A DNA stretch of 47,467 nt from Opitutaceae bacterium. GTDB lineage: Bacteria; Verrucomicrobiota; Verrucomicrobiia; Opitutales; Opitutaceae. Position 1 is the stretch's first letter, and every line of letters starts with the position of its first letter. This document shows, piece by piece, positions 1 through 47,467 of the stretch. The stretch is taken from assembly GCA_028822375.1 (NCBI GenBank), contig JAPKDW010000004.1, positions 1-47,467 of the forward strand, written 5' to 3'. The notes under the pieces were generated by a model. It was not told the DNA's origin. It saw only the letters and a program-made list of their open reading frames with translations, and searched no databases. The position numbers and the translations under genes were made by a program.

Positions 1-303
1 AACCAATACGATTCCAATAAAAAAAATTAAGACTATTCGAAAAATAAATTTAACTTTTGTCTCCACAAATAATAGAGATTGTTTGAGTTGGATGGTCAAT
101 TTACGCAACATATCATTCAAATTAAGTTCGGTAAAACATAGTTAATACTTATATACTAAATCTGCGTCCTGTACTATCCTGCCATTTTGCCATCGGTAAA
201 CAAACATTAAATTTGGGCGTAACAGGATAATATAGAATGTTTTATTTATTTCATAATATAGTTCAGTGTGAAGATAATTAAAAATTGAAACTAAAATTTA
301 TTA
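1..303. other. AT-rich non-coding stretch, left edge
   Basis: This stretch is markedly richer in A and T than the rest of the window and has no convincing reading frame on either strand. It continues into the glycoside-hydrolase remnant that follows, so both probably belong to one acquired segment. I see no tRNA, hairpin terminator or insertion-sequence end inside it. Codon use and composition of the segment resemble Bacteroidota DNA more than the neighbouring genes; that is an impression from reading, not a computation. Confidence 0.6.
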
Positions 304-805
304 TTAACCAACCCTCACCTTACCCAGCATCCCCATGGGATAAAAATCTTGTTTCGAGGTCCACTTCTGGGCTACAGCATTATCTTTTTGTGTTTTAAGA
401 TAATTACCGGTTATAGTTGTAACCTTAACTGATAGCTGGTTTGCACCTTTTTTAAGGACATCTTTTGCATTAAAGGTGTAGTCTCCGTACCATTCAACAC
501 CAAGATTCATACCATTCACACTAAGTTCAGCAACCCCCTGTACATCGCCCAAATCAACGCAAGTATATTGATCATTGTCCAATATGAGGGTTTTCGTATA
601 AGTCACAGTACCCGAAAATCCTTTTGTTTCTGGCATCTGAGAAAGGTCTGTTAAGGAGGGTATTTCCATTTCTGTCTTTTTGCCGTTTATATGGTTCATC
701 TCTAGGTCGCAGACTCCCATAATTTCTTTTACGTTTGACCCCAATCGCACTGGATTGTATGGCATGCCATCCGCATTAAGATAGCGGGATTCGTTAAATA
801 AGTAC
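304..805 (-). pseudogene. 3' fragment of a glycoside hydrolase gene (GH2/GH106-like C-terminal beta-sandwich)
   Basis: The frame reads through from a stop at 805-807 to the natural stop at 304; a Met codon at 763-765 lies inside the fragment and has no ribosome site. About 153 residues remain after that Met. They show a jelly-roll pattern found near the C-terminus of rhamnosidase-like and GH2-like glycosidases: FSGTVTYTKTL, then VDLGDVQGVAELSVNGMNLG, then KKGANQLSVKVTTITGNYLK. The catalytic domain is absent, so it cannot be active. The break lies about 12 bases from the stop of the DUF5069 gene, which marks the edge of the AT-rich segment. Family assignment within the glycosidases is uncertain; being a 3' remnant is clear. 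Confidence 0.7.
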
Positions 806-817
806 TAGCGAAGGTTA

Positions 818-1261
818 TCAGGAGCCACCTGAAAGGACTTCGTTGTAGAAGGCTGTCCAATCGTCTAGATTATTGAGGTTCGGGGCGTCTGAAATCGCGG
901 CTGAATCGTCGAGCCCGGCACCTGATAGGATTTCGTTTCGAGTGGCATCATCGTGATGATACTGGGTGATCTGGCGGTTGAGCTTCGCGATTCCCGCTGC
1001 GTTCAGGTTGCCGTTTTGGGCGACCCAGTTTTCGCATTCGATGTAGCTTGGCTTGTTTTCGCTGACGAAGGCTCGGAAAGCCTCGGCATCGATACCTAAC
1101 GTGCCCAGGACCATGCTATCGTATCCGCCGCCGATATCGGGATAGTCGCTGTGAAGCTGTCCAGTCGACTTGAGGGAGACTTTTTGCCATAAACGTGGCA
1201 GATGCATGATGCCCAACGGGCCGGTTAAGCTGGAAGATATAAGAGGAATATAGTTACTCAT
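818..1261 (-). CDS. DUF5069 domain protein
   Basis: A 147-residue cytosolic protein without signal peptide or membrane segment. The pattern LPRLWQKVSLKSTGQL, a central GGGYDSMVLGTLGIDAEAF block, and a region rich in Asp and Asn match the small DUF5069 family that is common in Verrucomicrobiota and Planctomycetota. No enzymatic function is established for the family. The start ATG at 1259-1261 is the only plausible one. It stands alone, facing the foreign glycosidase remnant downstream and a dead sulfatase upstream, so context gives no functional hint. Base composition is like the host, unlike the segment to its left. Confidence 0.75.
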   Translation of the reverse strand: MSNYIPLISSSLTGPLGIMHLPRLWQKVSLKSTGQLHSDYPDIGGGYDSMVLGTLGIDAEAFRAFVSENKPSYIECENWVAQNGNLNAAGIAKLNRQITQYHHDDATRNEILSGAGLDDSAAISDAPNLNNLDDWTAFYNEVLSGGS

Positions 1262-1334
1262 GATTTTGGTAATTTAGGATTAAGATTGTCACTGTTTTTT
1301 TAGGAGTAAGAAGATCTAAAATACGCCATGAAGA

Positions 1335-1950
1335 ATGCAAGCATTCATTCGCCGATTTTCGGATGCTTCGGCGGCTAGGCCAAGACGCGCTGGGAAGCCC
1401 CCTGTCGGTGGTCCAGTTGGCGAGCGAGGGGTTGAGATTGACGGATTTTCACGCGGCTGCGCCAAACTGCTTGCCGAGTCGGACGGGGCTAATGACTGGG
1501 CCCTTTCCGTTGAGAGCAGGCGTGTACAGTATATCCCAGATTTTAAAAACGGACTCCACCCGATGCATATGCCGGACTCTCACGCCATGATTTCCTTTGA
1601 TATGGGTTTCATTCGCTAGTCGAACTGGGAGCGATTTGAGCTGTACAATCTAAGAGACTGTTAAATAAGTCCAACTTCTTCGAGCAGACCAACTGTAGGG
1701 CGGGTCGCTGACCCGCCGTTTGGAATGAGATGTCGCCTCAGCGAGACGACCTACAAAACTGAACTATTCAGAATTCACTGTATTGGGTTTCAATTGCGGT
1801 GTTCATTCCGATTTATTTAACAGTCTCTAAGAACAGTTCGGGCGCAAAAGAAAGACGGTTCCATTGCGCACCAAGCATTAGTCGGGCGACTTTCGATGGA
1901 AATGAAAGTATTGCTCTCAATTATGATCTAAGAGGGCCCTATTTGAAATA
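1335..1950 (+). pseudogene. Degenerate sulfatase gene, interrupted by a MITE
   Basis: Two overlapping frames carry pieces of one former sulfatase. In the frame starting near 1363 the piece LRLTDFHAAAPNCLPSRTGL contains the sulfatase signature C-x-P-S-R, followed by LMTGPFPLRAGVY. Before 1650 a different frame holds WERFELYNL, the usual C-terminal sulfatase motif. The large middle of the gene (about 300 residues) is missing, and frames are shifted. A short palindromic element sits inside the C-terminal piece at 1655-1826. The remaining bases to about 1950 keep no clear homology. The gene is dead; it suggests the sulfatase set here is turning over. Confidence 0.75.
1655..1826. mobile_element. 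172-bp MITE with 14-bp inverted ends and 5-bp target duplication
   Basis: The left end AGACTGTTAAATAA (1655-1668) is the exact reverse complement of the right end at 1813-1826. CTAAG flanks both sides (1650-1654 and 1827-1831), as expected of a target-site duplication. The interior has no protein gene but includes a hairpin (about 1695-1712, GGCGGGTCGCTGACCCGCC) and a GTAGG...CCTAC pair. Removing the element and one CTAAG rejoins the sulfatase remnant. A non-autonomous transposable element is the simplest reading; the family of the transposase that moves it is unknown. Confidence 0.75.
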
Positions 1951-2089
1951 GCGAGGATGGGTAAGACCCTCGCCTGTTCTCAGGTCGATTCTCGCATTTT
2001 GTTGCCCGAGACCTTTGAGCCGAAATAGATTTGCTTCCATGAAACTCTCCTATCAGTTTTTGTTTAGTTAATTAACCCTAGAACCTATC

Positions 2090-3145
2090 ATGATATCTCG
2101 AATTGTATTCCTAATTGCTGCGTGTTCATTGCCATTGACGGCTCTTACTGGCGCGGGATCAGGTCCCGAATGGACCGATGCTGCCGAAGCTGACAAAACG
2201 CTCATGGGCGATTATGTGGGTGAATGGACGAATCCCGAAAGCGGCTACCAAAAAATCAATCCACGTCTTTGCGCTCAAGTTATCAATGTGGATAAGGGAG
2301 TTTATCATCTGAAGTTTACTCAGGATCATAATTTGCGGGCGGAAGTTTATTTTTCCGGTGATGCGGTTTTAAAAGGCAAGGCGATCGTCGCGAAAGCGGA
2401 TGGTTGGAATATCCGGGTAACCGAGTCAAGTCTGACAGGAAAAGGAAAGATTGGCGATAACGTTGAATCTTTTTCACTCAAGCGCGTGAGGCTAGGCTCT
2501 CCGACTATCGGGGCCAAGCCTGCAAAAGGAGCGATCGTGCTTTTGGGAAAAGAAGGTATGGGCGAATGGCAGCATTCAGATGGTCGCGAAGCGACCTGGA
2601 CGCTTTTGGAAGGCGGCGTGATGGAGATTAATCCGAAGGCGCGAAATAAAGATGCGGAGCCAGCGATAGGGGGAGATCTTTTTACGAAGCGCAAATTTGA
2701 AAGCGTACGTTATCACATGGAATTTCGTTATCCGGTCGAGCCGGGCAAGAGCGGTCAAGGCCGCGGCAATAGTGGACTCTTTTTTCAAGGTTACGAAGCG
2801 CAGGTTTTAAACAGTTACGGTTTGGAGGGTTTGTGGAACGAACTGGGCGGACTCTATAAGATGTCGCCTCCTAAAGTGAATGCGGCACGTCCCCCGATGG
2901 AGTGGCAAACCTACGACATTAATTACAAGGCTGCCGAATTCGAGAATGGTAAATTGAAAACCTTGCCGCGCATCACGGTTCGGCTGAATGGAATTGTCGT
3001 CCAGAAGAACGAAGCGTTGCGTCACCAAACCTCGCATGCCCAGAAGGATCGAGCTAATCCAGCTCCGAGCGAAGCGATGCCGATCAAGTTGCAGGATCAC
3101 TCGAACCGTATCCAGTTTCGCAATATTTGGATAAAGGAAATGTGA
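2090..3145 (+). CDS. Secreted 3-keto-disaccharide hydrolase domain (DUF1080) protein
   Basis: This 351-residue protein starts with a signal peptide (about residues 1-20, LIAACSLPLTALTGAG). Residues about 30-140 form a small beta-rich region unlike the rest. Residues about 150-350 carry the concanavalin-like DUF1080 fold: a WTLLEGGVMEINPK segment, MEFRYP, GNSGLFFQGYEAQVLNSYG, and the terminal QDHSNRIQFRNIWIKE block, all typical of the family. Characterised members hydrolyse 3-keto-glycosides or act as glycan-binding partners in sugar oxidation pathways; the substrate here is unknown. It sits alone between the dead sulfatase and the B12 locus. A TTAATTAAC motif lies just upstream of the ATG. 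Confidence 0.85.
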   Translation: MISRIVFLIAACSLPLTALTGAGSGPEWTDAAEADKTLMGDYVGEWTNPESGYQKINPRLCAQVINVDKGVYHLKFTQDHNLRAEVYFSGDAVLKGKAIVAKADGWNIRVTESSLTGKGKIGDNVESFSLKRVRLGSPTIGAKPAKGAIVLLGKEGMGEWQHSDGREATWTLLEGGVMEINPKARNKDAEPAIGGDLFTKRKFESVRYHMEFRYPVEPGKSGQGRGNSGLFFQGYEAQVLNSYGLEGLWNELGGLYKMSPPKVNAARPPMEWQTYDINYKAAEFENGKLKTLPRITVRLNGIVVQKNEALRHQTSHAQKDRANPAPSEAMPIKLQDHSNRIQFRNIWIKEM

Positions 3146-3228
3146 TCTTAATACGTGGGGGCGGCATCTTTAAGGCGCAGTTTATTAAGCTACCCATAAT
3201 GCTAAAGAGAATATAGCCTGATCTTTCC

Positions 3229-3264
3229 GGCCATTTAAATTACAACCTTGTGATTTAAATGGCC
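3229..3264. repeat. 36-bp near-perfect loopless palindrome
   Basis: GGCCATTTAAATTACAAC (3229-3246) faces its reverse complement in 3247-3264 with two mismatches out of 18. The centre ATTACAACCTTGTGAT resembles the centre of a second palindrome at 25299-25340, while the outer arms differ. It lies 84 bases after the DUF1080 stop and about 470 bases before the TonB receptor start. It could be an operator, a cruciform or a REP-like repeat; there is no U-tract to make it a terminator. Confidence 0.6.
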
Positions 3265-3414
3265 GAGTTTGTTCGGGTGGGGTTGTTTTGCGGCAAACTG
3301 GGATGAGCGATGGAGATTGGGAGTTTGTGCTTGCGTCGTTCAACCTTGAAGGATCTTTGTCGTGAGAGGATCGCAATTTTTGGCGATGCTGATTTGTTCT
3401 TTCTACCAATTTCA

Positions 3415-3700
3415 TTCGCAGAAACCAGGAAACGCCGTGAGAACCGGCGACAGTCGCGCTGAGGTATGGAGCATTCGAAGAACGCTCTGAGTCCTATTGC
3501 TGGCTGCGAGTAAAATGCCAATCGGAACGCTAAGGCGTTTTGGTTAACACTTGTCGCGTAAACAAGGGGTATAGAGTGATTCGATCTTGGGAGTTCCGCT
3601 GTTGCGGCCGGCTATAGATCGATCGCCTCGCAGTGGGACTGCTTTCGGTTTTCGATCGAAGTTGCCTGCACGGTGGACCTGCGGGTTGTCTGTATTGATG
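3415..3700 (+). promoter_or_regulatory. Candidate cobalamin riboswitch / structured leader
   Basis: The 592-base gap before the TonB receptor has no credible gene. At 3428-3459 the order GGAA, then CGCCG-TGAGAAC-CGGCG, then GACAGTCGCGC follows the 5' half of the B12 riboswitch consensus (GGGAA, P3 stem with TGAAAAT-like loop, GACTGTCCCGC). GCCA at 3517 and AAGGCG at 3532 resemble the next conserved pair. A second set of similar blocks lies at 3565-3690: GAGTTCCGCTGTTG, GGACTG, CGAAG and finally GGTGGACCTGCGGG, which resembles the AGACCTGCC end. Which blocks pair is unresolved, and the total is longer than usual. The downstream B12 uptake genes make the call reasonable. It would switch the receptor off when cobalamin is plentiful. 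Confidence 0.45.
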
Positions 3701-3737
3701 TTTTCGTGACGAGTAACTGCTTAATACGAAAATATTC

Positions 3738-5591
3738 ATGCCAACTCAAAATTCGAATAATCATACTGCTGCATTTGCGCGTCGCGGGATAGTCATCGCG
3801 TCATTGTTGGCGATGCCGTTTTTAAATGGCGACGAGAGTGTGGAGCTGGATCCATTTATCGTTGGCGCTACACGCACGGAACGCGCCGCTGATACTTTGG
3901 GAGTGAGCGCCGATAGGCTTGTTGGCAGCGAAATCGAGAAAGGAATGGTTCGCGACCTGAGGCATGCGCTGTTCAATGTGAATGGAGTGTACGCTCCCAG
4001 CGATGAAGCGTTGGCGTCGACGAGCGAGATAATGATTCGTGGGAATTCTGGCTCCAGAGTTCTGAGCATAGTCGATGGGGCGAAGACGAATTCGTCGATA
4101 TTTTCGGCTGGGCGATTCATGGCTGGCGCGAGCGGGTTTAACTTGGATAGCGTCGAAGTGATTCGAGGAGCTCAAAGCACGCTCTATGGTTCGAGCGCGA
4201 TCGGCGGTGTTATCTTATTGGAAACCCGGCGAGGACGAGGAACTCCGAGTTACGCGGTGACGGCTGAGGCGGGCTCGTTTAATAGCTACTTGGCTGCCTT
4301 GCAGGGGCAAGGCGAGTCAGGGGAATTGGATTTTTCGTTTCACTTAGCCAGTCAAGAAAGCGACAATGAGCGTTTGGACAATGAAGGAAAGATGAAGAGC
4401 TATTCGTTTCGCTTTGATTACGATGTTAGCGATAACACGACTATCGGCGTTGTTTCACGGGGTGAGTTTACGGATTACAGCAACCCGGTTGGAGACTTGA
4501 CTCCGCCGCCATCGGTTCGCGTCCAGAGCGATACAGCAGTGATGAGCGCTTATGTAGAAACGATCAATAATGAATGGACGCAGAAACTTACGCTGTCGTT
4601 GCTCGATGAATACTACCGTCAAACGGGTTCGTTGTACATTGGAGATGCTAGCAACCTGTCGATGGACTGGCAGAATGCGATCGATATTTCCGAATCGACT
4701 CGATTGGTGGCTGGGTCTACTTGGGAGCTTCAGGAGGGGAATGATAATTCGTTTCCTGAAAGCGAAGGCGAAAATTGGGCACTATTTGCGCAGGCGGAAG
4801 TTGCGGCGAGCGAGAGCGTGAACTTGGTAGTCGGGGCTCGGTATGACGATTATGAATTCGCTGGCTCGAAATCAACGCTTCGGGCCAATGGATCTTGGAT
4901 GTTGCCTTCGAAAACAAAGCTAAGAGCTGCTGTGGGCAGCGCGTTCAGAGCGCCTAATTTCTTTCGTTTGTTTTCGACATCTGGGTTTGCTCTCGGAAAT
5001 CCGAACCTGAAACCGGAAGAGAGCGAAAGCTGGGAGTTTGGTTTCGATCACTATTTCAATGATGGCAAAGCGCAGTTCGGATTGACCTATTTCCGTAATG
5101 ATATCGAAAATTTGGTTGTGTGGATTCCTACGACTGGATGGGACGGAACCTACGCTAATCGCGATATAGCTGAAAACTATGGCGTTGAAGCGTATGCGAA
5201 TTTTCAAGTTAACGATATCTGGAATGCCAGTATCGCCTACACGTGGACGGAATCGGAATCGACGAACGTTGAGTTTGATTCGACCGCGCGTGTGGCGGGT
5301 GTGCCTCGGCACCAGGTCAGTATAACCAATGATCTTTGGATAGACGAAAAATGGTCCGCTGGCGTGGGAATTAATTACGTTCTGGGGCGCGAGAGTTTTG
5401 GAAGCGCCGATATCGATGATTACGTCTTAGCTCGAGCTTATGGGCGGTATCGCCTGTCGGATGATGTTTCGCTAACGGCTCGAATTGAGAATGCGCTCGA
5501 TGAAGATTATACGGTGAGCTATTCACGTTATTCGGGTCGTGTGCCGGCTAGAGGTTTCGGAGCCTTTGGTGGACTGGAGTGGCGGTTCTAG
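3738..5591 (+). CDS. TonB-dependent outer-membrane receptor, probably for cobalamin (BtuB-like)
   Basis: A 617-residue receptor with an N-terminal signal segment (about residues 14-30). A TonB-box-like stretch follows (VELDPFIVGATRTE, about 35-48). The plug domain, about 50-150, has LRHALFNVNGVY, IMIRGNSGSRVLSIVDGAK and VEVIRGAQSTLYGSSAIGGV. The remaining 450 residues are alternating beta-strands of a 22-strand barrel ending in ...EWRF with a terminal Phe. Length matches BtuB-type receptors (about 600). Specificity is inferred from the next genes: BtuF, BtuC, BtuD and a cobalamin adenosyltransferase follow on the same strand. The long leader may hold a B12 riboswitch. A siderophore or haem substrate cannot be excluded from the protein alone. 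Confidence 0.85.
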   Translation: MPTQNSNNHTAAFARRGIVIASLLAMPFLNGDESVELDPFIVGATRTERAADTLGVSADRLVGSEIEKGMVRDLRHALFNVNGVYAPSDEALASTSEIMIRGNSGSRVLSIVDGAKTNSSIFSAGRFMAGASGFNLDSVEVIRGAQSTLYGSSAIGGVILLETRRGRGTPSYAVTAEAGSFNSYLAALQGQGESGELDFSFHLASQESDNERLDNEGKMKSYSFRFDYDVSDNTTIGVVSRGEFTDYSNPVGDLTPPPSVRVQSDTAVMSAYVETINNEWTQKLTLSLLDEYYRQTGSLYIGDASNLSMDWQNAIDISESTRLVAGSTWELQEGNDNSFPESEGENWALFAQAEVAASESVNLVVGARYDDYEFAGSKSTLRANGSWMLPSKTKLRAAVGSAFRAPNFFRLFSTSGFALGNPNLKPEESESWEFGFDHYFNDGKAQFGLTYFRNDIENLVVWIPTTGWDGTYANRDIAENYGVEAYANFQVNDIWNASIAYTWTESESTNVEFDSTARVAGVPRHQVSITNDLWIDEKWSAGVGINYVLGRESFGSADIDDYVLARAYGRYRLSDDVSLTARIENALDEDYTVSYSRYSGRVPARGFGAFGGLEWRF

Positions 5592-5627
5592 CTCTACTAA
5601 GTTAAATGAGGATAGTGTTAAACGTAT

Positions 5628-5669
5628 CACAGGCTTCTAGCCTGTTTCTTCACAGGCAAGATGCCTGTG
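5628..5669. repeat. Double hairpin repeat (CACAGGC type)
   Basis: Two consecutive inverted repeats: ACAGGCTTCTAGCCTGT around 5629-5645 and CACAGGCAAGATGCCTGTG at 5651-5669. The halves also pair with each other. It lies 36 bases after the receptor stop and 49 bases before the BtuF start, inside a same-strand gene series. It may stabilise or attenuate the transcript, or simply be a dispersed repeat. Confidence 0.65.
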
Positions 5670-5717
5670 CGCCTATACCTTTTGAAGAGCTAGGATCCGA
5701 ACGAATGATAAAAACAG

Positions 5718-6896
5718 ATGCGCGGTAGAGTGAACAGATTGATAGCTAGAAGGTGGAGCTGGCATGATGGTTGGTTTCAGGTTGAACGGACCTGGGGTCT
5801 CTCTCTCGCTTTGGCCATTGGCTTGTTCGCTGGGGCAGTTAGAGGCGATCAGTTGCCGATTTCTTATGCGAAGAATTTCAGTATTGAAACGCATGATACT
5901 CACAAGCTTTTGACGGTCCGGAATCCATGGCGCGGAGCGAAGGACCTTTTCTTCGTTTACGCTTTGGTTTCGAAAGACTCCCCGATTCCGGTTTTGCCCG
6001 ATGGGGCGCAGGTTATTCGTACGCCGGTCGATCGGATGACAGTCTTGGAGACGGTGTACTTGGGGCACGTGAAAGCATTGGGGCTTTATGATCAGTTGGT
6101 TGGTCTGGCAAATCTAGGGTTGACGAGTGATCAGAGAGCTTTGGATCAGGTGAAGAATGGATATACTAACGAAATTCAAACTGGCAATTCTCTCAATATC
6201 GAATCCTTGCTGATACTGAAGTCAGATGTCATCTTCACCAGCGCGATGGGCAATCCGCACTATGATGCCCATCCGCAATTGCAGCGAGCAAAACAACCGG
6301 TTGTCGTGACAGCGGGTTATATGGAAGAGCATCCATTGGGCCGCTCGGAATGGATTAAGTTTACGGCGGCTTTTTTTGACAAGCAGGATGAGGCGTCTGA
6401 GATTTTCGATAGGATTTCAAACGAATACAATCGATTGACCAATATGGCGAAGCGAACCGAGGACCGTCCGACTGTAGTTGCGAATGCGCCGTTTGGCGGC
6501 GTTTGGCATGTTCCGGGCGGGCGGAGTTATACTGCTCGGTCGATTGCCGATGCGGGTGGGGACTATGTGTATTCGGATGATGATTCGGTCGGGGGAGTGG
6601 CGAAGGATTTCGAGAGCGTTTATTTTAGAGCCGGTTCGGCGGATCTCTGGTTACATCCAGGCAGTTCGCGTTCGTTGGGCGGTCTATTGGAAATGGATGA
6701 GCGGTTCAGTCGCTTCAAAGCGCTTCAGGATGGGAAAGTGTATAACAACACCGTTCGAGTTAATGAGAATGGAGGGAATGACGTTTGGGAGCGCGGTACG
6801 CTTCATCCAGAAGAAGTATTGGCGGACCTGATCGCGATTTTGCACCCGGAATTACTGCCGAAACACAAATTCATTTATTATGAGCGGATCGAATAA
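5718..6896 (+). CDS. Periplasmic cobalamin-type ABC transporter binding protein
   Basis: A 392-residue protein of the TroA/BtuF fold. After a hydrophobic stretch at about residues 27-43 (signal peptide ending near AVRG), the mature part shows the class pattern: [29 protein letters not shown], later [16 protein letters not shown], and C-terminal [24 protein letters not shown], which is the classic end of FecB/BtuF-like proteins. It would deliver corrinoid to the permease encoded next; the genes overlap by 17 bases, indicating co-translation. The ATG used gives a long basic N-terminus before the signal; an internal GTG at residue 5 or TTG at residue 8 is possible. Iron-complex binding is an alternative. 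Confidence 0.8.
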
Positions 6897-7950
6897 AACG
6901 AGTACAATGTTTGTCGAGGGACGTTACGTCCTTTCGTTTGCCGTACTGGCTTTCGTAACGCTGATTGTCTTGGTTGCGAGTGTATGCCTCGGTTCGGCGC
7001 TGATTCCATTTCGGGAAGTGGTCGGCTCGCTTTTCGGCGCTGGAGAGATCGATCCCGTAATATCGGGAATCGTACTCGATTTTCGACTACCTCGGGCTTT
7101 GACGGCTTTGTTGGCTGGCGCGGCTTTGGCGGCTTCTGGATTGATGATGCAGACGGTCTTTCGAAATCCTCTCGCCGATCCTTTCGTGTTGGGAGTCAAT
7201 AGCGGGGCGAGTTTAGGCGTGGCGGTTGTATTGCTGCTCTTGGCCCCGTCAGGTGTGGCATTGACTCAAAATTTGCAATTTTCGGGTCACTTGCTTATAG
7301 TACTGGCGGCGACAGGCGGAGCTGCAGCGGTATTGGCGGTGTTGCTGGTACTCGCTCAGCGAGTGGATGTCATGTCTTTGTTGATACTGGGGCTTATGAT
7401 TAGCTACGGAATTGGCTCGCTGGTTAGCATATTGATGTTCTACAGTATGGCAGAGCGCCTTCAGTCGTTTTTCAGTTGGTCGTTTGGCAATTTCGGAAAC
7501 ATGACCTGGTCGCAGTTTCGGGTATTCGCGCCGGTTGTTCTTCTAGGGTTGGCCGCGTTGTTTCCATTGTTCAAAATACTGGATGCGTTTCTCTTGGGAG
7601 AACGTTATGCGAAGAGTATGGGCGTTAAGGTGAAGAGCGCCCGTATTTTGATCCTGGGTAGCGCGTCGCTACTCGCTGGAGTGGTTACTGGGTTTTGCGG
7701 GCCGATAGGGTTTTTGGGAATCGCTGCGCCGCATTTTTGTCGGTTTCTTTTCAAGACTGCGGAACACCGCATCTTGGTACCGGCTTCGATGTTAGTGGGG
7801 GGTCTCGTGGCATTGATGGCGGACTTGATCGCTAAAGCGCCCGGGCTAGAGTCGACGCTTCCTTTGAATGCTGTGACAGCGTTGATTGGAGCGCCGGTTA
7901 TTATGGCTGCTTTGCTCAGGCAGCGAAATTTAAGAAAGGTATTCGGTTGA
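6880..7950 (+). CDS. Cobalamin-type ABC transporter permease (FecCD/BtuC family)
   Basis: A 356-residue, strongly hydrophobic protein with about nine to ten membrane helices. Family motifs are visible: [49 protein letters not shown], and late in the chain [19 protein letters not shown], the cytoplasmic coupling helix region. C-terminal [19 protein letters not shown] is typical. It begins inside the binding-protein gene and overlaps the ATPase start by four bases. Two copies of the protein would form the inner-membrane channel. Length is normal for BtuC-type permeases. Confidence 0.9.
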
Positions 7951-9002
7951 TGAGCGACGGTGATGTAGTCTTGGAAACGTCGCGCTTGAAGATTGGATAC
8001 CCTTCGAAAAAAGGGAGCGACTCGGTTGTAGCGGAGGATCTATCGCTTTCGCTTCGACGTGGAGAGCTTGTTTGCTTGATAGGTCCAAATGGAGCAGGGA
8101 AGTCTACCTTAATACGTTCGCTTGCAGGTTTGGATGATCCGCTTGCGGGCTTGATTGAATTGAACGGTCGAGACGCCAGCCTAATGTCTCCCAAGGAGAG
8201 GGCTCGATTGACAAGTGTCGTGTTGACGGATTCGACTCCTTCGGGAATGTTTACGGCTTACAGTTTGGTGGCGTTGGGGAGGCATCCCCATACGCGATGG
8301 ACGGGTCGTTTGAGGGAGGAAGATAGAGAGCGAATCGAGTGGGCTTTACGGGTGGTCGGAGCTGAAGATTTGGCCGCCCGTCAAGTAGGTGAGTTGAGCG
8401 ACGGTGAGCGGCAAAAAGTGATGATCGCTCGCGCGTTGGCCCAGGAAGCGTCGATTCTTATATTGGATGAACCAACGGCCTTTGTGGATTTGCCGCGTCG
8501 GGTAGAACTGATGCGGATTTTGGGTGATTTGGCGCATCGAGTTGGCATCGCGGTTTTATTGTCTTCGCACGATTTGGAATTGTCGCTGCGGTGCGCAGAT
8601 ACGTTATGGATTATGAATTCTGTTGGGGAGATCGAGGTAGGAGCCCCGGAAGATTTAGCTTTGAGTGGGAAAATCGGATCGGTGTTCGCCAGCGACAAGA
8701 TCGATTGGGATTCGGAACAAGGAGGATTTCGTTTGCGAAGAGAGACAACTCGTTTCGCTCGAGTGGTTGGCGATTGCGAAGTGAGTTTATGGACTCGACG
8801 CGCCTTGGCCCGAATGGGCTACGTCATTCGCAGCGAAGGCGATGTATCTTTGAGCGTAACGTTTGATGATCGCGAAGGCGATGTGATTTGGAACGTGGCG
8901 TTTTTGGAGGGAGAAAGGAATTTTCGAACCTTGGACGCGATGGTCACGTGGATAAAGAGACGTCTATTGAAAGAAAACCCTCCAAAAAAATCCGATAGAT
9001 GA
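7947..9002 (+). CDS. Cobalamin-type ABC transporter ATPase with C-terminal extension
   Basis: A 351-residue ABC ATPase. Walker A is GPNGAGKST at residues 46-54, the signature is LSDGE at 150-154, Walker B is LILDEP at 171-176 and the switch His is H208. The ATPase core ends near residue 245; about 105 extra residues follow, including [19 protein letters not shown] and [16 protein letters not shown]. Similar tails occur on some FecE/BtuD proteins outside Proteobacteria, but their role is unknown. It starts by ATGA overlap with the permease. It would drive import of the corrinoid across the inner membrane. Confidence 0.9.
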
Positions 9003-9121
9003 AATTGGGAACCTATTACAACGCTGTTGAACTTCACCTTAGGGAGAAAGTTGTTTTCGGCCACATGCTCAAGTCGCATCCGTTGCGTTCGACTTGTCGC
9101 TCGAATCGATTCGAAGATTAG
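8999..9121 (+). CDS. Possible 40-residue peptide coupled to the ATPase gene
   Basis: An ATG overlapping the ATPase stop (ATGA) opens a 40-codon frame ending at 9119-9121, just before the adenosyltransferase. It reads [20 protein letters not shown], then [12 protein letters not shown] and a basic tail. No family is recognised. Junction style and spacing are those of a translated gene, but it may be the N-terminal remnant of a lost B12-related gene. Confidence 0.3.
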
Positions 9122-9159
9122 GTTTACTAGCGACAAATATTTATAGAAAGTATCACAGC

Positions 9160-9729
9160 ATGAAGGGCAATATTTCTACGAAGGCGGGCGATCAGGGGAA
9201 AACGGGAATTGTTGGTGGGACACGCGTTTATAAGGACGATATTCGTATCGAGTGCTTGGGGGCATTGGACGAGGCTAATAGTTCATTGGGCTTGTTGAGA
9301 TCGAAGCTGGATGAGAGTCACGATTGGGAGCCTGGTTTAAGGCGTATCCAAACGGAAATGATGAATCTTATGTCGCATGTCGCGACGCCTAGCGACTTTG
9401 CCGATAAACCGCGTTCGCCTCTGCCCGTTGATTCGGCTGTTTGGATGGAAGAATGGATGCAGTCGATCGAGGAAACGCTTCCGTCGACTACGGAGTATTT
9501 CCTTTTGCCGGGCGGCAGTGAGCTATCGGCGCTGTGCCATGTTTGTCGCACGCAAGTACGTAGAGCCGAACGCCGATTGGTGACGCTTGATAAGGAGGAT
9601 GCAGTGGAAATGTGCATTTTGAAATTCGCTAATCGGCTATCGGATTTACTTTTCAAGTTGTCGCGACAAGAGCAAAATCGAAGTGGAATGGATGAAATCC
9701 GCTGGCGTCCGTTTCGCAGTGAACGATAA
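9160..9729 (+). CDS. ATP:cob(I)alamin adenosyltransferase, PduO type
   Basis: From ATG 9160 the protein is 189 residues and begins MKGNISTKAGDQGKTGIVGG, the conserved PduO N-terminus that binds ATP (T-K-x-G-D-x-G-x-T). Further motifs are RVYKDDIRIECLGALDEANS near residues 22-41 and CRTQVRRAERRL followed by FANRLSDLLFKLSR, the usual C-terminal helices. An in-frame start 66 bases upstream adds residues not found in the family, so I prefer 9160. The enzyme makes adenosylcobalamin from imported corrinoid and ATP in the cytoplasm. It directly follows the uptake genes, supporting their cobalamin specificity. Confidence 0.85.
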   Translation: MKGNISTKAGDQGKTGIVGGTRVYKDDIRIECLGALDEANSSLGLLRSKLDESHDWEPGLRRIQTEMMNLMSHVATPSDFADKPRSPLPVDSAVWMEEWMQSIEETLPSTTEYFLLPGGSELSALCHVCRTQVRRAERRLVTLDKEDAVEMCILKFANRLSDLLFKLSRQEQNRSGMDEIRWRPFRSER

Positions 9730-9743
9730 AGTTAAACGCGTAA

Positions 9744-9950
9744 ATGCGAGAGAAGATTGTAGCTTCTTGGTCGAGCGGTAAAGACGGCGCGATGGCGCTG
9801 GAATACGTTTTGGAAGGAGGTTTCGAAGGGGTAGCGACGTTTGGGTTCAGCCAGAGTTTGAGAAAAGCGTTTTGCCGGGCCGCGCTATCTAGGCGCGAAA
9901 AAGGCCGCTCTTTGCAGAGCGGCCTTGAAAAGGTTTTCGAAGCGAATTGA
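9744..9950 (+). pseudogene. Truncated Dph6-like PP-loop ATPase gene
   Basis: The first 30-35 codons (EKIVASWSSGKDGAMALEYV, then LEGGFEGVATF) match the N-terminus of PP-loop ATP pyrophosphatases related to diphthine-ammonia ligase: a strand, the SxGKD nucleotide loop, and a helix. After about 9850 similarity stops and the frame runs through unrelated sequence and into a terminator hairpin, giving only 68 codons instead of more than 200. It starts 14 bases after the adenosyltransferase, so an intact version was probably the last gene of the B12 operon. The remnant should be inactive. Confidence 0.65.
9897..9926 (-). terminator. Rho-independent terminator of the Spy-like gene
   Basis: AAGGCCGCTC (9901-9910) pairs perfectly with GAGCGGCCTT (9917-9926) around a six-base loop. 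Read on the minus strand the stem is followed by TTTTTC, a U-tract, about 37 bases after the stop of the gene at 9963. On the plus strand it lies within the truncated Dph6-like frame and could end the B12 operon, though with a weaker tail. Confidence 0.8.
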
Positions 9951-9962
9951 AGGGTGTCGGCG

Positions 9963-10487
9963 TTATCTTTTCTTCTTGCCGCCGCTTTGTTTCGCTTGAT
10001 TTGCGGCTCGTCGCGCTTGCGCTTTCTTACGCTGCTCCACAACGCGTATGGCGACAACATCGACTTGTTTGACCTGCTCTGGGGTGAGGAATGTGGCTAG
10101 TTCGTCCTTATAAGCGGCTTTATTGGCCTTTAGTTGGGCATCGAGCTCAGCTTTGTCCGACTTGATCTTTTCAAGTATTTCGGGAGCTGGAGGTGCCTTG
10201 CCGACGTATTTTTGGTTTTTCTTTCGGAACTTCTGAACGCTGGCGCTCCATTTCTGGACGGCCTTATTATGGTTGTTGAACGCTTTCTTGAAGGCTTTCT
10301 TGGTTTTCCCTTCGAGTTTAAGCTGATTGATGTATGGGGCTGTTGGATCGGGGGCGCCTTGACCGCCTGGACGGCCACCACCACCACCACCGCCGCCGCC
10401 ACGCTGGGCGAAAGCCGGGGAATTGAAAAAGGTGAGCAACGCCAATCCGATGAAGGCGAGTAATTTGATACGAAGTCGAGATTTCAT
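9963..10487 (-). CDS. Spy/CpxP-like periplasmic helical protein with poly-Gly linker
   Basis: A 174-residue exported protein. Residues 1-27 form a signal peptide (LLAFIGLALLTFFNSPAFA). A run of nine Gly flanked by Arg, then GRPGGQGAPD, separates it from a Lys-rich helical domain. Near residue 135 it carries FLTPEQVKQVD, matching the LTxxQ motif of the Spy/CpxP family of periplasmic chaperones. The C-terminus is very basic (AKQSGGKKKR). Family identity is inferred from this motif and the helical layout; the Gly tract and Lys richness are unusual. It is monocistronic and has its own terminator downstream. Confidence 0.6.
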   Translation of the reverse strand: MKSRLRIKLLAFIGLALLTFFNSPAFAQRGGGGGGGGGRPGGQGAPDPTAPYINQLKLEGKTKKAFKKAFNNHNKAVQKWSASVQKFRKKNQKYVGKAPPAPEILEKIKSDKAELDAQLKANKAAYKDELATFLTPEQVKQVDVVAIRVVEQRKKAQARRAANQAKQSGGKKKR

Positions 10488-10683
10488 AATGCTGGTTTCT
10501 TCTTTTAGAGGTTGAGTGGGGGTGTCTGGATAAGGGTGAAGACAGACAGGATCCTATCTCTCCTTCGAGCAGGCAAGCTAGAATCTTACTCCTATGGAAG
10601 AATCATTCCGATAGTAGCAGGGGCGAGTATTATAGTGATTGGAAATGATATCTATCGTGTTTCGTTGCCCTTCGGTGGAGAAA

Positions 10684-10766
10684 GGTAGGGCAGCATCGCC
10701 GAGGCTGCAGTAGAACCCTGATTTTTAATTTAGGCTCTGCTGCGGCCTCGGCGATGCCGCTCTACC
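10684..10766. repeat. Long inverted repeat (GGTAGGGC...GCTCTACC)
   Basis: The left arm 10684-10710 starts GGTAGGGCAGCATCGCCGAG and the right arm 10737-10766 ends CTCGGCGATGCCGCTCTACC, pairing with few mismatches around a 26-base AT-rich loop. The right-arm text recurs at about 35679-35705. The rest of the 356-base gap from 10488 to 10843 shows no gene and no clear regulatory element. Confidence 0.7.
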
Positions 10767-10843
10767 ACTTTAAAGCGCACCCTGCGTATTGCGGGCGGTA
10801 GGTCTCCTTGTGTTGCGATCAATGAAAACGTGCTTCGATCGAA

Positions 10844-12529
10844 TTGAAAACGGGAATTGATCTATTAATTTCTTGCGACGCAGCCGTTTGCGACGCGCTA
10901 TGGCAACTTCACAACGGTAACCTCGATTCACTCCCTATGTTCTCCCTCTTCTCTTTTGTTGCGTTCACGGCGATGGTCGCGATCGTATCCTATCTTAAAA
11001 CCCGGAACGACGACCACGCCCATGGCAAAGGTTATTTTCTGGCGGGCAATACGCTCAGTGGCTGGGTTATCGCCGGTTCCTTGATGCTGACGAATCTGTC
11101 GACCGAACAGCTAATCGGTTTGAATGGAAACGCCTACACGCACGGCGCTCAGGTAATGGCCTGGGAAATCATCGCAGCCTTTGCGATGGTGGTAATGGCG
11201 CTGTACTTTTTCCCAAGATATTGGAAGGGGCAGATCGCGACGGTTCCGGAGTTTCTGGAAAAACGCTACGATAAGCAGACACGCCGCATTTTAGGGGCGG
11301 TTTTCATGTTTTCGATTGTGACGAACATGCTGCCGTTTGTGCTCTACTCGGGAGCGATCGGGATGAACACCCTTTTCAACGTGCCGGAGCTGTTGGGAGT
11401 AAGCACAGGCGCTTCGATGTGGATCATGGTTTGGGCAATTGGAATCGCTGGCGGTATTTACGCGATTTTCGGCGGCTTAAGAGCGGTTGCGATTTCGGAC
11501 TCGATTAACGGAATCGGGCTTTTGCTCGGTGGCTTGTTGGTGCCGGTTCTAGGATTGATTGCATTGGGTGAAGGAAGCCTTCTCGCGGGATGGGGAGCCA
11601 TCGTTGAGAACATCCCTGAAAAATTGGATCCGATTGGGAAACCCGGAGAGAATATTCCGTTCAGCACATTATTTACCGGGATGATCCTTATTAACGTATA
11701 TTACTGGTGTACGAATCAATCGATCGTGCAGCGGACGTTCGGAGCTAAATCGCTCAAGGAAGGTCAGAAAGGCATTCTCATCGCTGCGTGTCTAAAGCTC
11801 GCTGGACCGATTTATTTGGTGCTTCCCGGGATCATCGCGTTTCAGATGTTTGGGCCTGATTTAGCTAAGCAGGATATGGCTTACCCAAGTTTGGTGGCGG
11901 CTGTGTTGCCGACCGCTTTAGTCGGGTTCTTCGGAGCGGTGATTTTCGGAGCAATCCTAAGTTCGTTTAACAGTATCCTTCACAGTTCGTCTACGCTCTT
12001 CGGTTTGGATATTTACCGGGGCATGATGAATCCGAAGGCGACTGACGCGGAAACCGTAAGAATGGGCAAGCGGTTCGGAATCATCCTGGCGGTGATCGCG
12101 ATGTCGCTGGCGCCGTTTATCGGCAAGGCGCAAGGGCTCTTTGATTTGATGAAGAAGTTGGCGGCTGTCACCAATGTCCCAATACTTGCGATTATTCTAG
12201 TAGGAATGCTGACGACACGCGTTTCTGCTAAGGTTGCCAAAATCGCGCTTCTTTCTGGAATCGGATTGTTCGCGTTGTCTTGGATGCAGGGAGACGCGAT
12301 CTTTGGATTGAAAATGCATTGGTTGCATGTTGCAGGAGCCAACTTTGTTATAATATGCGTTCTGATGTTAGTCCTGAGTAAGGTCTTCCCCTCCGATAAA
12401 TCGTCGGACGAAGTAGCATTGAAGCCCGAAACCGAGGGCACTTGGGGCATGGCCAAGGGAATCGGTTTCACGGTGATCGTCATGGTATTTTTAATCTACA
12501 GCTTCCTGCATCATTTGGGCAGCGCGTAG
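10844..12529 (+). CDS. Sodium/solute symporter (SSS family)
   Basis: A 561-residue membrane protein with about 13-14 helices. Family hallmarks are GKGYFLAGNTLSGWVIAGSL, SLMLTNLSTEQLIGLNGNAY and ATVPEFLEKRYDKQTRRILG, followed later by IFGGLRAVAISDSING and AILSSFNSILHSSSTLFGLD. It resembles sugar/myo-inositol type members, importing an organic solute with Na+. The frame opens at a TTG (10844); the ATG at 10937 fits the first membrane helix better and would give 530 residues. Neither has a strong ribosome site. It stands alone, upstream of a hairpin that may end its transcript. Confidence 0.88.
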   Translation: MKTGIDLLISCDAAVCDALWQLHNGNLDSLPMFSLFSFVAFTAMVAIVSYLKTRNDDHAHGKGYFLAGNTLSGWVIAGSLMLTNLSTEQLIGLNGNAYTHGAQVMAWEIIAAFAMVVMALYFFPRYWKGQIATVPEFLEKRYDKQTRRILGAVFMFSIVTNMLPFVLYSGAIGMNTLFNVPELLGVSTGASMWIMVWAIGIAGGIYAIFGGLRAVAISDSINGIGLLLGGLLVPVLGLIALGEGSLLAGWGAIVENIPEKLDPIGKPGENIPFSTLFTGMILINVYYWCTNQSIVQRTFGAKSLKEGQKGILIAACLKLAGPIYLVLPGIIAFQMFGPDLAKQDMAYPSLVAAVLPTALVGFFGAVIFGAILSSFNSILHSSSTLFGLDIYRGMMNPKATDAETVRMGKRFGIILAVIAMSLAPFIGKAQGLFDLMKKLAAVTNVPILAIILVGMLTTRVSAKVAKIALLSGIGLFALSWMQGDAIFGLKMHWLHVAGANFVIICVLMLVLSKVFPSDKSSDEVALKPETEGTWGMAKGIGFTVIVMVFLIYSFLHHLGSA

Positions 12530-12580
12530 CGGAATCGAGGCTGCGAGCAGTCTCTCAGAGAGTCTCTCAGGTTATCTGCT

Positions 12581-12610
12581 CAAACGATGGATCTATGGAT
12601 TCATCGTTTG
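12581..12610. terminator. Hairpin after the symporter gene
   Basis: CAAACGATG (12581-12589) pairs exactly with CATCGTTTG (12602-12610), loop 12 bases, followed by GTTTTCC on the plus strand. It is 52 bases after the symporter stop. The short T-run makes it a weak intrinsic terminator candidate. Confidence 0.4.
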
Positions 12611-12688
12611 GTTTTCCGCTGATAGAATGATCGTTTTGCGGCAGACCGGGACGGTCTTGCCCTACCTTTGAGCCGTTGGGGCCGAACG

Positions 12689-13624
12689 TTATCGCCTCAG
12701 TTTGGCGATGATCGGTTCGGCTAGAGCTCGCATGCTCTCGATGTCGGCGAGGACGGTTTTGGAATCGCCGAATTCAGGGGTCATTCCGAGAGCCTCTAGG
12801 CGCGCTTTGACGTCTTTATCTTGAATTGCGGCTTCTAGGGCTTCGCGAATTACGGCTAGGCGATCGGCGGGCGTTCCTTTTGGAGCTAGCCAGATACGCG
12901 ATTCTGTAATTGAAAGATAGATACCGAATTCTTTTGCGGTAGGAGTGTTGGGTAGAAGGGGGCTGCGTTCTTCGGAAAAGAGCATCAATGGATTGAGTCC
13001 AGATTCGCTGAAATTGATTAAAGCCGAAGTCGAAAAGAGGCTAATGTCCGTATGCCCTCCCAGGATCGAGGCGAGACGTTTAGAGCCGCCTCCGGAAGCG
13101 ACGACGCGAAATTCGAATCCAGCTTTGTGAGCTAGTATCATAGGAATAATATGGGCTGCCGTGCCGATTTCGGTGGCTAGCTTTAATGCGCCGGGTTTGG
13201 ATTTTCCTCGCTCAATCATGCTGGAGATTGAGTTGATCGGCGACTCGGTTTTGACTCCCATTCCTAAATCCGTAAACCCAGTCATTCCGATGATTTCGAA
13301 ATCGTTGTGGTCGTATCGGGTAATCCCCATTAGTTTGGCGGATATTAGGGCGTTGGGATTCCAGATTCCAATAGTGTATCCATCATTTGGGGAATCTTTT
13401 ATTTTTCGCGTTCCGACTGCTCCGCCAGCTCCGGGTATATTTACGATGACGAGCTTTTCAGACAGGAGCGCTTTCTCTTGTATCGCCCGCTGGAAGATCC
13501 GGGCGATCGTATCGTGACCTCCACCTGCTTCCGTCGGAACGATGATGCGGATTGGTTTATCCGGAAAGGCGCCTGCGAGGGGGGTGACGGCGAAGAGGAA
13601 AAGAGCGAGCAGCGAAGTTTTCAT
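12689..13624 (-). CDS. TctC/Bug family periplasmic solute-binding protein
   Basis: From ATG 13624 the protein has 311 residues and a clean signal peptide (MKTSLLALFLFAVTPLAGA). The mature start FPDKPIRIIVPTEAGGGHDT is diagnostic of the tripartite tricarboxylate transporter binding proteins, as are NIPGAGGAVG and LAPKGTPADRLAVIREALEA. A start 48 bases earlier only adds residues ahead of the signal and is less likely. These proteins bind carboxylates and pass them to TctA/TctB membrane partners. No tctA or tctB gene is in the window, so partners must be elsewhere or the protein acts as a sensor subunit. Confidence 0.85.
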   Translation of the reverse strand: MKTSLLALFLFAVTPLAGAFPDKPIRIIVPTEAGGGHDTIARIFQRAIQEKALLSEKLVIVNIPGAGGAVGTRKIKDSPNDGYTIGIWNPNALISAKLMGITRYDHNDFEIIGMTGFTDLGMGVKTESPINSISSMIERGKSKPGALKLATEIGTAAHIIPMILAHKAGFEFRVVASGGGSKRLASILGGHTDISLFSTSALINFSESGLNPLMLFSEERSPLLPNTPTAKEFGIYLSITESRIWLAPKGTPADRLAVIREALEAAIQDKDVKARLEALGMTPEFGDSKTVLADIESMRALAEPIIAKLRR

Positions 13625-13718
13625 GGGTGTGAGTAGGGAGCAACTATCAGGCGCTGTTATTGTGGTAGTCAATAACGGTCGATCGTTGGGGTACGCGTAA
13701 CAAGGATCTTGATGGAAT

Positions 13719-13761
13719 CCACGCCGAGTTCTCGTCGTAGCTACGTCGTAGCGCGGCGTGG
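13719..13761. repeat. Hairpin repeat (CCACGCCG...CGGCGTGG)
   Basis: CCACGCCG at 13719-13726 pairs with CGGCGTGG at 13754-13761; the interior contains CGTCGTAGCTACG, itself palindromic. Its text is a variant of the hairpin at 13996-14039. The downstream TACGCGTTCAGCGAGATGG and GAGCCGCTAC near 13790-13820 echo arms of the nested element to the right. Confidence 0.6.
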
Positions 13762-13909
13762 GTTCAGTCGAATTTCAGTAAATTGATGCGTACGCGTTCA
13801 GCGAGATGGAGCCGCTACTTTAGGATGGAAATGAGGCTCAGGCTAAAGCACTGAGCTCCTTTTATTCCCTCCGGGTAAATACCTCGAAGCTTGCTTCGTA
13901 GCTGATTTT

Positions 13910-14137
13910 GGTAGCGGCCGATCTCCGAGCGGTCACTGATCCCGCTCAGCGCATACGCGTCAACTTAACTCTATTTGAAAGAATTATTGCAGACTCCACA
14001 CCGAATTCTCGGTGTAGCTACCTCGACACGTCGGGGTGGTTTTTAGACGATTTCAGTTAAGTTGACGCCAATGCGCTCAGCGGGATCAGCACCTTCAACA
14101 AAAATGGTTCCGCTGAGCGGGAAGATCGACCGCTACC
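13910..14137. repeat. Three palindromic repeats nested inside one another
   Basis: The outer pair is GGTAGCGGCCGATC (13910-13923) with GATCGACCGCTACC (14124-14137). The middle pair is a 35-base arm, 13936-13970, beginning CTGATCCCGCTCAGC, matched by 14055-14089, ending GCTCAGCGGGATCAG, with about 32 of 35 positions complementary. The inner hairpin is CCACACCGA (13996-14004) with TCGGGGTGG (14031-14039). Together they fill most of the 547-base gap between the TctC-type gene and the sulfatase. No gene is visible here. The layout suggests insertion of one palindromic element into another. Confidence 0.7.
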
Positions 14138-14171
14138 TTTTGAATACCTCGGGGCTTGCCCCGGGGATGCT

Positions 14172-15614
14172 TTAATTCCCTGTGTATCCGGGATTTGGGT
14201 GCGGGAGCTTGGCGTTTGTCTTTTTTTGAATCTTCGCTAGCTTCGCCAGAAGTTCTTTGAGCTTTTCGGGGTGTTTATTGGAGAGATCCTTTAGTTCGCC
14301 GATATCGTCTTTCAGGTTGTAAAGTTCGGTTTCGCCGTACTCGTAGAAGTTGATGGCTTTCCAGTCGCCTATGCGAATCGCTGCTCCGGGTTTCCAGGTG
14401 GAGCCGTGATAGTGCGGGTAGTGCCAGTAGAGCGTGTCGCGGTCTATGGCTTTGCCTTTCAGGGCCTTGACGAGGCTTTCGCCGTCTTTGTGGCGGTTTG
14501 GCTCAAGGTCGAATCCTGCGAGTTCGAGCATGGTTGGGAAGTAGTCCATGCTGATCGCTGGAGTGTCGGAGACCAGTCCGGCTTGACTGACTCCTGGGGC
14601 GCGGATGATGAGGGGAACACGGATGCCGCCTTCGTAACACCAGCCTTTGCCTGCGCGGAGGGGAAGTTGGGATGAGGGGCCGACGGTGGGTTTTGTTGAA
14701 AGACCGCCATTATCGGAGGTGAAGATTATGACAGTGTTCTCGTCGAGACCTCGGGCTTTTAGAGCGTCGAGAACACGGCCGACATTGTCGTCAAGAGACT
14801 TGGCCATGGCAGCGTACTGCGGGTTGTCTTGCCGGGGGCGGGTGAGACCATCGCGTTCGCGGATAGGTTCGGCGCTGCCTTTGACGGATTTGGCCTTTTC
14901 AGTGAAATAATTGTCGTACTGATCGTTTCCTTGGACCGGCGTGTGGACGGTGTAGAAGGCGAAGTAGAGGAGGAAGGGGTCGTTAGGATCACGTTGGTCC
15001 AGGAAGGAAACGGATTCGTCGGCGAGGCGATCGGTTAAGTAATGATCGTCCGGCTTGTCGTCGAGCTGGGGATTGTTGAAAGGCGCGTAGTAACCGCCGG
15101 GGGGGCTCCCTTTATGGTGGCCGCCTTTGTTGATGTCGAATCCTTGGTCCTGGGGAAAGTGTCCCTCGTCACCGAGATGCCATTTGCCGGCGTAGAAGGT
15201 TTGGTAGCCTTTATCGCGAAAGGATTCGGCGAGGGTGACTTCGTTTAGAGCGAGATTATCTCGGTCTTCAGGGGCGATTAGTTTCGGGTTTTTCGCGTTC
15301 GCTCCCGGAATCCAGTCGGTGATGTCGACTCGGCTTGGGTACTGGCCGGTCATGATCGCGGCTCGTGTGGGTGAGCAGACGGGTGAAGCGGCGTAGGCGT
15401 TGGTGAAGCGGACGCCGGATTTGGCGAGAGCGTCGATGTTGGGTGTCTCGTGGTAGGCGCTGCCGTAGCAGCCAAGGTCCATCCAACCGAGGTCGTCGAC
15501 GAGAAAGAAGACGAAATTTGGCTGAGCGCTTTTGGCGGCGGTCAATTTGACGGGAACGCCTAAGAGCGTGGCGATGGCGATTAGGGCGGCGAGAAAGGGT
15601 ATCTTCGATTTCAT
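14172..15614 (-). CDS. Secreted sulfatase (formylglycine type)
   Basis: A 480-residue enzyme with signal peptide (about residues 1-26). Metal-binding Asp pair D40-D41 lies in [20 protein letters not shown]. The signature [13 protein letters not shown] places the Cys to be converted to formylglycine at residue 80 (C-S-P-T-R). Also present are [42 protein letters not shown], and the C-terminal [18 protein letters not shown] block. It hydrolyses a sulfate ester, probably on a glycan, outside the cytoplasm; the exact substrate class cannot be read. It is divergent from the next sulfatase and shares a 151-base promoter region with it. Confidence 0.92.
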
Positions 15615-15675
15615 AACTGAGGGGTGAGTTGGGGCGAGTATTTGGGAATCGAGCCGCCTATCAAGTCAAAGCGTT

Positions 15676-15698
15676 AAATTGTAGATTACAATTAAACT
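15676..15698. promoter_or_regulatory. Palindrome between divergent sulfatase genes
   Basis: AATTGTA and TACAATT flank a three-base centre, extended by TTA on the left and AAA on the right. It lies in the 151-base intergenic region that must hold both promoters. Size and position suit a dimeric repressor or activator site controlling both sulfatases. No regulator gene is adjacent. Confidence 0.4.
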
Positions 15699-15765
15699 TC
15701 GACGAATAGGGAATCGGAATCATTTCGCTGGACAAGGGCGGGCTTATTAGTTGTCCCATTTAGGT

Positions 15766-17217
15766 ATGATGCCCCTTAGAAGTTCACGTTCCCGAATCGT
15801 TGGTTTTACAGTCGCGGCTTTAGTTTTGCTTTTGTCGCTGTCTGCAAAAGGAGCCAAGCAACCGAATATTATCTACATCCTAGCCGATGACCTGGGTTAC
15901 GGCGATATCAGCTTGTTTGGTCAGGAGCGCTTTAAGACGCCGAATATCGATCGGATTGCTAAAGAGGGGATTCGGTTTACCCAGCATTATTCCGGGTCGA
16001 CCGTTTGCGCTCCATCGCGTTCGTGTCTGATGACGGGCCTGCACACGGGACACACCCCGATTCGCGGGAACTTTGAAATCAGGCCTGAAGGGCAGAAGCC
16101 AATGCCGGCGGAGACGGTGACAGTTGCTGAACTGCTAGAGAAGGAAGGTTACGTTACGGGAGCATTCGGGAAATGGGGCTTAGGTTTCCCTGGCTCGGAA
16201 GGCGATCCGACTAAGCAAGGTTTTGATGCGTTCTTCGGCTACAATTGCCAGCGAATCGCTCACAACTATTATCCCTACCATGTGTGGGAAAATGAGAATA
16301 AGCTGATGCTTACCGGGAACGAAGGGCGTCAAGAAGGCGTTTACGCGCCGGAGATGATCCAGGAACGTACGCTCGAGTTCATCGAAGCGAATCGCGATAA
16401 GCCGTTTTTCTGCTATGTACCCCATGTTATTCCACATGCGGAGATGTTTGCGCCGGAATCTTACATGGAGCGCTTTCGCGGTAAGTTCCTGCCGGAGAAT
16501 AATTATGACGGAACGGATGACGGGCCGAATTATCGAGATGGTGGATACGGTTCGCAGCCGGAAAGCCATGCGGCCTTTGTCGCGATGGTAACGATGCTGG
16601 ATGATCATGTCGGACAGATCCTCGACAAGGTCGATGAGCTAGGTATCGCCGACAATACGATCATACTGTTCACTTCGGATAATGGCCCTCATATGGAAGG
16701 CGGAGCGGATCCGGAGTATTTCAATAGCAATGGCCCGCTGCGCGGATATAAGCGCGATCTTTACGAAGGAGGAATTCGAGTTCCCTTGTTGGCCCGCTGG
16801 CCTGGGAAAATCAAAGCTGGATCGAAAACGGATCATGTATCCGCTTTTTGGGACTTTTTGCCGACGGTTTGCGACTTGGCGGGAATCAAGACGCCGAAAG
16901 GCATCGATGGCGTTTCTTACGCGCCGACGCTTTTGCGTTCAGGCAAGCAGCAGGAGCATTCGTTTTTGTATTGGGCTTTCCATGAAAAAGGTGGCCGCGT
17001 TGCTGTTCGCAAAGGCGATTGGAAGTTGGTGAAGTACAATGTCGACAAGGACGCAGACGCGAAGTGGGAGCTATATGATTTGTCGAAGGACGTGGGTGAA
17101 AGTCGAGACGTGGCATCCCGTTATCCAGAGGTCGTGCGCGAGCTTTCGTCTTTGGCTGTAGGAGCTGAGGTTCCTTCGCCGATCGAGAAGTTCCAGTTTC
17201 AGCGGCCGATAAATTAG
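15766..17217 (+). CDS. Secreted arylsulfatase-like sulfatase
   Basis: A 483-residue enzyme from ATG 15766; the frame continues upstream to a TTG at 15751, but the ATG pair is preferred and gives a normal signal peptide (FTVAALVLLLSLSAKGA). Metal Asp residues D41-D42 are in IIYILADDLGYGDISLFG. The modification motif is C81-A-P-S-R85 in STVCAPSRSCLMTGLHTGHT. Later motifs: [51 protein letters not shown] and ELYDLSKDVGESRDVA. It belongs to the arylsulfatase A-like group. It is transcribed away from the other sulfatase and probably co-regulated with it. Confidence 0.92.
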   Translation: MMPLRSSRSRIVGFTVAALVLLLSLSAKGAKQPNIIYILADDLGYGDISLFGQERFKTPNIDRIAKEGIRFTQHYSGSTVCAPSRSCLMTGLHTGHTPIRGNFEIRPEGQKPMPAETVTVAELLEKEGYVTGAFGKWGLGFPGSEGDPTKQGFDAFFGYNCQRIAHNYYPYHVWENENKLMLTGNEGRQEGVYAPEMIQERTLEFIEANRDKPFFCYVPHVIPHAEMFAPESYMERFRGKFLPENNYDGTDDGPNYRDGGYGSQPESHAAFVAMVTMLDDHVGQILDKVDELGIADNTIILFTSDNGPHMEGGADPEYFNSNGPLRGYKRDLYEGGIRVPLLARWPGKIKAGSKTDHVSAFWDFLPTVCDLAGIKTPKGIDGVSYAPTLLRSGKQQEHSFLYWAFHEKGGRVAVRKGDWKLVKYNVDKDADAKWELYDLSKDVGESRDVASRYPEVVRELSSLAVGAEVPSPIEKFQFQRPIN

Positions 17218-17312
17218 GGCGGGATTTTGAAATTAGGTTTTTTTTCGCCCACGACGTAGTGGAACGCAGATGGCGTAGCAATAGCGCGAATGATCACGAA
17301 TAATTCATTAGG

Positions 17313-17426
17313 GACCGTTAAATAAGTTAGAATAATATGCATATCCGATTGTAGGGGCTCTGCTTGCGGAGACCGCGTATGAAGAGTTCTAGCTGCTTCT
17401 GTGGTTGCCGCAAGCAGAGCCCCTGC
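17313..17426. repeat. MITE-like remnant with long hairpin
   Basis: GACCGTTAAATAAGTTAG (17313-17330) matches the end of the MITE at 1655 in 11 consecutive bases, GTTAAATAAGT. It is followed by an inverted repeat: GTAGGGGCTCTGCTTGCGG (17351-17369) with CCGCAAGCAGAGCCCCTGC (17408-17426). No right-hand terminal repeat or target duplication is evident, so it is probably a decayed copy of a related element. It occupies the 327-base gap upstream of the DUF2959 gene. Confidence 0.5.
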
Positions 17427-17544
17427 GTCGTGGGGAAATGAATGTATAATAGCTATGACTAGCGTTTTCGTTTTCTTGTGGACTTGAGTTTGGGCCAGCG
17501 AGCGCTACGGTCTTTCTTGTTCGTTTCGCCATTTTGAGATCGTT

Positions 17545-18192
17545 ATGAAAAACTCGCTGTTCGCTATTCTCGTTTTGGGCCTTGCGCTGTTGAGCGGGTG
17601 CCAATCGGTTTATTACGGGACCATGGAGAAAATGGGTTCCCATAAGCGGGATATCTTGGTCGACCGAGTCGAAGAAGCAAAGGGAGCTCAGGAGAATGCT
17701 CGAGCTCAGTTCGCGAATGCTTTCGATGAGTTCTTGGCAGTCTCGCAGGTCGATATTCAGGATTTGAAAAGCGCGTACGATCGCATCGAGGATTCGTTTC
17801 AACGAAGCGAACGGGATGCGCAAGCCGTTTGGGATCGAATCGATTCGATCAAGCGTGTTGGTAAAGCTTTGTTCAAAGAGTGGGAAGATGAATTGAATCA
17901 GTACGCGAGTCTTGAGCTGAGACGTTCGAGCGAAGATCAGATGAATCGAACGCGAGCGCTTTATTCGCGATTGATAACGGCGATGGAAAATGCAGCTAGC
18001 AAGATGGCTTCGGTTCTGGATGCATTTCGCGATCAAACGCTTTTCCTGAAGCACAATCTGAATGCTCAAGCGGTTGCGGCTCTCAATCAAACAACGATAA
18101 AATTACGCTATGAAGTGGATTTGCTGATACAGCAAATGTCGGCTTCGATCGAAGAGGCCAATGCCTTTATCGCCCAGATGCGAGCGGGATAG
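17545..18192 (+). CDS. DUF2959 family lipoprotein
   Basis: A 215-residue protein with a lipoprotein signal: LALLSGCQ with Cys at residue 19 as the lipidation site. Next comes the family pattern YYGTMEKMGSHKRDILVDRV, then long amphipathic helices (FDEFLAVSQVDIQDLKSAYD, FRDQTLFLKHNLNAQAVAAL) predicted to form coiled coils. Length equals that of other DUF2959 members. Function is unknown; the lipid anchor places it in the periplasm or outer membrane. It is monocistronic, between hairpin repeats on both sides. Confidence 0.85.
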   Translation: MKNSLFAILVLGLALLSGCQSVYYGTMEKMGSHKRDILVDRVEEAKGAQENARAQFANAFDEFLAVSQVDIQDLKSAYDRIEDSFQRSERDAQAVWDRIDSIKRVGKALFKEWEDELNQYASLELRRSSEDQMNRTRALYSRLITAMENAASKMASVLDAFRDQTLFLKHNLNAQAVAALNQTTIKLRYEVDLLIQQMSASIEEANAFIAQMRAG

Positions 18193-18280
18193 GAATTATG
18201 ACTAGTGCATCGTCTAAATAGTTTCGTTCATACCCTTATACAGCGAGCGACCTGCGAAAACGACAGCTAAGGTTTAATTA

Positions 18281-18349
18281 AACCACTGAGGACACTGATA
18301 TACACTGATGACTAGGCTCAATTCTATCATATCAGTGTCCTCAGTGGTT
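18281..18349. repeat. Perfect 21-bp inverted repeat (AACCACTGAGG type)
   Basis: AACCACTGAGGACACTGATA plus T (18281-18301) is exactly complementary to 18329-18349. The 27-base loop includes ACACTGATGA, another partial copy of the arm text. It lies between the convergent DUF2959 and DUF1080 genes and could act as a bidirectional transcript end, but has no U-tract. Confidence 0.75.
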
Positions 18350-18409
18350 ATCAAATTCCCAATGGTCGTTTCAATGATCATCTATGTATGAAATTTTCAA
18401 GATGATGTA

Positions 18410-19102
18410 CTAGAGTTCTTTGACTCGGATGTTGCGAAAGTAGATGGGAGCTCCGGCGTGTTTGCCTTGGAAGCCGATGTGTCCGCGAGTGGGCAATGTC
18501 GCCAGCGGTTTGCTGAGCCAAGAAGGGATTTCAGAACCGTCCGGATTGGTGGTGGGATGCGTCCATTTCGACATGTCTAGACGGTTGACGAGCGCTCCGT
18601 TGAGAGCGATGTCGATGATGTTATCTTTGGCGGTAATTGTGTAGCGGTTCCACTCGCCTGGTTGCTTGACGCGGCGTTCGGTTGCCGCGAGTCGGCCGAA
18701 TGCGGCTCCACATTGCCAGGTGGCAGGCGCTTCGGACCATTGTTTAGCATAGTCGTCGGCTATTTGTATTTCGACTGAATTTGGGATCCAGTCGTCGATG
18801 TCGCTCGCATAAACGACCACTCCGCTATTGGTGCCTTCAGCGGTTTTGAATTCAAGGTCGATAATGAAATTATCGTATTCCTTGGGGCTCCAAATATTGT
18901 GGTCCTCGGAGGCGGTAATGATTCCGTCGCTAATGCTCCAGACGCCCTTTGGGTCCTTGGCATTGGAAAGGTCGGCATTGAAGAGATTATTCCAGCCCTC
19001 GGTGGAAGTGTCAGGGTGAGCGCTTGGCTCAGGAGACGAACAACTAAGGAGTAGTAGAAAGGAGGCGAGGGAGGCAATGCGGAGGGTAGGAAAACATTTC
19101 AT
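18410..19102 (-). CDS. DUF1080 (3-keto-disaccharide hydrolase-like) lipoprotein
   Basis: A 230-residue protein whose signal ends in LLLLSCSSPEPS, so Cys is lipidated. The rest is a single DUF1080 domain: GWNNLFNADLSNAKDPKGVW, IITASEDHNIWSPKEYDNFI, TNSGVVVYASDIDDW, PGEWNRYTITAKDN and GHIGFQGKHAGAPIYFRNIR. These are the usual landmarks of the concanavalin-like fold. Predicted to act at the outer membrane or periplasm on keto-glycosides, or to bind glycans; the substrate is unknown. It precedes a small membrane protein gene on the same strand by nine bases in the opposite order, so both may be co-transcribed. Confidence 0.85.
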   Translation of the reverse strand: MKCFPTLRIASLASFLLLLSCSSPEPSAHPDTSTEGWNNLFNADLSNAKDPKGVWSISDGIITASEDHNIWSPKEYDNFIIDLEFKTAEGTNSGVVVYASDIDDWIPNSVEIQIADDYAKQWSEAPATWQCGAAFGRLAATERRVKQPGEWNRYTITAKDNIIDIALNGALVNRLDMSKWTHPTTNPDGSEIPSWLSKPLATLPTRGHIGFQGKHAGAPIYFRNIRVKEL

Positions 19103-19111
19103 GCATTACAT

Positions 19112-19429
19112 TTAGAATGCCTTTGTGGATACGAACTCAAGGCTCAAATAGAAATGGCTCCTTATGTATGGAAGGAGCCGATTGGTGGGCGAGTCGATTT
19201 GATCGCTGAATCGGTCTATTTCAAAAGCGCTTGGTACTTGTCCTTTGTTGCCGATTATTACGAGGACTAGGAGGACCGCGACGACGATCGCCGGTGGTAG
19301 TCCTGCAGGATCTAGCGTTATGTGGAAAAGCAGGAAATTAAATACGATCGACGAGAGAATAACCGTGACGAGACCGACGAGCTTATTGGTCGCGAGCAAG
19401 TAACGTGCGTAGAGGGAGGCTTTTCCCAT
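19112..19429 (-). CDS. Small two-helix membrane protein, unknown function
   Basis: A 105-residue protein with two hydrophobic segments, about residues 15-38 (KLVGLVTVILSSIVFNFLLF) and 44-60 (GLPPAIVVAVLLVLVII), then a polar tail that ends LSLEFVSTKAF. I recognise no family. Its stop is nine bases before the DUF1080 lipoprotein start, so it is probably the first gene of a two-gene unit. Coding is supported by the clean frame, membrane pattern and spacing. Confidence 0.55.
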   Translation of the reverse strand: MGKASLYARYLLATNKLVGLVTVILSSIVFNFLLFHITLDPAGLPPAIVVAVLLVLVIIGNKGQVPSAFEIDRFSDQIDSPTNRLLPYIRSHFYLSLEFVSTKAF

Positions 19430-19450
19430 AGGTATATTGTGGGTTATAGG

Positions 19451-19686
19451 AGGTAGGTTCGCTTGATAGACGAATGAATTATAGGTTTGATTGTGCCATA
19501 CACGCTGTATGACTCTTTAGAGAGTGCCTGGGGAAGCGTCTCTGTAGGAGCGGGTTTACCCCGCGATAAGGTAGGTTCGCTTGATAGACGAATGAATTAT
19601 AGGTTTGATTGTGCTATACACGCTGGATGACACTTTAGAGAGTGCCCGGGGAAGCGTCTCTGTAGGAGCGGGTTTACCCCGCGATA
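19451..19686. repeat. Tandem duplication of a 118-bp unit
   Basis: The unit starting AGGTAGGTTCGCTTGATAGA occurs at 19451-19568 and again at 19569-19686 with only a handful of differences (for example GTGCCATA versus GTGCTATA). A third start (GGGTAGGTTTGCGG) follows at 19687. Each unit ends in TGTAGGAGCGGGTTTACCCC, and the inverted form GGGATAAACCCGCTCCTACA closes the region near 19723-19742. It fills the gap before the metal permease gene; no coding sequence is seen. Confidence 0.85.
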
Positions 19687-19777
19687 GGGTAGGTTTGCGG
19701 AAGATTGATCAAGAGGAATCACGGGATAAACCCGCTCCTACAGCTTAGAAAGGGCGATTTCCGACTTGTTGAGGAAG

Positions 19778-20737
19778 TTAGGGAGAGGTGGTTTCTCTCT
19801 TGAAACTTCGTTTGACGAGTTTCGTTAGCAATCCTCGCTTGGGAGCCGCCATCCAGACAAGTCCGAATATGAAGCCGGCTATGACGGTCATGCCTCCGGC
19901 GATCGAAGCTTCAAGCCAGGTGGCCAAATGGAAACCGAGAACCGCGTAGAGCAAGGAGAATAGGATTGAAAGCCAGATCGCTTTAGGAAGCCGATCTGTG
20001 ATGAGTAGGGCAGTCGCTCCGGGGAAAATGATCATCGCGATTACCAAGACGACTCCAACCGATTCGAAGGAGCTGACGATTACGACCGAGAGAAAGAGCG
20101 TTAGCCCGTACTGGTAGCGAGTGGGGTTGATTCCGAGCGAGGCGGCGAGACCTGGGTCGAATGAGGTGACGAGCATTTCCTTGAAAAAGGCGATGAGTAG
20201 GCCAATCGCGATTACTGCGATGATGGCCATGCGGATAACGGGTTCGGGTCCGATTTCAACTCCTCCAAGCATGGCGATGTCTTGAAGTGGGATGAATCCG
20301 AGTTCGCCGTAGAGTACGCATTCCGCGTCGAGATCGATCTTGTCGGCGAAGACTGAAATCAGAATGATTCCGATTGCAAAAAGGCTTGAGAAGACGATGC
20401 CAATCGCAGCGTCTGGTTTGATGCGAGAAGAGTGGCGTATCGCTTCGATCAAGACGACTGTTGTGATCCCAGCGGCGATTGCCCCAAGCATCATGGGGAG
20501 TGTGTCTCGGGAGTTGGTGAGCAGAAACGCGATTGTGATGCCCGGTAGCAAGCTGTGGCTGATAGCGTCGCCAACCAGCGCCATGCGTCGGAGGATAACG
20601 AAGCAACCGACAAGTCCGCAAGTTCCGGATACAAGAAACCCCATCAATACTATCCAAAACGAATTGTCGCCGTATTCGGCCCAAGGCTGGACGAATACAG
20701 TGTGCCAATCGAAATCTGGAAAGAAATGTTCGCGCAT
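19778..20737 (-). CDS. Metal ABC transporter permease (second subunit, TroD/YtgD-like)
   Basis: A 319-residue membrane protein with about eight to nine helices. It shows FLVSGTCGLVGCFVILRRMA, LVGDAISHSLLPGITIAFL, SSFESVGVVLVIAMIIFPGA and TALLITDRLPKAIWLSILFS, the hallmarks of the Zn/Mn/Fe ABC-3 permease family. It follows the permease-repressor fusion gene by 59 bases and is the last gene of the operon. With the other permease it would form the heterodimeric channel. A basic C-terminal tail is present but there is no repressor domain here. Confidence 0.9.
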   Translation of the reverse strand: MREHFFPDFDWHTVFVQPWAEYGDNSFWIVLMGFLVSGTCGLVGCFVILRRMALVGDAISHSLLPGITIAFLLTNSRDTLPMMLGAIAAGITTVVLIEAIRHSSRIKPDAAIGIVFSSLFAIGIILISVFADKIDLDAECVLYGELGFIPLQDIAMLGGVEIGPEPVIRMAIIAVIAIGLLIAFFKEMLVTSFDPGLAASLGINPTRYQYGLTLFLSVVIVSSFESVGVVLVIAMIIFPGATALLITDRLPKAIWLSILFSLLYAVLGFHLATWLEASIAGGMTVIAGFIFGLVWMAAPKRGLLTKLVKRSFKRETTSP

Positions 20738-20796
20738 CTGATTAAGGATGAATTATGAGGTAAGAATGATGAAGTATTTGAGTCATTGGAATTCTA

Positions 20797-22236
20797 CTAC
20801 GGTTTTATGGCATCTCGGTTCGGGATGAGTTTTCCGTGGGGGTCGTGGATTGGGTTCTTGAGACGGGCTTCGATTCGGAGCACGATGTCTTCACCTAAAT
20901 GATGCTCGGTGTCTTCGGCGTCATCGTGAACGTGGTCTGTTTGGTACTGAGCAGCGTTGGTTAGGTAGAGCTCCCATAGGCGATGGTTGCGGACGATCTC
21001 ACAGGCGCGGTACCATCCTGGTTTTGTAAGCTCGAATTGAGCTTTGCCGCTCATTTTTGTACCGTTTGCTGTATCCAAACGCAAAGCCATGCCGGCTTTT
21101 ACAAGGTTTCGGATTTCCGCTTCGGTTTCGTGGAGGCTTGCGTTACGCTCGGTAGCGAGCTTGCCGGCTTCGAAAGCTCTCTTTGTGAATTGAGAGTTTT
21201 CGTTTAAATGGAAGACGGCTTTAAGTGTATTTTCTAGAGCGATACGTTTGCGCTGTTTGCGTCGCCGGAGTATCTTTGGAAGGAGTCCGTGTCGAGGCCC
21301 GAATAAGAGGGCGAGTAAGAAGATACTCGTGGCTCCGAGAACGATAAAAGGACCGGTTGGAAGATTGTTGGATAGGTAGGAAACGAAGGCGCCGATCGCT
21401 CCTGAGAGCATTCCGAACACCGCTGCGAGAACGAGCATCCAGTGCATCCGATCGGTCAGCAGAAAAGCTGCGGCTGCGGGAGTTATGAGCAAGGCCGAGA
21501 CGAGGACCACTCCAACGGCTTGGAGCGATACGACTACTGCGAACGTTAGCAAAGCCATGAGGGCGTAGTGCAATATCTTCACTGGCATTCCAAGCGCTTG
21601 GGCGAAGCCAATATCGAAGCTGATGACGAGGAATTCTTTGTAGAATAGCAAGATGACGACGACCGTTATTAGGGAGATTATTCCGAGTAGTCGAATGTCT
21701 CCGGAGGACAGGGCCGCGGCTTGGCCAAAGAAGAATTTGTCGAGGCCGGACTTGTTGCCCATCGCCAAGTTTTGGATGACGGTGGTCATGCAAATACCGA
21801 CTCCGTAGAACCCTGCTAGGACCATTCCCATGGCGCTGTCTTCTTTGAGATGAGTGGTTTGCTTAATCCAACCCACAAGGGCGACGCCTAAGATTCCTGC
21901 TGCGGTTGCTCCGACGAATATGGCCCATGGATCTTTCGACGCATTCCAGAGGAAGCCCATCGCGACGCCTGGCAATACGGCGTGCGAGAGGGTATCGCCG
22001 AGTAGGGAGAGTTTGCGAACGACCAGAAAACTGCCGAGAATTCCGCAGCAAAACCCGATCAACAAGGTGCCAATCAATGCAGTGCGAATGATTGGTTGCT
22101 GAAAAGAGAAGAAGTCTATGGCCTGTTCTGTCCAGGACGTTTCCGAGATATCACCGATCTTGGCCGCATGGGCTAAGATCGGCAGAGCCAGAAGCGCTAG
22201 CGTAAAGAGAATCTGTTTTCCGGCGCGGTTCATCAA
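20797..22236 (-). CDS. Metal ABC permease fused to a DtxR-like repressor domain (YtgCR architecture)
   Basis: A 479-residue fusion. Residues 1-25 look like a signal or first helix. About 45-315 is an ABC-3 permease (GSFLVVRKLSLLGDTLSHAV, VSLQAVGVVLVSALLITPAA). A strongly basic linker RRRKQRKR follows at 324-331. Residues 334-479 form a winged-helix plus metal-binding/dimerisation region: HETEAEIRNLVKAGMAL (wing helices), EIVRNHRLWELYL at 413-425, HVHDDAEDTEHHLGED around 435-450, and NPIHDPHGKLIPNRD, as in MntR/DtxR/IdeR. The same fusion is known in Chlamydia (YtgCR), where the repressor is released by cleavage. Whether cleavage occurs here is unknown. It overlaps the ATPase gene by four bases. 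Confidence 0.92.
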   Translation of the reverse strand: MMNRAGKQILFTLALLALPILAHAAKIGDISETSWTEQAIDFFSFQQPIIRTALIGTLLIGFCCGILGSFLVVRKLSLLGDTLSHAVLPGVAMGFLWNASKDPWAIFVGATAAGILGVALVGWIKQTTHLKEDSAMGMVLAGFYGVGICMTTVIQNLAMGNKSGLDKFFFGQAAALSSGDIRLLGIISLITVVVILLFYKEFLVISFDIGFAQALGMPVKILHYALMALLTFAVVVSLQAVGVVLVSALLITPAAAAFLLTDRMHWMLVLAAVFGMLSGAIGAFVSYLSNNLPTGPFIVLGATSIFLLALLFGPRHGLLPKILRRRKQRKRIALENTLKAVFHLNENSQFTKRAFEAGKLATERNASLHETEAEIRNLVKAGMALRLDTANGTKMSGKAQFELTKPGWYRACEIVRNHRLWELYLTNAAQYQTDHVHDDAEDTEHHLGEDIVLRIEARLKNPIHDPHGKLIPNRDAIKP

Positions 22237-23054
22237 CCTACATTGTCGCGCGTATCGCCATCGAATTTCTTGCGAGCGCGGCTGAGGGCTACTTCGGAAA
22301 GAATGCTCAAGCGTCCGCCGTAGGCGTTCTGTAGATTTTCGAAAGTGAAGACATCTGCCGTCTTCCCATAGGCGACGACGCGCATATTCAATAAAAGGAT
22401 ACGGTCAAAGTACTCGGGCGCGGTTGTGAGGTCGTGATGCACGACGATAAGCGTTTTGCCCTGGGCTTGTAGCTCGCGAAGGATTTCGATGATGGCGGCT
22501 TCGGTGGTAGCATCCACTCCGACAAAAGGTTCGTCCATTAGGTAGAGGTCGCTTTCTTGGGCTAGGGCGCGAGCGAGAAATACACGTTGTTGTTGGCCGC
22601 CGGAAAGATTGGAGATTTGACGAGTCGCATAGGAGGTCATCTTCACTTTCTCCAAACAGCTCATAGCGATTTCCTTGTCGGCTTTGCTAGGTCGTTTGAA
22701 AGGACCGAGTCGGCCGTAGCGTCCCATTAGGACTACGTCGAGAGCGTTGACCGGAAAATCCCAGTCAACGGATTCGCGTTGCGGGACGTAGCCGATTCGC
22801 GTGACAGCTTTCTTGAAGGGTTTTCCGAAAACTTTGATCCATCCGCTGGATACAGGAAGCAGACCCATGATGGCTTTGATGAGAGTCGACTTGCCCGCTC
22901 CATTGGGACCGACTACTCCGACGATAGAGCCCTTGGGGACTTTTAGGTCGATTCCGTAGAGAACGGGCCGTTTGGTATAGGCTACGGTAAGATCGTGGAC
23001 TTCGAGCGGCGCGGCGCTTTTAGAATTAGTTTGAGTTGTTGAAGAAGATTGCAT
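22233..23054 (-). CDS. Metal ABC transporter ATPase (TroB/YtgB-like)
   Basis: A 273-residue ABC ATPase: Walker [10 protein letters not shown] at 49-57, PQRESVDWDFPVNALDVVLM, the Q-loop region typical of Zn/Mn ATPases, signature LSGGQ at 150-154, Walker B YLMDEP at 171-176 and switch His in VVHHDL. Length is standard. It energises uptake through the two permeases. A 42-base gap separates it from the porin gene upstream, and it overlaps the fusion gene downstream by four bases. Confidence 0.92.
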   Translation of the reverse strand: MQSSSTTQTNSKSAAPLEVHDLTVAYTKRPVLYGIDLKVPKGSIVGVVGPNGAGKSTLIKAIMGLLPVSSGWIKVFGKPFKKAVTRIGYVPQRESVDWDFPVNALDVVLMGRYGRLGPFKRPSKADKEIAMSCLEKVKMTSYATRQISNLSGGQQQRVFLARALAQESDLYLMDEPFVGVDATTEAAIIEILRELQAQGKTLIVVHHDLTTAPEYFDRILLLNMRVVAYGKTADVFTFENLQNAYGGRLSILSEVALSRARKKFDGDTRDNVG

Positions 23055-23096
23055 CGACGTAGAGAAGGGAATCAGGACTTGGGTAAATCGGCAATT

Positions 23097-24200
23097 CTAG
23101 AAATCGGTCGTTAATCGTATGCCGGCGACGAGCGCGTCTTTGGAGGTTTCGCGCGCATTTAGAATCCATTGAATGCTTGGCTGAATGCTCCAGATCGCAG
23201 CGAGCTGGGACGCGTAGGTGATTTCGAATACTTCCTCAGCGGGTCTTATAGCGTCATCGCTGGAGAAACTCGTGCGGGAATAGGCTATTCCGAGAGTATC
23301 GTCCGGGCGGCTTTCGACAAATCCGTTTAAGTTGACCCCTAAGTCGAAGTAGCGCGTGACGGCGCTACGGTCGGATTTCGGATTAAATCCGATGCGCGAG
23401 AATACGCTGATCGAATCGCCGATTGAGTGGTCGACGATTGCGTAGAATGCGTGGTTGCCTTTGACGTTCGAGTCTTGGGAGAACGACTCGAAGATTCCGC
23501 TATGGTAGTAGGCGCCGATTTTGAATACGCTGTTCTGTTCTCTTGTTGCGTGATAATTCCAGCCTCGTTCGGCGATGAAGAAATATCCGGCCTCGCCGCC
23601 CATTTTCCAATTCAGTCCGTGATCGCTTTCGTTGCCTGGACCCGGGTCCCCTGCGTAGACTGCAGTTTTCCAGTAGCCGGTATTCAGTTCTTGGAGCCAC
23701 TCAATACCCGCTGATCCGACTGAGAAGATTGGAGCCGATACATTGGCCGATACTGTGGGAATGGCGCCGAAGTTCGCGTTGATGAAGAGAGCTCCCGATT
23801 CTGAAACGTAGAAGCTTTCATCGGAAGCAAGTTGTCCGAATCGAATATGCATGTCGTCGAAACTGTGTTCGAGCCAAGCGGTAAAGAGAATGACTTTGGA
23901 GTCGGTGATGATATTGCTGAAAACGCCAAAATCGCCCGTGAAGCCATCGACGTCGCGATCTCCGCCAAAAGCAAAGAAGTTGAAGTGTCCCTTGGTTTGT
24001 TCGCTCAGTTCGAAATCCGCTCCGAGGTCGATTAATCCCATTGAGCGATTGCCGGAGCCGACCCCACCGTCGAGAAGAGACCAGGTTTCTAAGGTCGCGG
24101 AGGCGTAGGGTTGGAAGAAATTGTTGGATTCGATTTCCTGTCCTGCGAGGGGCAGCCTAAATAGAGCAAGAGCGAGCAGGGCAGCGAAATTGCGTTTCAT
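23097..24200 (-). CDS. OprB-family carbohydrate-type porin within the metal operon
   Basis: A 367-residue outer-membrane protein with signal peptide (MKRNFAALLALALFRLPLAG). It is built of short beta-strands and ends in TTDF with a terminal Phe. Landmarks are GLIDLGADFELSEQTKGHFN, HIRFGQLASDESFYVSESGA and SIQPSIQWILNARETSKDAL, typical of OprB porins, which usually pass sugars. It lies 21 bases after the metal-binding protein gene and 42 before the ATPase, so it is co-transcribed with metal transport genes. The context suggests that it passes metal ions or metal complexes through the outer membrane; this is an inference. Confidence 0.8.
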   Translation of the reverse strand: MKRNFAALLALALFRLPLAGQEIESNNFFQPYASATLETWSLLDGGVGSGNRSMGLIDLGADFELSEQTKGHFNFFAFGGDRDVDGFTGDFGVFSNIITDSKVILFTAWLEHSFDDMHIRFGQLASDESFYVSESGALFINANFGAIPTVSANVSAPIFSVGSAGIEWLQELNTGYWKTAVYAGDPGPGNESDHGLNWKMGGEAGYFFIAERGWNYHATREQNSVFKIGAYYHSGIFESFSQDSNVKGNHAFYAIVDHSIGDSISVFSRIGFNPKSDRSAVTRYFDLGVNLNGFVESRPDDTLGIAYSRTSFSSDDAIRPAEEVFEITYASQLAAIWSIQPSIQWILNARETSKDALVAGIRLTTDF

Positions 24201-24221
24201 AGAATCGGACTCCGATGGGCT

Positions 24222-25181
24222 TTACCGCAACGCGTCGGCGATGGTAGAGATGTTTGCTTTGACCATGCCTTCGTAGGTCCCGACGTCGAAAGAATCGCCA
24301 TTGGCAGCGGTTTCAATATGGCCTGGAAGTCCCATGGCGTCAGAAAAAAGTTCTCCGCCGATCGCGCAGTCCGACGCTTCGCTGATACGTTGTATGGCTG
24401 CTGGGGATACGCTGGATTCTACGAAGATGGCTTTGATGTCGTTTTTTTTGATAAACTCAATGATCTTCACCATGTCGGCCAGTCCGGCTTCGCTTTGGGT
24501 CGAAATGCCCTGCACGCCTATGACGCGAAAATCAAAAGCGCGGCCGAAGTAATTATAGGCGTCATGGCTGGTGATGAGGACGCGCTGTTTTTCGGGGATC
24601 GTAGCCAGATAGTCTATACCCCATTGATAGTGGTTTTGGTAGGCTTGTTCGGTTGCTGCTCCGCGTTGGCGATATCCGTCGGCATGGTCGGGATCGATCT
24701 CGGCGAGGGCGTTTACGACCGTTTCAATGCAATGCGCCCAGAGGCGAGGGTCGAACCAAACATGCGGGTCGTAGTGACCTTCGAATTCGGCTTGTTCGAG
24801 AAGCTTCTCTTCAGGGATACTTTCGGTGACTGCGTAGACGGGTTTGTTACGACGCCCCAGTTTGACCAGGATATCGGCCAAACGGCCTTCGAGGTGGAGG
24901 CCATTGTAGAAAATAACGTCAGCGGATTGGAGGGTGTTGATATCCGGAGCGGTAGCTTTGTAGAGGTGGGGATCGACGCCCGGTCCCATGAGTCCGGAAA
25001 CTTCCGCCCGATCGCCCGCTACGGAACGGGCGAGATCGGCGACCATTGTGGTCGTTGCGGCAATGCGAATTGTATCGGCGGCGTAGCTGGTCGCAAAGAG
25101 AATTCCCGCGAGCAGAGTGAGCGATGTTCGAAAGACAAGCTGAACCTTAATGAAAGCGTGCATGGGTATAGCGTTCTGCAA
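24222..25181 (-). CDS. Periplasmic metal-binding protein of the ABC system (TroA-like)
   Basis: A 319-residue protein with a signal region (about residues 16-35). Candidate metal ligands are H72 (GVDPHLYKA), H140 (YDPHVWFDP), H206 (SHDAYNYF) and D281 (ELFSDAMG), that is three His and one Asp as in TroA. The His-rich loop of zinc-specific ZnuA is missing, and the third ligand is His rather than the Glu of PsaA/MntC proteins. Mn, Fe or Zn are possible. It is the first gene of a five-gene operon, and a palindrome candidate operator is about 47 bases ahead of its start. An earlier or later Met (residue 7) could be the real start. Confidence 0.9.
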   Translation of the reverse strand: MQNAIPMHAFIKVQLVFRTSLTLLAGILFATSYAADTIRIAATTTMVADLARSVAGDRAEVSGLMGPGVDPHLYKATAPDINTLQSADVIFYNGLHLEGRLADILVKLGRRNKPVYAVTESIPEEKLLEQAEFEGHYDPHVWFDPRLWAHCIETVVNALAEIDPDHADGYRQRGAATEQAYQNHYQWGIDYLATIPEKQRVLITSHDAYNYFGRAFDFRVIGVQGISTQSEAGLADMVKIIEFIKKNDIKAIFVESSVSPAAIQRISEASDCAIGGELFSDAMGLPGHIETAANGDSFDVGTYEGMVKANISTIADALR

Positions 25182-25227
25182 GGACTTTGAGTTCAGTCAA
25201 TTCTAATTTTTAGTTGGCAAAGAATTA

Positions 25228-25245
25228 ACTTTGACTAATCAAAGT
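25228..25245. promoter_or_regulatory. Candidate metal-repressor operator
   Basis: ACTTTGA (25228-25234) and TCAAAGT (25239-25245) form a perfect 7-base inverted repeat around CTAA. Size, AT-richness and position (about 47 bases ahead of the metal-binding protein start, overlapping where a promoter should lie) match DtxR/MntR-type boxes. The obvious ligand is the repressor domain fused to the permease of the same operon. No binding data; this is inference. Confidence 0.5.
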
Positions 25246-25298
25246 AGAAAACCTCTCGTATGAGCCGAATGATCGGGCTGGTTTTCTGTCTGGCGCGT

Positions 25299-25340
25299 CA
25301 TGACTTTTCAAATTACAACGTTGTAATTTTAAGAGTCATG
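25299..25340. repeat. 42-bp near-perfect palindrome with AATTACAACGTTGTAATT core
   Basis: The core AATTACAACGTTGTAATT (25311-25328) is an exact palindrome with a central CG. Outer arms CATGACTTTTCA and TTAAGAGTCATG extend the symmetry with two mismatches. It sits 43 bases past the stop of the methyltransferase and about 118 bases upstream of the metal-binding protein gene. The core resembles LacI-family operators in layout and is shared with 3229-3264. Function is unknown. Confidence 0.6.
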
Positions 25341-25382
25341 GATTTGGGGATCCGGCCCTTTGAGAGGATCGCTTGTGTGTGG

Positions 25383-26141
25383 CTATTGTTTTTGGGCGAT
25401 GTAGAGGCGGCTGATCCAGGCGGGTCCGGCGGCGGGGAAGTCCTGACAGGCGAGGACTTTGAAGGAGCATTGCTTTTCTAGGTGTCGAATTACGCGCTCG
25501 CGGGGAATGGCGTTCATTTCGAAATAGCTTGGGCTATTGAAGAATGGAATGCGTTGGGCTATTGCTTTGCAGCGGTAGTGAAACCGTTTCCGCAATCGGC
25601 GAAAAGGCTTTCGGTTTCCTTCGAAGCTGGGGTCGAGACGGCTGGGCAGTTGGAAGACGAAGAGTCCTTGGGGTTTCAGGACTCTAGAAAACTCGTGAAA
25701 GTACTCGAGCGTGTATCGAGGCGCGATGTGCTGGAAGACGATCGCGGAATAGACAAAGTCGATTGATTCGTTTTCGAAGTTCTCGAGTTGAGTGTTTTGA
25801 TTGACGATGAAGGTACAATTGGGGCCCCGGGCGATTCGTTGATTAGCGTAGGCCACCATTTTCGTGGAAATGTCGATTCCGTAGCAGGTGTCGAAGTGTT
25901 TGGATAGGGGAAAGGTGAGTCGGCCTCCGCCGCAACCAAAGTCGATCGCGGAGTCGCCTCCGAGCGAAAGTCCGGATTGCAAGAGCCGGGTCTCTAGATC
26001 GTCGATAACGCCTTCGCCGGTTTTGTAGAATTCGTTTTCATCCCATTTGCCGCCTCGTTTAGTGTCGTCGGAGAGGACCGTCCACAGAGGATCTTCTGCG
26101 GCGAGCGATTCGAAATTCGACTCGAGTTGGCTTAGGTTCAT
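25383..26141 (-). CDS. Class I SAM-dependent methyltransferase
   Basis: From ATG 26141 the protein is 252 residues; the frame extends upstream, but this ATG overlaps the preceding stop (ATGA) and gives a normal start, MNLSQLESNFESLAAEDPLW. The SAM site is AIDFGCGGGRLTFPLSKHF followed by CYGIDISTKM. Motif II-IV regions are IDFVYSAIVFQHIAP and EFSRVLKPQGLFVFQLPSRL. The substrate is unknown; the fold is that of small-molecule or lipid methylases (type 11). It is translated together with the SpoU methylase gene. Confidence 0.85.
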   Translation of the reverse strand: MNLSQLESNFESLAAEDPLWTVLSDDTKRGGKWDENEFYKTGEGVIDDLETRLLQSGLSLGGDSAIDFGCGGGRLTFPLSKHFDTCYGIDISTKMVAYANQRIARGPNCTFIVNQNTQLENFENESIDFVYSAIVFQHIAPRYTLEYFHEFSRVLKPQGLFVFQLPSRLDPSFEGNRKPFRRLRKRFHYRCKAIAQRIPFFNSPSYFEMNAIPRERVIRHLEKQCSFKVLACQDFPAAGPAWISRLYIAQKQ

Positions 26142-26962
26142 TGAGGAGCTGCTCGTTGGCGTACAGCTTCGAATAGGGTAATGAGCGTGGCCATTGCAAC
26201 ATTCAAAGAGTCGGCTTGTCCGGCCATAGGGATGCGCGTTTGTTCGTCGCACGCGTTCAGCCACTTTTCGGATAGGCCGAATTGCTCACTGCCCATGATA
26301 ATTGCCACTGGGCCGGTGAGTTTGGTCTCTGTGTAAAGCTGGGAAGCGTGCGGGGTGGCGGCGATGGAGCGAATGCCGTTTTCTCGCAGCCATTCGATGG
26401 TTTCGTCTGAGGAGGTCATGACAGTTGGCATCGAAAAAAGAACGCCCGTGGAAGAGCGTACGACGTTCGGATTGTAGAGGTCGGTGACGGAGTCGCAGCA
26501 GATGACGGCATCGACTCCAGCTGCGTCGGCGGATCTGAGAATAGTGCCGAGATTACCTGGCTTTTCGATAGACTCGACGATGAGCAGAAACGGCGGCTTG
26601 CTGAGTCTAAGGTCTTTTATTGAGTAACTCCACTGGGGTATTACTCCAATAAGCCCTTCGGGTCGTTCGCGATAGGCTACTTTTTCGAAGGCTATTTTAC
26701 TGATTTCGAATAGTTTGGCTCCACGGGATTGGGCTTCTTCGAGTAGGGCGGTTTCGTTTTCTCCGAGAAACCAATCTGGAGAGAAATAGATTTCCTTGGG
26801 AACGACGTCTTTTTCGAGGGCTCGACTGATGGCTCGGTAGCCTTCGGCGAGGAAGATTCCCTGTTGGTCGCGCGATCTTCGATTGCGGAGTTTAACGAGG
26901 TTCTTGATGCGGTCGTTTTGGAGGCTGGAGATTTGTTCGGCGTCGAGCATGGGATGACTCAC
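26138..26962 (-). CDS. SpoU/TrmH-family RNA methyltransferase
   Basis: A 274-residue protein. An N-terminal substrate-binding segment (RIKNLVKLRNRRSRDQQGIF) is followed by the SPOUT knot domain: ESIEKPGNLGTILRSADAAG (motif 1), GPVAIIMGSEQFGLSEKWL (motif 2) and IPMAGQADSLNVAMATLITL (motif 3). This is the 2'-O-ribose methylase family acting on rRNA or tRNA. Starts at residue 1 or 5 are both possible. It overlaps the SAM methyltransferase downstream by four bases. Confidence 0.88.
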   Translation of the reverse strand: MSHPMLDAEQISSLQNDRIKNLVKLRNRRSRDQQGIFLAEGYRAISRALEKDVVPKEIYFSPDWFLGENETALLEEAQSRGAKLFEISKIAFEKVAYRERPEGLIGVIPQWSYSIKDLRLSKPPFLLIVESIEKPGNLGTILRSADAAGVDAVICCDSVTDLYNPNVVRSSTGVLFSMPTVMTSSDETIEWLRENGIRSIAATPHASQLYTETKLTGPVAIIMGSEQFGLSEKWLNACDEQTRIPMAGQADSLNVAMATLITLFEAVRQRAAPQ

Positions 26963-27139
26963 TTAGAAGAGAATGTCGCGGGGTTCGTCAAGCGTGAGAG
27001 CGGAGAGCTTTCTTACAATGTTTTCGCTGCGGTGCAGCTCTTTTTTGAGTTTAATATTTAGTCCGCTTGTAAAAAGGAGGGTATAAAGGGCGCTATTTGC
27101 GCGATATGGGTTAAGGAGGGACTCTAGTTAGCGACTGTA

Positions 27140-27742
27140 GTGGGTATGTTGTTATTCCTCATATTGGTCGCTTGCATGGCGTGTTTAGCGATTTTTCTTA
27201 TTCTTAATAAGAAAGTTGTGGCAGTTGAACGCGAGGGTGTTGTCAAGGAGGTGCTCAACAAGGATGCGTTCGTCGTGCAGTTCGACGATGCTCGGCCGAC
27301 GATCGTTCGATTTTTCGGTATCTCGATGGCCTCGGAAAGCGAGATGTTGGACGACAAGATTTTCGAGTTTCTAAACGATGAGATTCGCGGAGGGCGCGTG
27401 TTGATAAAACCCAAGCAGGTTTCAACGGGCGACGTGATTATCGGGGAGATTCATAGTTTATTGGGCGAATATTTTAATGCGACCATGGTCAGGCGAGGAT
27501 TAGCGCGCTGGGCGCCTAGCGAAGCTCCTGACGATCGTGATTTGGCAGAAGCTCAAAAAACCGCCAAACTTGAACAATTGGGCGTTTGGAATCCAACGGT
27601 ACGCCAATTGTTAGTTGGCAAGCTGCGAGACGACTATGAAGAACATAGCCCTTCGGAAGAAAGCGCAAAGGCTGCAAGTTCAGAGGAAAGAGACGACTAT
27701 TCGGTCTTCGCTGATCCTGAATTGAATCCCGAGTTGAAGTGA
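27140..27742 (+). CDS. Membrane-anchored SNase-fold protein, probably not a nuclease
   Basis: A 200-residue protein. An N-terminal helix (LLFLILVACMACLAIFLIL) anchors it. Residues about 33-150 resemble the staphylococcal nuclease barrel: GVVKEVLNKDAFVVQF, PTIVRFFGISMAS (first catalytic Arg position, R57), and ATMVRRGLARWAPSEAPD with AKLEQLGVW. The usual acidic residue after the first Arg and the second catalytic Arg are not evident, so hydrolysis is doubtful. A GTG at 27140 or the ATG at 27146 starts it. The acidic C-terminal tail is disordered. It is alone, facing the Gfo/Idh gene convergently. Confidence 0.6.
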   Translation: MGMLLFLILVACMACLAIFLILNKKVVAVEREGVVKEVLNKDAFVVQFDDARPTIVRFFGISMASESEMLDDKIFEFLNDEIRGGRVLIKPKQVSTGDVIIGEIHSLLGEYFNATMVRRGLARWAPSEAPDDRDLAEAQKTAKLEQLGVWNPTVRQLLVGKLRDDYEEHSPSEESAKAASSEERDDYSVFADPELNPELK

Positions 27743-27749
27743 GCCCGGG

Positions 27750-28796
27750 CTATAGCAGCACTCGTTTGGAACCGTTTTGGGCGCTTTCGTAGATTGCCTT
27801 GATCAGAGCGACTGCTTTGCGAGCTTCGGCTCCGTCGACAAGCGGTTCGCGGCCCTCTTGGATCGCCGTAACGACGTCTTCGAAATTGCGTTGATGTCCC
27901 GAGAAGTCGATGGCGCTAGGATCGTTGGCGCCGATGCCTTTGGTTCCGGGTTGGATCATGAGGTCGGCTCTAATTGCTTCGTCCTCGGGGCCTTCATCCT
28001 GGAATTCCCATACGCGAAATTTGTCGTCGGCTAGGAACGCAGATCCTTTTTCGCCGCAGATATTGACCTCGGCGGAATGCCCGTCTTTGGACCAACAAGC
28101 GGTCGATCCTTGGATGACGCCTCGAGCCCCGCTTTCGAATTCGAGAATAGCGACGGCGGTATCCTCAACTTCGATACGTTGGTGAGCCAGCGTGGCGACT
28201 GTTGCGCAAACGGATTTAACCGGTCCGGCAATGTAGAGTAATTGGTCGATTGCGTGAATCGATTGGTTCATTAAGGCCCCGCCGCCATCGAGCGCCCACG
28301 TACCGCGCCATTGGCCCGAGTCGTAGTAAGCCTGATCGCGGTACCATTTGATGTAGGCGTCGGCCATCGCTATCTGACCAAAGCGCCCTTCGTCGACTGC
28401 CTTCTTGAGCGCGATCAAGCCGGGATTGAAACGACGATTGAAAATGCCGGAGATGGTAACGCCCTGCTTTTCGCCTTCGGCGATCATTTGATCTATACGA
28501 TCGGTTGTTATTTCCAAAGGTTTCTCGCAAATGACATGCTTGCCTGCGCGGACCGCGGCGAGTGTGGGTTCGAGGTGGGCTCCGGAAGGAGTCGCGATGG
28601 TGACGATATCGAGATCTGGATCGGCAAGAAAAGCATCGAGATCGCTGTATGCTGCGCAGTCGCATTCGTCGGCTATCGATTGAGAGCTTTGAGGGTTTCG
28701 GCTATAGACCGAATGCAATTGCGAGCCGGGCATGGCGTCGATCGCCTTTGCGTGAAACTGGGCAATCATGCCCGATCCGATAATTCCGAAGTTCAT
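27750..28796 (-). CDS. Gfo/Idh/MocA family oxidoreductase
   Basis: A 348-residue NAD(P)-dependent enzyme. The Rossmann start is FGIIGSGMIAQFHAKAI; DIVTIATPSGAHLEPTLAAV and GKHVICEKPLEITTDR form the catalytic EKP motif region, followed by the C-terminal GALMNQSIHAIDQLLYIAGP block with the His of the active site. Such enzymes oxidise sugar or cyclitol hydroxyls, often C3. Third gene of an operon with a sugar isomerase and an Nramp-like carrier, 48 bases after the carrier. The exact sugar is not known. Confidence 0.9.
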   Translation of the reverse strand: MNFGIIGSGMIAQFHAKAIDAMPGSQLHSVYSRNPQSSQSIADECDCAAYSDLDAFLADPDLDIVTIATPSGAHLEPTLAAVRAGKHVICEKPLEITTDRIDQMIAEGEKQGVTISGIFNRRFNPGLIALKKAVDEGRFGQIAMADAYIKWYRDQAYYDSGQWRGTWALDGGGALMNQSIHAIDQLLYIAGPVKSVCATVATLAHQRIEVEDTAVAILEFESGARGVIQGSTACWSKDGHSAEVNICGEKGSAFLADDKFRVWEFQDEGPEDEAIRADLMIQPGTKGIGANDPSAIDFSGHQRNFEDVVTAIQEGREPLVDGAEARKAVALIKAIYESAQNGSKRVLL

Positions 28797-28844
28797 ATAG
28801 AAGATTGAATGTTAATACTAACCGCCGAACCTTTGTTTGCGCGC

Positions 28845-30449
28845 TTACGCTTTCCGTTCGTTTTTGATGAACGAGAAGGTTCCTATGATGAAGAGAATTG
28901 CTAGTAGCGCGAGTCCCACGGCAGGTATAATCCCGTGCCAGTCGTTGAAGTGGGCTTTCCCGTAAAGCACCCAAACCGATCCTACAGTGGCGATTCCGGT
29001 CGCGACTCCCATGAGGACGTTCCAGATCACGCGGGCGGTTCCTTTGGGGCGATGTTCGCCTAATACCTTCTTGGAATTCATCATTAGGAAGAAGGTGAAA
29101 TAGGCGATGGGGATGAGTGATCCGCCGATGACGGAAGTGGGGATAGCCAATGCTGCCGCCGCGGCTCCAGTCCAGATGAATGGGCCAGCGAATCCGGCGA
29201 TTCCGGATACGGCGCAGCCGATATAATGCGCCTTTTTGTTGCCTCGTTTTCCGAGTAGCTCTTGGAACGCGAGTCCGTTTATGAGCATCAGAATGATAAT
29301 CGTGGATAGGGCCATGCCGAGGACGCCGAAGCCGAAGATCGTTTGGGAGACGACTTTTCCTGCGAGCGGTTCGAGCGTAGTGGCGAGTTGGAAATTGTCC
29401 CGTTTGACGAGTGTCAGGGCGAGTTCCAGATCGGCCGCGTTCGTGACTCCTGGATGAGCTTCGACAAGCTGGGCGATGGTGCCGGCTCCGGCCGCGGGAT
29501 CAACGTCGCCGGTCTTAGCATGAAATTGCGAGGCAGCGGCTATGACGACGCAGCTTGTGGCGAGGAAGAAGGGAATGAACAGTCCGATCGAAAGGTCGAA
29601 GATCGAGAAGCCGCGTTGAACTTTTCCCCAGCGCTTTTTGAGCAACGAGTAAGGGAGCAGCCAGGTCATGTTGATTCCCACTGCGGTTCCGAATGCGGCG
29701 ATTATGATATCGCGTTGATCGTTGACGATCCTGGCGGTCCACCATTCGGGTTGGGTCGATTGAGCGATCAGAGCTTTGAGGGTAGCCGCCGGTTCCACTA
29801 GAAGAGAAGGGTCGGGGATGAGGCCTGCGAGGAGGGCGCCCCAGCTAATGTCACCGCTTGTCGAAAGCGTGATAACAACGGCGACGAAAGAGAGCACGAT
29901 GAGACCGACCATTATTTTGATAATCCGGTCGAATGTTTTGGTTCCCTTGCCTTCCGATTCGTACAGCACGTTGATTGCGAATCCGATAGCGAGAAGGATG
30001 AGGCAGATGATTACCGTCGAGGCCGTACTGTCGCCCACTGCCGGCAATAGGTTTTGTTGGATGGCGGCACGTCCCAGATTGAACTGCGGCATGCACCAGA
30101 CGATGTTGGCCATGATGGTGGCGATTAGCCAGGCCCACCCCAAGGCAGGGGAGAGGTGCGTGTTGACCAAGCCGAAGGGGGCTTTTTCGGTCGTAAGCGT
30201 TATGTAGGCGATGGCGGAGAGCATGATGATGCCGCAGATCATCGCCAAAGGCTGAAGCCAGAGCAGTCCGAAGCCGGCGATCACTCCTAAATAAAGGGCG
30301 CCTGCGAGCGAGCCACCGCCGAGCGTGATCGCTCCTTGCAACCATCCGGGACCGGAAAGTCGGGAATAGATACTCAGCTTTCGCATGAGAGGGGCTGCTT
30401 CCGCTTCGGCTAGCAAGGCGGTTTCGTGTTCTTGTTCGTTTGCGCTCAT
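28845..30449 (-). CDS. Nramp-like transporter lacking the metal-binding motifs
   Basis: A 534-residue membrane protein with about 11-12 helices and Nramp-family organisation. In helix 1 the usual DPGN is replaced: [20 protein letters not shown] has GGGS at residues 44-47. In helix 6 the usual MPH is replaced by GIN in [16 protein letters not shown]. These positions hold the transition-metal ligands in classical Nramp proteins, so metal transport is unlikely. Co-transcription with a sugar isomerase (ATGA overlap) and an oxidoreductase suggests a carbohydrate or other organic substrate. This is an inference; no biochemical precedent is known to me. Confidence 0.8.
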
Positions 30450-31273
30450 GGTGTGGGTGTTTTGTTGAAGGTGTTATTGAGGTTATTGAGGCTAGTTCGG
30501 GCGATGTTTTCCGCTCCGGGAGCGTAGTCGAAAACTTCTACTGAGACCCATTGATCGTAACCCGTTTCAGAAAGGGCGTCGGCGATCGGCTGGAAGTCGA
30601 GTTCGCCCATACCGGGTCCTTGCAGGTTGGGGTCGTTGGCGTGAAAGTGAATGGTGTAGTCGCGGCTGGCGCGGATGATGTCCGGAATGGAGCCTCCTTC
30701 TGCGGACATTGCTTTAACGTCGAGGTGCAGTCGGATGCTCTTGTGATCGATGCGTTTGATCAGTTCGATGGTTTCGGCTGCGGATGTGAGGAAATTCGTT
30801 TCGCTGGTTCCGAGCGGTTCCATGGCGATGGATACGTCTAACGACTCGCAGTGTTGGCCGAGCGAGCGGAGCATGTCGGCGGCGCGTCCGGCTGCTGCTT
30901 CGTAGGGTTCGTTTGTATCCAGATTGCGCTGTTTGGGGCTGCCCCAAACCATGACCTTGCCGCCCATTGCGGCACAGAGGTCGGCAAGGTGTTTGCCGAA
31001 GTCTAGAGTCTTTTGCCGAACTGAGTCGTCGGCGGTCGTGAGATGCATGCCTTCCGGCTTTACGAGGAGCCAATGCAGTCCGACGACTTCCAAGCCGTGG
31101 TCGCGAACGATGTCGCCTATCGCTTTGGCTTCGGAAATGGTGAGATCTCGGGGGTCTTCCTTGAGGGTGAAGGGAGCGATTTCGAGACCTTTATAACCGG
31201 TTGCGGCGGCGCTTGCGCAGGTTTCGCTCAGACTCCAACCTTGGTAGGTTTCGTTACAGATGGCGAATTTCAT
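30446..31273 (-). CDS. Cytosolic TIM-barrel sugar phosphate isomerase/epimerase
   Basis: A 275-residue AP-endonuclease-2-like barrel from ATG 31273 ([15 protein letters not shown]); an earlier Met 39 bases upstream only adds a hydrophilic tail. Landmarks: [83 protein letters not shown] and [12 protein letters not shown]. The Glu, Asp, His and Glu residues in these strands form the usual metal site. It isomerises or cleaves a sugar; first gene of a three-gene operon with the Nramp-like carrier. Confidence 0.88.
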
Positions 31274-31302
31274 AAAGGAGAATTTAAAAGAAGTTTTGCC
31301 TA

Positions 31303-31372
31303 CTAATAACACGAATCTTCACGAATAAGCAATTTGCCTAAACGCTAATTATCCGTGGAGGTTCGTGGGTGG
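31303..31372. repeat. Imperfect inverted repeat (CACGAATCTTCACGAATA)
   Basis: ACACGAATCTTCACGAATAA around 31308-31327 faces ATCCGTGGAGGTTCGTGG at about 31350-31367. It belongs to the same style of intergenic palindrome as those at 18281 and 39857, in which the arm itself contains short repeated words. It separates the isomerase operon from the next gene upstream. Confidence 0.5.
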
Positions 31373-31377
31373 AAAAT

Positions 31378-32154
31378 CTATTCGAAAAAGGTTGTGGATG
31401 TTTTGGTGGCAGCGGGAGCCCAGATTTTGATATTGTCAACCCAGCCGATGTCGTCGAAGGAGCCGAAACCGACGAATCCTTGTTCGAAGGGAACGTCGTC
31501 GGCGATCATGATGGGAGTGAGCATGTCGTCGAAGTAGAGAGCGACAGTACCCTTCGTGGTATCTCTAACAATGCGGATTTTACGCCACACTTCGACACCC
31601 CAATCAACGCCGACCGTGCGGAAATCAGTGATCGGAGTTCTGGGGGCTTCGTTTACCACGAAAACATTGTGAGCGTTGTTGTCGCCGGTCTTGGCGATGT
31701 GGATGTACATGTAATGAGACGGGTCTTCGAAGCCGAAGAAGAAGCAATGGTCGCGGTGAGCGTAACCGCCGGCCTTGGTCGGGTCGGGGTTCTCTTTCAT
31801 GAATTGGGCGATGGGCGTGCCTTTGACCCCGCTTTGTAGGATGTCGACGTCCATGACGAAATCGCCGAAAGTAAGTCCTTTGATGAGGGCGATGTTGTAG
31901 GGCGAGCGATGAGGGGGCTCGTAGTCGCTCTTGCCTTCGAGAGCAAGGACGGTGTTTCCGTTTTCCTTAAGAAGATTCCAAGCCGAGCGATCGGTGATCA
32001 TAAAGCCATCGAGCGACTTCTTGGATTGGAAGTTTTGCTCGTATTGCAAGGTATAGCCGTCGGGGAGCTCGGGAGTCCGATCGGCGGCGAGCGAGAAGTC
32101 GACAACGAGAAAAATGAGGCTGGCGAGCAGTGATTTGCGGTAGCGAAGGGGCAT
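31378..32154 (-). CDS. Secreted concanavalin-like (DUF1080/LamG-type) protein
   Basis: From ATG 32154, 258 residues with a signal peptide (KSLLASLIFLVVDFSLAA). The mature part is a beta-sandwich: GYTLQYEQNFQSKKSLDGFM, FGDFVMDVDILQSGVKGT, AHRDHCFFFGFEDPSHYMYI, VWRKIRIVRDTTKGTVALYF and FVGFGSFDDIGWVDNIKIWA. This is the laminin-G/DUF1080-like fold, used for keto-glycoside hydrolysis or glycan binding. Catalytic residues are not identified. It lies upstream of the isomerase operon on the same strand but is separated by an inverted repeat. Confidence 0.75.
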   Translation of the reverse strand: MPLRYRKSLLASLIFLVVDFSLAADRTPELPDGYTLQYEQNFQSKKSLDGFMITDRSAWNLLKENGNTVLALEGKSDYEPPHRSPYNIALIKGLTFGDFVMDVDILQSGVKGTPIAQFMKENPDPTKAGGYAHRDHCFFFGFEDPSHYMYIHIAKTGDNNAHNVFVVNEAPRTPITDFRTVGVDWGVEVWRKIRIVRDTTKGTVALYFDDMLTPIMIADDVPFEQGFVGFGSFDDIGWVDNIKIWAPAATKTSTTFFE

Positions 32155-32309
32155 TGCGGTAGGATCGAAATTCTTTGGATTGGAAGGAAAAGCAGGCAAG
32201 TTAGGACGGCTCGGGAGGGGAAAGCAAATGATAAACTAGAAAAATCACACACCTGTAGGGTTGTGTCGGGGCTGAATTCGATTAGTTCTTTATAGAAGCT
32301 CTCTATCCT

Positions 32310-32420
32310 ATGAAAATGTTGCGATACCCTGGGCGCTGGCTGGCGCCGCTTCTTTTAATGATTTTGGGAGCGATTTCCTGGAGTCGTCCGTACATGGAAT
32401 CGGGGGGCAACCTTTTCTGA
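32310..32420 (+). CDS. Possible small membrane peptide
   Basis: A 36-codon frame from ATG 32310 reads MKMLRYPGRWLAPLLLMILG, then AISWSRPYMESGGNLF. It contains one short hydrophobic segment. No family and no clear ribosome site are seen, and a start-to-stop frame of this size can arise by chance. It lies between the LamG-type gene and the sulfatase, in an otherwise empty stretch. Confidence 0.25.
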   Translation: MKMLRYPGRWLAPLLLMILGAISWSRPYMESGGNLF

Positions 32421-32502
32421 GTTGTGTATGTTGTGTTTAAGCGGGTCCTCAGAGTGGATAATGGATTGATTAGTTTGGGGATTTGTGGATGATGCGTTTT
32501 CA

Positions 32503-33882
32503 ATGCGAGCGATCAAAATTTGCGTCCCTGTTGTGTTGTTGTCTTGCTTGGCATTCGCGCAAAAAGCGAACATCGTGTTTATCCTGGCGGATGACGTTAA
32601 CCATGACGCAATCGGTTCTTATGGTGGCGAGAATGTCGCTACGCCGAATATCGATCGCTTGGCATCGCAAGGCATTCAATTCAACCAGGCTTATAGCGCG
32701 ATGGCGATGTGCGCTCCTTTTCGGGCAGAGCTTTATACTGGGCTGTATCCAGTTCGCAATGGCGTTGCTTCGAATCATACTTCGGCTCGCCCAGGGACCA
32801 AAAGCGTTTGCCATTACTTGAGCGATTTGGGCTACCGGGTGGGCTTGACGGGGAAGAAACACGCATCGCCTGCGGAGACGTTTCCATTCGAATCTTTGAG
32901 CAAGGGGAATGGAAAGAGCCGGAAGCTCGATTGGAAAGGAATGGAGCGTTTTATGGGTCAGGACGATGAGCAACCGTTTTGTTTATTCGTCTGTTCGCAA
33001 AACGCTCACGCCGCGTGGACGGAAGGCGATGCTTCCCAGTTTGATGCAAAGGAGATCAAGCTATCGCCGACGCAGCATGACAATCCGAAGACGCGCGAAG
33101 TCATGAGGCATTACTATGCGGAAGTCGCGGCTTTAGATGCTCAAGTGGGGAGGACGTTAGATGCATTGGAGAAATCGGGGAAAGCGGATAATACGCTGGT
33201 GGTTTTTTCATCCGAGCAAGGATGGGCTTTGGGGTTCTCGAAATGGTCTAATTGGAACATGGGCATTCATACTGCGTTTGTCGTTCGTTGGCCTGGGCGT
33301 GTCGCGCCGAATACCAAAACGGATGCCCTGATTCAAATGGCGGATGTGGTGCCGACATTCATCGAGGCAGCGGGAGGCGATTCAACCAAGTACGATTTGG
33401 ATGGGATGAGCTTCTTGTCCGTTTTAGACGACCGGAAGCAGAAACACCGGGAGTTCGTGTACGGACTTCATAATAATATACCGGAGGGTGAGCCCTATCC
33501 GATACGGTCGATCAACGATGGGCAGTATCACTATATTTGGAATTTGAAACCCGAAGCGGCGTATCACGAAAAGCACATCATGGCCGAGAATTCGCGGCTT
33601 GTATGGTGGGGCGCGATGGAAGAAGCAGCTCGAGGTAGCGACAAGGCAGCTAAGGCCCTCGTGGAGAAATATACACGGCGACCCGGAGAGGAGCTTTATC
33701 GAGTAGGAGTTGATGATTATGAGACGAATAATTTGGCGGATAACCCAGAGTACGCTTCCGTCAAGCAACGTTTGCGTTCGGAATTACGGCGCTGGATGAA
33801 GAATCAGCGCGACCCAGGGGCGATTTTGGATACGGAAGTGGAGCGCGACGCTTTGAAAGTGACGCCTTTCCCTGGAAGGTGA
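32503..33882 (+). CDS. Secreted sulfatase with C-A-P-F-R motif
   Basis: From ATG 32503, 459 residues with a signal peptide (IKICVPVVLLSCLAFA). Metal Asp residues D30-D31 lie in NIVFILADDVNHDAIGSYGG. The modification site is C70-A-P-F-R74 in AMCAPFRAELYTGLYPVRNG. Phe in the fourth position is less common but matches the C-x-P-x-R rule. Other landmarks: GYRVGLTGKKHASPAETFPF, LVVFSSEQGWALGFSKWSNW, DVVPTFIEAAGGD and ELYRVGVDDYETNNLADNPE. The Asn of the usual SDNG is replaced (SSEQG), seen in iduronate-2-sulfatase/heparan-type subfamilies. Substrate unknown; encoded just ahead of two SDR dehydrogenases. Confidence 0.9.
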   Translation: MRAIKICVPVVLLSCLAFAQKANIVFILADDVNHDAIGSYGGENVATPNIDRLASQGIQFNQAYSAMAMCAPFRAELYTGLYPVRNGVASNHTSARPGTKSVCHYLSDLGYRVGLTGKKHASPAETFPFESLSKGNGKSRKLDWKGMERFMGQDDEQPFCLFVCSQNAHAAWTEGDASQFDAKEIKLSPTQHDNPKTREVMRHYYAEVAALDAQVGRTLDALEKSGKADNTLVVFSSEQGWALGFSKWSNWNMGIHTAFVVRWPGRVAPNTKTDALIQMADVVPTFIEAAGGDSTKYDLDGMSFLSVLDDRKQKHREFVYGLHNNIPEGEPYPIRSINDGQYHYIWNLKPEAAYHEKHIMAENSRLVWWGAMEEAARGSDKAAKALVEKYTRRPGEELYRVGVDDYETNNLADNPEYASVKQRLRSELRRWMKNQRDPGAILDTEVERDALKVTPFPGR

Positions 33883-33985
33883 TTCTAGAGTGAGAGCCTT
33901 TGCTGCTAAACGGGTTTACTGTTTAATCAGATCAATTCGATAAAGAGTTGCTTGCATTCAGGAGAGGGATGATAAGGTTGTTTTT

Positions 33986-34771
33986 ATGGATCTAAATCTG
34001 AGCGACAAAGTTGCCATAGTTACCGGCGGCAATAAGGGAATCGGCGAGGGGATCTCGCGATCCTTCGCCGCAGAAGGCGCGATAGTCGTGGTCTTTGGGC
34101 GTAATCGCGAGGAGGGCGAGACGTTTGTGGCCGAGCTTAAGAGTCAAGGGCGCAAGGCTGCATTTCGTTTTGCGGAAATGACAAACGAAGAGAATGTCAA
34201 AGACGCGGTTGCTCAGACGCTCGAGGAATTTGGACGTATCGACATTGTGGTGAACAATGCTGGCGTGAACGATGGAGTTGACCTGGAAACAGGCGTAGCC
34301 GCATTTCGCGAGTCTTTGGAAAAGAACCTGACTCAATGTTATTCCCTGGTGCATCATTGCTTGGATGCGTTAAAAGCTAGCCGAGGCAATATCGTGAATA
34401 TTGGATCCAAGGTTGCGGAAACGGGGCAAGGGGGGACTTCTGGATACGCGGCCTCTAAGGGTGGCATGAATGGGCTTACAAGAGAATGGGCGCTGGATCT
34501 CGCCAAATTTGGGATCCGTTCGAATTGCGTGATCCCTGCGGAAGTGATGACACCCTTGTACGAACGTTGGATAAAACGACAGCCTGATTCGGAGGCGGAA
34601 TTAAAGGCGATCTGCGACTCGATTCCACTTGAGAATAGAATGACGACGTCGCAGGAAATCGCTGACACGGTGGCTTTCGTCGCGTCGTCGCGTTCGTCGC
34701 ACACGACCGGACAAATTTTGTATGTAGATGGCGGATATACGCATTTCGATCGCCGTTGTACGCGCCCATAG
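33986..34771 (+). CDS. Short-chain dehydrogenase/reductase (first of a pair)
   Basis: A 261-residue SDR. Cofactor loop TGGNKGIG at 13-20, NNAG at 90-93, catalytic S141, Y154 and K158 (SGYAASKGG). C-terminal SSHTTGQILYVDGGYTH is typical. Sequence FGRNREEGETF after strand 2 suggests NADP preference (Arg after the second strand), an inference. It lies 12 bases upstream of another SDR, and both follow the sulfatase by about 100 bases. It probably oxidises a sugar or polyol released from the sulfated substrate. Confidence 0.88.
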   Translation: MDLNLSDKVAIVTGGNKGIGEGISRSFAAEGAIVVVFGRNREEGETFVAELKSQGRKAAFRFAEMTNEENVKDAVAQTLEEFGRIDIVVNNAGVNDGVDLETGVAAFRESLEKNLTQCYSLVHHCLDALKASRGNIVNIGSKVAETGQGGTSGYAASKGGMNGLTREWALDLAKFGIRSNCVIPAEVMTPLYERWIKRQPDSEAELKAICDSIPLENRMTTSQEIADTVAFVASSRSSHTTGQILYVDGGYTHFDRRCTRP

Positions 34772-34783
34772 GAAAATTCCAAT

Positions 34784-35545
34784 ATGAAAAGACTAGCAAA
34801 TAAAACGGCCGTTGTAACCGGTGCGGGATCGGGAATTGGCGAAGCGATTGCGCTTCGATTCGCTTCGGAAGGCGCTCGAGTCGCGGTATTCGAGCGCGAT
34901 ACGGATAGCGGCAATGGGGTCGTCGAAAAAATTCGCGAAGCTGGCGGGTTAGCCGATTTTTTCGAAGTGGACGTTGCTTCGCTCGAAAGCGTCCGCGAAG
35001 CGGTGGTCGCGGTCGGGCGTATTGATATTTTGGTGAACAATGCCGGGATTGCTGCGATCGGAAATGTGGAAGTAGCCACGCCGGAAGAAATGGATCGCAT
35101 CTACTCGGTTAATGTGAAGGGCTTGTATCACTGCTTGCATACTGCGATTCCCGGCATGAGAGAGCAAGGCGGCGGGGTTGTTTTGAATCTGGCGTCCATC
35201 GCCAGCAAGCTGGGTATTCAAGATCGTTTCGCTTATTCCATGAGTAAGGGAGCGGCGTTTTCTATGACGCTGTCGGTGGCAAGGGACTACGTGGATAAGG
35301 GGATTCGCTGCAACTGCTTGTGTCCTGCTCGCGTGCACACGCCTTTCGTCGACAATTATTTGGATAAGAACTATCCGGATACAAAAGTGGAAATGTTCGA
35401 AAAACTCGCGGAGTACCAACCAATGGGTCGCATGGGCAAACCCGAGGAGATCGCGGCTTTGGCAGCTTTCCTGTGCAGTGACGAAGCCTCATTCATTACG
35501 GGCGCCGCTTACGATATTGACGGTGGCGTAGTGCAGTTGCGTTGA
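34784..35545 (+). CDS. Short-chain dehydrogenase/reductase (second of a pair, fuconate-dehydrogenase-like)
   Basis: A 253-residue SDR. Cofactor loop TGAGSGIG at 12-19, NNAG at 85-88, catalytic S138, Y151 and K155 (FAYSMSKGAAF). FERDTD after strand 2 (Glu/Asp) suggests NAD. The downstream pattern KGIRCNCLCPARVHTPFVDN and YQPMGRMGKPEEIAALAAFL resembles 2-keto-3-deoxy-L-fuconate and L-fucose dehydrogenases. That would link the pair to fucose or rhamnose catabolism, consistent with sulfated fucan or similar substrates; this remains an inference. Ends just ahead of a dispersed palindrome. Confidence 0.88.
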   Translation: MKRLANKTAVVTGAGSGIGEAIALRFASEGARVAVFERDTDSGNGVVEKIREAGGLADFFEVDVASLESVREAVVAVGRIDILVNNAGIAAIGNVEVATPEEMDRIYSVNVKGLYHCLHTAIPGMREQGGGVVLNLASIASKLGIQDRFAYSMSKGAAFSMTLSVARDYVDKGIRCNCLCPARVHTPFVDNYLDKNYPDTKVEMFEKLAEYQPMGRMGKPEEIAALAAFLCSDEASFITGAAYDIDGGVVQLR

Positions 35546-35578
35546 TGATTTTCGACTTAAGCTTCGTTTCTTTCACTG

Positions 35579-35644
35579 GTAGCGGCCGATCTCCGAGCGG
35601 CCAAATAGCTTAAAAGTTGGCCGCTCGGAGATCGAGCCGCTACC
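35579..35644. repeat. Long inverted repeat (GGTAGCGGCCGATCTCCGAG)
   Basis: GGTAGCGGCCGATCTCCGAG plus CGGCCAA (35579-35605) pairs with the right arm ending CGGAGATCGAGCCGCTACC at 35644, around a short AT-rich loop. The first 23 bases are identical to 13910-13932. Directly after it, GCTGCGGCCTCGGCGATGCC near 35679 repeats part of the 10684-10766 element. It lies between the convergent SDR and isomerase genes. Confidence 0.75.
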
Positions 35645-35705
35645 TTGATCGGAATTCTGAATGATACAGTTCTCAGTGCTGCGGCCTCGGCGATGCCGCC
35701 CTACC

Positions 35706-36620
35706 TTAGGCCTCTTTCACTGCACGCTCGATAAGGCGTTTCGTCGCGAGGATGCCTTTGATAGGATCCGTTCCGTGGCCTTCGAATTCGATCCCGATGT
35801 ATCCTTTGAAACCTGAATCTAAAACCGTCTTCATTAGACGATGGTAGTCCACGTTCACTTCGTTGCCATTGGAATCGAATTCCTTCGATTTGGCGCAGAC
35901 GATTTTTGCGGATGGCATGAGGTCTTTGACTCCTTGGTAGGGGTCGTAGTCCTTGAAGTTCTGGAAATCCGGAAGGCTGCCGCAATTCGGTCGGTTGACG
36001 AGGCTCATGAGCTCTGCGAGCCACTTGCCGTTACTGGAGTAGCCTCCGTGGTTTTCCACGACGATGTCCAGGTTCATTTTCGCCGCGACATCGCAGAGAG
36101 CATGCAGCCCTTCGGCAGCGAGTTTCTTCTGTTCCTCGTAGTCGCCTGGAGATTTGCAATCGACGCGAATCGTTGTCCCACCGAGCATCTTGATTCCATC
36201 AAGCCAGGGTTTGAATCCTTCAACGGACTTCGAGCGCGTTTTGGCGTTCGATGAATCGATGGCATAGGTCGACTTGCAAAGCATCATCGTATTCGTGACT
36301 CCTAGATCGTTGCAGCGCTTTTTGAGCTCCTTGAAGAATCTCGCATCGCCCGATTTATCCATCATGTGGCCGTTGAAGTACTCTAGGCCCCTAATGCCGG
36401 TGCCTTCCACTGCTGTTTTCGGGTAGTCGAGAATGTCGAGCGATCCGCCTTTGAGTTGGCGATTGAAACTGTATTGCTGAACGGCAAGTTTGAGGCCGTT
36501 AGACTTAAGAGATCCTTTGGCTTGTAACAGCTGGGGCAATACAATTGCGCTCGCTCCAAATGCTAGGCGTTTTAAGGAATCACGTCGAGAGATAGGGAAG
36601 AGAGATTGGTTTGAGGGCAT
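35706..36620 (-). CDS. Tat-exported TIM-barrel sugar isomerase/epimerase
   Basis: A 304-residue protein with a twin-arginine signal, PISRRDSLKRLAFGASAIVL, so it is likely folded in the cytoplasm and exported. The barrel shows LKLAVQQYSFNRQL, GIRGLEYFNGHMMD, TIRVDCKSPGDYEEQKKLAA, LDIVVENHGGYSSNGKWLAE, CGSLPDFQNF, KIVCAKSKEFDSNGNEVNVD and GYIGIEFEGHGTDPIKGILA. Metal ligands sit in the Glu/Asp/His/Glu of these strands. The function is sugar isomerisation or, as for some exported relatives, keto-glycoside lyase activity (inferred). It faces the SDR pair. Confidence 0.88.
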   Translation of the reverse strand: MPSNQSLFPISRRDSLKRLAFGASAIVLPQLLQAKGSLKSNGLKLAVQQYSFNRQLKGGSLDILDYPKTAVEGTGIRGLEYFNGHMMDKSGDARFFKELKKRCNDLGVTNTMMLCKSTYAIDSSNAKTRSKSVEGFKPWLDGIKMLGGTTIRVDCKSPGDYEEQKKLAAEGLHALCDVAAKMNLDIVVENHGGYSSNGKWLAELMSLVNRPNCGSLPDFQNFKDYDPYQGVKDLMPSAKIVCAKSKEFDSNGNEVNVDYHRLMKTVLDSGFKGYIGIEFEGHGTDPIKGILATKRLIERAVKEA

Positions 36621-36750
36621 TGGTAAAGGTGGGCATTTTAGTTTGAATCTACAACGTGATAATGAAAAGCAGTTTTTTGCGATATTCGGTTGGCTTTTAA
36701 CGTTGCAGGACTGCGCGACTAGGGTTTTCTCGGTGATGTAGCCCCTTCGA

Positions 36751-37650
36751 ATGAAAAAGCTTCCGCTGAGTTTCTATCTGCAAATCCTGCTTTGCGCGGC
36801 GTTGTGGGGGAGCGCGTTTCCGGTGATCAAGCTGAGTTTCGCTCACTTGGCCTTGGAGAGCTATGGGGAGCAGTTGTTGTTCGCCGGGACGCGGTTCATT
36901 CTGGCTGGATTGCTGGTTATGGTGTTTTGCAGGCGAAGTGTTTTTTCCACTTTTCGCGAGGTTCCTAAGGGAGCTCTCTTGTGGGTGACGCTTGGGCAGA
37001 CGTTCGGGCAGTATGTGTTTTTCTACTACGCTCTGCGGGTTTCGAGTGGAACCTTGGGAGCTTTATTGGTGGGCTCGGGTAGCTTGTGGTGGGTGTTGTT
37101 GGCTCCGTTGTTTTTAAAATCGGCGTTTCCTACGGGAAAGCAATGGATGGCTCTGTTGGTGTGCACGATTGGCATATCGATAGCGGTGTACGCTCCAGGA
37201 GCAGGTAGTGGCGACGTGCTTCAGGGTACAATTGCCTTTTTGATGTCAACGTTGATGGGAGCTTTTGGAGCGATAGGCATGAAGCGTGTGGCTCCTCGAT
37301 TCGGGAGCCGCACGATTACAGCGCTATCGTTGTTTCTAGGGGGATTGATGCTGACTGTGGTGGGTGGGTTTCAGTGGGAGGCGTTTTCTCAGGATTACAA
37401 TTGGGTAACGCTAGGAGTGACCGTTTATCTGGCGATTTTGTCGGCGACTGCTTTCACGCTATGGAATCGTTTGATCGAGCGTTACAGCGTGAACCTTCTG
37501 TCGGGTTTCCGATTTATGATTCCCTTGTGCGGCGTTATCGAATCGGCAGTGTTTTTGGAAACGGAAACGATTGGGATCGGTATCGTCATTGGTGGAGCGA
37601 TTTTATTGGGATCGCTTTTCGCGATGAGCCGAATCGAGGCGAAGACTTGA
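36751..37650 (+). CDS. EamA/DMT-superfamily transporter
   Basis: A 299-residue protein with ten predicted membrane helices in two similar halves: LCAALWGSAFPVIKLSFAHL and TRFILAGLLVMVFC in the first, then IAFLMSTLMGAFGAIGMKRV and LSATAFTLWNRLIERYSVNL in the second. This is the drug/metabolite transporter family, exporters or importers of small metabolites; the substrate is unknown. It is divergent from the isomerase gene; the 130-base gap contains TCTACAACGTGATAA, loosely similar to the palindrome core at 25311. Confidence 0.88.
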   Translation: MKKLPLSFYLQILLCAALWGSAFPVIKLSFAHLALESYGEQLLFAGTRFILAGLLVMVFCRRSVFSTFREVPKGALLWVTLGQTFGQYVFFYYALRVSSGTLGALLVGSGSLWWVLLAPLFLKSAFPTGKQWMALLVCTIGISIAVYAPGAGSGDVLQGTIAFLMSTLMGAFGAIGMKRVAPRFGSRTITALSLFLGGLMLTVVGGFQWEAFSQDYNWVTLGVTVYLAILSATAFTLWNRLIERYSVNLLSGFRFMIPLCGVIESAVFLETETIGIGIVIGGAILLGSLFAMSRIEAKT

Positions 37651-37659
37651 TGATTCTCG

Positions 37660-38014
37660 CTCGGTTTCCATCCAACCTTTCATCCAACCTTTTACCCACC
37701 TTCGAGGTGGGTGAACTGGCGTCTGAAACTGTTTGGATGTAGGTTTTGGAGAAAGGGAATTCAATACTGATTTCGCCTGGATAGTAGGAGATTTTCGGAT
37801 TGGGCGTCCCTGCGTCTTTGCAGGCGCTGTACTCTTCTTGGGGTTTAGGGCATTGATTTTCAGGTTCAGAGTTTTCGGCAACTCATTTTGGTAACCTTAC
37901 CAAAACGAGTTGTAGAGGAGGCTTTCTCCGGAGGGGCGATATGGGGCGTTGGGGGTGGTGGATGTAGAGTGGTGGTGGATGTAGAGTGGTGGTGTCCTTG
38001 TTCTGGATGCTTAC
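37660..38014. other. Gene-free stretch with short repeats
   Basis: Apart from the palindrome at 37879-37912, the stretch has a CATCCAACCTTT direct repeat (about 37669-37693), a CCCACCTTCGAGGTGGG hairpin (about 37696-37712), and a 17-base tandem repeat TGGTGGATGTAGAGTGG near 37957-37993. No reading frame here looks like a protein. It precedes the WYL fragment. Confidence 0.6.
37879..37912. repeat. 34-bp loopless palindrome (TTTTGGTAACCTTACCAAAA)
   Basis: CAACTCATTTTGGTAA (37879-37894) and TTACCAAAACGAGTTG (37897-37912) pair with one mismatch around CC. It lies in the 794-base region between the EamA transporter and the secreted unknown protein. Layout resembles the palindromes at 3229 and 25299, but the core differs. 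No gene or clear terminator tail is attached. Confidence 0.6.
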
Positions 38015-38308
38015 TTGTCCAGCAGTTTCGGTAGCCATACGGGCGAGACGGATTTCTCGGTGATCCTCGAATTCGATGCCTTCGCTGCGCCCTATATACT
38101 GGAAGAACGTTGGCGTCCGGATTGGGAGATCGAGGAGCTGACCAGCGGGGGCGTCAGAATAAAGATGAAACTGAACCACTTCGTGGACGTTCGCCGTTAC
38201 GTCCTCTCTTGGGGGCGGCATGCGGCAGTGATGGCTCCCCCTGAGTTGAGGGAGGCGATACGAGAAGAGCTCGGGGCGATGAGGGAGATGGGAAGGGCTG
38301 CTAAATGA
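38015..38308 (+). pseudogene. 3' fragment of a WYL-domain regulator gene
   Basis: The frame opens with a TTG at 38015 after a stop at 37982-37984 and has no ribosome site. The 97 codons contain the C-terminal part of a WYL/WCX regulator: FSVILEFDAFAAPYILEERW, TSGGVRIKMKLNHF, YVLSWGRHAAVMAPPELREA. The helix-turn-helix and most of the WYL domain are missing. WYL regulators often stand at the start of type I-C CRISPR-cas loci, and a lone type I-C-like repeat follows 22 bases later. It is most likely a deletion remnant. Confidence 0.7.
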
Positions 38309-38329
38309 AAAACGGTTTTCAGCGACTGG

Positions 38330-38361
38330 CGCGCCCCCTTCACGGGGGCGTGGATTGAATC
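38330..38361 (+). CRISPR. Single degenerate type I-C-like CRISPR repeat
   Basis: The 32-base element starts CGCGCCCCCTTCACGGGGG and ends CGTGGATTGAATC. This matches the I-C repeat consensus: the C-rich/G-rich hairpin around TTCACG and the 3' tag GTGGATTGAAAC, here with T for A near the end. Only one copy exists and no spacer or cas gene is present, so it is not an array. A changed 3' tag is typical of the last, leader-distal repeat. Confidence 0.6.
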
Positions 38362-38477
38362 CTACCTATTTATCTTTATTTTCAGTGTATGGGCATTGGT
38401 CGAATTTGATCTGGCTAGTTTAATACTCTGGGGCCATTGATAGGGTGTCGTTGCCTCGTTTTCACTCCATCGGATTC

Positions 38478-39845
38478 ATGTCTTTCTTCGGTCGCCTATC
38501 AATCGGTTCATTGGGACTGGCTATTTGCATTTCGCTTATAGCTTCGGATTCCGGGGATTCTCCGATCATGAACCTCGACGATGTCATTGGAATCGAGATA
38601 CGAAAAACATCTTTGGGAGAGCGAGCAGTACAGGAGGGGAAACGGGGCGATTTGGTGATCGGCGACGTCCCGGAATCGGATTTCACTCTCGTTAGAAGAT
38701 TCGATCCGCAGTATGTAGACTATACTTCGATTCAAGTTCGAGCGGCTAAGGGTGGATGGGCGAGTTCGATGATGGTGATTCCCAATGGGCTGAAATCGCC
38801 TCCTGCGGTTTTCGTTTTAGACGAGGAATGCAGGTACCTCAAGTTCCAGCCGAATATGCCGGATAGCGCGGATATCGATGAATGGGAGGGCAGGTCTTAT
38901 TCGAGAATGCCTTTGGGCAGTCAGCTTATCGGAGCGGGATTCGCGGTGGGGTTTCCTACGCCAAAAACGATGGGAGAGCGGAAGGAGCCTTTATCGGTTG
39001 ATGATTGGACGAATTTGATAAAGCGCTTCGAACAGAAGGCCCGAATCGATTCGGAGAGCTTTTTCCTGGCCGCTACGCATGAACATGCAGAGCTGGCTTT
39101 GAAGGTGGCGGCGAATATGGATTTTGCGGGATTGGTGATCGAGGCTCCCCGAGAGATGATGTTCGTGAAAGAGTCGGATGAATGGGCGAAGATTAAGGCG
39201 GAGAAAGCTAAGAAAGCAGAGTCTGAGTCGAATTCCAAAGAGGCCTCTGAGATTGCTGCTGCTGATCCAAAGGATGAACCTACTCCAATCGAAGATGTGG
39301 CGAGAAAGAGCTCTTTTGATTCGGAGGCGCAGTTGAGGTACTACATTCTCTATGCGCGGTCGGTTAAAGAACCGAAGCTGATTATCCTCGCTAAGGAGTC
39401 GGCCGAATACGAACGGACGAGGAAGACTTTGCTGACTTCGTTGGTTGCGGTGAAGTCGGATTTCAGCGCGGTTTTGTTGGATCGATCGGCTCGAACGCTT
39501 ATGACGCCGGAAGAGAAACGCGAAGCTCAGAAGCGCTCTCGATTCAGTTCTGACGATGAGGACGAGTATGAAGAGGAACAATTGAATGGGCGAGCGAATG
39601 CGAGGCGACCGAGCAGCAATCAAATGGCGTATAGCTATGATGAAACATTGTTCGAGCAGTGGATTGGGCGAATGAATAGTTTTTTGATCGGGCATTCGAA
39701 AACAGAGCCGCAATACTTGCCATTGCCAGATCCGAATCAGCGAGGCAGGTCCGCGTTTGGAGGACAGTCGTCAGGCGGTGACTATTTTGAAGATGACGGG
39801 GGCGAAGACGCTTACGCGGATGATGGCGGCGACGGTTCAGAGTAG
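38478..39845 (+). CDS. Secreted acidic protein of unknown function, hydrolase-like core
   Basis: From ATG 38478, 455 residues with a signal segment (LSIGSLGLAICISLIAS). The middle (about 60-240) has the look of an alpha/beta-hydrolase: WASSMMVIPNGLKSPPAVFV, LGSQLIGAGFAVGFPTPK, then SFFLAATHEHAELALKVAAN. The expected nucleophile motif is degraded (LAATHEHAE lacks Ser). A Lys/Glu-rich insert at about 250-290 is followed by YYILYARSVKEPKLIILAK. The last 60 residues are rich in Gly, Asp and Glu (EDDGGEDAYADDGGDGSE). I cannot name the family. An upstream TTG at 38445 is an alternative start. It is transcribed alone. Confidence 0.6.
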   Translation: MSFFGRLSIGSLGLAICISLIASDSGDSPIMNLDDVIGIEIRKTSLGERAVQEGKRGDLVIGDVPESDFTLVRRFDPQYVDYTSIQVRAAKGGWASSMMVIPNGLKSPPAVFVLDEECRYLKFQPNMPDSADIDEWEGRSYSRMPLGSQLIGAGFAVGFPTPKTMGERKEPLSVDDWTNLIKRFEQKARIDSESFFLAATHEHAELALKVAANMDFAGLVIEAPREMMFVKESDEWAKIKAEKAKKAESESNSKEASEIAAADPKDEPTPIEDVARKSSFDSEAQLRYYILYARSVKEPKLIILAKESAEYERTRKTLLTSLVAVKSDFSAVLLDRSARTLMTPEEKREAQKRSRFSSDDEDEYEEEQLNGRANARRPSSNQMAYSYDETLFEQWIGRMNSFLIGHSKTEPQYLPLPDPNQRGRSAFGGQSSGGDYFEDDGGEDAYADDGGDGSE

Positions 39846-39856
39846 AGGTTGGGTCT

Positions 39857-39943
39857 GCCCACAGATTGCTCAGATGGACACAGATATTTCTTAGCAATTA
39901 TTTCTCACATTTCCATCTGTGATAATCTGAGCAATCTGTGGGC
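39857..39943. repeat. 29-bp-arm inverted repeat (GCCCACAGATTGCTCAGAT)
   Basis: The left arm (39857-39885), beginning GCCCACAGATTGCTCAGATG, pairs with 39915-39943, ending GAGCAATCTGTGGGC, at 26 of 29 positions. The loop is AT-rich. It lies between the convergent gene ending at 39845 and the TPR gene ending at 40003, so it may serve as a bidirectional end signal. Confidence 0.75.
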
Positions 39944-40002
39944 AAAATTCTTCGTGATCCTAGTGATCTTCGTGGGCGATCTCTTTTTCGAAAGGTTTTG
40001 GC

Positions 40003-41400
40003 TTATTCTTCGAATGCTTCGAGTTCGCGAATGTAGCTTCTGAGCGCTTCGGAAGGTTCGATTGCGTAGGCAGTCTGGAGCAGTTTTAGGGCGCTTGGGA
40101 TTTGTCCGCGACTGAGTTCGAGGCGAGCGTGTTCGTAATTGGCTGCGTAGGCGACGTCTTCGATGGTGGCTGCGATTTGGAAGGCGAGGATAGCGTCTTC
40201 GACTTGCTGAAGGCCTATGAGCGTCTGGGCTCGCATGAGATGTAATTGACCATCGCCGGGAGCGTCTTCGATAAGCGCGTCGAGGAGAGGTAGGGCGTTT
40301 TCGTAGGAATCGTTTTTCAGCTCGGCGGCGACTTGGATGCGTTGGATGATGGAGCGATCGAGCTCTACGGATTGTTGGGCTGAGCGGGTCTCGATTGCTG
40401 AAATCAGAGCAAGGGCTTCTTCGACTTGACCGGTTGAGGAGAGCGATTGCACGGTCGAGAGTAAGGTGTCGAAGTTGTCGGAGCTTTCGGCAAGTTCCGT
40501 GGCCTGGGCCAGCGAAATCACCGCTTGCGGGTAGATGCCTTTGTTGAAGAAAAGGTAAGTTAGCGAGAGGAGTGAATCGAAGGTCGCTCCTCCGAGGGAA
40601 TGAGCGGTTTGAAAGTCTACGATGGCCTCGTCCCATCGTTCGAGCCGAGCGAGCAATCCTGCTCGGTTTCTCCAGTTGGATGCATCGCGGCGTCCGAAAG
40701 CGAGGACTTCGTCCGCCATGGTGATCGCTTCGGCGTAGCGTTCGAGAGCGATCAGGCACTGCAGAACGCCGAAGCGCCAGGAGTTGTTTTCCGGGCTGAA
40801 AACCAGGGCATTTCGGAATGCGGTGAGTCCGCTTTCGTAGAGCTGCTTCGATTGGTAGATGCGGCCGATCAATCCGTGGATTTGAGATTCGTTGGCTCCG
40901 AGTTCGACAGCTTTTAGGAGGACCGGGAGCGCCTGCTCGGTTTTATCGAGTTCCATGAGCGTGAAACCGAGGTTGGCGTAGGCTCGCAAAAAGCTCGGGT
41001 GTTTACGGATGGCGAGAACGTACTCGTCGACTGCCGCTTGTTTTTCATTCTCTTCATAGAGCATGCTAGCTAGAACGAAGTGAAGGGCTGCGCTTGCTTG
41101 GATACCGGATTCGTCTAAGGATTTGATGGCTTCTGCGAGATAGGCGATTGCCTCTTTTTTATCTTCGATCAGAGCCATCGTGGCTTCGTAGGCATTGTAG
41201 TTTTCAACATCCATTTGCGGTTCCGTGTATCCATTTACTCCGTACCTTCCGAGGAACCGATTCTGGAAGTCTTCTTCTTCCCAGGAAAATTCAGGGAATA
41301 CCCATTGATCGAAATCGAGGGGAGCGTCTTGGCCCAAGAGATTCGCTAGCGGGGTTAGCGCGAGGGCGATGAACGTTAGGAAAAAGCGATGGAGATTCAT
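40003..41400 (-). CDS. Periplasmic TPR-repeat protein of the TonB2-type module
   Basis: From ATG 41400 the protein has 465 residues; a much longer frame upstream is out of frame with the TonB gene and not coding. A signal peptide (FFLTFIALALTPLANLLG) is followed by about eight to nine tetratricopeptide repeats, for example HFVLASMLYEENEKQAAVDE, AYANLGFTLMELDKTEQALP, VLLKAVELGANESQIHGLIG and LLQTAYAIEPSEALRSYIRE. It overlaps the tonB stop by four bases. In TonB2 modules a TPR protein ends the cluster and is thought to help energise outer-membrane receptors; the role is inferred. Confidence 0.85.
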   Translation of the reverse strand: MNLHRFFLTFIALALTPLANLLGQDAPLDFDQWVFPEFSWEEEDFQNRFLGRYGVNGYTEPQMDVENYNAYEATMALIEDKKEAIAYLAEAIKSLDESGIQASAALHFVLASMLYEENEKQAAVDEYVLAIRKHPSFLRAYANLGFTLMELDKTEQALPVLLKAVELGANESQIHGLIGRIYQSKQLYESGLTAFRNALVFSPENNSWRFGVLQCLIALERYAEAITMADEVLAFGRRDASNWRNRAGLLARLERWDEAIVDFQTAHSLGGATFDSLLSLTYLFFNKGIYPQAVISLAQATELAESSDNFDTLLSTVQSLSSTGQVEEALALISAIETRSAQQSVELDRSIIQRIQVAAELKNDSYENALPLLDALIEDAPGDGQLHLMRAQTLIGLQQVEDAILAFQIAATIEDVAYAANYEHARLELSRGQIPSALKLLQTAYAIEPSEALRSYIRELEAFEE

Positions 41401-42107
41401 AGGGTGTTCGAAGCTTGGCGTCTGGCGACGTGTTCGGGGTCCGCGTTGAAGACGACCGTGCGATTGATGATCGCTTTGGTCGGCCTGCCGTCGCGCATCG
41501 GTACGGAGTAGACCGATCGATTCATCGCTTCGACTACGGGTGGAACGAGTAAGGGATGCGTTGACGAAAGGACGTTCATGACTTTTACCCGGCCTTGTTC
41601 GTCGACCATTAGTTTTACGACTACACGACCCCTTAGGATGCCGGCGTCGATTAGTTGATCGGGGAACGTTTTGGGAGGGATAACGATATTTTGGATGGCT
41701 TTGTCGACGTCCGAGAAATTGGAGATTCCGAATGTCCCGGCTTGGGCGCTGCTGCTTCCCATATCGGCGTAGCTGTACCGCCACTGGATCATTTGCGATA
41801 GATCGACGGATACGTCTACGGTCGGCGCTTCTATGGCTAGCGGGGAAACGGTTGTGGGCGCTCGCGTAGGAAGGGATGCGGCTAGATTCGGTATGGACGA
41901 CTGGGCCGCGGGAGCGTTGGATTCATCTTGGGATTCGATCGTTTCAAGTCGAATGCCTCCGCTATCCCCGGTTGGCATAGGAAAGGTCTGTTCTCGATGG
42001 GCGAAGGACAGAAGCAGGAGAATCGCCAGCGTGAGTACGCAAGCGGCTGCGAATGACGAGAGCCAGTCGCTGGAAGTATTCGATTTTTGGGAACGCAGGA
42101 AGTTCAC
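41397..42107 (-). CDS. TonB-like energy transducer
   Basis: A 236-residue protein. Residues about 17-40 form the membrane anchor (WLSSFAAACVLTLAILLLLSF). Then a Ser/Pro/Ala-rich periplasmic span leads to the C-terminal TonB domain: GRVVVKLMVDEQGRVKVMNV, THPLLVPPVVEAMNRSVYSV and TKAIINRTVVFN. It would transmit proton-motive force from ExbB/ExbD to receptors such as the BtuB-like protein in this window. It overlaps exbD and the TPR gene by four bases on each side. The span is short for TonB, like TonB2-type proteins. Confidence 0.85.
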   Translation of the reverse strand: MNFLRSQKSNTSSDWLSSFAAACVLTLAILLLLSFAHREQTFPMPTGDSGGIRLETIESQDESNAPAAQSSIPNLAASLPTRAPTTVSPLAIEAPTVDVSVDLSQMIQWRYSYADMGSSSAQAGTFGISNFSDVDKAIQNIVIPPKTFPDQLIDAGILRGRVVVKLMVDEQGRVKVMNVLSSTHPLLVPPVVEAMNRSVYSVPMRDGRPTKAIINRTVVFNADPEHVARRQASNTL

Positions 42108-42511
42108 TTCTTCAAGGTGGCTACGTTTACGTTTTCGACTCCGGCGGCTTTCACTTCGTCCAGAGCGGATATGAGGATCTGGGTCGTGGCCTGTCCATCG
42201 GCTTGGATTACGACTGGATGGTCAGGCGTTACAGCGAGTCGGTTTAAGGTTGGGCCGATACCGTAGAGTCCGATCTCTTCGCCACCGTAGTGTACTTTAC
42301 CTTCAGCCGTAATGGCGATGTAGATACTTTGGCGATCGAGCGACTGCGATTGCTTGGAGTCGGGTTTGTTTACCTCGACCCCGGTTTCCTCGATGAATAC
42401 CGATGTGACGATGAAGAAAAGGAGTAGAATGAAAACGATATCGATGAGCGGCGAAATATTGATGCCGTCGTCCGAGTTGTCATCGCTTGAGTAGGATTCG
42501 ATGTTCAGCAT
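42104..42511 (-). CDS. ExbD-family proton-channel subunit
   Basis: A 135-residue inner-membrane protein. The single helix INISPLIDIVFILLLFFIVT contains the conserved Asp (D24) that carries protons in ExbD/TolR proteins. The periplasmic part has VNKPDSKQSQSLDRQSIYIA and VIQADGQATTQILISALDEV as usual. It overlaps the upstream exbB-type gene by seven bases and the tonB gene by four. Forms the stator complex with the ExbB-type proteins of the cluster. Confidence 0.92.
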   Translation of the reverse strand: MLNIESYSSDDNSDDGINISPLIDIVFILLLFFIVTSVFIEETGVEVNKPDSKQSQSLDRQSIYIAITAEGKVHYGGEEIGLYGIGPTLNRLAVTPDHPVVIQADGQATTQILISALDEVKAAGVENVNVATLKK

Positions 42512-43059
42512 GTTGGATTAGATTTGAAGTTCGAAAGGGCGCAGGCGGCTTCGCTTGATGCAAAGCGAATGATGAGTCGCCGCCGCCAACCTTTAAGCGC
42601 CCAAATAAGGATCAGCCCGACGATCGCAATAGACAGTCCGGTTTCGGTGGTGACAAGCGCCTCGGAGATGCCGCTGGCGATGAGGTCGATCGATTCAACG
42701 CCTTCTTTCATTCCAAGAGCCTTGAAGGTCTTTAGCATGCCGGCGACAGTGCCTAGAAGGCCTAGGAGGGGAGCGGCGGTGGCTATGATACGAACGAACT
42801 TCAGGCGTCGATCGAAGTGTTGTCGCCATTCCGCGCGTTCCTGAGTCATTGTCTCGATTTCGTACGCGGGGTTGGCTTGGTCGTGAGAAATCGACTTTGC
42901 GGAAAGTGAAGGGTGGACCGATTTCGAACGTCGAAGAAGTTCCAGGGCGAGCCTGAACAGGGCTGTGAAAAGGATGAGCGATAGCAGTATCAACGGAGGC
43001 ATGACAAAGCCGCCTTGCTCCCAGATGCTTGTTAGGCCCTCGAAAAGCGGTTGGCTCAC
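42505..43059 (-). CDS. ExbB/TolQ-family proton-channel subunit (short form)
   Basis: A 184-residue protein with three membrane helices: MPPLILLSLILFTALFRLAL, then AAPLLGLLGTVAGMLKTFKA and EALVTTETGLSIAIVGLILI. The last two hold the conserved ExbB/TolQ motifs. It lacks a long N-terminal extension, unlike the next gene upstream. Works with ExbD and TonB. Four-base overlap with the long ExbB-type gene. Confidence 0.92.
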   Translation of the reverse strand: MSQPLFEGLTSIWEQGGFVMPPLILLSLILFTALFRLALELLRRSKSVHPSLSAKSISHDQANPAYEIETMTQERAEWRQHFDRRLKFVRIIATAAPLLGLLGTVAGMLKTFKALGMKEGVESIDLIASGISEALVTTETGLSIAIVGLILIWALKGWRRRLIIRFASSEAACALSNFKSNPTC

Positions 43060-44441
43060 GAAGCCTTTTCTTTCATTGATACGGTTTGATTGAATCGTTC
43101 AGCGAGTGCGGTTGTTTGGATCGAAATACGCTTGGAGCGTCGATTTAGCCATGCGTGGACGAGCAAGGCGGGGATGGCAACGACTAGGCCGAATTCGGTT
43201 GTTACGAGAGCTTCCGAGATGCCTCCCGATAATGTTCGAGCATCGCCTGCTCCGTGGAGGCTGATGATTTGGAAGGTTTTGATCATGCCGGTTACGGTGC
43301 CTAGGAGGCCGAGAAGCGGGGCCACTGCAGCGGTGAGCGCTAGGAGAGAAAGTCGAGATTCGAGTCGGTCGCGGAAACTGAGAATCGCTTGGCTCATGGC
43401 GGCGGATCGAGCGTTTTCGGGGGCGTTTCGAAAGGCGAAACCTTCGGCGAAAATAGGACGTGCGTGAAGGGTCACTCCTTCAAGTTGGCGTTCGAATTCT
43501 TGCGGATCGGCAGTGTCGGCTAGGCTTGCTATCAATTCGGTTGGCGGGATACGGATCGCTCGAATTTGAAGCAATTTCAAAAGAGCGATGATCGAGGAGA
43601 GAACTCCGAATAGGGTGATCGGAATGATCCATATGCCGCCACTTCTCAGGTGGTCCGAAAATGAAGTTTGCGCATCGGCGTTGAGAAACGCCTGATCGAG
43701 CAATGGGTCGAATGGCAAGGAGACGTCATTTCCGTTGAGGCCTGCGGTTATGGCCTGCGAAGTTCCTGCAGTGCGCTGACGAAGACGAGTGATCAAGTCC
43801 TCGCCAACGACAATCAATCCGGCATCGCCCTCATTGGGATCGAAAAAGACGTAGGGCCCGATTTGCAGAGCCGTTCCGTTAACGACAACGCTTTCGGCTA
43901 GAGCTTTGGCCGAGTAGCGAGATCCGCCAATTCGATCGTCGATTCGATCGGATGCTTTTTCTGCGATGGCGAATAGAGCTTTGAGTCGATCGAGCCGAGC
44001 GGCGGGCGTATCGTCTTTGATTTGCTCTAAGGAGAGAAACGTTTCCCGGTAGTTCGGGCTCTCTATCGGGTGGAGGTTCTCCTCGAATTTCCGACGTATG
44101 TGAAGCAGGCGGTATTGAACGTCCTGTTGTTGGGAGGCGATTGCTTGAACGCGGGCCGAACGTTTTTCGACCTGATCCTTCATGCTGTCGGTCTGGAATT
44201 TCAATTGATTCCGTTCGCGTCTTAAAGCGGTCACCTCAGACTGAATACGCGAGAGTTCTTGGAGTTGCGGCTTTTGCTGCGCGGCTATTTCGGTTCTGAT
44301 TTCTTCAAGGTCTTTTCGGGCCTCGTCGAGGGATTGACTCGACCAATCGATGGTCTTCGAAAACGGAGCTTCAGTTTGGCTTTGGGCAGTGTTGAAGAGC
44401 GCCGCGAGCGCGAGAAGCGATAAGGTAAGGAGCGTTCTCAT
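43056..44441 (-). CDS. ExbB/TolQ-family protein with long periplasmic coiled-coil (TtpC-like)
   Basis: From ATG 44441, 461 residues: signal peptide (LLTLSLLALAALFNTAQS), then a coiled coil of about 230 residues (DEARKDLEEIRTEIAAQQKP, SEVTALRRERNQLKFQTDSM), a helix at about 255-290 (WIIPITLFGVLSSIIALLKL), and two C-terminal helices with AVAPLLGLLGTVTGMIKTFQ and EALVTTEFGLVVAIPALLVH. This two-part form is TtpC, known from Vibrio TonB2 systems as an extra component needed there. A longer frame from 44486 is less likely; the chosen ATG overlaps the preceding stop (ATGA). Confidence 0.88.
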   Translation of the reverse strand: MRTLLTLSLLALAALFNTAQSQTEAPFSKTIDWSSQSLDEARKDLEEIRTEIAAQQKPQLQELSRIQSEVTALRRERNQLKFQTDSMKDQVEKRSARVQAIASQQQDVQYRLLHIRRKFEENLHPIESPNYRETFLSLEQIKDDTPAARLDRLKALFAIAEKASDRIDDRIGGSRYSAKALAESVVVNGTALQIGPYVFFDPNEGDAGLIVVGEDLITRLRQRTAGTSQAITAGLNGNDVSLPFDPLLDQAFLNADAQTSFSDHLRSGGIWIIPITLFGVLSSIIALLKLLQIRAIRIPPTELIASLADTADPQEFERQLEGVTLHARPIFAEGFAFRNAPENARSAAMSQAILSFRDRLESRLSLLALTAAVAPLLGLLGTVTGMIKTFQIISLHGAGDARTLSGGISEALVTTEFGLVVAIPALLVHAWLNRRSKRISIQTTALAERFNQTVSMKEKAS

Positions 44442-45259
44442 TGGGCAGCCCCCTCTTTGGCGATCGATATAGGTAACTCGACCCAAGTGGCCGGAAGCTC
44501 TTCATCGCTTATATCGATAAAGGTCTGAACCGAGTCAATGAGGTCGGCTTGAGGGACCCATTCCCACTTGCCGTCTTGCATCGCGATTTCCCCAGCGAGC
44601 TGGAGCTCGTTCGATACGTAGTACCCACCGGCCAGTCCGAGGAAAACGACGTCGAAGAGGGCTTCCCGCCCATCGGGCAGTGTTTTCAATAGCGTGGATT
44701 GATGGACCTTGTTTTGAAATTCGAGCGCTGCTTCGAGGGCATCGACTGTCGATTTAACGAGCGCTTCCATTGCATCGTTCGAAAGCGTTTGAGGATCTTG
44801 GTCTAGTCCTGTCTGAATTTCTTGGAGGGGTACTCGCGCTTCTTGGAGAAGACGTTCGGGCCAGCTCTCCGAGCTTCGCATGACTTTTTCTGCAAGAGAA
44901 GGGCAAGCGGTTCGGAGGAATTCCGCGAGGGCTATTGATTCTTCTTCGTCGGAGGCTATTTCGGCGCTGCGGGTTTGGAGGTCTTCTAGGATTGGCCGGG
45001 CTAATGCGACAGCTGCTTCAAGGTTTTTCTGTTCCTCGTTCGCGAGTAGAATCAGATTCTCCATTTCTTCCTTGCGAAGGTCCCAGGCGAATTTCTCTTT
45101 GGCCGTCTGGTCTCTGTATTCCAAGGCCTGAGACAAATTTGCGCGAACGGTTTTCAGCTCGTCGACTGAATTTGTTTGGGCGTGAACGAAAAGCGGCGAT
45201 AGGCAGGCGGTGATGATTGGGAGCCATCGCGCATTGGGGTGGGGGGGCAATCGTGACAT
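44438..45259 (-). CDS. DUF3450 family periplasmic coiled-coil protein
   Basis: A 273-residue protein, first gene of the TonB module. A signal peptide (WLPIITACLSPLFVHA) is followed by a long coiled coil (KEKFAWDLRKEEMENLILLA, EEQKNLEAAVALARPILEDL). The C-terminal domain has ALFDVVFLGLAGGYYVSNEL and the WEWVPQ motif characteristic of DUF3450. DUF3450 genes commonly head TtpC-ExbB-ExbD-TonB-TPR clusters; their precise job is not established. ATGA overlap with the TtpC-like gene. The 238-base gap to the divergent methyltransferase gene holds its promoter and shows no other gene. Confidence 0.85.
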   Translation of the reverse strand: MSRLPPHPNARWLPIITACLSPLFVHAQTNSVDELKTVRANLSQALEYRDQTAKEKFAWDLRKEEMENLILLANEEQKNLEAAVALARPILEDLQTRSAEIASDEEESIALAEFLRTACPSLAEKVMRSSESWPERLLQEARVPLQEIQTGLDQDPQTLSNDAMEALVKSTVDALEAALEFQNKVHQSTLLKTLPDGREALFDVVFLGLAGGYYVSNELQLAGEIAMQDGKWEWVPQADLIDSVQTFIDISDEELPATWVELPISIAKEGAAQ

Positions 45260-45497
45260 AAAGAGTGTTTTACTGCGATCGGGTAGCTAGGCTTTGAAGT
45301 GTTTGTTATCTTGTTAGACTGTATATGGTCTGGGCCGGTCACATTTGAAATGCTTTTTTTGTATTTCTAATAACGTTTGGGGGAGAATCTGATTCGACGT
45401 TGTTTGAAAGCGTCGTTGGCTTTGAGTTAATTGAGAGATAGAGGTGTTGTGTTCTTTTTTGATTGCTCCGTAAGGGTTGAATGACCAGTCGGAGTAG

Positions 45498-46433
45498 ATG
45501 GACTTTTATTTCGATTCCTACGGGGACTTGACCCTTCAACGCGCGATGGTCTCCGACCAAGTGCGGACGGATGCCTTTGCAGATGCGATTGCTGAAGTGG
45601 TAAAGGATGGCGATCGGGTTCTCGACGTGGGTACGGGAACGGGTTTACTAGCGATGTTGTCGGCTAAAGCTGGAGCGGAGAAGGTCTTCGGAATAGATCA
45701 AGCGTCTGTAGCGGAACTTGCGACAAAACTAGTCGAGCACAATGGCTTGTCGGATAAGGTGGAAATCATCAAAGGGAACGCTAAAAACCTGCAGCTTCCC
45801 GAGAAGGTGGATGTATTGGTGAGCGAATGGTTGGGTCACTTCGGATTCGTTGAAACCATGCTCGATGACGTGATCGTCGCGCGGGATAAGAATCTAAAGC
45901 CGAACGGCACGATGCTTCCTTGTGGAATAGAGCTTTTCATGGCTCCAATCAGTGTGCCGTGGATCTACGGAGAGAGTGGGCCTGGATTTTGGGATTTTCC
46001 GGTTCATGGGATTGATTACTCTCCGTTGGAGGAGATGGAGCTTAAGCAAGCGATCGCGGGGAAATCGGTTGTGCCCGTGGATGCACTACTTTCTCGAGGA
46101 GAGTCCTTGATGGCGTTCGACCTAAAGACCGTGCAGCGCGACGATCCTTGGCGAAGTGGAGACCTCGAATTCGTAATCGAAGAGGATGGTCGAATGGACG
46201 GATTCGTCGGATGGTTTACGTCAGATCTGTCTCCCGAGATAACTTTGGATACCGGGCCTGGCAGCATCCCGACGCATTGGGGTCAAACGCACTTAATGTT
46301 TCCACCGCGAGACGTGAAAAAAGGAGATGCGCTGAAGGCTCATTTCGCCCTGAATCGTCACCCCTTCGAAGAACGAAGTCTGGAGCTGAAACTTACGGTG
46401 GATGAAGAGACGATCCACTACACCGTGGGCTAG
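45498..46433 (+). CDS. Protein arginine methyltransferase-like enzyme
   Basis: A 311-residue SAM enzyme. YFDSYGDLTLQRAMVSDQVR matches the first PRMT motif, VLDVGTGTGLLAMLSAKAGA is the SAM site, and the double-E loop SEWLGHFGFVET holds E110 and E119. The THW loop is SIPTHWGQTHLMF (H260, W261). C-terminal FEERSLELKLTVDEETIHYT is the usual beta-barrel end. PRMTs methylate arginine in eukaryotic proteins and are uncommon in bacteria. Presence of all catalytic motifs suggests an active enzyme; the target is unknown. It stands alone, followed by a strong terminator. Confidence 0.82.
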   Translation: MDFYFDSYGDLTLQRAMVSDQVRTDAFADAIAEVVKDGDRVLDVGTGTGLLAMLSAKAGAEKVFGIDQASVAELATKLVEHNGLSDKVEIIKGNAKNLQLPEKVDVLVSEWLGHFGFVETMLDDVIVARDKNLKPNGTMLPCGIELFMAPISVPWIYGESGPGFWDFPVHGIDYSPLEEMELKQAIAGKSVVPVDALLSRGESLMAFDLKTVQRDDPWRSGDLEFVIEEDGRMDGFVGWFTSDLSPEITLDTGPGSIPTHWGQTHLMFPPRDVKKGDALKAHFALNRHPFEERSLELKLTVDEETIHYTVG

Positions 46434-46474
46434 CGCATTTAAGCAGGTCCCTTTGTGCAATCAAAGATCCCCTT

Positions 46475-46510
46475 ACCATAGAAAAGGCCAACGTTGGCCT
46501 TTTTTATGGT
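46475..46510. terminator. Strong intrinsic terminator
   Basis: AAAAGGCCAACGTTGGCCTT (46482-46501) is followed by further T residues, and outer arms ACCATA (46475) and TATGGT (46505) extend the stem. It is 42 bases after the PRMT stop and works best on the plus strand. It isolates the toxin-antitoxin operon. Confidence 0.9.
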
Positions 46511-46566
46511 AGGGATTTTTCTTTAGGGGGGGGTGGAGAAGGTCTTTTGGAGTCTGGGCTTGCTAA

Positions 46567-46598
46567 ATGCCTACATGTGATGCATGCAATGCAGGCAT
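46567..46598. promoter_or_regulatory. Palindrome at the antitoxin start
   Basis: ATGCCT (46567-46572) and AGGCAT (46593-46598) are inverted, with TGCATGCA in between. It overlaps the start of the antitoxin gene, where VapB-type antitoxins usually bind to repress their own operon. Function inferred from position. Confidence 0.4.
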
Positions 46599-46848
46599 GA
46601 AGAAAGGGCAGTATACGGTTAGGCAAGTGCCGGCTTCGCTGGATGCGGCTTTGCGACGGAAGGCGAAGCGAAAGGGGCAGAGCCTCAATCAGGTATTGCT
46701 CGATACGCTTGCCGAGAGCGTTGGGGTGAGCGAGGAGGCTGCTCGTTATCACGATCTTGATGCGTTGGCGGGGACCTGGAAATCGGACAAGGCCTTCGAC
46801 GATGCGGTGAAGGTTTTCGACAAGGTGGATCCAGAGGACTGGGCATGA
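46597..46848 (+). CDS. VapB-like ribbon-helix-helix antitoxin
   Basis: From ATG 46597, 83 residues: the N-terminal strand QYTVRQVPASLDAALRRKAK, then helices RKGQSLNQVLLDTLAESVG, the ribbon-helix-helix DNA-binding unit. The C-terminus (DLDALAGTWKSDKAFDDAVK, then DKVDPEDWA) is the part that would wrap the toxin. The frame opens at 46567, but those ten residues (two Cys) overlap the palindrome and do not look like the family. The gene overlaps the toxin start by four bases (ATGA). Confidence 0.85.
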   Translation: MKKGQYTVRQVPASLDAALRRKAKRKGQSLNQVLLDTLAESVGVSEEAARYHDLDALAGTWKSDKAFDDAVKVFDKVDPEDWA

Positions 46849-47231
46849 ACCTTTCGGTCGATACGAATGGCTATACGGCGTTCTGCAAGAACGACTCGAT
46901 CGCGGTAGACGCGATGCAGAAGGCGGATCGAATCCTGCTTCCGTTGATGGTGGTCGCCGAGCTTCGGGCTGGCTTTTCAGTGGGGAGGAAAGGAGCGGAG
47001 AACGAGGCGATCCTTCAGCGATTTTTGAATTCGCCGCGCGTATCCATCGAATCTCCGGACGAGAGTACGACATTCGTTTATGCGCGCCTTTTTGGATATT
47101 TGCGCCGCAAAGGGGCGCCGATTCCGATCAACGATCTTTGGATCGCGTCGCTGACGCTTCAACACGAAGCGACGCTGCTTACTTTTGATCGGCATTTCGA
47201 GGCTCTGCCGCAAATTCCGCGATGGGGATAA
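46845..47231 (+). CDS. VapC-like PIN-domain toxin
   Basis: A 128-residue PIN ribonuclease. Active-site acids are D6 (NLSVDTNGY), E39 (VVAELRAG), D97 (PINDLWIAS) and D115 (LTFDRHF), all present, so it should be active as an Mg2+-dependent RNase. Antitoxin and toxin order and ATGA overlap are standard for VapBC. Targets of the family are tRNAs or rRNA; the one here is unknown. Confidence 0.9.
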   Translation: MNLSVDTNGYTAFCKNDSIAVDAMQKADRILLPLMVVAELRAGFSVGRKGAENEAILQRFLNSPRVSIESPDESTTFVYARLFGYLRRKGAPIPINDLWIASLTLQHEATLLTFDRHFEALPQIPRWG

Positions 47232-47262
47232 AGTTTTGGCAAGGGGGGCAATGGACAACGCT

Positions 47263-47367
47263 CGCTTGATCCCTGGCCATGCGCAGCATGGATCAAGCGA
47301 TCGGGGCAGGATTCGCGATTCTCGCGGGCATGATTTCGAATAAGCATAGCGGTTAAATCGCTATGCT
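47263..47367. repeat. Two hairpin repeats downstream of the toxin gene
   Basis: CGCTTGATCC (47263-47272) pairs with GGATCAAGCG (47290-47299). AGCATAGCG (47343-47351) pairs with CGCTATGCT (47359-47367) around GTTAAAT. Both are perfect. They may be transcription or mRNA-stabilising hairpins or dispersed repeats. Confidence 0.6.
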
Positions 47368-47411
47368 AGGGCGGTCGCTAACGACAGTATCCAATGGTTA
47401 ACCCGCTTCCT

Positions 47412-47467
47412 TTACCAAGGATGTTTTTCGACGCCAAGGTGTTTGAGAACTTCGGGAGGCGGGCCAT
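47412..47467 (-). CDS. Possible C-terminal end of a gene that continues beyond the window
   Basis: On the minus strand a frame open to the window edge reads GPPPEVLKHLGVEKHPW and stops at 47412-47414. The text is protein-like (proline-rich, with HLG) and loosely resembles tails of some insertion-sequence transposases, but it is too short to assign. The start lies outside the window. Confidence 0.3.
   Translation of the reverse strand, partial: GPPPEVLKHLGVEKHPW

Follow-up and report, generated by a model that had tools for sequence, protein, structure and literature searches.

Does a DtxR/MntR-like domain fused to a metal permease repress its own operon, or does it act on the transporter that carries it? 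The question is raised by an operon in the window, that is, the whole 47,467-nucleotide stretch of Opitutaceae DNA analysed. Permease-repressor fusions have so far been read as self-repressing operons on the strength of chlamydial YtgR. Their spread across phyla is already in print, with 11 phyla given in a review reporting Thompson et al. 2012 (PMC5599777). The original prediction for this locus followed the same reading.

The operon was confirmed on the minus strand, and Pfam matches bore out the predicted order of genes:

24222–25163, minus strand: first gene, periplasmic metal-binding protein (SBP; ZnuA/AztC/MntC-like; PF01297, 9e-74)
23097–24200, minus strand: OprB-type porin (PF04966, 6e-37)
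22233–23054, minus strand: ABC ATPase (ABC_tran, PF00005, 9e-29)
20797–22233, minus strand: permease C, ABC-3 type, with a C-terminal DtxR/MntR-like domain, 478 aa (Pfam and NCBIfam matches)
19778–20737, minus strand: permease D, without a DtxR-like domain (PF00950, 3e-52)

The span first proposed for the operon, 20797–25245, holds the first four genes, and the second permease falls outside it. The fused protein of 478 aa starts at the ATG at 22233, which forms an ATGA overlap with the stop of the ATPase gene; its residues had originally been counted from a TTG one codon earlier. A ZnuA-type SBP, an ATPase and ABC-3 permeases are thus present (Pfam), families that are also those of the Mn, Zn or Fe importers TroABCD, SitABCD and MntABC, to which the window adds the DtxR-like domain at the C terminus of a permease and a porin in the operon. 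The SBP also matched the NCBIfam models AztC (9e-55) and MntC (1e-42), both below their curated cut-offs. The importer is most likely of the TroABCD/SitABCD type and for Mn2+, a metal that we infer. The porin is possibly the entry through the outer membrane, and porin matches in or adjoining the metal operon were also found at six other loci (L063, L064, L065, L235, L237 and L238). A promoter scan of 25120–25420 gave no match on the operon strand and one on the plus strand.

The fused permease was resolved into the following parts:

21301–22098, minus strand: ABC-3 permease domain, residues 46–311 (ABC-3 profile, 8e-70)
21229–21288, minus strand: tether, from G316 to the first ligand position N335 (by alignment; constant length in 106 of 107 fused proteins)
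21244–21267, minus strand: basic stretch RRRKQRKR inside the tether, residues 323–330 (from the sequence)
21097–21138, minus strand: position of the DNA-recognition helix, SLHETEAEIRNLVK, net charge −1 (by alignment)
20818–21027, minus strand: metal-binding and dimerisation domain, with ligands H417, E421, H436, E440, E443 and H444 kept and a fusion-specific W420

The fusion itself was borne out by profile searches, which found the DtxR-family homology on which the original prediction depended: residues 403–472 matched Fe_dep_repr_C (8e-20), and residues 334–474 matched the NCBIfam MntR model (9e-16; 58 bits, far below the curated cut-off of 350). The basic linker said to precede the domain is also real, at residues 323–330 from the ATG (formerly 324–331). 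As to the two C-terminal regions proposed, the metal and dimerisation part was recovered by Pfam, and the winged helix, for which PF01325 gave no match (E up to 0.1), rests on the NCBIfam match and multiple alignments. The best match to a solved structure (2.4e-14) covered only residues 79–155 of the 159-aa query, and the AlphaFold models predicted without an alignment were not usable (mean pLDDT 44 and 41). All six positions that we take to be the metal ligands of the DtxR/MntR family (H79, E83, H98, C/E102, E105 and H106 in MntR numbering) are occupied by ligands in the fused domain, yet a DNA-recognition helix of the family type was not found by alignment or PF01325, the helix reading SLHETEAEIRNLVK versus TPGTATSMVKSLAK in the MntR of the same genome. 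The domain has the metal and dimer region in common with the repressors MntR, IdeR and DtxR, but differs from them in being fused to a permease, in its replaced recognition helix and in the Trp at position 82.

These features were compared among 107 fused domains (in an alignment without two weak D-permease domains, L068 and L244). Positions H79, E83, E105 and H106 are conserved in 106 or 107 of the 107, and Trp occupies position 82 in 106 of 107, versus 4 of 53 rows of long stand-alone proteins and 1 of 20 of short ones. The one short row with this Trp (L020) groups with the fused domains in a quick tree and is probably a cut-off fused end. The recognition helix behaves otherwise. Acids in its first eight positions average 1.75 in the window's group, versus 0.23 for long stand-alone regulators and 0.00 for short ones. 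Net charge alone, tried as a separator of fused and stand-alone helices, fails: its mean is +0.4 in group VA, +2.8 in VB, +3.2 in PC, +3.2 in CH, +2.5 in DF and +3.3 in SG, versus +0.9 in long MntR and +2.3 in short stand-alone proteins, so that VA is not far below long MntR, and only the acid-rich helix start sets the window's group apart. As the stretch is basic in VB, PC, CH, DF and SG and that of VA is near long MntR, charge does not exclude DNA binding.

Much of the helix-turn-helix (HTH) is absent in 9 of the 107 fused domains. These nine lack at least 8 of the 28 HTH positions and comprise 3 of the 20 domains from Chlamydiota, 5 of the 21 D-fused and 1 of the 6 single-permease ones; none of 73 stand-alone rows lacks as many, nor does any row of the window's group. 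Between two species of the genus, the recognition helix is identical at 14 of 14 positions in the stand-alone protein and at 9 of 14 in the fused one, and the metal region at 35 of 41 and 30 of 41, respectively. In 106 of 107 fused proteins, the stretch that links the last hydrophobic segment with the first metal ligand measures 29 residues, although median identity is 29–32% in four compared pairs of groups. This constant tether length argues for a function while the domain is attached.

Which regulator, then, goes with the operator? The candidate site is:

25228–25245, no strand: operator-like palindrome ACTTTGA-N4-TCAAAGT, 18 bases, assigned to the stand-alone MntR by comparison

The inverted repeat had been noticed in the original prediction and is real. 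It sits 64 bases upstream of the ATG of the SBP gene and is the only exact copy in its genome; when up to 2 mismatches were allowed, that genome gave 10 sites and the reversed control 16, so that no second site stands out. Shuffling the bases of the upstream region 300 times produced a dyad with arms of 7 or more and a spacer of 4 or less in 3% of cases. The palindrome was found again, with one arm base changed, in a genome of the same genus (L038), so it is more than chance. The window's own genome encodes a stand-alone long MntR of 222 aa (G000 contig C234, locus L001) and has four Fur-family matches.

Fused loci were divided by whether their genome has a long MntR, as read from genome match tables: TTTGAN4TCAAA precedes the SBP gene in 18 of 28 with one and in 0 of 31 without (Fisher's test, 2e-8), the exact dyad being absent in the other 10 of 28. 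This count left out L044 and L231, whose stand-alone regulator class is unclear, and L051, L065, L067, L069 and L239, for which no SBP start was available; Chlamydiota were counted apart (0 of 20). When the half-site letters were put in any of their 19 other orders, neither group (28 and 31 loci) gave a match. Where the regulator itself was available, 11 of 12 loci whose regulator helix is of the PGT type, a class defined after the alignments had been seen, had the dyad, versus 0 of 18 others (P value=2e-7); by this comparison no operator of its own, as in the YtgCR type, fell to the fused domain. When kinship was respected the association was weaker: of six supported independent pairs, 4.8 on average agreed with it and none ran contrary (median P value=0.06). 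Fused domains of the window's own group are found with both operators: TTTGA-N4-TCAAA in the window and L038, and a TTAG..CTAA dyad in L033, L034, L035, L054, L060 and L063. A dyad of that kind (TAGCN4GCTA or TTAGN6CTAA) was found in 3 of 28 long-MntR loci versus 18 of 31 without (P value=3e-4), which is descriptive only, as it was picked from the same data. Together the counts suggest that operator type follows the recognition helix of the stand-alone MntR, not the fused domain, and with the fused helix acidic, the proposal that the fused domain represses the operon through 25228–25245 found no support.

The fused domains form one family: in a quick tree, 103 rows including all of VA, VB, PC, CH and DF group together (SH-aLRT 91), and 5 of 6 single-permease domains fall just outside (no bootstrap; careful search unfinished). 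No relative was found on viral contigs. Loci were sampled as matches in drawn genomes, part of which were fetched (for Chlamydiota, 20 of 104 genomes with a match), and counts of neighbours are lower bounds because some loci are cut short by a contig end. In 20 of 85 loci the domain is on both permeases, and at least 14 of these have a stand-alone regulator within 3.5 kb. A second DtxR-family match was present in 25 of 27 fused Verrucomicrobiota genomes checked, and an extra one above the cut-off in 12 of 116 Chlamydiota genomes. The architecture predicted to be shared with Chlamydiota stands as to the order of SBP, ATPase, fused permease C and permease D (20 of 20 fetched chlamydial loci), the six metal ligands (20 of 20) and the tether length (20 of 20). 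It does not extend to the porin, which of the two only the window has; the window also differs from YtgABCD in its genome's stand-alone MntR, in an operator that goes with that MntR and in an acidic recognition helix.

Comparison establishes the architecture, a metal core that is conserved and a recognition helix that is altered, as well as a tether of constant length and the association of operator type with the stand-alone regulator; that the transporter is inhibited in cis, that the fused domain does not bind DNA and that MntR binds the site is what we infer. It is on balance probable that the fused domain is a metal sensor in cis on the transporter, probably exerting feedback inhibition, with transcription under the stand-alone MntR. 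Permease C would carry a domesticated DtxR/MntR domain as cytosolic metal sensor; at high cytosolic metal, binding at H417, E421, H436, E440, E443 and H444 would change the shape or contacts of the domain, and the change, passed through the short tether, would slow the transporter (feedback or trans-inhibition). Meanwhile, the stand-alone MntR, with recognition helix PGTATSMVK, would read TTTGA-N4-TCAAA and repress the operon. Substrate-sensing domains on ABC importers have precedent in MetNI and ModABC, where a cytosolic substrate-binding domain slows the importer (PMC10710835), but there it is part of the ATPase and differs in fold, whereas the window's is on the permease and its inhibition is presumed. 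It tells against this reading that in the window's type and in Chlamydiota only one of the two permeases is fused, so that a MetN-like pair of domains inside one transporter cannot form; the lone domain would act alone, on neighbours or across two transporters.

Against this sensor in cis count also the reports that chlamydial YtgR binds DNA and represses (PMC5599777 and PMC6504234). If the domain here were likewise cleaved off in the cell to repress its own operon with metal as co-repressor, as cleavage and repression are described for C. trachomatis in PMC5599777, PMC6504234 and PMC7755916, the common gene order, the homologous domain and the basic stretch before it would all fit; yet the operator type goes with a stand-alone MntR that the genome itself encodes, the window's helix is acidic and the tether is constant in length, which makes this improbable. 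Still further from likely is an uncleaved domain binding operator DNA at the membrane: a possible precedent, membrane-anchored LacI, is mentioned in the review (PMC5599777), and the window's group keeps its HTH positions, but the same operator and helix evidence stands against it, as does the loss of most of the HTH in 9 of 107 domains of other groups.

The domain might instead receive metal at the permease exit or hold transporters together, leaving transport unregulated. The metal core being better conserved than the HTH, the constant tether and the single domain per transporter all agree with such a role. DtxR-type sites, however, are regulatory sensors in known members, and we regard this role as unlikely, if less so than the two repressor readings.

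The comparisons bring out two things not seen apart in Chlamydia: operator type tracks a separate MntR, and in the fused domain metal sites and tether length persist while the DNA-reading part drifts or disappears. If the sensor in cis is true, a domain that is simple to delete and test serves feedback control in metal ABC importers, and the YtgCR model must ask what the uncleaved protein does. More tentatively, and with somewhat less than even confidence, a transcription-factor fold may have been domesticated, perhaps once and early, as a metal-sensing permease gate in Chlamydiota, Verrucomicrobiota, Planctomycetota and probably further phyla, often with one per permease as a heterodimeric sensor under the channel; the job in cis would then be the older one, and the repressor released in Chlamydia a later use.

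The possibility that a 20-base perfect palindrome, AAATTACAACGTTGTAATTT, at 25310–25329 is a second operator was rejected. With up to 3 mismatches allowed, it turns up at 26 places in the genome, versus 0 for the reversed control, and the 12 sites inspected all lie outside frames of >150 aa. As far as 20 bases from the centre, the flanks pair in at least half of these 12, and inspection by eye showed compensatory changes. Given this recurrence, position and pairing, it looks like a dispersed hairpin.

The window carries the following operon on its minus strand.

19778-25163, minus strand: metal ABC importer, comprising SBP, OprB porin, ATPase, ABC-3 permease with a DtxR/MntR-like C-terminal domain, and second ABC-3 permease

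Translation of the fused gene begins at an ATG (22233) that overlaps the stop codon of the ATPase gene; the 478-aa product was matched by the NCBIfam MntR model (residues 334-474, 9e-16, below the model's curated cut-off), by Fe_dep_repr_C (residues 403-472, 8e-20) and, in the metal region, by solved DtxR-family proteins (best 2.4e-14). That this architecture is the chlamydial YtgABCD one, as originally predicted, was borne out, with SBP, ATPase, fused permease C and permease D present in 20 of 20 Chlamydiota loci. The permease-repressor fusion itself is already known: as relayed in a review (PMC5599777), Thompson et al. 2012 described such fusions from 11 phyla and reported that the chlamydial protein is cleaved and that YtgR, its repressor part, binds its own promoter; the released-repressor model is adopted in PMC6504234 and PMC7755916.

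In the original prediction the fused domain was the operon's own repressor, acting at a palindrome ahead of the SBP gene (25228-25245; TTTGA-N4-TCAAA). This dyad was sought from 300 bases upstream to 30 downstream of each estimated SBP start and was found in 18 of 28 loci from genomes with a long stand-alone MntR, yet in 0 of 31 from genomes without one, all of which have the fused domain, and in 0 of 20 Chlamydiota loci; the other 19 orderings of the half-site letters gave no match in the groups with and without long MntR. A second, different dyad, picked after seeing the data, reversed the pattern (3/28 versus 18/31). When 28 neighbouring regulators plus those of two genomes of the window's genus were classed by recognition helix, the first dyad accompanied 11 of 12 helices of PGT type but 0 of 18 others, 10 of which had the second dyad. 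The dyad association weakened once relatedness was taken into account, with a median p of 0.06 over six independent pairs, none of which ran the other way. The same-genus genome retains the site as TTTTGACTAATCAAAG, and its MntR recognition helix is identical to that of the window genome at 14 of 14 positions. The own genome, searched in an assembly 93% complete, held no additional palindrome site exceeding control; it encodes one further PF02742 protein, a 222-aa MntR/IdeR-type regulator on a different contig, and four Fur-family matches. By these sequence comparisons, palindrome type goes with the stand-alone MntR rather than with the fused domain, and self-repression by the fused domain is thus not the best reading here.

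Within the fused domain, conservation is uneven. Positions equivalent to H79, E83, E105 and H106 (DtxR/MntR numbering, here and for H98 and C/E102) are retained in 106 or 107 of 107 fused domains. The H98 position is H in 24 of 24 and the C/E102 position E in 23 of 24 members of the window's group, as in all 20 Chlamydiota domains for each, and the two are mostly D and D in alignment groups VB and PC. Trp at DtxR position 82, found in 106 of 107, marks the fused family. Measured against the metal region, the information in helix 3 was 0.48-0.62 in five of the fused groups and 0.77 in the only other one (n=6), versus 0.76 and 0.99 in two stand-alone groups, and at least 8 of 28 HTH positions were absent in 9 of 107 fused but 0 of 73 stand-alone rows. 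When the genus's two species are compared, residues of the fused helix are identical at 9 of 14 positions (stand-alone, 14/14) and the fused metal region at 30 of 41 (stand-alone, 35/41). The sensor thus appears to be kept and the DNA reader not. By letter count, the net charge of the recognition helix is −1 in the window's fused domain versus +2 in its own MntR, and acids at the helix start average 1.75 of 8 positions in the window's group, against 0.05-0.67 in other fused groups. A loss of DNA binding can be argued for the window's domain and its group only, since the group mean charge (+0.4) falls just short of the long-MntR mean (+0.9) and the other fused groups are basic in this stretch.

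Counted from a fixed landmark in the final hydrophobic segment (LLALLFG in the window, picked by eye) up to the position of the first ligand, the tether spans 29 residues in 106 of 107 fused proteins, C, D and single types alike; the remaining one is a fragment from a broken frame (L241). Under a strict letter pattern, a spacing of 18 occurred in 93 of 107, and none of 11 alternative spacings in more than 9. Median identity was 29-32% in the four group pairs compared, and among fused domains the distance from first ligand to H79 ranges between 48 and 107 residues. The constant length argues for function while attached, as a domain active only after release would have no need of it. These comparisons favour MntR as the probable repressor, with the fused domain a putative metal sensor acting on the transporter. 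Among the listed matches of a search confined largely to open-access papers, no title or abstract opening put such a domain forward as a sensor acting in cis; PMC10710835 describes MetNI and ModABC, and DtxR is absent from its main text.

In a quick tree with SH-aLRT support only, its thorough search being incomplete, the fused domains from C and D permeases, those of Chlamydiota among them, formed one group (103 rows, SH-aLRT 91) separate from 37 stand-alone regulators (SH-aLRT 96), with the Chlamydiota domains as a single clade. Just outside the 103 rows fell all but one of the six single-permease domains, together with three ~320-aa stand-alone proteins that carry long extensions and lie closer to the fused domains than other stand-alone regulators do; a truncated row labelled stand-alone (L020) fell within the fused group. 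This topology fits, but does not prove, a single early origin. The three extended proteins belong to a set of DtxR-like proteins (~320-330 aa, long extension at the C terminus) seen in L073 (5802-6797), L074 (5202-6164), L075 (5787-6776), L088 (5893-6858) and L090 (5978-6973).

Stand-alone regulators included, PF02742 is present in 254 of 288 sampled genomes of the window's phylum, 104 of 116 Chlamydiota and 54 of 98 Planctomycetota. In Chlamydiota, frames of 393-493 aa hold nearly all best matches; a further match above the cut-off turned up in 12 of the 116 genomes, in three of them with an internal stop. Among the 85 fetched loci with a fused permease, both permeases are fused in 20, all Verrucomicrobiota or Planctomycetota, and a few have only one fused permease (seen in L236-L240 and L044), in which case the channel would be a homodimer bearing the same domain twice. 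Outside Chlamydiota, 28 of 65 loci have a gene for a stand-alone DtxR-family protein within 3.5 kb, against 0 of 20 chlamydial ones, and 25 of 27 re-searched fused-permease Verrucomicrobiota genomes, mostly without long MntR, have a second DtxR-family match. In L068 (8343-9485) and L244 (4191-5384) the second permease matches only the front of this profile (positions 1-95 and 1-93 of the domain), which looks like a D domain on its way to loss. In the Abditibacterium record (L241) the fused operon is broken across several reading frames, through either real damage or sequencing error.

Matches to OprB-type porins recur in or beside the metal operon (window, 23097-24200; L063, L064, L065, L235, L237 and L238), which suggests a dedicated outer-membrane metal entry. 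No ABC-3 permease beyond the operon was found in the 93% complete assembly; an Nramp-family transporter (PF01566, 6e-23) lies nearby on the same strand at 28845-30449. A dispersed palindromic hairpin with core AAATTACAACGTTGTAATTT, at 25310-25329 and 3237-3256, pairs out to ~20 bases from its centre and may be either REP-like or terminator-like; the core occurs at 26 genome places with at most three mismatches (reversed control, 0), all 12 inspected sites lying outside frames of >150 aa.
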